35,332 nucleotides of DNA. Source: Bacteroidota bacterium (GTDB lineage: Bacteria; Bacteroidota; Bacteroidia; J057; RFSG01). The notes under the pieces are model-generated. The model saw only the letters and a list, made by a program, of their open reading frames with translations. It made no database searches and was not told the origin of the DNA. Location: positions 1-35,332 of the forward strand of contig CANHCC010000005.1 of NCBI GenBank assembly GCA_947459115.1, written 5' to 3'. Positions within the stretch are counted from its first letter, which is position 1. Every line of letters starts with the position of its first letter. This document shows, one piece after another, positions 1 through 35,332 of the stretch. A program made the position numbers and the translations under genes.

Positions 1-405
1 AAAATGAAGATACAGAACTGGAATAAACTACCCAACCTATCCTCTCATTTTTATTTCCTTGTTCAATCTAAAATTTAAAAATCAAATTAATGCTAAAAAA
101 GATTGAATGTAATGCCCCGATGATTTGAATCAAGATACTAAAACCTCTATTTCGCGCATTGCGAAATAATTTTATGACCAGCCAATTTAATCCTAATCGT
201 TTATTTTAAAAACAACCAAAAGATTATCCCAAAAACGTAAGAGGCCCTTGGTAAATACGGTGTATCATTATGTTACACATCATGCAATTTTTAGCAAAGA
301 CAACTAATAAAATAATTATTTTAGGAAAGTAAAGAAAACGTTATGACTATTTCCCTATTATAAATTATACGAACACGAACATTACCTGTGACAAAAGATC
401 ACAAC

Positions 406-2610
406 CTAAATAAAAAACCAATAATTTAATTTAATTACAATAGCACGATTTCGAACAGCCATGCCATAAGGAAGATAATTATCCGTTACAACAATAAACA
501 AATCGGACATAGGACGGAAACGCCACTGAAATCTGGAGTTGATATTTAAATTATTCAACTGGGTATTATATTGTACAAAAGTGGTAAAAAACAAAGATTT
601 AGAGAGGGACAATTCCACCCTGGGACCTACAAGCCACAATTGAGCATCTGTAAATGGCTCCGGCATCTCGATGAAATTTTGATTCATCGCCACGCCCAAA
701 ATTGCATAGGGCTGAAGACGATAATTTACATTTAAGACGGAATTCTGACGATATCCGATAAAATAGCTACCATAGCCTGCGGTACCTGAAAAATTAAGCC
801 GTTTACGAACATCACTATTTCCTGTAAATTCGAGATTACGATAATAATATTTCCCTTCCGGCAATAAATTCTTATTCAGACCACTTGGATCAAATGGCTG
901 CAGAAGCCAGGTAAACACCTCGTTCCATCCAACTGAGAAACTAGCCGAATTATTTAATTTAAATTGATAAATAAAATTATATAATCCATCCGTGTATCTT
1001 AAGTTTTTATCTGTATAAATATCCGTGAAAACAGAAGGTCCATGATTGTTGATTTTACCTTTAGAAGGAAACCATTTGTAGGATGCAAAATTTTCTGATC
1101 TGAACACACCTGACCTTAATACAAATCCTACTTCAGGTTTATAATTCTCACCTATATATTCATGATTATATTCCACCATCAGACGACGGGAAGAGTAATT
1201 TAACCAAACCGCCTGAGCATTTGAATTATTTAATTTCTGTCCGGGAGTAAATAAATGATGATAAAATATCTTGCCGCGTAATCGGTTATCGGAAGTTGCC
1301 AGATTATAGTCCAGACCTAATACTCTATTAAAATCGGATGTATTGAGCCGATTTCCTTCAAAGCCCTGACGATTCACGAGAATGGCGGAAATATTGGATC
1401 TGGTAAAGACTTGTCGCTGCAAAGCCATAACGGAATAATTCTGACCTTGTAACCCCAAGTCCCCTCTTCCTTCGGTTTGCATGGTCATTACCCCCATTCT
1501 CCAATTTTCATCTAAACGACCACTCAACCGTGCACCACCAAGTATTCGCACAGGTTCGGGCAAGGCGTTAAAATTCTGAATTATTCCAATTTTCCGGGAG
1601 AAAAAAGGACGAATATTTCTGAATCCAAAATTGGAAAACAAATCACTATTTTCAATAAAAAACTGTCTGCGCTCCGGAAAAAAGATAGAGAAACGACTTA
1701 GGTTTGTAACTTGACGATCCACTTCAACCTGCGAGAAATCCGGGTTAATGGTCAAATCCAAATTTAAGGAAGAAGTAACAGCAATTTTAGCATCTGTGCC
1801 TAAACCTGGAATTGGTTTTCCACCGCCGGGTTGAGTATAATCTTTTGAAGCTTGCCAGGTAACAAATGGAATAATGGCTGTTCGATTTTTGGCGCGGGGA
1901 ATTTCATCTGCCCATACCATCTTGCCATTAAACGCAAGGGCTCCAACTTTGAAGTTTCGAGGTATCGGACACCAGGAGGAACTTTCATTTCGTTTTAAAT
2001 CATTACGACTAAAATTAATGCCCCATTCTTTTAAATCCCGATTATACCGAAGCGTACGAAATGGAATCGCAATTTCGACGACCCATCCATAGGGTTCTCG
2101 GCTCACTTTAGAAAACCATTGATTATCCCAATCATTGTTGGGACCGAAAGCGCCACCATAAGACAGCAGACCTTCTTGTTGAACGCCATAAGGATTTACC
2201 GAGAAACAAAATCCATTTGTACCATCCAGGAAAGGATCAATGTAAATAGCAAACGCATCACTACTGGCATATGTAAAATCACGCTTCAAGGATTGTATTA
2301 CATATTTCCCCGGCACGCTATCATAGCAGATGGCAGCTACATAAAGATTGGTCTCATCATAGGTCATCCATACCGTAGTATTGGCTAAGGCATAGGAAGA
2401 GTCGAATGGAAAATTCTGGTAGAATCGGCTGATAGAATCAGCATTTTGCCAAGCTTCTTCCTCTAATTTTCCATCCAGGCGAATGGCTTTTTCTGTTTTA
2501 CGAATCTGAAACCGATAGGATTCTTGGGGCGGCGTTTCACCGGCTTGTAAGACCGGGAAATACAATCCTAAAACACCCAATAGCACACAAAACCTGCCTA
2601 TCCAATTCAT
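406..2610 (-). CDS. DUF5916-type outer-membrane protein with N-terminal CBM9-like domain
   Basis: 734-aa ORF with signal peptide. 'IRLDGKLEEEAWQNADSI' and 'DAFAIYIDPFLDGTNGFCFSVNPYGVQQEGLL' resemble the CBM9-like/DUF5916 family; 'INPDFSQVEVDRQVTNLSRFSIFFPERRQFFIEN' is typical of DUF5916; beta-barrel-like C-terminus. Confidence 0.85.
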   Translation of the reverse strand: MNWIGRFCVLLGVLGLYFPVLQAGETPPQESYRFQIRKTEKAIRLDGKLEEEAWQNADSISRFYQNFPFDSSYALANTTVWMTYDETNLYVAAICYDSVPGKYVIQSLKRDFTYASSDAFAIYIDPFLDGTNGFCFSVNPYGVQQEGLLSYGGAFGPNNDWDNQWFSKVSREPYGWVVEIAIPFRTLRYNRDLKEWGINFSRNDLKRNESSSWCPIPRNFKVGALAFNGKMVWADEIPRAKNRTAIIPFVTWQASKDYTQPGGGKPIPGLGTDAKIAVTSSLNLDLTINPDFSQVEVDRQVTNLSRFSIFFPERRQFFIENSDLFSNFGFRNIRPFFSRKIGIIQNFNALPEPVRILGGARLSGRLDENWRMGVMTMQTEGRGDLGLQGQNYSVMALQRQVFTRSNISAILVNRQGFEGNRLNTSDFNRVLGLDYNLATSDNRLRGKIFYHHLFTPGQKLNNSNAQAVWLNYSSRRLMVEYNHEYIGENYKPEVGFVLRSGVFRSENFASYKWFPSKGKINNHGPSVFTDIYTDKNLRYTDGLYNFIYQFKLNNSASFSVGWNEVFTWLLQPFDPSGLNKNLLPEGKYYYRNLEFTGNSDVRKRLNFSGTAGYGSYFIGYRQNSVLNVNYRLQPYAILGVAMNQNFIEMPEPFTDAQLWLVGPRVELSLSKSLFFTTFVQYNTQLNNLNINSRFQWRFRPMSDLFIVVTDNYLPYGMAVRNRAIVIKLNYWFFI

Positions 2611-2614
2611 ACCA

Positions 2615-2622
2615 CAAAATTA
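2615..2622 (-). promoter_or_regulatory. -7 promoter element TAATTTTG, 4 nt upstream of the DUF5916 ATG
   Basis: Reverse complement reads TAATTTTG-tggt-ATG; matches Bacteroidota -7 consensus TAnnTTTG. Confidence 0.55.
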
Positions 2623-2786
2623 ATCCGAATTTTCGGAAGGTTGGATACGGCCCCGGGGATTAAACCTGAAGACCCCTGTGTCCTCTGCATGAGATCTACC
2701 AATGCTGGATGGCGTCCAGAAATAACACATCAGAAGCTGAAGATGAATTACAGAATTCTTGATTTTAAATAAACGCCATATGTTCT

Positions 2787-2822
2787 TGTTGTTTTAAACA
2801 ACAGTTCAAAAATCTTTTTGAA
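2787..2822. repeat. Two adjacent palindromes upstream of recX: TGTTGTTT-t-AAACAACA and TTCAAAAA-tc-TTTTTGAA
   Basis: Perfect 8-bp arms in both (2787-2803 and 2805-2822), read directly. Confidence 0.6.
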
Positions 2823-2864
2823 TTTTTCCGAACAGATTAAGTCAATCAAACCTAATTTTGAAGC

Positions 2865-3347
2865 ATGGGAGGCTATCCGGGAAAAGATAAAGTCAAAAGC
2901 AGGATTGAACGATACTGTGTCATTCAAGACCGGTGTCAGGAAGAAGTTCGCCAACAGCTCTATCGTATGGGCTGTCATTCTGACGAAATTGAAGAATGGA
3001 TGATTCACCTGATTTCAGAGGGCTTTATTCAGGAAGAGCGTTTTGCGAGATCATTCGCCCGAGGTCATTTTCGCATCAAGTATTGGGGAAAAATCTTAAT
3101 CCGCAAACACTTACAATCAAAAAAAGTGAGTGAGACGAATATTAGAATTGCCCTGGAAGAAGAAATTTCTGACCAGGACTATCGGGCAACCGCGCTGAGA
3201 CTGGGAAAAAAGAAAATTGCCTCAGATAATCTAAAGATTCGCATACCGGAAGACAGACAAAAAGTTTACCGTTATCTGACCGGTAAAGGATATGAGATGT
3301 CGGTAATTCAGGATATTGTGAAGGAGATTCTGGAATCATCTGAATAG
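2865..3347 (+). CDS. recX: Regulatory protein RecX
   Basis: 160 aa; 'YCVIQDRCQEEVRQQLYRMGC...GFIQEERFARSFARGHFRIKYWGKILIRKHLQSKKV' matches RecX family pattern; in-frame TGA at 2859-2861 limits the start to 2865 or later. Confidence 0.85.
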   Translation: MGGYPGKDKVKSRIERYCVIQDRCQEEVRQQLYRMGCHSDEIEEWMIHLISEGFIQEERFARSFARGHFRIKYWGKILIRKHLQSKKVSETNIRIALEEEISDQDYRATALRLGKKKIASDNLKIRIPEDRQKVYRYLTGKGYEMSVIQDIVKEILESSE

Positions 3348-3432
3348 ACCTGTCCGATTTCGTTTTCAATAAATCAGGATAAGGTGTGGATACCGGGTGG
3401 GATTTGAGAATTTCCTCTGTTAATTTTCGAGC

Positions 3433-4014
3433 GTGAAACAGAAATCGATATTCTGGGCCGGCCTACTTTTGTCGTTTGCCTTACTACTTTTTTCTTGTGG
3501 CAATAGTAAACGAGCCTCCAAAAAGAAGAAGAAGAAAAAGGCTAAAACCGAAATCAGAAGCCAGAACCATGCAAGCAAAGATGCACTAAAAACAACCAAC
3601 GCAAACACAGGCAATGATCCCAAAAAATCAGATGCCCGAGCGGAAAAGGTTATCCAAACGGCCAAGTCCTACATGGGTACGCCCTACAAATATGGAGGCA
3701 CAAGCAGGGCAGGTATGGATTGCTCCGGATTAGTAGTTACTGCTTTTAAATCTGCAGGCATTGAACTTCCCCGCACCTCAAAGGAACAAAGCCAGAGAGG
3801 CAAGCCGATAGAGAAGAAAGATGTTATGCCCGGGGATTTAGTTTTTTTTAGCCGTTCCTTTAACAAAGAAGTCTCGCATGCCGGCATAGTGGTAGAAGCA
3901 AGCCCGGGGCAGGCAAAATTTATCCACGCGTCTTCAAGCAAAGGGGTAAGGATTGATGACCTGTATGGAGAATATTGGTCCAAACTTTTTTTACTGGCCA
4001 GAAGGATATTCTAA
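3433..4014 (+). CDS. NlpC/P60 (C40) family lipoprotein peptidase, GTG start
   Basis: Lipobox-like 'LLLFSCG'; 'YMGTPYKYGGTSRAGMDCSGLVVTAFKSAGIELPRTSKEQ' and 'PGDLVFFS...SHAGIVV' are C40 catalytic motifs. Confidence 0.9.
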   Translation: MKQKSIFWAGLLLSFALLLFSCGNSKRASKKKKKKKAKTEIRSQNHASKDALKTTNANTGNDPKKSDARAEKVIQTAKSYMGTPYKYGGTSRAGMDCSGLVVTAFKSAGIELPRTSKEQSQRGKPIEKKDVMPGDLVFFSRSFNKEVSHAGIVVEASPGQAKFIHASSSKGVRIDDLYGEYWSKLFLLARRIF

Positions 4015-4068
4015 CCGGTAAAGGGCACAGTCATTATTTTTATATTAATTTCAGGATATTTTTGTAAA

Positions 4069-4644
4069 ATGGTAAGAATACTGACGCTTATACTATTTTG
4101 TTTTGCAGGCGTAGCCTATGCCCAAATCCCTCTGCCAGCGATAGAAAAGACACCTGTACAACTCAGCCCCGAACAAAATGCACTAAATTTCATCAGGGAC
4201 TCGCTTTGGAGACCTGAATTATTCGCTGATGCCTGCAAGGGAGACTTATTTAAACCAGGTAAACGATTTTTGGTCTATGACTCCACCTACCACCTGCCGG
4301 AGCCCATTATGGTATATCAACTTGCAAACCCCAATTTAAGCCATGAGGAGTTGATTTCTCTTACCGAACGACAAATCATCCAATTCAGTGAAAAACAGAA
4401 ATTAGACTTTAATCTTTTTGAATCACCCGGGGTTCATTTTACGACAAATCCCAAAGACTTTAAAATTGGTTATTATTTCGTCCGCGTATCCCAACCCATG
4501 AGTTACGAAGGATATCTCTATTTTGATTTTTGGATTAAAGAAACACCTGTTCTACCCGGAATTAATATCCTTATTCGCACCGATGCAAAAGGTCGCGTAG
4601 ATCAATGGCAATCCTATACCATTTGTCAGCTTAGAGAAAAATAA
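4069..4644 (+). CDS. Hypothetical secreted protein
   Basis: 191-aa ORF with signal peptide 'MVRILTLILFCFAGVAYAQ'; no family recognised. Confidence 0.7.
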   Translation: MVRILTLILFCFAGVAYAQIPLPAIEKTPVQLSPEQNALNFIRDSLWRPELFADACKGDLFKPGKRFLVYDSTYHLPEPIMVYQLANPNLSHEELISLTERQIIQFSEKQKLDFNLFESPGVHFTTNPKDFKIGYYFVRVSQPMSYEGYLYFDFWIKETPVLPGINILIRTDAKGRVDQWQSYTICQLREK

Positions 4645-4668
4645 TATTTCCGGATAGTGATTTCCCCC

Positions 4669-5406
4669 ATGAAACACCTGATTGCACTTACGATATTACT
4701 GGTTTTGTTGGGCCTCAGTCAACAATCCTGTAACCGTGAGGGGGGAAGAGGAATATTTTGCCTGAAGCCCAATGCAAGAATTGTAAGCAAAACGATTTAT
4801 CCGGCTGAGTTTTCTTCTGTACGGATGATACATCCTGCCTCTGTTGTGCTTCAGCATTCCAATGAATTTCGCATGGATGTAGAGGGAGATGAAAACATAC
4901 TGGACAATATAGACTATAAAATTCAAGATGGAGAACTCAAGATTCAATTCGACCGCTGTGTAAGAAACCTAAACAATCCTCCCAAAATCACCTTGAGTGC
5001 ACCTTATTTTGATGGATATTACCTCATGAGTTCCGGTTCCCTTTACATGCCCGACACATTTAAACAAACCGGCAGTTTCACTTTAGACATTTCCGGTTCC
5101 GGAGAGATCAACTGTGTGGTATCTGTGGATGAGTTGAGGACTAAAATTTCCGGCACCGGCTCCATTCGTGTTTCCGGAAGAACGAATACACAAACCCTTA
5201 ACAATAATGGCAGCGGGGACCTGGATTGCTTAGGCCTCCTCAGCAATCGTGCAGAGGTCAATCTGATTGGCTCAGGCAATGCAAATTTGAGCGTAAAGGA
5301 CTATTTAAAGGTTAAAATCAGCGGGAGTGGAAATGTCAATTATTATGGCAGTCCGACGATTGAAAAAGAGGTAACAGGTTCGGGCAAAATAACACAGTTG
5401 AACTAA
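4669..5406 (+). CDS. Head GIN domain (DUF2807) lipoprotein-like protein
   Basis: Start moved to ATG 4669. Signal/lipobox 'LLGLSQQSC'; repeated Gly-Ser-Gly turns 'ISGSGEI..ISGTGSI..NNGSGDL..LIGSGNA..ISGSGNV..VTGSGKI' typical of DUF2807. Confidence 0.85.
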   Translation: MKHLIALTILLVLLGLSQQSCNREGGRGIFCLKPNARIVSKTIYPAEFSSVRMIHPASVVLQHSNEFRMDVEGDENILDNIDYKIQDGELKIQFDRCVRNLNNPPKITLSAPYFDGYYLMSSGSLYMPDTFKQTGSFTLDISGSGEINCVVSVDELRTKISGTGSIRVSGRTNTQTLNNNGSGDLDCLGLLSNRAEVNLIGSGNANLSVKDYLKVKISGSGNVNYYGSPTIEKEVTGSGKITQLN

Positions 5407-5513
5407 TTAAGCTAATAGTCCCAAACAGAAAAAACTTACGATCTGAGTATTCTTTTACAATATCCTATAAATAACATCGGGATTTTGTAATTTTATATAT
5501 TAATTATCCTATA

Positions 5514-7733
5514 ATGAATAAATTTCTAATTCTTCTATTTGTCCTCCTGATGGGGAATACAGCGTTGATGGCCGGCGATACGACCTTTGTTCGTGCTCAC
5601 AACAAACGCCATCTCAATTGGTATGGAAATTTTGATGAATGGACGGTGTTTCCAAACAATGGCCAATCGTATGAGAGGATTTGGTTATACTTTACCTATG
5701 GATGTCCATCTACCAATTGTTCCCAATGGGACTATACTACCAAAGTGTATTACCGGCAGCATACGGGGCAGTTGGATTCTACCTTACAGCAGGCGCCATG
5801 GTTTACAGCAAATGGGCAGGCTCCGGATTCTGTTTTGTTTAATCTGGATACTACCTGGTCTTATTTTTTCAATACGACAACTCAGACCACAGATTCTACC
5901 CCATCCACGCCTATTCAAATTGTGGAATTTAGGGACACCTTAAACCCCTTATCTTCGACTAATTCTTTTACGGCGTTTCCTGCCGGTTATTATAACTATT
6001 TATATGATTCTAACGGCACCATAATTGATTCATTGTATGTGGCACCGGACTCCACCTGGATGCAAGGACAATGGCCTTATTGGAATGTCTTTGAGGTCGT
6101 CAATAATATTGAAATTGCAAGAGCAATCACCCCGTATGGCGGGCAACTCCCCAATACCTGGAGTTTTACTTGGGTGAGTGATGTTACAGACTTTGCCCCT
6201 TTGTTTAAAGACTCTGCTGAATTTCGTGTTTTATACGAGGGATATCAGGATGGCTTCACGGTATCTCTGGATTTCGCCATGGTTCATGGCACGCCTGCTC
6301 GGGAAGCCTTAGGGGTTCAACAAATGTGGACAGGTGGCTTTTCGTATGGCATTACTACTGACCCTATCGAGGACCATCTGGATGCCCGTGTAGTTCAAAT
6401 TCCAACTTATGCAACAGGAGGAACCAAACTTCGCATTTTACAGACTGGGCATGGCTTTGGCGGAAATCAGAACTGTGCTGAATTTTGCCCCAAAAACCAT
6501 TACATTTCTGTTGACCAGGTAAACACCCATACCGGTTTGGTGTGGAGAGACCAATGCGGATTAAACCCTATTTTTCCTCAGGGAGGCACCTGGTTATATG
6601 ACAGAGCCGCGTGGTGTCCCGGAGAAATTGTTTATCCCTTCGAATATGAACTCACCCCTTTTGTTACGCCTGGTGGCTCCCATACTTTAAACATGGATAT
6701 GGATCCCTTTACGAATGTCAATAATAATTATCCCGGCTATGGCGTCGGGGCAAATTTGATTTATTATGGCAATCCAAACTTTACCAGAGATGCTGGCATA
6801 GAAGACATCCTGGCCCCCAGCCGTGACATGCGTTATCATCGCTTTAATCCGGTTTGTGGCAAACCCAGAATTGTCGTGCGTAACAGTGGCACAGCACCGC
6901 TGACCTCAGTAGATATTGAATATGGAATTGCAGGCTCCGCATCCTCCAGTTATACCTGGACGCCGGTATCGCCCTTAGCCTTTTTGGACACCGCATGGAT
7001 TGACCTTCCTGCGCCAACTTATTCCGACCCTTCAAGTACAGGAACATTCTTCGCGCGCATAGCAGGACTCAATGGCACAGGTGCCGATGAATACCAGACA
7101 AACGATACCCTATTTAGCCAGGTGGAGCAGCCCCCTGTTTATCAGGATGGCATTATCATAGCCATCAAACCCAATAACGCCGCCTCTCAGACTAAAGTAG
7201 AGGTACAGGACGATAACGGCAATCTGGTCTTTAGTCGTGCCAATTACACCGCCAATCAATTAGAACGAGACACCCTGTTACTCCCGCATGGTTGTTATCG
7301 TTTTGAACTGAAGGACGCCGGCAAAAATGGATTAAGCTTCTTTAACTTTAATAACGACGGAGCAGGAACCGCACGCTTACACAATGTGAATAGCGGGGCC
7401 ATGCTCATTAACTTTGACCCCAATTTCGGAACCTCCCAAATCCACTATTTTACCGTTCAATACGGGCTTCAGACAGAAACCCTCCCTGAAACACTCGAAT
7501 GGAATGTCTATCCGAATCCTGCGAATCAATTTATAAAGGTTGATGTCAATAGCTTGTCTGAATATCAGGCCGGGCTTTGGAATATGCAAGGTGTTCAGGT
7601 AAAAAGCTTTGAGAATGTATTCGGAGGGAGTACCCTAAATATTAAAGGGCTGACGCCAGGCTTGTATATTCTTCGACTGGAAGAAGGCGGAGAGGTTAAG
7701 CATACCCAAAGAATCGTCGTATTATCAGAATAA
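5514..7733 (+). CDS. Peptide-N-glycosidase F-related secreted protein with T9SS C-terminal sorting domain
   Basis: 739 aa, signal peptide; 'ERIWLYFTYGCPSTNCSQWDYTTKVYYR' resembles PNGase F-like N-domain; C-terminus 'EWNVYPNPANQFIKVDV...GLTPGLYILRLEEGGEVKHTQRIVVLSE' is T9SS type A. Confidence 0.75.
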   Translation: MNKFLILLFVLLMGNTALMAGDTTFVRAHNKRHLNWYGNFDEWTVFPNNGQSYERIWLYFTYGCPSTNCSQWDYTTKVYYRQHTGQLDSTLQQAPWFTANGQAPDSVLFNLDTTWSYFFNTTTQTTDSTPSTPIQIVEFRDTLNPLSSTNSFTAFPAGYYNYLYDSNGTIIDSLYVAPDSTWMQGQWPYWNVFEVVNNIEIARAITPYGGQLPNTWSFTWVSDVTDFAPLFKDSAEFRVLYEGYQDGFTVSLDFAMVHGTPAREALGVQQMWTGGFSYGITTDPIEDHLDARVVQIPTYATGGTKLRILQTGHGFGGNQNCAEFCPKNHYISVDQVNTHTGLVWRDQCGLNPIFPQGGTWLYDRAAWCPGEIVYPFEYELTPFVTPGGSHTLNMDMDPFTNVNNNYPGYGVGANLIYYGNPNFTRDAGIEDILAPSRDMRYHRFNPVCGKPRIVVRNSGTAPLTSVDIEYGIAGSASSSYTWTPVSPLAFLDTAWIDLPAPTYSDPSSTGTFFARIAGLNGTGADEYQTNDTLFSQVEQPPVYQDGIIIAIKPNNAASQTKVEVQDDNGNLVFSRANYTANQLERDTLLLPHGCYRFELKDAGKNGLSFFNFNNDGAGTARLHNVNSGAMLINFDPNFGTSQIHYFTVQYGLQTETLPETLEWNVYPNPANQFIKVDVNSLSEYQAGLWNMQGVQVKSFENVFGGSTLNIKGLTPGLYILRLEEGGEVKHTQRIVVLSE

Positions 7734-7833
7734 TGCTCCGAGGAAAAACAACGGAGGGCTGGTAAATCACCGTTGACGCAAGTTTCATTGGCAAAAGGTA
7801 AAATTTATTACAAATTTTGCTTTAAATAATACT

Positions 7834-9471
7834 ATGAAACATCTGAAACCCTCCATCCTCGTGCTGCTCGTATTTCTGCCTGCTCTCTTTCTGAAAGCTC
7901 AGACGACCTGCTTGAATTTCACCGGCACGACCCAGCAATATTTGCAGGACATTTCCATCAACAATACTATGTATCCAATTGGCAGCATGGTATTTCAAAC
8001 CGGACCGATTCGGGTATTTAAAGTTGGTTTGCCGACCCAATACATCTCTGCCTCCAATGACACAATATGTTATATTGGCAAAATTGAATTTAATCTTGCA
8101 ACTGCCCCCTTTGCTCAAAGGCAATTTTCATTTACCTCAATTGTTACCCAAGGATTGATTATAGATGGAGATACTGTTTTTCAAAACATGACGCCACCCC
8201 CTCAATATTCCGGAAATGGATTTCAGGTATCGTATGCATCCAACCAGTTTACTATTACAGGAACTTTCGACACGGTTCACATATTTGGCTCTACCAATTG
8301 CCTGAATGCCATTTGCCTTACCCAACTACCAGGCCCTAATCAGATTTGTATGGATTTCGGCACCACCGTATCCGCCCAATATTGCAATGCCATATCCACG
8401 AATCACACCCTTTACCCGGTTGGAACGGTCTTATTTCAATCCCCGCCAATCCGAATACTCAAAGCGGATACCACCACCATATTTCTGAATGCACGGAATG
8501 ACACCATTTGGTATATTGGCCGGTTATTGATAGATATTTCAACGGCATCTTTCTCAAACCGGAGATTATCTTTCAACTCTATATTACTTTCAGGTTCTAT
8601 TGTGGATGGGGATACCACCTTTCAAAACATGACCCCACCAGCTCAATACAATGGCCCGAATTATCAATTCAACTACAACAACCCGCAATACCGATATACG
8701 GGTAGTCTTGACTCTGTATTATTGTTTGGTTCTACGAATATTTTACATGCCATATGTCTGGACTCTCTCGGCACCACAACCCAAAACTGCATCAATTTTA
8801 CAGGAACATCCGGTCAATACCTTAACGACATTTCTACCAATAATACCTTATACCCATCAGGAACAGTCGTATTTCAATCCGGGGATATTCGCATAAGGAA
8901 AGTAGCTGTGCCAACACAATTTATATCTGCTTCCGGTGACACTCTGTGCTACATAGGAAAAATAGAATTAGATGTAACCCAAGCCCCCTTTGCACAAAGA
9001 AGGCTCACCTATCATTCTATCATCACACAAGGCATGGTTGTCGATGGAGACACCATATTTAAAAACAACAATCCCCCTGCCCTTTATAATGGAAATGGCT
9101 TCACGGTAAGCTATCTGAACAATGTGTTTACGGTAACGGGCGCATTTGACACGGTTCATATCTTTGGTTCCACCAATTGCCTGAGTGCGATTTGCCTCGA
9201 TAATATTTCAACCGGGATAACAGATGACAACAATCCAATGCAGGCGGAAATTTACCCCAACCCATCGTCAGGCCTATTATATTTCAAAGGCGTTGAGGGA
9301 AATAATCCCATTCAGATTTACAACCTGCAAGGTATTCGGGTCTATTCTGGCATCTTAGATGAAAATCAAAAGAGTTTAGATTTAAGTGCGCTACCGGATG
9401 GCTTCTATTGGATACAGCTACAGAACGCCTCAGGTGTTATTCAAACTGAAAGGTGGATATTACGGCGATAA
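7834..9471 (+). CDS. T9SS-exported protein with three tandem ~146-aa repeats, function unknown
   Basis: 545 aa; signal peptide; repeats begin at C26 (nt 7909), C172 (nt 8347), C319 (nt 8788); C-terminal 'AEIYPNPSSGLLYF...LPDGFYWIQLQNASGVIQTERWILRR' T9SS sorting domain. Confidence 0.85.
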   Translation: MKHLKPSILVLLVFLPALFLKAQTTCLNFTGTTQQYLQDISINNTMYPIGSMVFQTGPIRVFKVGLPTQYISASNDTICYIGKIEFNLATAPFAQRQFSFTSIVTQGLIIDGDTVFQNMTPPPQYSGNGFQVSYASNQFTITGTFDTVHIFGSTNCLNAICLTQLPGPNQICMDFGTTVSAQYCNAISTNHTLYPVGTVLFQSPPIRILKADTTTIFLNARNDTIWYIGRLLIDISTASFSNRRLSFNSILLSGSIVDGDTTFQNMTPPAQYNGPNYQFNYNNPQYRYTGSLDSVLLFGSTNILHAICLDSLGTTTQNCINFTGTSGQYLNDISTNNTLYPSGTVVFQSGDIRIRKVAVPTQFISASGDTLCYIGKIELDVTQAPFAQRRLTYHSIITQGMVVDGDTIFKNNNPPALYNGNGFTVSYLNNVFTVTGAFDTVHIFGSTNCLSAICLDNISTGITDDNNPMQAEIYPNPSSGLLYFKGVEGNNPIQIYNLQGIRVYSGILDENQKSLDLSALPDGFYWIQLQNASGVIQTERWILRR

Positions 9472-9496
9472 TTGCTTGTTCATGCCATCCCAATTA

Positions 9497-9540
9497 AAAA
9501 CGAAAAATCCCCATATCTGACTATGGGGATTTTTCGTTTT
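9497..9540. terminator. Long perfect hairpin, likely terminator (bidirectional by symmetry)
   Basis: AAAACGAAAAATCCCCATA-tctgac-TATGGGGATTTTTCGTTTT: 19-bp perfect arms, 6-nt loop, T-rich 3' side, 26 nt after the T9SS gene stop. Confidence 0.85.
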
Positions 9541-9885
9541 AACCCCAATTATGCATATGCATAATCTGTGTTAAACCCCACCTTGCGCACCTCCGCGTTC
9601 CTCGCGGTAAAAGAAACCCACCACCTTGCGCACCTCCGCGTTCCTTGCGGTTAAAAATCCTCCCCCTTCGCGCACCCTCGCGTTCCTCGCGGTTGAGCCC
9701 AGATTATTCATTAGCGTCGATGATTATTTCTGCAACTCCACATCAATAAGGGATTCACAATGTTTTCACACTCACCTTTTCTAATGCAAAGCGTTTAGAA
9801 ACAAAAGTGCAGAAATTGAGCATTAGTAGTAATTCCACGCGTTTCACACGGAGCAAAAACTTTCTAATGCATAATTTGGGTTTAA
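9539..9885. repeat. Intergenic segment bounded by imperfect inverted repeats
   Basis: TTAACCCCAATTATGCAT (9539-9556) versus reverse complement of AATGCATAATTTGGGTTTAA (9866-9885), i.e. TTAAACCCAAATTATGCATT. Confidence 0.45.
9579..9693. repeat. Three 30-nt degenerate direct repeats (9579-9608, 9622-9651, 9664-9693)
   Basis: CACCTTGCGCACCTCCGCGTTCCTCGCGGT / CACCTTGCGCACCTCCGCGTTCCTTGCGGT / CCCTTCGCGCACCCTCGCGTTCCTCGCGGT with spacers of 13 and 12 nt. Confidence 0.85.
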
Positions 9886-9907
9886 CTTATCTATTTAAAA
9901 CTTAGAA

Positions 9908-10936
9908 TTATTCATCTGCCTGAAATGGATCTGTATAATCCATTGAATTCTCATCTTCCTCTGAATTTCGAATATTCACAGCAATAAGTTCCTGCTTGTC
10001 GTTATAATCCAGATTAAACTGTACCACATCTCCTTCTCTTAGTTTATTAAAATCATCCGGATTTAATAAATAAGAGAAATGAAAGAATAGATTGTTCGGA
10101 GCCGGCGGATACTTAATAAACCCGAAGCCTTTTTTAATACTCAGAATAGACCCTTCATAAGTAGGGGCATCCGGATCTATGGTTCGTTCCTGATGAGCAG
10201 ACTCTTCCTGATGCTCATCCTGATCTTTAGCATGGTATCCATTGCCGGGATTGTGACTGCGGCTGGATGGGAACTGCACAAACATATTCGTAATGATAGG
10301 ATCCGGCTCTTCTGCATTCAAACCCGCTTCAATAATGTCGTGCATTGGGATTGGGAAAGTGGCTTCCTGAAGCAAATCCTGAGAAGTACGGGTAACCATA
10401 GATTTACCCATATCATTGGTAAATTCAAAATCCCAACTGATGAGCATGACTTTAGTCCCGAGTGTATTTAGTTTTCGAATCAAGGGCAGATAATCTCCAT
10501 CGGAAGTAATGAGCACCAGAACATCAAACTGTTTAAATTGAGCTAATTCAAAAGCTTCTAAGGCGAGCCATACATCAATACCTTTTTCTTGACGATTTCC
10601 TTGAAAGTTTTTAAGCGGCAGATAATGGGTGATAACCCCTTCTGACATTAAGATATCATCAAATACTCTATCATAATATAATTGATTATTTCTTTGACTT
10701 GCATCCTGGGCATTCAGTCTGCCACGAAAAAAATGCGCATCAACGATGTGGCATAATCGTACATCTGTCTCTGACGCTTCAGCTACTTTGTGTCGAATAA
10801 ACTGATGCAGACCAGAGACACTAATTCTACTTCTGCGGGCATGTCCGTAATTATAATAATTGCTGACATGTAGGTAATAATTGCCATCATAAAAAACCCC
10901 AATACGGGTCAGGCTTTTATTAAACTGATTCTTCAT
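9908..10936 (-). CDS. NYN domain (PIN-like) putative RNase fused to C-terminal cold-shock-like domain
   Basis: Start moved to MKNQFNK. 'RIGVFYDGNYYL', 'QEKGIDVWLALEAFELAQFKQFDVLVLITSDGDYLPLIRKLNTLGTKVMLI' is NYN/PIN-like; 'YEGSILSIKKGFGFIKYPPAPNNLFFHFSYL' is CSD-like. Confidence 0.85.
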   Translation of the reverse strand: MKNQFNKSLTRIGVFYDGNYYLHVSNYYNYGHARRSRISVSGLHQFIRHKVAEASETDVRLCHIVDAHFFRGRLNAQDASQRNNQLYYDRVFDDILMSEGVITHYLPLKNFQGNRQEKGIDVWLALEAFELAQFKQFDVLVLITSDGDYLPLIRKLNTLGTKVMLISWDFEFTNDMGKSMVTRTSQDLLQEATFPIPMHDIIEAGLNAEEPDPIITNMFVQFPSSRSHNPGNGYHAKDQDEHQEESAHQERTIDPDAPTYEGSILSIKKGFGFIKYPPAPNNLFFHFSYLLNPDDFNKLREGDVVQFNLDYNDKQELIAVNIRNSEEDENSMDYTDPFQADE

Positions 10937-11063
10937 ATTAAACTTATTTACTAAATAAAAAAAAAGTACGTTTGTTCTTAAAAATCGGCGCAAGATAACA
11001 TAGGATTCCTATCGTTCACCGGAAATCTTAAATAATTTTACTAAAATCTAAAATCAAGGCACC

Positions 11064-12050
11064 TTAGGATATCATCAATCGCTTGATAATATCATCTGCT
11101 GTAACCCCTTCGGCCTCTGCCGTAAAACTTGGCACAATGCGGTGTCTCAGCACTGGAATAGCAATTGCCCTGACATCTTCAATATCCGGGGCATATTTAC
11201 CTTTAAGGAGGGCATGAGCTTTAGCACCCAAAATAAGATACTGAGAAGCACGAGGTCCTGCTCCCCAAGTCAATAAATCTTTTATAAAATCCGGTGCATC
11301 CGGAGAATTAACCCGCGTCTTACCTACCAGTTTTACAGCATAAGAAATAACAGGATCTGTGACCGGAACTTTTCTAACCAGTTCTTGAAAATCTGTAATA
11401 TCCTCCCCTTTAAGAATACTCTTTAATTCAACTTTTCTATCGGAGGTTGTATTTCTAACGACTTCCATTTCCTCCTCAAAGGTGGGGTAATCCACTTTAA
11501 TGTTAAACATAAAGCGATCTAATTGGGCTTCCGGCAAAGGATAAGTCCCTTCCTGCTCAATGGGATTTTGGGTAGCTAAAACAAAAAAGGGCGGATCCAA
11601 AGAAAGTGTCTGACCGGCAATGGAGACCTTTCTTTCCTGCATGGCTTCAAGCAAAGCCGCCTGAGTCTTAGGCGGGGTACGGTTAATTTCATCCGCCAAC
11701 ACCATATTGGCAAACACAGGCCCCTTAATAAACTTAAAGTATTTACGATTGGTCTCTGAATCTATTTCAAGGACTTCTGTCCCCAGGATATCGCCGGGCA
11801 TTAGGTCCGGCGTAAACTGTATGCGGCTGAACTTCAAATCCAACACCTCAGCAAGCGTACTAATTAATAAGGTTTTAGCAAGTCCGGGCACCCCTACCAG
11901 CAAGGTGTGACCTTTACAAAACAGGGAAATCAGCAACTTTTCAACGACATCATCTTGACCGACGATGACTTTACGAATTTCTGAACTCAGGTCGCGGTAA
12001 GCGGCTGCCAGTGCATCGGCAGCTTCAACTTCATTGGTGTACTTTTTCAT
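11064..12050 (-). CDS. MoxR family AAA+ ATPase
   Basis: 'GHTLLVGVPGLAKTLLISTLA' Walker A, 'VLADEINRTPPKTQAALLEAMQER' Walker B; ATGA overlap with the upstream gene stop. Confidence 0.9.
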   Translation of the reverse strand: MKKYTNEVEAADALAAAYRDLSSEIRKVIVGQDDVVEKLLISLFCKGHTLLVGVPGLAKTLLISTLAEVLDLKFSRIQFTPDLMPGDILGTEVLEIDSETNRKYFKFIKGPVFANMVLADEINRTPPKTQAALLEAMQERKVSIAGQTLSLDPPFFVLATQNPIEQEGTYPLPEAQLDRFMFNIKVDYPTFEEEMEVVRNTTSDRKVELKSILKGEDITDFQELVRKVPVTDPVISYAVKLVGKTRVNSPDAPDFIKDLLTWGAGPRASQYLILGAKAHALLKGKYAPDIEDVRAIAIPVLRHRIVPSFTAEAEGVTADDIIKRLMIS

Positions 12051-13381
12051 TCTTTTGGATTCCAAGTTTGAATTGCATTGGCACATTCGGCGTATTTGAT
12101 CTCAATAAAGACCTGGCGTCGGGCGGTATCAAACCATTTTTCAATGGCTTCCTGCTTTTTTTCCTCCAGTGCTGCCTTTGCTAATTTTTGATAGTCGTCT
12201 TTTAAATTTGCAGTATGCGGTAAATACTTTTGTTTCAGTTTGACAATGTGATACGCTCGGGTGCCATCTCGTAAAATTACTTCTAAAGGATCCGATATCT
12301 CCCCTGCTTTTAATTTATCCACTTTAAAAAACAGCTCTGCGTCCAAGGCATCCAGAGGAATTCTATTTTCTCCTGTTGTGGGATTCAAAATACACCCACC
12401 ACAATCCTTTGATTCCTTATCCTCTGTAAATTTTGAAGCCCCTTTTTCAAAACTAATGGTATCTGTCAAAATCATTTTTTTGACCTCTTTCAACCGTGCG
12501 ATGGCTATTTCATCATCCTTCTTATCCCGAACAGGACGCACCAGAATATGGCTGGCACTAACGGTTTCACCAAGTCGCTTATGTAATTGCACAATATGAA
12601 ATCCGAACTCTGTTTCAAATACCTCAGAAATCTCCCCTTCTTTCAGATTATAAACAACTGACTCAAACTCCGGCACCATTCGACCTCGGGTAAACTCTCC
12701 CAGGTATCCCCCTTGCTGAGCAGATCCATCCTGAGAATAATATTTCGCCATCTCCGCAAACTTCATCTTTTCAAACAAAATCTGGTGACGCACATCCTCC
12801 AACTTTTCTTTCGCTTCGTTTTTGTTCTTTTCTGAAATAGGGGGAATAATAACAATATGATTGAGCGTTACCTCTGCTGGCAAAAAAGGCAGACTATCCT
12901 TTGGAATAGAATTATAATACTGGCGAACTTCTTTGGGCGTAACCGTTACATCCTCCGTAATCTTGGCTTTCTGCTGCTCTACAAGCAACAAGTCTTTGAT
13001 TTCAGGTCTTAATTCAATTTTAAGTTCAACGAGACTTTTACGATAATTTTCTTCGAGCTTAGCAACAGAACCAAAGTACTGAACAAAATTTTCAATACGA
13101 CGATTCAGTTCTGATTCCACTTGATCTTCTGAAACACTAAGACTATCCAACTGGGCTTTTGAAAGCAACAACTTATTCGAAAGCATTTCCTCAAAAGTCC
13201 GGCAACGCATGGTACCATCGTCTTTCTCTCCATTGCTCTTCAAATAAATCATCTGATTTTCAAGTTCGGAGCGCAGAAGAATATTATTATCAAGAATTGC
13301 GATGATACCATCCACCTGAAGTTGAGCAAAGCTGAACAAGGGGATAAAGAATAGAAAAAACCGAATAAAATTATGGCACAT
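12047..13381 (-). CDS. SurA-like peptidylprolyl isomerase
   Basis: Start moved to MCHNFIRFF with signal peptide. Two parvulin units ('VTLNHIVI...YYSQDGSAQQGGYLGEF..FGFHIVQLHKR' and 'VSASHILV'). Confidence 0.85.
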   Translation of the reverse strand: MCHNFIRFFLFFIPLFSFAQLQVDGIIAILDNNILLRSELENQMIYLKSNGEKDDGTMRCRTFEEMLSNKLLLSKAQLDSLSVSEDQVESELNRRIENFVQYFGSVAKLEENYRKSLVELKIELRPEIKDLLLVEQQKAKITEDVTVTPKEVRQYYNSIPKDSLPFLPAEVTLNHIVIIPPISEKNKNEAKEKLEDVRHQILFEKMKFAEMAKYYSQDGSAQQGGYLGEFTRGRMVPEFESVVYNLKEGEISEVFETEFGFHIVQLHKRLGETVSASHILVRPVRDKKDDEIAIARLKEVKKMILTDTISFEKGASKFTEDKESKDCGGCILNPTTGENRIPLDALDAELFFKVDKLKAGEISDPLEVILRDGTRAYHIVKLKQKYLPHTANLKDDYQKLAKAALEEKKQEAIEKWFDTARRQVFIEIKYAECANAIQTWNPKE

Positions 13382-14270
13382 ATACGCTTCCGTTATCTTT
13401 TGCTTCCCTGACCAAACGGATTTTTTCAGCTTCAAGTATATTTCGAGTCCTTTCCTGAATGATTCCCTGACGGACGGACTCTCCGGCGATTGCAGGGCTA
13501 AGAGTTTGCCCCTGAGGAATCATTTTCTGTATTTTGAATATGAACTGAGCGGGTTTGTCTGCTTCTTTTGCCGTCCAGGAAATTGGGGAATGTCCCGGTC
13601 TGAGATCCGTTAATCTTCCTGAATATTTCAATCTACTGCCCAGCTCTTCTAAATCGGAAGTATTCATCCAAACCGAAGAATCTGCCTGATGTAGAAATGC
13701 ATTCAGCAAGCACCACTGCTTAAACTCCTTCCATGCTAATTTATCGGTTGAAGCATTTAGCATCTGTAATGGTTTACGAATATCTAAAACATAGGTGCCA
13801 ACATATAAAACCTGATAATAATTTTCATCGGCCTTATATTTCTCCTGATGCTTCTCAAAGTAATTAAAAAAGGCAGCAGAATCCACCACAGTGTCCAAAC
13901 GCGTTTGTATCAGATAATCATAATACGCAGAAAGAACCAGGCGATTACGATAATCCTTTACTTTAAATTCAATTTGATTTTGAAGCCCATCTATTTCCCC
14001 CAAAGCCTGTTCTGTCATCACCTGTTCTCCAACCCAACGATCAATAAACTGACGGGTCAGACGAATGCTATCCTCTTCACTTTGAAAAACAGGTGGCATA
14101 AATCGGCTCAGATCTTTTCGTTTTAGGGTATTGTTACCCACTTTAGCCAGTAATTCTTCTCCTTGATCTCCATTTGTGTCGCACCCCGCAAACCCTAAAA
14201 TCATCCCAATCCATGCTGACAAAAGACAGTATTGGCGAAAACCACTAATATGGATAGGACCGAGAATCAC
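13371..14270 (-). CDS. Parvulin-family/SurA-N-like lipoprotein
   Basis: GTG start with GTGA overlap to upstream gene; lipobox 'ILGFAGC'; position between two PPIase genes and SurA_N-like helices. No clear PPIC core seen. Confidence 0.65.
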   Translation of the reverse strand: MILGPIHISGFRQYCLLSAWIGMILGFAGCDTNGDQGEELLAKVGNNTLKRKDLSRFMPPVFQSEEDSIRLTRQFIDRWVGEQVMTEQALGEIDGLQNQIEFKVKDYRNRLVLSAYYDYLIQTRLDTVVDSAAFFNYFEKHQEKYKADENYYQVLYVGTYVLDIRKPLQMLNASTDKLAWKEFKQWCLLNAFLHQADSSVWMNTSDLEELGSRLKYSGRLTDLRPGHSPISWTAKEADKPAQFIFKIQKMIPQGQTLSPAIAGESVRQGIIQERTRNILEAEKIRLVREAKDNGSVYVP

Positions 14271-16261
14271 TTAAATAAAGTCCGAAACACGGTTTCGTTT
14301 ACCACAGAAGGATATTTCTTTTCAAGCTCCAGATTCCATGCAGATTCAAGCTCCTCCTGATATTTGGTAATACATTCAGAACGCGCCTCCTCAAATGGCT
14401 TTACGCCGGCAGGCAGTTTTTCAACAAATTGCTGAATTACAAATTGCTTATCGCGTTTACGCACAGCACTTGCGGAGGCGGGCGTTGCATCCATCCAACC
14501 GGCAGGCAAATCCGGATGCTTACGATCCATCATGACCATTTGAATGCGAAGATTCAGGGCGGATTTTTCATTCACCAGACTGTCAATTTCTTTATCTGTT
14601 TTACCTTGTACCAGGTAATTCTGCACTTCAATGATTTTTAAAGAATCCGAGGAACGATATTCTCTTACCCGAATTCTTTCTCCGGCTGTAAATTGAGATT
14701 TATTCTTTTCATAAAACGACTTTAACCCCACACTATCTTCAATCGCTTTTTTCCAGACGAGTTTTTCTGTCAGAGAAAATAATAAAATCCCATCTCTATA
14801 TTCCCGATACAATTCTTTATAGTCCACATACTTCACAGGCAAGCGACTTTCTTCATACTTCATTAGTTCGGATTCCAGGAAGCCATTTAGATTTTTCATA
14901 ACAGAGGCCTGAATGGTTGACCCGGACAATGCCTCGGAACGAAGCGTCTTGTAATAGCTGTAAAATTGATTCAGCGTGCGGGTAGTTCTTTCCGAGGGAA
15001 TCCCTAGCTCCAGAATAACCGACTTATAAAATTCCGGCCGGGTGGAATCCGGTATAAATCTGCCTTGAGAATATTCTTTGCCTAAGGTGGCAATGAACGC
15101 ATCGGCAACCTCTTGCTTAATTTCAGGCTTGTATTCTTTCCGGATTTTCTCAAGGAATACACTCTGGGGAAGATTGGACCTTTGATCTTTCTGCACACGG
15201 GTTCTGATTTCACCTTTCACCTCATCAAAAGTTGGAATTGGCTCTACCTTGGTTACTTTCAAAATATGCCAGCCATAAGGCGTTGTAAATGGATCCGAGA
15301 ATTGACCGGCATTTAATTTACGCTTCCACTCTTCCATTTCCGGCAAAAGGCGGGATGCGCCCAAGTCTCCACCGGTTTTGGAGGATCCGGGGTCATCTGA
15401 AAATTCTTCTGCAAGGGCAGCAAAATCTTCTCCTCTTTTTAATCGTTCATGAATCTCTTTGATTCGCGCCAATGCTGAGGCGGTATCTTTTGCACTATAA
15501 TTTTCGCCTACGCGAATAATGATATGAGACGCATGTTGAATACCTTTTCCTTTGTACACATCCTGAACATAGAGGATATGATAGCCGTATTGAGTACGAA
15601 CAGGTTGGGAGACCTTGCCCACAGGCGTATTATAGGCAGCCGACTCAAAAGGGTAAACCATGTTAAATGCAGTAAAATACCCCAAATCACCTTTATTGGA
15701 CTTTACACTGGGATCTTGAGAATAGCGTTGTGCCATTTCAGCAAAGTCAGACTTGAGATTTACAATAGAATCGCGAATGGCTTTGATTTTCTCATAAGCT
15801 CTTAAAGTATCCGCAGGCGAAGCATCTGCTGCCACATTGATCAGAATATGGGAGGCGCGAATCTGATACAAGGATCTCTGGTAGCCTTCTTTAATGAGAG
15901 TGTCTAAAATGTTTTTTTCAACCAGATAAGGCTGAGCTAACTGCTTGCGATATCCTTCCAATTCTGTCAGGAATGCCGGCATAGTATCCATTCCCAAACT
16001 TTCTGCATTGAGTACTTTTCTACGAAACTTGATATATAGATTCAGATACTCCCTATAGTCTTGAGGCGTTGCTTTTTTGGCTTTATCCCAACCGCCGTTA
16101 TTTTTTTGATACACATACTCAAATTCCGACCTGCTGACTTTAAAGCTATCCGGTCCCGGACCAAAAGTAATAAGGGTTGCATCCTTAGTCTTGGCAGCAG
16201 GCGCCTGAGCCATCGTGAGAGCCGGGATTAACAAAAAAACGGACAATAATAACCTGAACAT
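14267..16261 (-). CDS. Peptidylprolyl isomerase with two parvulin (PPIC) domains
   Basis: Signal peptide; 'IRASHILINV...MAQRYSQDPSVKSNKGDLGYFTAFNMVYPFE..YGYHILYV' and 'QHASHIIIRV...LAEEFSDDPGSSKTGGDLG..YGWHILKV'. Start ATG at 16261; ORF-track TTG is two codons upstream. Confidence 0.88.
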   Translation of the reverse strand: MFRLLLSVFLLIPALTMAQAPAAKTKDATLITFGPGPDSFKVSRSEFEYVYQKNNGGWDKAKKATPQDYREYLNLYIKFRRKVLNAESLGMDTMPAFLTELEGYRKQLAQPYLVEKNILDTLIKEGYQRSLYQIRASHILINVAADASPADTLRAYEKIKAIRDSIVNLKSDFAEMAQRYSQDPSVKSNKGDLGYFTAFNMVYPFESAAYNTPVGKVSQPVRTQYGYHILYVQDVYKGKGIQHASHIIIRVGENYSAKDTASALARIKEIHERLKRGEDFAALAEEFSDDPGSSKTGGDLGASRLLPEMEEWKRKLNAGQFSDPFTTPYGWHILKVTKVEPIPTFDEVKGEIRTRVQKDQRSNLPQSVFLEKIRKEYKPEIKQEVADAFIATLGKEYSQGRFIPDSTRPEFYKSVILELGIPSERTTRTLNQFYSYYKTLRSEALSGSTIQASVMKNLNGFLESELMKYEESRLPVKYVDYKELYREYRDGILLFSLTEKLVWKKAIEDSVGLKSFYEKNKSQFTAGERIRVREYRSSDSLKIIEVQNYLVQGKTDKEIDSLVNEKSALNLRIQMVMMDRKHPDLPAGWMDATPASASAVRKRDKQFVIQQFVEKLPAGVKPFEEARSECITKYQEELESAWNLELEKKYPSVVNETVFRTLFK

Positions 16262-16439
16262 ACGCAATAAACTCTTTTTTAAATGATCTTTTTAAATAAA
16301 CCGGAGAAGATAAATCAACATGCTTGTCTTCCTGAATTCTCGCCTGTATAAACGAATGAACTTCCGGTCAGATTATAACCGAATGTAAAATTACAAAAAA
16401 ACTGCTCTCCCGGGGGATAAGCCCTTCTTTGGAAGTTTA

Positions 16440-16841
16440 TCAGATAAATTTCCTGAGCCGAATAACCTGGTGATTTCCCATGGCCTCCACACTAATTTCA
16501 TCCATGACTTTTTGAACCAGAAATAACCCCAAGCCTCCTTTCTCCCGATTCCGAATTTTTTCCCAACAATCCACCTCTACGATTTTCTCAATGGGAAACG
16601 GTTGGGTTGAATCCGTAATTTCTACTTCAACTTTCCCATTAGCGTGCAGGATGGACACAGTAAAAACAGGAACAGGAATGTGTGCACCTCCATGTTGAAT
16701 GGCATTGGTACAAATTTCATCCGTCGCCAATATAATATGATTGAGAACAATCTCATCCAGATCAGACAAGGCTTCCCGAATGAAAGCCCTCAAAAAGGAA
16801 ATCTCCCCCAGGTCAAATCTAAAAGTCCTGCTGAATCTCAT
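16440..16841 (-). CDS. RsbW-like HATPase (anti-sigma/serine kinase type)
   Basis: 133 aa; 'LATDEICTNAIQHGG' N-box and 'REKGGLGLFLVQKVMDEI' G-box; ATGA overlap with STAS gene. Confidence 0.85.
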   Translation of the reverse strand: MRFSRTFRFDLGEISFLRAFIREALSDLDEIVLNHIILATDEICTNAIQHGGAHIPVPVFTVSILHANGKVEVEITDSTQPFPIEKIVEVDCWEKIRNREKGGLGLFLVQKVMDEISVEAMGNHQVIRLRKFI

Positions 16842-17179
16842 TTGGTTGCAAAATAGGCCTCTGCCTGAATAACATCCTCACAAATAGGAAAAATCTTATC
16901 CAGCCCGAGCAGTTGAAACACATTTAAAACTTTAGGAGATAATCCTGAAAACACCATTCCTTTTCCATTTTGAGATAATTCTTCCTGATGGGATAATATC
17001 ACACCAATACCTGCGGAAGAAATATACTCCAAAGCAGAAAAGTCAAGATGAATATTGAATTTTCCGGATTCAATTAACTGCCGAAAGGCTTCATCTGCCT
17101 GAACTGAAGAAAGGGCATCCAATTCTCCAACGAACTGCAGGGAGACAAAATCCAGGTGGGAGGTAATAAATATTTCCAT
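16838..17179 (-). CDS. STAS domain anti-anti-sigma factor-like protein
   Basis: 113 aa; 'HLDFSALEYISSAGIGVILSHQEEL' is the phosphoacceptor-serine motif of STAS antagonists. Confidence 0.88.
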   Translation of the reverse strand: MEIFITSHLDFVSLQFVGELDALSSVQADEAFRQLIESGKFNIHLDFSALEYISSAGIGVILSHQEELSQNGKGMVFSGLSPKVLNVFQLLGLDKIFPICEDVIQAEAYFATK

Positions 17180-17189
17180 TATAAAGGGA

Positions 17190-19289
17190 TTAAACGGAAG
17201 GAAAGTTATATGAGTTTCTTTTTATTTCTAAGATCATCAGGGTGTAATCATCTTCGATGAAAGCACCGGTGAACTGTTCAACCTCTTCAATGATGGCATT
17301 GGCATGGGCCTCAGGAGTAAGCAATAATCCCTTTTCTGCGGCCGAAAGGAATCTATCATAATCATATTCCTCACCTGCGTCATTACGCGCTTCCACCAGA
17401 CCATCCGTTAGCAAAAACAAACGATCCCCGGCTTGAACGGTCAACTCCTGAACAAATATATGATCGGCAAAGGATGCATTACGAACCATGCCCAAGGCCA
17501 GGCCTCCTTCCATCATCCAAACCAGCTTTTTATCCGAAGCATGATAGAATAAAGTAGGACAATGTCCTCCCCGTGCAATCCAGGCTTTGCTTTGATTCAA
17601 ATCCAGATGAATATAAGTCATGGTAACGAAAGTACCCGTGTCCATACAACTCGAGATGGCCTGATTCATGAGATTCAGGAATCGCTGAGGGGAAGCAGTT
17701 GTTCTGGCCAGAGATTGAAACATTCCTTTCACCTGAGCCATATAAAACGCGGCCGTTGTGCCTTTACCCGCGACATCGCCGATAATGATTTTAAAAACGC
17801 CGGGCTCTGTATGGAGTATGTCATAATAATCTCCGCCGACGGATTCCGCCTGCTGGTTGCGGGCAAACACACTTAAGTATTCTGTATCCGGGAAACGGGA
17901 AGGATACAACTTCATTTGCATTTGGCGCGCGATTGCCAGTTGCTCCCGGTATCTTTCCAACTCGAGCGATTTTTCCGTGAGGGTAATATTCTCCATGGCA
18001 ATAGCGGCCTGGTCTGAAAAAGATTTAATGACACCCTGATTTTCGTCCGTGAATGCGAAAGATTGGTCCTGAACCAGAAACATAGCGCCAATATTGGCAT
18101 ATCGAGTTTGGATTGGCACCACCATCATGGATCTGAATCTTCGATTCAATGGATTCTGGGGATAGTCCCGTTTTAGGTCATTCCACTGAATAATCTTCCG
18201 ATTATCTAAAACCAGCTTCCTAAGATTTAAATTCTGCTTGAGCAGAACTGCGTCATCAAGTTCTATACCGGAACAAAGAAATGGAGTGATTGAATCCTCC
18301 TCGCCTTTATAGTTTTCCAACTCGATCCATCCTGCATTGGCATTTGAACTTAAAATTGACGCTTCTAACAAGGTTCTCGCAGCGCCCTCTCTGGCCAACC
18401 CGGGAATAATACTTTGCTGAATCTTCTGAATTGAGACCAAATCTTTCCGGGTCTTTTCAAACACAAATCCAGTTGGCAGATTGAAAATCAAGACCAGGAT
18501 AGAGAACAGAGAATAACTTGCGATAAACAGAGCTGCTACCCCCAAAATAAAATAGCGGTAAAAAAAATACTCATGAATTAGGCTTCCAAAATCCTGGCTA
18601 AAAACCCCTTCTTCATAAAGCAGTAACAATAAAATCAGAATCGTCAATGCCAGCAAAAAAATACTCGTCAACTTCTGTTTCAAGGTTAAGTAAGCCACCC
18701 AACGCGTAAAAACAGAAAAATAAAAAATAAGAATTAGACTACATGCCAACAGGGCTACCTTGATCCACTCGGCAATGAAATAAAAAGGGTTTTCAAAAAT
18801 TATGAGCAACCCAACGCCGAGGACAATCTCAAACAAGGTCCATAAAACGGTATTGACTCTAGTACCAGTATAAAACACAAATCTCCGAAAGGTATAGATG
18901 CCGGTAAATAAGAAAACCACCAGCACCAGCAGCATGATGGCCTCAATGACAGGCATAGTCAATAATTCCTGCGTTGTATTTTCATATTCCGCTAAATACC
19001 AACGAAGATAGGACACCACGACACCGCCAACAATCCCCGTAACGAGTAGAATTCTTAATAAATGCTGAGGACTGCGATCTTTGCCATCCTTAACGACCTG
19101 ACGAACCAGGAGGATATTCGCAAAAAAAAAGGAAAACAAAATTATATCAGCCAATCCTTCATGCAAAAGAATCAAATCAGGATTGGCATGCATGTGTTGG
19201 GCAATGGATAGCTTGTGTACAACCAGAAGCACCCAGGTCCCCAACCCGGCAATAAGGTAATATTTGTATCGGTTAAGAAACGCCAGCAA
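17190..19289 (-). CDS. Membrane GAF-SpoIIE (PP2C) phosphatase, RsbU-like
   Basis: N-terminal multi-TM region, GAF-like middle, 'ARQMQMKLYPSRFPDTEYLSVFARNQQAESVGGDYYDI..GDVAGKGTTAAFYMA' SpoIIE motifs; TTG start immediately after guaB stop. Confidence 0.88.
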   Translation of the reverse strand: MLAFLNRYKYYLIAGLGTWVLLVVHKLSIAQHMHANPDLILLHEGLADIILFSFFFANILLVRQVVKDGKDRSPQHLLRILLVTGIVGGVVVSYLRWYLAEYENTTQELLTMPVIEAIMLLVLVVFLFTGIYTFRRFVFYTGTRVNTVLWTLFEIVLGVGLLIIFENPFYFIAEWIKVALLACSLILIFYFSVFTRWVAYLTLKQKLTSIFLLALTILILLLLLYEEGVFSQDFGSLIHEYFFYRYFILGVAALFIASYSLFSILVLIFNLPTGFVFEKTRKDLVSIQKIQQSIIPGLAREGAARTLLEASILSSNANAGWIELENYKGEEDSITPFLCSGIELDDAVLLKQNLNLRKLVLDNRKIIQWNDLKRDYPQNPLNRRFRSMMVVPIQTRYANIGAMFLVQDQSFAFTDENQGVIKSFSDQAAIAMENITLTEKSLELERYREQLAIARQMQMKLYPSRFPDTEYLSVFARNQQAESVGGDYYDILHTEPGVFKIIIGDVAGKGTTAAFYMAQVKGMFQSLARTTASPQRFLNLMNQAISSCMDTGTFVTMTYIHLDLNQSKAWIARGGHCPTLFYHASDKKLVWMMEGGLALGMVRNASFADHIFVQELTVQAGDRLFLLTDGLVEARNDAGEEYDYDRFLSAAEKGLLLTPEAHANAIIEEVEQFTGAFIEDDYTLMILEIKRNSYNFPSV

Positions 19290-20768
19290 TTAATTTCGGG
19301 AATAATTGGGAGCTTCCTGCGTAACCTGAACATCATGCGGGTGGCTTTCTCTCAACCCTGCTGAGGTGATTCGAACCATTTTGGCTTTGCGCAATTCCAG
19401 AATATTTTTTGCACCGCAATACCCCATACTTGCTTTAAGGCCACCAACCAACTGATAAATTACCTCATGAACGGAGCCCTTAAAAGGTACCCGTCCGACG
19501 ATTCCCTCCGGCACCAATTTTTTAATATCATCCTCTGCATCCTGGAAGTAGCGATCTTTACTCCCCTCCTTCATGGCCTCGATAGACCCCATGCCTCGGT
19601 ATGATTTAAACTTACGGCCTTCATAAATAATCGTTTCACCCGGGCTTTCATCTGTTCCGGCAAATAACCCACCGGCCATGATGGAGAAGGCTCCGGCAGC
19701 AAGGGCTTTAGGGATATCCCCGGTATGTTTTATCCCTCCATCGGCAATTACCGGAACACCGGCACGATTGGCTGTTTTGGCGGCCAGCATCACAGCAGTG
19801 AGCTGAGGAACGCCTACCCCGGCAATGATACGGGTGGTACAGATGCTACCGGGCCCAACGCCTACTTTCACCCCATCCACCCCGGCACGAATTAAATCAC
19901 GGGCAGCTTCTCCCGTTGCAATGTTACCCCCAATCAACTGAAGATAGGGAAATTGTTTCCGAAGTTTTTTAACCATGTCCAAGACCCCTTTGGAATGCCC
20001 ATGAGCCGTATCTACGATGACTACATCCACGCCCGCTTTTTCTAATAAGGCTACCCGATCCGGGGTATCGGGTGTAACCCCAACTGCAGCACCTACTCTC
20101 AGGCGACCCAAATCATCTTTGCAGGCAAAGGGAAAATCCCGACGCTTTAAAATATCCCGATAGGTAATCAGCCCCACCAACTTACCCTTTTTATCTACAA
20201 CCGGTAATTTTTCGATTTTATGCTTCCGCAATACATCCTCTGCCTGCTTAATGTTTGTCCCCTGAGGGACAGTCACCAGGTTTCCTGAAGTCATTAATTC
20301 AGAGACCGGCCTTTCATCAAGATTTTGAAATCTCAAATCCCGATTGGTGAGAATGCCTACAAGTTTATGCGCGGCATCCACCACGGGGATTCCCCCCAGT
20401 TTGTTGTCCGACATTAAGCGGCCTGCATGCGCAAGTGTTTCATCTGGTCTAACGGTAACAGGATCATGAATCAATCCGCTTTCCGACCTTTTTACTTTTC
20501 GGACCTGATCTGCCTGCGCCTCCATAGACATGTTTTTATGGAGAATTCCAATACCCCCTTCCTGAGCCAGCGCAATGGCAAGGCGATATTCGGTTACTGT
20601 ATCCATGGCTGCGGAGACTATCGGAATATTCAATTGGATTTCACGCGTCAGCCAGGCAGTGGTATCAGCATCTCTGGGAAGAATTTCTGAATATGCAGGT
20701 ACCAGCAACACATCGTCATAGGTAAGACCTTCCAAAAAAGATGCAGAGGGAGTTCCAGATTTTTCCAT
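19290..20768 (-). CDS. guaB: Inosine-5'-monophosphate dehydrogenase
   Basis: '[22 protein letters not shown]', CBS pair, '[24 protein letters not shown]', '[10 protein letters not shown]'. Start moved to MEKSGTPS. Confidence 0.97.
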
Positions 20769-20771
20769 GGA

Positions 20772-20779
20772 CAAAATTA
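20772..20779 (-). promoter_or_regulatory. guaB -7 element TAATTTTG with TTG 17 nt upstream
   Basis: Reverse complement: TTG-N17-TAATTTTG-tcc-ATG. Confidence 0.65.
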
Positions 20780-20828
20780 CGATTATCCCAATGAAACAAG
20801 TGGAATCAGTGGTCAAGGGAGAGCAAAA

Positions 20829-20858
20829 AATAAGGCACCCGTTGATGAGTGCCTTACT
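20829..20858 (-). terminator. Hairpin terminator downstream of tRNA-Glu
   Basis: TAAGGCAC (20831-20838) pairs with GTGCCTTA (20849-20856); on the minus strand it is followed by a T run. Confidence 0.75.
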
Positions 20859-20860
20859 TT

Positions 20861-20935
20861 TGGTATCCCGTAGGGGAATTGAACCCCTGTTTACTCCGTG
20901 AAAGGGAGTTGTCCTAACCCCTAGACGAACGGGAC
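20861..20935 (-). tRNA. tRNA-Glu (anticodon UUC), CCA encoded
   Basis: Reverse complement GTCCCGTTCGTCTAGGGGTTAGGACAACTCCCTTTCACGGAGTAAACAGGGGTTCAATTCCCCTACGGGATACCA; cloverleaf arms and CTTTCAC anticodon loop are visible. Confidence 0.97.
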
Positions 20936-21131
20936 ATTTCGTTTTAGAGGCACAAAATTAATATTATTTTTGACACTAGTCAAGAAAATTAATTTTTTAC
21001 TGAGAAAATCTTACTCAAGACCGGGCAAAACAAGTCCAATCCCTCTGTGTAAGGATCTCATGCGCTTTAAAAACTAATGTCGAATCAAGACATAAATCAT
21101 TGAATAGTTGGTATTAAACAGGTTATTCCTG

Positions 21132-21139
21132 TACTTTTG
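21132..21139 (+). promoter_or_regulatory. gap -7 element TACTTTTG
   Basis: TTG-N21-TACTTTTG, 26 nt before ATG. Confidence 0.6.
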
Positions 21140-21156
21140 CACCCAAATCAATTTAA

Positions 21157-22158
<1,002 letters not shown>

Positions 22159-22182
22159 TTCAAATACACCATTCATCAAACG

Positions 22183-22217
22183 CACCCGGAATTGTTTCTC
22201 ATAAATGATTCCGGGTG
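22183..22217 (+). terminator. Hairpin between gap and pgk
   Basis: CACCCGGAAT (22183-22192) and ATTCCGGGTG (22208-22217), 10-bp perfect arms; weak T run, so could be a partial terminator or processing element. Confidence 0.55.
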
Positions 22218-22239
22218 ATTGTTTAAAATACGAGTCAAA

Positions 22240-23427
22240 ATGAAAAGCCTTAAAGACGCCTCTCTAAGCAACAAAAAAGTGATTGTTCGGGTCGATTTTA
22301 ATGTCCCCCTAAACAAAGAAACATTTGCCATAACAGATGATTCCAGGATGCGGGAAGCTATGCCCACTCTAAATCATATACTGGAATCCGGTGCCGCTCT
22401 GATTATCATGTCTCATCTCGGACGCCCCAAAAATGGACCGGAGGACAAATACAGTTTAAAGCACATTGTTGCGCATTTGTCTAATCTGCTCAAGCGTCCG
22501 GTGCAATTTGCCTCAGATTGCATGGGAGAGAACACCTCGACACTTTGTAAAAACTTAAAGCCCGGTGAAGTTCTACTCTTAGAGAATCTGAGATTCTATC
22601 CTCAGGAGGAAAAAGGCGATGAGACTTTTGCCCGAACACTCGCCTCGTATGCGCCGGTATATGTAAATGATGCATTTGGAACAGCCCACCGGGCGCATGC
22701 TTCAACAGCCATCATAGCAGAATTTGTTTCAGAAAAATACGCAGGCTTCTTGATGCAGAAAGAACTCGACAATGCAGATCGGGTTCTCAAACAAGCAGGA
22801 AGACCTTTTGTAGCCATAATGGGCGGCGCAAAAGTATCAGACAAAATTCTCATCATCGAGCAACTTCTGGACAAAGTAGATTCCATCCTTATCGGTGGAG
22901 GCATGACCTATACCTTCATGAAGGCACTTGGCCATCACATTGGCAATAGCCTATGTGAAGAAGACAAATTAACCCTGGCATTAGAACTCATTCAAAAAGC
23001 AAAGGCCAAAGGGGTACAGCTGTTGCTTCCTGCAGATAGTGTGATTGCCGATCGCTTTGCTGCAGACGCAAACACCCAAACCGTCTCCAATGAAAACATT
23101 CCGGAGGGTTGGATGGGGCTGGATATAGGTCCGGTTTCTGTTCAAAATGCCTTAGCAGTTTTAAAGGATGCCAAAACCATTTTATGGAATGGCCCGATGG
23201 GTGTTTTTGAAATAGATGCGTTTGCCAAAGGAACGATGGCCGTCGCCGAGGGAGTCGCTGATGCGACCACAAGAGGCGCATTTTCTCTAATTGGGGGTGG
23301 CGATTCTGCAGCAGCAGTGGCCAAAGCCGGATTGAGTCATTCGGTTAGCTATGTCTCTACCGGGGGCGGTGCTTTGCTCGAATATATGGAGGGTAAGGTC
23401 CTACCCGGCGTCAAAGCATTACAATAA
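22240..23427 (+). CDS. pgk: Phosphoglycerate kinase
   Basis: '[12 protein letters not shown]', '[10 protein letters not shown]', 'GGAKVSDKI', 'WNGPMGVFE', '[13 protein letters not shown]'; start moved to MKSLKDAS. Confidence 0.98.
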
Positions 23428-23436
23428 TCAAAAGAA

Positions 23437-24456
23437 TTAAAGGGAGAATCGGAGCAATGACTGAAGTCTTTCCTCCTGTTCTCCCTCACAGGGAACACGC
23501 GTCACCTGCTCAGGCTTTTTCAAAGTTTGAAGTCCTGTATTATAAGCCTTGTCATAATAATGTAGCGTAAGATCTGCTACCACCGCCAGCTCACCTTTGG
23601 AAAGGGCCTCCAGCGCTTCCTGGGTTCGAACCCCACCTAGTTTTTTATGAATACGGAGAATGGCATCTTTTAAAGTTTCGATAGGACAATTGGTATAATC
23701 CTTCACCAATCTCTGAATGCGTTCTGTTTTGGGGACTTCCAGAAAAAGCACCTGCCCTGAGCTCTTTTTTAACCAGAATGCTTCCGGCAAAGTAATTTTG
23801 CCGATCATCCGACTTTCATCTTCCACCCATACAGGTCTTGAATCCTCCAGGTTCAATAATGCCTGGCCCAATTCATTTTCAAAATGCTCTTGTGTGGGCT
23901 GAGGCGACATTCCAATAGCACCAAATGCCGACCCCTTATGATGGGCGATTTCCTCAAGATCAAGAACCTGTTCCCCTCTTGCTTTCAGGGCATGGAGAAT
24001 TTCTGTTTTTCCACTTCCGGTGTATCCTCCTAATACCAGGTAAGAAAGGGATTTAGAAAAAATTTCCGGTAAATAATTTCGCCAGGATTTGTATCCCCCG
24101 ATGAGTACTTCCACCTCAAATCCGGAAGTATTCAGCAACCAGGCGACAGAACCGCTTCTCATCCCCCCTCTCCAACAATACACCTGGATTTTTTTCTGCG
24201 CTCCAGCTAACGCATATACCTGCCTGACCAGATCAGATAGTTTAGGGCCTACAAGTTCCAGACCTTTTAAAATCGCTGGTTGCTTCCCAACCTGTTTGTA
24301 AAGCGTGCCAATGCATGCCCTTTCCTCATCAGAAAACAAGGGCAAAGAAATTGCACCAGGTATATGTCCCTGCCGATATTCCGAAGGAGAACGAACATCA
24401 AATACCGGACAGCTCCTATTTTCGCAAAATTCGTGTATCCCTATTCTACGAGACAT
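23437..24456 (-). CDS. mnmH: tRNA 2-selenouridine synthase MnmH/SelU
   Basis: Rhodanese part '[23 protein letters not shown]...[11 protein letters not shown]' plus P-loop '[13 protein letters not shown]'. Confidence 0.92.
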
Positions 24457-25027
24457 GATTGTCGAACATCTTCAATTCTATGCCTTGAATAAGTAAATGA
24501 ATTATCTTAATATGAATTTCCTGAATCCGATCTGCATAAGCGTCATGAGGTACGCGTAATTCTAAATCTGCGATCGTTTTTAATTTCCCCCCATCTTTTC
24601 CGGTCAGGGCCACGACCCTCATCCCCTTAGCCTGAGCAACCTCAGCGGCTTTGCAGACATTTACTGAATTCCCGGAAGTACTGATGGCCAACAAAACATC
24701 GCCTTTGCGACCTATTGCCTCCACATACCGGGAGAACACATAATCATATCCATAATCATTTGCGACACAAGACAAATGGGTTGGATCGGAGATGGAAATT
24801 GCGGCTAAACCAGGGCGATCTTCTCTAAATCTACCACTCAACTCTTCAGCAAAATGCATAGCATCTGCCATAGACCCACCATTCCCACAAGAAATAATTT
24901 TACCCCCTTGCTGCAAGGCTTCTGCCATCCAACAGGCTGCGGTTTCAATGGATTTAAAATTTTCTTCTGTCGAAAAATGCGTCAGAACTCGTTGCATTTC
25001 CACAAAAGCCTTCTGAATATAATTCAT
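24446..25027 (-). CDS. gmhA: SIS-domain sedoheptulose 7-phosphate isomerase
   Basis: '[41 protein letters not shown]', '[13 protein letters not shown]'. Confidence 0.9.
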
Positions 25028-25162
25028 AATGCGTGTGCTTTTACAAAGATAAGCCTAAACTGAACCTTCTCAAATTCAGAGGAGTTAATTTCCTGAGAGA
25101 TTCGGTTTATGAATTATGATAAAACAAACGCATGCAGGAATTTATTCATGTAATTTTACAAC

Positions 25163-26068
25163 ATGAATTTACAGGTCCAAACAGGGGAAGTATTTGCAGC
25201 CCATCAGGACTGTGTTTACACCTTAGCAGCAGGTGATTCTGAAGAGATTTTTTTTTCTGCCGGGGCAGATGGAAAAATTATAGAATGGAATATTGCCAAT
25301 CCTGAGATTGCACGATTAAAAGGCAACGCGGGGCAGCCAATCTATTCCGTGGTGTATAATAAAAACAAAGATATACTTGCTGCCGGGCTCCGAGATGGGG
25401 GCTTACATTTTATTTCCCTGAAAGAACAAGCGTTGATTAAAAGCGTACAGGTTCATGCCCGCAGTATTTTTGACATGATAACCCTACCTGAAGATCAATT
25501 TATGGTTGTATCTGCGGATGGCAGTATCACCGTATGGAATGCGGCTAATTTCACTTGCATGCTTCAGGCCCATGTGAGTGAACAGCACCTGAGGGCCGTT
25601 AGTATTTCCCGGGACAGAAAACTGGTTGCTTTTGGCGGGAGTGATACGTTGATTAGAGTTTACAGCCTGGATTCATTTAAGTTAATCAAAGTTCTTTCGG
25701 GGCACACACTTTCGGTATTCTCTTTGGCCTTCAGCCCGGAGGGAAATTATTTGATTTCAGCAGGAAGGGACGCCCGATTAAGAGTTTGGAATACAATAGA
25801 TTTTCAATTAGAAGATGTTATTCCTGCGCATATGTATGCCATTCATCATTTGGCATTTTCTCCCAATGGAAAAATTCTCGCCTCAGCTAGCATGGATAAA
25901 ACCATCAAATTATGGGATGCTGAGAATCTAAAACTACTAAAAGTCATCGAACGAAGTAAAATGCCGGCGCATAGTTCAAGTGTCAATAGACTCCTGTGGG
26001 CGAGTGACCAGCAACTCATAAGTGGCAGTGATGACCGGCAGATCAGGAATTATAAAATAACCTACTAA
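25163..26068 (+). CDS. WD40 repeat protein
   Basis: 301 aa with repeated '...H...V...A.SP.G..L.SAS.D.TIKLWD' units, about seven blades; no signal peptide. Confidence 0.88.
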   Translation: MNLQVQTGEVFAAHQDCVYTLAAGDSEEIFFSAGADGKIIEWNIANPEIARLKGNAGQPIYSVVYNKNKDILAAGLRDGGLHFISLKEQALIKSVQVHARSIFDMITLPEDQFMVVSADGSITVWNAANFTCMLQAHVSEQHLRAVSISRDRKLVAFGGSDTLIRVYSLDSFKLIKVLSGHTLSVFSLAFSPEGNYLISAGRDARLRVWNTIDFQLEDVIPAHMYAIHHLAFSPNGKILASASMDKTIKLWDAENLKLLKVIERSKMPAHSSSVNRLLWASDQQLISGSDDRQIRNYKITY

Positions 26069-26107
26069 CTATAGTTTGGTTTTCAACCGCTGATGGGAAT
26101 CCCCAAC

Positions 26108-26833
26108 TCAAAAACGCTCCAACACCTCCAAATCAAAATACAATACCGAATTCCCCGGTATCCCCTCCATGTCTCTCGAGCCATATCCCAGATCTGGCGG
26201 AATCTTTAGCCAAACTCTATCTCCCGGAGCGAGGAAGCTTAACGCCTCTTCCCAGCCGGCAATGAGATTCGATTTTCCAATCATTACCAAAAATGGCTTC
26301 GCTTTCCCATTCTTTGAACTATCAAACACCTTTCCATTTTCCAGAAATCCGGTATAATGCATCGCTGCCATTTTGTTTTTTTGTAAGGATGCATTACCGG
26401 AAGCACGAATCCATGCATAGCAAAGCCCGGAAGGAAGACATTCCCATTTCAAGGATTCCATCTGTTGGAGAAAAGTCAACTTCTCCTCAGCCAATTCAAA
26501 AAGCAGGGGAAAGGTAACTGCCTCACGCAGGTATGTGCCTTCTTTTCTGGCAGGAATTCCTTTGAGTAAATACAACTTTGAAATCACCTCTGCCGACAAA
26601 CTGCTATCCGGCGTACGAATGATGCGGTCCAGCGTTACCGTGCTATCTTCATTCACCCAAACCCGAACCAATACTTTTCCTGAAACGCCAGTCTCCCGGG
26701 CTTTTTCAGGATATTGAATCTGATTTGTAAGAGCAGATAAAGAAATAATTTCTGCAGGCTGGTAGACCTGGGCAGGTAACAGGCAAGACATACCGCTACT
26801 GAAAATTATAAATAGTATTCCTAAAAATTTCAT
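26108..26833 (-). CDS. TonB_C-like domain fused to FKBP-type peptidylprolyl isomerase
   Basis: Start moved to MKFLGIL. 'YPEKARETGVSGKVLVRVWVNEDSTVT' TonB_C-like; 'AAMHYTGFLENGKVFDSSKNGKAKPFLVMIGKSNLIAGWEEALSFLAPGDRVWLKIPPDLGYGSRDMEGIPGNSVLYFDLEVL' FKBP. Confidence 0.85.
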   Translation of the reverse strand: MKFLGILFIIFSSGMSCLLPAQVYQPAEIISLSALTNQIQYPEKARETGVSGKVLVRVWVNEDSTVTLDRIIRTPDSSLSAEVISKLYLLKGIPARKEGTYLREAVTFPLLFELAEEKLTFLQQMESLKWECLPSGLCYAWIRASGNASLQKNKMAAMHYTGFLENGKVFDSSKNGKAKPFLVMIGKSNLIAGWEEALSFLAPGDRVWLKIPPDLGYGSRDMEGIPGNSVLYFDLEVLERF

Positions 26834-26835
26834 AC

Positions 26836-28293
26836 TCAAAATGCATTCATAATTTTTTCCATCTGACGACGCATTTCCGGAGGCCCACACCGATAATGAT
26901 TCACAATAAATGTAAACGCCATCCTGGGCTTTCCAGGCTTATCTATAATCCCAGTATAGGCCCGAACCCTTTCCATATACCCGCTCTTAACAAATACCCC
27001 CGGTACTTTTTCTTTAAGTCCCAATTTTCCTACCTGAGCATACCAATCTGCAGAAGCCTCTGCCAAAGAATATGGCGTAACCGCATTCATGGGGGAAAGC
27101 CCCGATCCATCGTTTATGAAGTTCTTATGTTTTGTCCCGGACTGAGAGGGCCAGGCAGCATGCAACAATTTAAGTCCTTCTTCTTTTTTTCCGTCTGTTG
27201 CCAAAAGGCATATCATGTTTTCCGCAAATAAATTCTGACTATGTATCAGCATTTTTTCCAAAATACTTTTCAATGGCGGGGAAGCGAAAGCATCTAACTC
27301 CTTACGAACGCCTTTTTTATCGGTCGGCATATTTACGGTTTTGGGATTTCCGGAAACCTCAATGCCGGCAGCATTCAACGCCTGTTTCAGTCGAAATGCC
27401 ACTGCCAATGGGGGATCTGGTAAAGCACCATTAATGGTGCAAGATCCTTTTCCGGGAGGCAGGGTACCAATAACTTTTCGCTCATTTTGGCCAGGCCCTC
27501 CCAAAATCCAGGCATCTTCTCCTTTTGCAATTGAAGTCCGTACGAATGAGGTGTGGTTCAGCCCCGGCACAACCGGAAAATAGGATTTGACCTCACACAA
27601 CTGATTTTCTCCTGCCGGACTATTTAAAATTAATGTATATCTATTTTCATTGAGGCACAATCCTGTTGCAAATGCGCCGTAATGATTTCCTATGTCTTCA
27701 TATAACCAATCTCTGGCCTCAGCTTCTGTTTGAAAACAAGAAGCATCCCCAATGACCGCACCATTCACTTTCCGGATACCGGCATTTTTAACTTTGGTAA
27801 CCCAACGGGCAATGAGGGTCTCCGCATCTGTCCCACTGTTTTCCTTGCTCCCCAGAGTTGGGTCACCTGCCCCAACCACTATAATGTTACCGTTTAATGT
27901 GCCATTTTTATCTATGCTCCCTTCGTAACTCAGGCGTGTCACCATTCTTTTATCCGAACCCAACTTTCGGAGGACCACTGCTGCTGTTGCTATCTTAAGG
28001 GAAGATGCCGGGATTAGGAGTTTTTCGCCTTGATCTGAAAATAAAATTTTCCCTGTTGCCACATCGGTCAAAATAATCCCATAGGAGGCCGCCTTCAATT
28101 CCGGCAAGGAAAACACCTCCTTAATTTTAGATTCAATGAGAGGAATATTTTGAGCCTGTATCTGAAGCGGATAAGCAGGACCACACAAAACAAACAGATT
28201 GATAATAAATAATTTTATCAGAAGCTTCTTCCCCCAAAACATCCGAATCAGGGAGCTAAAAAATACAAAGCGACAATAGGTGAGGATATTCAA
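26836..28293 (-). CDS. dacB: D-alanyl-D-alanine carboxypeptidase/endopeptidase (PBP4/DacB)
   Basis: 'LIPASSLKIATAAVVLRKLG' SxxK, 'HSQNLFAEN' SxN, 'VKSGYMERVRAYTG' KSG. Exact start uncertain (several Met near N-terminus). Confidence 0.9.
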   Translation of the reverse strand: MNILTYCRFVFFSSLIRMFWGKKLLIKLFIINLFVLCGPAYPLQIQAQNIPLIESKIKEVFSLPELKAASYGIILTDVATGKILFSDQGEKLLIPASSLKIATAAVVLRKLGSDKRMVTRLSYEGSIDKNGTLNGNIIVVGAGDPTLGSKENSGTDAETLIARWVTKVKNAGIRKVNGAVIGDASCFQTEAEARDWLYEDIGNHYGAFATGLCLNENRYTLILNSPAGENQLCEVKSYFPVVPGLNHTSFVRTSIAKGEDAWILGGPGQNERKVIGTLPPGKGSCTINGALPDPPLAVAFRLKQALNAAGIEVSGNPKTVNMPTDKKGVRKELDAFASPPLKSILEKMLIHSQNLFAENMICLLATDGKKEEGLKLLHAAWPSQSGTKHKNFINDGSGLSPMNAVTPYSLAEASADWYAQVGKLGLKEKVPGVFVKSGYMERVRAYTGIIDKPGKPRMAFTFIVNHYRCGPPEMRRQMEKIMNAF

Positions 28294-28303
28294 AACATAA
28301 ACA

Positions 28304-29311
28304 TTAAGCGTGGGGCGGGGAAATCAGGCCAGCCTTGAGTTGTTGAATTTGCTCCCATTCCCGATCTAAGCGTATGTTCCAAGCATGACTAATTTTTTCC
28401 ACCTGCTCTTCCAACCGGTCTAAATGCTTTAACCAGGCTTTTCCCAGAATACGGGGTCGATGCTCAAGGCCTGACACGAGGGAGTCAATGGCCTCATTCA
28501 GCGCAATTGTTTCCGGCGCAAAAAAGGCGTTGCTGAATACCTCCCAGATATAATCTATCGCTTCCTCAGAAGGGTGAATATGATCGGATGTATAAAAACG
28601 ATAATCCCTTAAGTCATCCATCATAATTTCATAAGCCGGGAAATAGGCCACCTCCCTGCCAATTTCTGTCAACTGATGGCAGGCGTATCTCAGAACCGAC
28701 TTACTGACGGCATTGAGCTCCAGCGTATCTTTTGTGTGACGCACAGGGCTAACGGTTAAGATAAATCGAATGTCAGATCTGATGGCCCTGGTCTGCGCAA
28801 TAATTTCCCCAACGCTCTGCACAACTTGATCAGGGGTCAATAAAATTTTATCGAACTCCCTCAATGGCACCTTATGACAGGAAGCTACCAACCTGCCGGT
28901 TTGGCGATGCCGATATACCCAAGCAGTACCAAGCGTTATCAGAATATATCGAAACTGAGGAAAAACCTCGGAGATATAGCGATGGGTTTCCTGAATATTC
29001 TCCTGCAAATTCTCTGGTGTATTTCCATACAAAGCAGAGGGGAACCGAAGGGAATAATACATTTCGTAATGTTCTATTAGAGGCTGAATATCTGCCAACT
29101 TTCCAGACAGAGCCTCTGTCAGGATATCTTCGATTGCAAGCGGATGAAACAAAGTCCCCCAGGGATTCACAGATACAGGCATATGATACCGGTATAGTTT
29201 TTCTCCCGCGCGTTCAGCAAAACAGGAGCCTAAAGAGAGCACCGGGGTTTGATGTGTAATTCGCCAATCCGGCAGGCGGGGTTGTATTTCCGTTCGAAAA
29301 GTTAAACTCAT
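28304..29311 (-). CDS. GSCFA domain protein
   Basis: '[18 protein letters not shown]', '[10 protein letters not shown]', '[25 protein letters not shown]'. Confidence 0.92.
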
Positions 29312-30093
29312 AACTGCACCTTACCGATATTGGGCGTTGAAGCCTGAGCATATTTAATTTTAGGGATTCTTCCGGAGAGATAAGCCATTCGCCCACCAAT
29401 GACGGCATGCTTCATAGCCGCAGCCATTCCCACCGGGTCCATGGCTTCCGCAACCGCGGTATTCATTAAAATGGCGTCGTACCCTAGTTCCATTGCCAAT
29501 GCCGCATCAGAGGCCGTCCCAATACCTGCGTCCACAATCAAAGGGAGATGGGGAATAAACTCCCGAATCATTTCCAGTGCATGAGGATTGCGTATGCCCT
29601 GTCCGCTACCGATGGGAGAAGCCAGAGGCATAATGGCCGCACACCCAAGATCTGCTAAGCGGCGACAAAGTACAGGATCATCATTTACATAGGGTAATAC
29701 AGTAAATCCATCCTGAATTAATTGCTCACAGGCCTTAAGTAATTCCAAGGCATCCGGCATAAGCGTTTTTTCATCTCCAATGACCTCTACCTTCACCCAA
29801 TTAGTTTCCAGGGCTTCTCTGGCTAATTGAGCGGTAAAAACAGCATCTTTGGCGGTATAACATCCAGCTGTGTTGGGAAGCAAATGGTAGGATTTCAGCG
29901 TCTCCATCCCCAGGAAAGTTTTACTCTTTTGTTCCAGATTAATCCTTCGAATCGAAACCGTAATAATTTCCGTCCCGGAGGCCTTCAATGCTTCACCCAA
30001 CACCCCGGGACTGGGGTATCGGGACGTTCCCAATAAAAGTCTGGAGTGAAAATGTTTCCCGCCAATTTTCAGTATGTCCTGATCTGATTGCAT
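29308..30093 (-). CDS. thiG: Thiazole synthase
   Basis: '[20 protein letters not shown]', '[15 protein letters not shown]', '[36 protein letters not shown]', '[29 protein letters not shown]'. Start moved to MQSDQD because TATCTTTG lies 17 nt upstream, inside the longer ORF. Confidence 0.95.
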
Positions 30094-30190
30094 CTCCCCG
30101 GTATTTGGTGCAAAGATAACGCGAATCCTTTCAGGTTCGTTGCCAACCTGGGTAAGATTCAATGCCTAATCCTTAGAATGTATTATCGTT

Positions 30191-30245
30191 TTTTTATATA
30201 ATTTTGATAATACACTTGCTTTTTTTTATGTAATTTTGATAATAC
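30191..30245 (+). repeat. Two 23-nt direct repeats TTTTTATRTAATTTTGATAATAC (30191-30213, 30223-30245)
   Basis: Single mismatch between copies, 32-nt period; each holds a TAATTTTG -7-like element. Confidence 0.85.
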
Positions 30246-30292
30246 TTTTTAAATTTTCATTAAAAAAACTGATTGTTATTCTTAATCCCATC

Positions 30293-31459
30293 ATGAAGAA
30301 GTTTTATAGAATAATTGAAAATCAAATACTTAAATCCATACACACCAATAAGGTCCTGTTGTTGTATGGCAGCAGGCGGGTCGGCAAGACGTTTCTTCTT
30401 CAATCTATCCTCCAAAAGTATTCTGGGGAATATCAGTTTATGAATGGAGAAGACATGGATGTTCAGGCGCTATTTCAAAAAAGAACCATTGCCAATTACC
30501 GGGCACTCACCGGTAATGCCAGGCTTTTAGTTCTGGACGAAGCTCAGGTCATTCCTGATATTGGTTCAGCACTCAAACTTATGATTGACTCTCAGCCAGA
30601 ATTAACCATTCTTGCCACTGGTTCCTCTTCACTAGACCTTGTCAATAAATCCGGAGAGCCCTTAACGGGAAGAAATCTCAATTTTCTTTTATTCCCATTG
30701 GCACATTCAGAATTAGAGGAAACGATACTTCAATCCAGACAAAACCTGGATGAGCGGCTGATATATGGAAGTTATCCAGAAGTCTTCCAAATTAAAGACT
30801 ACCCCAAAAAAGCAGATTATTTGAGACAATTGGTTCAATCCTATCTACTTAAAGATATTCTGGCGTACTCTGGCATACGGCATGCGGATAAAATATTCGC
30901 CCTTCTAAAAATGGTTGCCTTCCAATCCGGCTCGGAGGTCTCATTGACAGAACTTTCTAATCAATTAGGAATAAGCAAATTAACCGTTGAATCTTATCTT
31001 GATTTATTGACAAAAGTATTTGTCTTGTATAAACTTCCGGCATTTAGCGGAAATCTGAGAAATGAAATCACCAAAGGCTCCAAATGGTTTTTTTATGACA
31101 CAGGCATACGAAATGCTGTCATTAGCAATTTCAATCCGCCGGCACTCCGAAACGACATGGGTTCTCTTTGGGAAACCTACATACTTTCAGAAAGAATTAA
31201 ACGCAGTCAATATCTAAATAATCACACACAGTTTTATTTTTGGAGAACCTACCAGCAACAGGAAATCGATCTCATAGAGGAAGTCAATGGACAAATCTCT
31301 GCTTTTGAGATTAAATATTCTACCCCTTCCAGATTAAAAATTCCTGCTACCTTTCGAAACAGCTATCCGGAGGCCAAGCTACATTTAATTACCAGAGAGA
31401 CTTATCTGGATTATATCAACATCTCCGACCCCTTCTCCCCCCAGGAAAGCCAGATTTAA
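30293..31459 (+). CDS. AAA_14/DUF4143 family ATPase
   Basis: 'VLLLYGSRRVGKTFLLQ' Walker A, 'ARLLVLDEAQVIPDIGSALKLMIDSQPELTILATGSSSLDL', C-terminal DUF4143-like 'KWFFYDTGIRNAVI...GSLWETYILSER..FYFWRTYQQQEIDLIEE'. Confidence 0.9.
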   Translation: MKKFYRIIENQILKSIHTNKVLLLYGSRRVGKTFLLQSILQKYSGEYQFMNGEDMDVQALFQKRTIANYRALTGNARLLVLDEAQVIPDIGSALKLMIDSQPELTILATGSSSLDLVNKSGEPLTGRNLNFLLFPLAHSELEETILQSRQNLDERLIYGSYPEVFQIKDYPKKADYLRQLVQSYLLKDILAYSGIRHADKIFALLKMVAFQSGSEVSLTELSNQLGISKLTVESYLDLLTKVFVLYKLPAFSGNLRNEITKGSKWFFYDTGIRNAVISNFNPPALRNDMGSLWETYILSERIKRSQYLNNHTQFYFWRTYQQQEIDLIEEVNGQISAFEIKYSTPSRLKIPATFRNSYPEAKLHLITRETYLDYINISDPFSPQESQI

Positions 31460-31494
31460 CCTTTTCCTCCCCTTTCTCCCTAACTTTGTATCCG

Positions 31495-33837
31495 ATGGCC
31501 AATCGGATTCTGATTTTACTCAGTCTATTTTGTTTCCTGAATTCGGTTCAGGCCCAGGGCCCCTTATCACCCGACCTTAGGCAGAAATCTTATTTTCGTG
31601 CCTGGAGGGCAGGGGTACAGGCCGGTCCCATGCTTTATTTTGGCGACTTGTCTGATCAATTAAAAACCATCGCTTTGGCCAGAGCGGGCGTTGCTATATA
31701 TGGGCAATACCATCTTAATGACCACCTGGCACTGAGGGTTTCGCTCCTTCACGGTTCAGTGCAAGGAGACGATCGTATGGGCAATCTTTCCGGGCCCAAT
31801 CCGGGCCGGAGCCTTTCCTTTCGAAGCAACATATCAGAGGCCAGCCTAACGGCACGCATGTACTTTCTGGATGGCAAAAGACAAATCCGTCCCTACTTTG
31901 TAATTGGACTTGGAATGTTTCGATTCAATCCTAAAGCAGATTTATTTATTGGCTCCGGCGACAACCTAAACAATCGATATGTATATGAATCTAATGGAAA
32001 CATTGCCAATGCTCAGGGCAATAAGGTAATAAAAGATGGGATTTACGAAACAGAACTTTGGAAATGGAAAACGGAGGGCTTTGACAATTCCTTCATCCGT
32101 TATCCAAGTCAATATTCCAGAACCCAGGCCTGTGTCCCTTGGGGATTGGGCACAAAAATCAGCCTGACGCCTCATGTAGATTTTTCCTTTGAATGCGGTA
32201 TCCGTTACTTATTTACCGACTACCTGGATGATGTGAGTAGTCGCTATACCAGTCAAAAGCTTATACAAGAGAATTTCCCTAATGAGCCACAAAAACAGGC
32301 GTTAGGCACTTACATTTCTAATCCATCCGGGGACACGCATGCCTTTCGCGGAAATGAACTCAGCAAAGATGTTTATGCCTTTACTAGTTTGGGGTTGGAG
32401 TACCGCTTTGGAAAAATCCTCATACCTAAAACCTCTATTTGGGAACCTTATAGACCGGACTTTATGGATGAATGGGCCTTTGGCTTTGGGCCGGGAATTC
32501 TATTGATGCACGGAGATATGCGGGATCATCTGTTGGCGCCTACCATCCGTAACCGGGCCAGGCCAAACCGTTCAGATATACAGGCGGGCGGGTCCGTTTA
32601 TGTGACAAGACATCTAAGCCAATATTTTGCCCTAAAGGGAGAAGTGCTTGCAGGCTCCCTGTCAGCTACCCGACAGCCGGAATTTGCCTCCACTCCGGTA
32701 TTGGATGTTAGCCTAAACCTCCTCCTTGACCTGACCAATACCTTTCCGAGGTATAAGCCCTATGCCAGGCGTGTGAATGTATATGCCCAGGGGGGATTGG
32801 GCCGAACTTCAGTTATTGGATCCGTCAGACGGGTGAACGATGGGGTGACAGTCAGATACACAGGCCCCGCAAGTTATACAGTGCTCCCCGTTGGCGGGGG
32901 GATGCGCATTCATTTAAATCCACACATTGACCTGGATCTGAATTATACCTATCGACTGGTGAACTCGGATGTTTTAGATGCAACCCGTTCGGGCTCAGAC
33001 CGCCCGCTTATGAATACTGTAAAAGATGGATATTCCTGGCTTAATGTATCCATTGCTTGGGTTCTGTTGAAGGCAGTAGAATCAAAACCCAAAGACCCAT
33101 TCAAGGGACTGAAAAAAAAGGTATTTCAGCAACTCAATACAGATGGGGACCAGGATGGAATTCCAGATTTTAGAGACCAAGATCCTTATACCTTGCCGGG
33201 AATCCCTGTAAATCCTGCGGGTATTGCCCTCGATCGAGATAAAGACGGAGTTCCGGATTTATCTGACGACGATCCATTTACGCCTCAGGGCTTAATTATA
33301 AATTCCCGTGGAATGCCGGCAGATGCAGATAACGATGGCGTACCGGATTATCGAGATATTGAAGCCAATAGCCCGGCTGGCGTATTGGTAAACTTCAAAG
33401 GCCAAAGCTTTTTTACGCCTGAAGACGAAGCCGATGAGGCGGTAGCCCTGGAGGCCCTGCGCCCAATGCTTGGCACCTGGAATTTTTTGATGATTTATTT
33501 TGATTTTGATAAGGCCCTTGTGAAAAATGAATATTATGAATCACTGGCCCAGATCGCCTTGCTTTTAGAAAAAATACCTGAGCTAGAAATAAAACTCATC
33601 GGCCATGCGGATATTCGAGGCAACAAAGACTACAATCTAAAACTATCCGAAAGAAGAGCAAATGCAGTCGTCAAAGTACTCTCCGAGAACTACGGAATTT
33701 CTTCCAAACGCTGTGTTATAGAAGCTCAGGGCAAGGAAAGTCCACATACCCGCTATGTATCTCCGGCAGCACAAGGGTCCAATAGAAGAGTGGAAATTCG
33801 TTTAATGTACAAAGGGAAAGAACTTACCCAACATTAA
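31495..33837 (+). CDS. OmpA family outer-membrane protein with barrel region(s), TSP3-like repeats and OmpA C-terminal domain
   Basis: Signal peptide; 'DGDQDGIPDFRDQDPYT', 'DRDKDGVPDLSDDDPFT', 'DADNDGVPDYRDIE'; 'IYFDFDKALVKNEYYESLAQIALLLEKIPELEIKLIGHADIRGNKDYNLKLSERRANAVVKVL'. Confidence 0.92.
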   Translation: MANRILILLSLFCFLNSVQAQGPLSPDLRQKSYFRAWRAGVQAGPMLYFGDLSDQLKTIALARAGVAIYGQYHLNDHLALRVSLLHGSVQGDDRMGNLSGPNPGRSLSFRSNISEASLTARMYFLDGKRQIRPYFVIGLGMFRFNPKADLFIGSGDNLNNRYVYESNGNIANAQGNKVIKDGIYETELWKWKTEGFDNSFIRYPSQYSRTQACVPWGLGTKISLTPHVDFSFECGIRYLFTDYLDDVSSRYTSQKLIQENFPNEPQKQALGTYISNPSGDTHAFRGNELSKDVYAFTSLGLEYRFGKILIPKTSIWEPYRPDFMDEWAFGFGPGILLMHGDMRDHLLAPTIRNRARPNRSDIQAGGSVYVTRHLSQYFALKGEVLAGSLSATRQPEFASTPVLDVSLNLLLDLTNTFPRYKPYARRVNVYAQGGLGRTSVIGSVRRVNDGVTVRYTGPASYTVLPVGGGMRIHLNPHIDLDLNYTYRLVNSDVLDATRSGSDRPLMNTVKDGYSWLNVSIAWVLLKAVESKPKDPFKGLKKKVFQQLNTDGDQDGIPDFRDQDPYTLPGIPVNPAGIALDRDKDGVPDLSDDDPFTPQGLIINSRGMPADADNDGVPDYRDIEANSPAGVLVNFKGQSFFTPEDEADEAVALEALRPMLGTWNFLMIYFDFDKALVKNEYYESLAQIALLLEKIPELEIKLIGHADIRGNKDYNLKLSERRANAVVKVLSENYGISSKRCVIEAQGKESPHTRYVSPAAQGSNRRVEIRLMYKGKELTQH

Positions 33838-33968
33838 AACCTGAAGCCATAAAATACCTCATTCCTGCTAATGTATTTTCAATTATAATTATATTTATAT
33901 TTACAATTGTATTATGTTTAATTTAAAAGAGAGGATTATAAAATTAATTAAACCTCACTAACGCCATT

Positions 33969-35332
33969 ATGATTTTTCACTCAAAAGAAACACTTAGAAC
34001 AATCCTGAATCAGGTATCGGATTCTGTACAACTTTATGATATCCATGGCCGAATCCTTTATTTTAATGGAAAAACTTCGGAACTGCTATTATATTCGAAT
34101 GAAGAATTAAAAGACAAAAATATTTCCGACCTATTTCCTGAATTTTCAGATCAGGAAAAATGGCTAACTCTATTAGATGACCTTGATACTCAAAAATCTC
34201 AAACCCATGAGTATAAAATCCAAACAAAATTTGGAAACCGATATCCGGCAAAAGTCAAAACTACAGCAATTGATTTAGACGGCGAAAAGTCAATATTATT
34301 CTTATTTAATGTAGATTTCAATCTTAAAAGCACCCCCACGACAAAACCTAAAAGCATCCTTGAAATACTAGAAACTTCTGCCAACATAAGCGAATATCTA
34401 TTAAATAATGATAGTTATGAAGAAGCGATAAACCAAGCCTTAGAATTATTGGGCAAAACAATCCAAATAGACCGCATATACATTTTTGAAAATCATTGGA
34501 AGGAGGAAAAGGAAGGACTCTGTTGCTCCCTTAAATATGAATGGGTAAATACGGGCATTTCAAAACAAATACATAATCCGATACTACAAAACTTCTATTT
34601 CGAGAGAGACTATTTTCTCTTTTTTGACCCTTTGAATAAAGGAGAGATCATTAATCTTCATGTAAAAAATATCCCTTCGGTTTACAGACCCTCATTAGAA
34701 TTACAGAGCATAGTTTCGATGCTGATTATACCCATCCATATTAAGGATAGATTTTGGGGCATCATTGAATTTAATTCGTGTACTTTTGAAAGAGAATGGA
34801 GTGAGGATGAAATATCATTTCTCAAAACAACAGCGAATACCCTAGGGATGTTTATTGAAAAATGTGAATCTCTAAAAGCGTTAGAAGATCTTGTTAAAGA
34901 GAAAGAGACCTTATTGTCAGAATTACATCACAGAACCAAAAACAACCTGGCAATTATTTCCGGGATTATCGATTTACAAAATGGATTCTCAGACAATCCT
35001 GAAGTGCTTGCGTACAGTGATACCATTCGAGAGCGCATCCAAAATATTGCATTGATTCATGAACAGTTATCGTCCACCGGAAAATTCTCACAGTTGTCGT
35101 TTTTTGAATATCTGGATTTATTAATCCGCAAACTGGAAGTAAATTATATTAAAGACAAAATGCTTCATAAAACTCTACAAATTGAAAGTTTTTATATTAC
35201 CGATTTGAGTCAAATGGTATCGGTCGGCATCTTGCTCAATGAAATATTGTTAAATGCTTTTAAACATGCCTTTAGAAATTCATCATCTCCAAAATTGTTA
35301 ATTGAGGCGAAGAAAATAAATAATAGCATTTA
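33969..35332 (+). CDS. PAS-GAF-HisKA_2 type sensor histidine kinase, truncated by window edge
   Basis: Manual translation from ATG 33969 stays open to the end: 'MIFHSKETLRTILNQVSDSVQLYDIHGRILYFNG...ELHHRTKNNLAIISGIIDLQNG...RIQNIALIHEQL...GILLNEILLNAFKHAF'. Not in the supplied ORF track because it has no stop. Confidence 0.88.
   Translation, partial: MIFHSKETLRTILNQVSDSVQLYDIHGRILYFNGKTSELLLYSNEELKDKNISDLFPEFSDQEKWLTLLDDLDTQKSQTHEYKIQTKFGNRYPAKVKTTAIDLDGEKSILFLFNVDFNLKSTPTTKPKSILEILETSANISEYLLNNDSYEEAINQALELLGKTIQIDRIYIFENHWKEEKEGLCCSLKYEWVNTGISKQIHNPILQNFYFERDYFLFFDPLNKGEIINLHVKNIPSVYRPSLELQSIVSMLIIPIHIKDRFWGIIEFNSCTFEREWSEDEISFLKTTANTLGMFIEKCESLKALEDLVKEKETLLSELHHRTKNNLAIISGIIDLQNGFSDNPEVLAYSDTIRERIQNIALIHEQLSSTGKFSQLSFFEYLDLLIRKLEVNYIKDKMLHKTLQIESFYITDLSQMVSVGILLNEILLNAFKHAFRNSSSPKLLIEAKKINNSI

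Follow-up and report, generated by a model that had tools for sequence, protein, structure and literature searches.

Type A cargo of the T9SS is anchored through anionic LPS in the species that have been studied (PMC9143113), and SprF, a PorP-like protein of F. johnsoniae, holds the adhesin SprB (PMC9143113, PMC12635249). SprB-type adhesins with PorP/SprF partners carry repeated extracellular domains, as does the protein analysed here, which is encoded in a 35,332-nt stretch of Bacteroidota DNA, referred to as a whole as the window. It is an undescribed, otherwise ordinary kind of modular surface protein. The Bacteroidota have a large pool of unexplained T9SS cargo, and this repeat contributes to it an extracellular domain that no family library lists, now with a first alignment and a confident model, and related to a broader set of C-x-D-F...IDN-x-C surface domains.

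Architecture and surroundings of the repeat protein

The repeat protein is a T9SS cargo, as a preliminary description of this DNA had claimed, and its tail is of type A. Its C-terminus (residues 473–543) matches TIGR04183 at 44.9 bits, against a cut-off of 23, and is also matched by Pfam Por_Secre_tail; the N-terminal Sec signal peptide is clear by eye, and the SprA translocon is encoded in the same genome (SprA_N, 480 bits, in a 2438-aa frame). Genome-wide, 77 TIGR04183 matches lie above the cut-off, the repeat gene counted in. Between signal peptide and sorting tail the protein consists of repeats only (Table 1).

Table 1. Features of the repeat gene and its surroundings (window coordinates)
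Feature	Position	Strand	Details
DUF2807 gene	4657..5406		flanking gene
Upstream neighbour	5514..7733	+	739 aa, second T9SS type A cargo, N-glycanase_C (PNGase F C-terminal) domain
Whole gene	7834..9471	+	545 aa: signal peptide, three repeats, T9SS type A tail
Signal peptide MKHLKPSILVLLVFLPALFLKAQ	7834..7902	+	read by eye from sequence
Repeat 1	7909..8343	+	C26, C79, C156, C161
Repeat 2	8347..8784	+	C172, C184 (extra), C308; W at C2 position, I at C3 position
Repeat 3	8788..9225	+	C319, C372, C449, C454; heads both structure-prediction sequence sets
T9SS type A C-terminal sorting domain (TIGR04183)	9250..9462	+	
Intrinsic terminator	9497..9540	+	19-bp hairpin, -26.6 kcal/mol, z -8.1, T-rich 3' arm
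Tandem copies of CCACCTTGCGCACCTCCGCGTTCCTCGCGGTAAAA	9578..9697		three copies, spacing 42-43 bp
NYN/cold-shock gene	9908..10993		flanking gene

The three repeats are in frame and homologous, with the starts and the periods (438 and 441 bp) given in the preliminary description. Repeats 1 and 3 are 66% identical at the protein level, repeats 1 and 2 49%, and repeats 2 and 3 51%; in a small pairwise BLASTP search the E-values between repeats run from 6e-72 to 4e-48, far beyond chance. We found no match to the repeat in Pfam, NCBIfam or the PDB sequences, in line with the earlier failure to recognise a known domain. Hits at E 0.06 to 0.4 to PDB sequences (6igs and Brain tumor protein) and to Pfam models (WASH-7_C, BamE, TIG and DUF7927) were dismissed as chance. 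The BamE match to full-length P0001 (E 6e-6, above the cut-off) is a sum over copies of a 32-residue stretch, a single repeat giving E 0.06.

Repeats 1 and 3 each carry four cysteines, which we number C1 (first residue), C2 (position 54), C3 (position 131) and C4 (position 136). The region of C2 reads DTICYIGK, DTIWYIGR and DTLCYIGK in repeats 1, 2 and 3, and that of C3 reads GSTNCL, GSTNIL and GSTNCL. The pattern first described thus stands insofar as C2 and C3 are both replaced in repeat 2 while all three repeats have C1 and C4, but it overlooked C184, an extra cysteine of repeat 2 (repeat position 13, QYC, nt 8383–8385) where repeats 1 and 3 have leucine. The protein has eleven cysteines in total, of which repeat 2 holds three, an odd number. 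C184 is unmatched, and in the repeat 3 model the equivalent site lies in a helix; C184 could be a free thiol or make an intermolecular link.

Since a strong terminator follows the repeat gene, the gene is probably the last of its transcription unit. It starts 100 bp downstream of the gene for the N-glycanase_C cargo, on the same strand, and this cargo is a possible partner of the repeat protein. Just past the terminator lie the tandem copies of CCACCTTGCGCACCTCCGCGTTCCTCGCGGTAAAA; their core occurs nowhere else in the window, where the chance expectation is 0.

Relatives and distribution

Homologues with other copy numbers, as envisaged in the preliminary description, do exist: six other genomes encode relatives, whose repeats number from 1 up to at least 4 per protein. 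A profile of the three window repeats identified a protein of the same layout in genome G187, which ranks in the class of the window's genome (three repeats, signal peptide, type A tail), and on its own found no relatives in GTDB genome contigs; a profile of six repeats, G187's added, found four loci in GTDB genomes. One of these (L061, a Flavobacteriales record) is the same as G187 and encodes the identical protein, another (L062) is cut by the contig start, and two from Crocinitomicaceae encode four (L063) and two (L064) repeats. As in the window protein, only repeats lie between signal peptide and sorting tail in the L061, L063 and L064 proteins. Two more genomes that carry the family, G407 and G419, come from G187's family. 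G407 has at least four repeats spread over two contigs, presumably in a single gene, and G419 (locus L073, 6246–8792) encodes an 848-aa protein with one window-type repeat, three C-x-D-F...IDN-x-C (IDNIC) domains, PKD and a type B-like tail.

Among 395 sampled genomes of the class, the family was present only in the window's genome and G187, and is therefore rare and patchy. It was absent from 21 other genomes of the window's order, and no relatives were found in viral contigs, phages or plasmids. That the nearest known relatives belong to another order is compatible with horizontal transfer, without amounting to a demonstration. Weak matches at E 1e-5 to 1e-3 in G050, G126 and G509 were read and turned out to be unrelated large envelope proteins. 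In L061, repeats 1 (8001–8435) and 3 (8913–9347) are 95.6% identical, and repeat 2 is about 81% identical to either; such closeness points to a duplication of recent date or to gene conversion. Repeats 1 and 3 resemble each other most in the window array too, at lower identity.

The IDNIC domains, which occur as three copies in one array with a window-type repeat, are 79–82% identical to the first of them in L073 and matched no Pfam or NCBIfam model. In hhalign, the repeat aligned with them at a probability of 78% and a score of 36.8, compared with 16.9 for the reversed control and 21.8 for the best of 60 shuffles, over 91 columns only, in the C-terminal two thirds (columns 43–143). Judged from this alignment, the IDNIC domains are remote homologues of the repeat. 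The two have in common a cysteine at both ends, a V-x-F-D strand, a V-[ND]-G turn and a G-x-[IF]-[ND]-x-[IV]-x-L strand ahead of the last cysteine. The IDNIC domains differ in lacking YPxG, GSTN and the second cysteine pair; their two cysteines correspond to C1 and C4. A search of 119 relatives of the window's genome found no IDNIC domain, a result that says little given that the query comes from another order.

Predicted fold and proposed cysteine pairing

AlphaFold modelled the repeat with a pLDDT of 72 from a three-sequence input; with thirteen sequences the pLDDT rose to 95.0 and the pTM was 0.89, with all five models at 94 or above. The model is nearly all beta, with one helix (9–17) followed by eleven strands, in agreement with the compact beta-rich fold anticipated earlier. 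C2 lies in strand 52–62, and the last strand (122–139) carries both C3 and C4. The N-terminal ten residues have a mean pLDDT of 97 while being mostly outside regular elements, as would be expected if residue 1 were pinned by a bond. The D-G-D-T motif sits on a predicted hairpin turn between strands 82–85 and 88–92; we set aside a calcium loop for this motif, a hairpin turn being more likely.

Foldseek searches against the PDB and viral models returned nothing at an E-value of 0.001 or less, and TM-scores were low; some adhesin, pilin and carbohydrate-binding folds are among the top ranks, too weak to name a superfamily. We use 'beta-sandwich' as a reading of the strand pattern together with these weak fold matches. 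Near the top of the list are CBM29, the CLIPPER domain (9ifr) and the A domain of the Candida Epa adhesin, which are all-beta like the repeat but reach TM-scores at or below 0.37 in the better model, at about 10% identity and with no E-value of 0.001 or less. The presence of CBM29, cellulose-binding domains and Epa lectins among the weak matches, together with the PNGase F C-terminal domain of the second T9SS cargo upstream, would fit repeats that act as carbohydrate-binding modules and work with this neighbour on glycoproteins or glycans. We regard this as unlikely: the fold matches have TM-scores at or below 0.42 and E-values above 0.001, the repeat has no Pfam match to a known carbohydrate-binding module family, and a reading of the ORFs beside the relatives in L020, L063 and L064 found none of the N-glycanase_C type.

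We examined the cysteines in an alignment of 17 repeats, the three of the window and 14 from relatives. C1 and C4 are present in 17/17. Window repeats 1 and 3 alone have both C2 and C3, and the states of these two positions match in 16 of the 17; the exception is L052_1, with an aligned cysteine at the C2 column in a loop of different length. Where cysteine is absent, positions 54 and 131 are mostly occupied by bulky hydrophobics. The earlier proposal that the outer two cysteines form one pair and C2 and C3 the other is well supported by these matched states, by the invariance of C1 and C4 and by the remote homologues, which hold only C1 and C4, with the disulfides themselves being putative. 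The pairing C1–C2 with C3–C4 was rejected because repeats without the C2/C3 pair invariably keep C1 and C4.

A different second pair is found in 14/14 repeats from outside the window and in 0/3 window repeats. One partner lies in an S-x-N-C-x-N-K or Y-S-C-K loop and the other two or three residues past C4 (that of L073_b, in CLDSC, lies outside the alignment end and was read from the protein sequence). In the G407/G419 branch both partners have moved together, with YSCKK or YSCKA accompanying CLxxC in place of NCxNK with CLxC. C1–C4 would accordingly be a core bond, and C2–C3 or the alternative pair an optional second one.

The repeat tree groups the window repeats (98/99) and places repeat 3 outside repeats 1 and 2 at only 84/84; a clade of repeats 1 and 3 is not rejected (p-AU 0.316). 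On this tree, the most parsimonious history has C2/C3 changing twice and the alternative pair once. The coupling thus comes down to three or four events; they all agree, and the statistics are suggestive without being strong. The branch of repeat 2 is the longest of the three (0.67) and this repeat gained an unmatched cysteine, as might be seen if the pattern were drift in a fast-evolving repeat, silent on pairing, or if C184 made an intermolecular link. We consider this quite improbable, since all relatives lack the C2/C3 pair and all have both members of a different pair. The description of repeat 2 as having lost its two cysteines is not supported: because no relative has the C2/C3 pair and the tree leaves the order of the window repeats open, gain before the split of repeats 1 and 3 and loss in a fast-evolving repeat 2 are both possible.

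Returning to the two-pair reading, we tentatively suggest that the repeats may form a new beta-sandwich family that has no near neighbour among solved structures, with one disulfide staying in place and the second having relocated between two sites by lineage, and with mixed states within one array. If so, the repeats would provide a natural series for how disulfides move in evolution; the alternative second cysteine pairs make a neat but small test case of such relocation.

Proposed role and comparison with known surface proteins

We favour, with moderate confidence, the following architecture and role. The cargo would reach the cell surface or the medium and present three tandem beta-sandwich modules, each held by a C1–C4 disulfide that ties the first residue to the last strand. 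A second bond, C2–C3, would join strand 52–62 to the last strand in repeats 1 and 3, with Trp and Ile filling the site in repeat 2; in the relatives the second bond would run instead from the S-x-N-C-x-N-K loop that follows strand 52–62 to the very C-terminus (C-L-x-C). The product would be a string of stapled modules, surface-anchored or secreted, suited to multivalent binding. By analogy with the modules of other Bacteroidota surface proteins, multivalent binding or adhesion at the cell surface is the most likely role; the analysis turned up no ligand, catalytic residue or partner.

Alternatively, the repeats might bind no ligand themselves and serve as a passive spacer or stalk, keeping something else off the cell. 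The variable copy number (1 to at least 4), the lack of a conserved catalytic-looking cluster and the position of D-G-D-T on a hairpin turn would all suit such a part. This is, in our view, rather unlikely: the window, L061, L063 and L064 proteins have repeats alone between signal peptide and sorting tail, which leaves a stalk nothing to carry.

In both the L073 and L051 genomes, an ECF sigma factor gene overlapping that of a likely anti-sigma protein with a CHU_C/FlgD_ig-like C-terminus lies directly downstream of the repeat gene (L073, 8841–10573; L051, 1824–3576), which suggests regulated expression tied to T9SS cargo.

The binding or adhesive role can be set against the SprB/SprF system. 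The G407 and G419 relatives resemble that setting (PMC9143113), with a PorP/SprF gene directly upstream, PKD and a type B-like tail, followed by the genes for an ECF sigma factor and its probable anti-sigma partner, and this supports an adhesive role in these relatives and, by inference, in the window protein. The window protein itself differs from a SprB-type adhesin in having a type A tail, not type B, and in having no adjoining PorP/SprF gene among the three flanking genes of Table 1. As a domain family the repeat is new and rare, and it belongs to a known kind, that of tandem beta modules in T9SS cargo.
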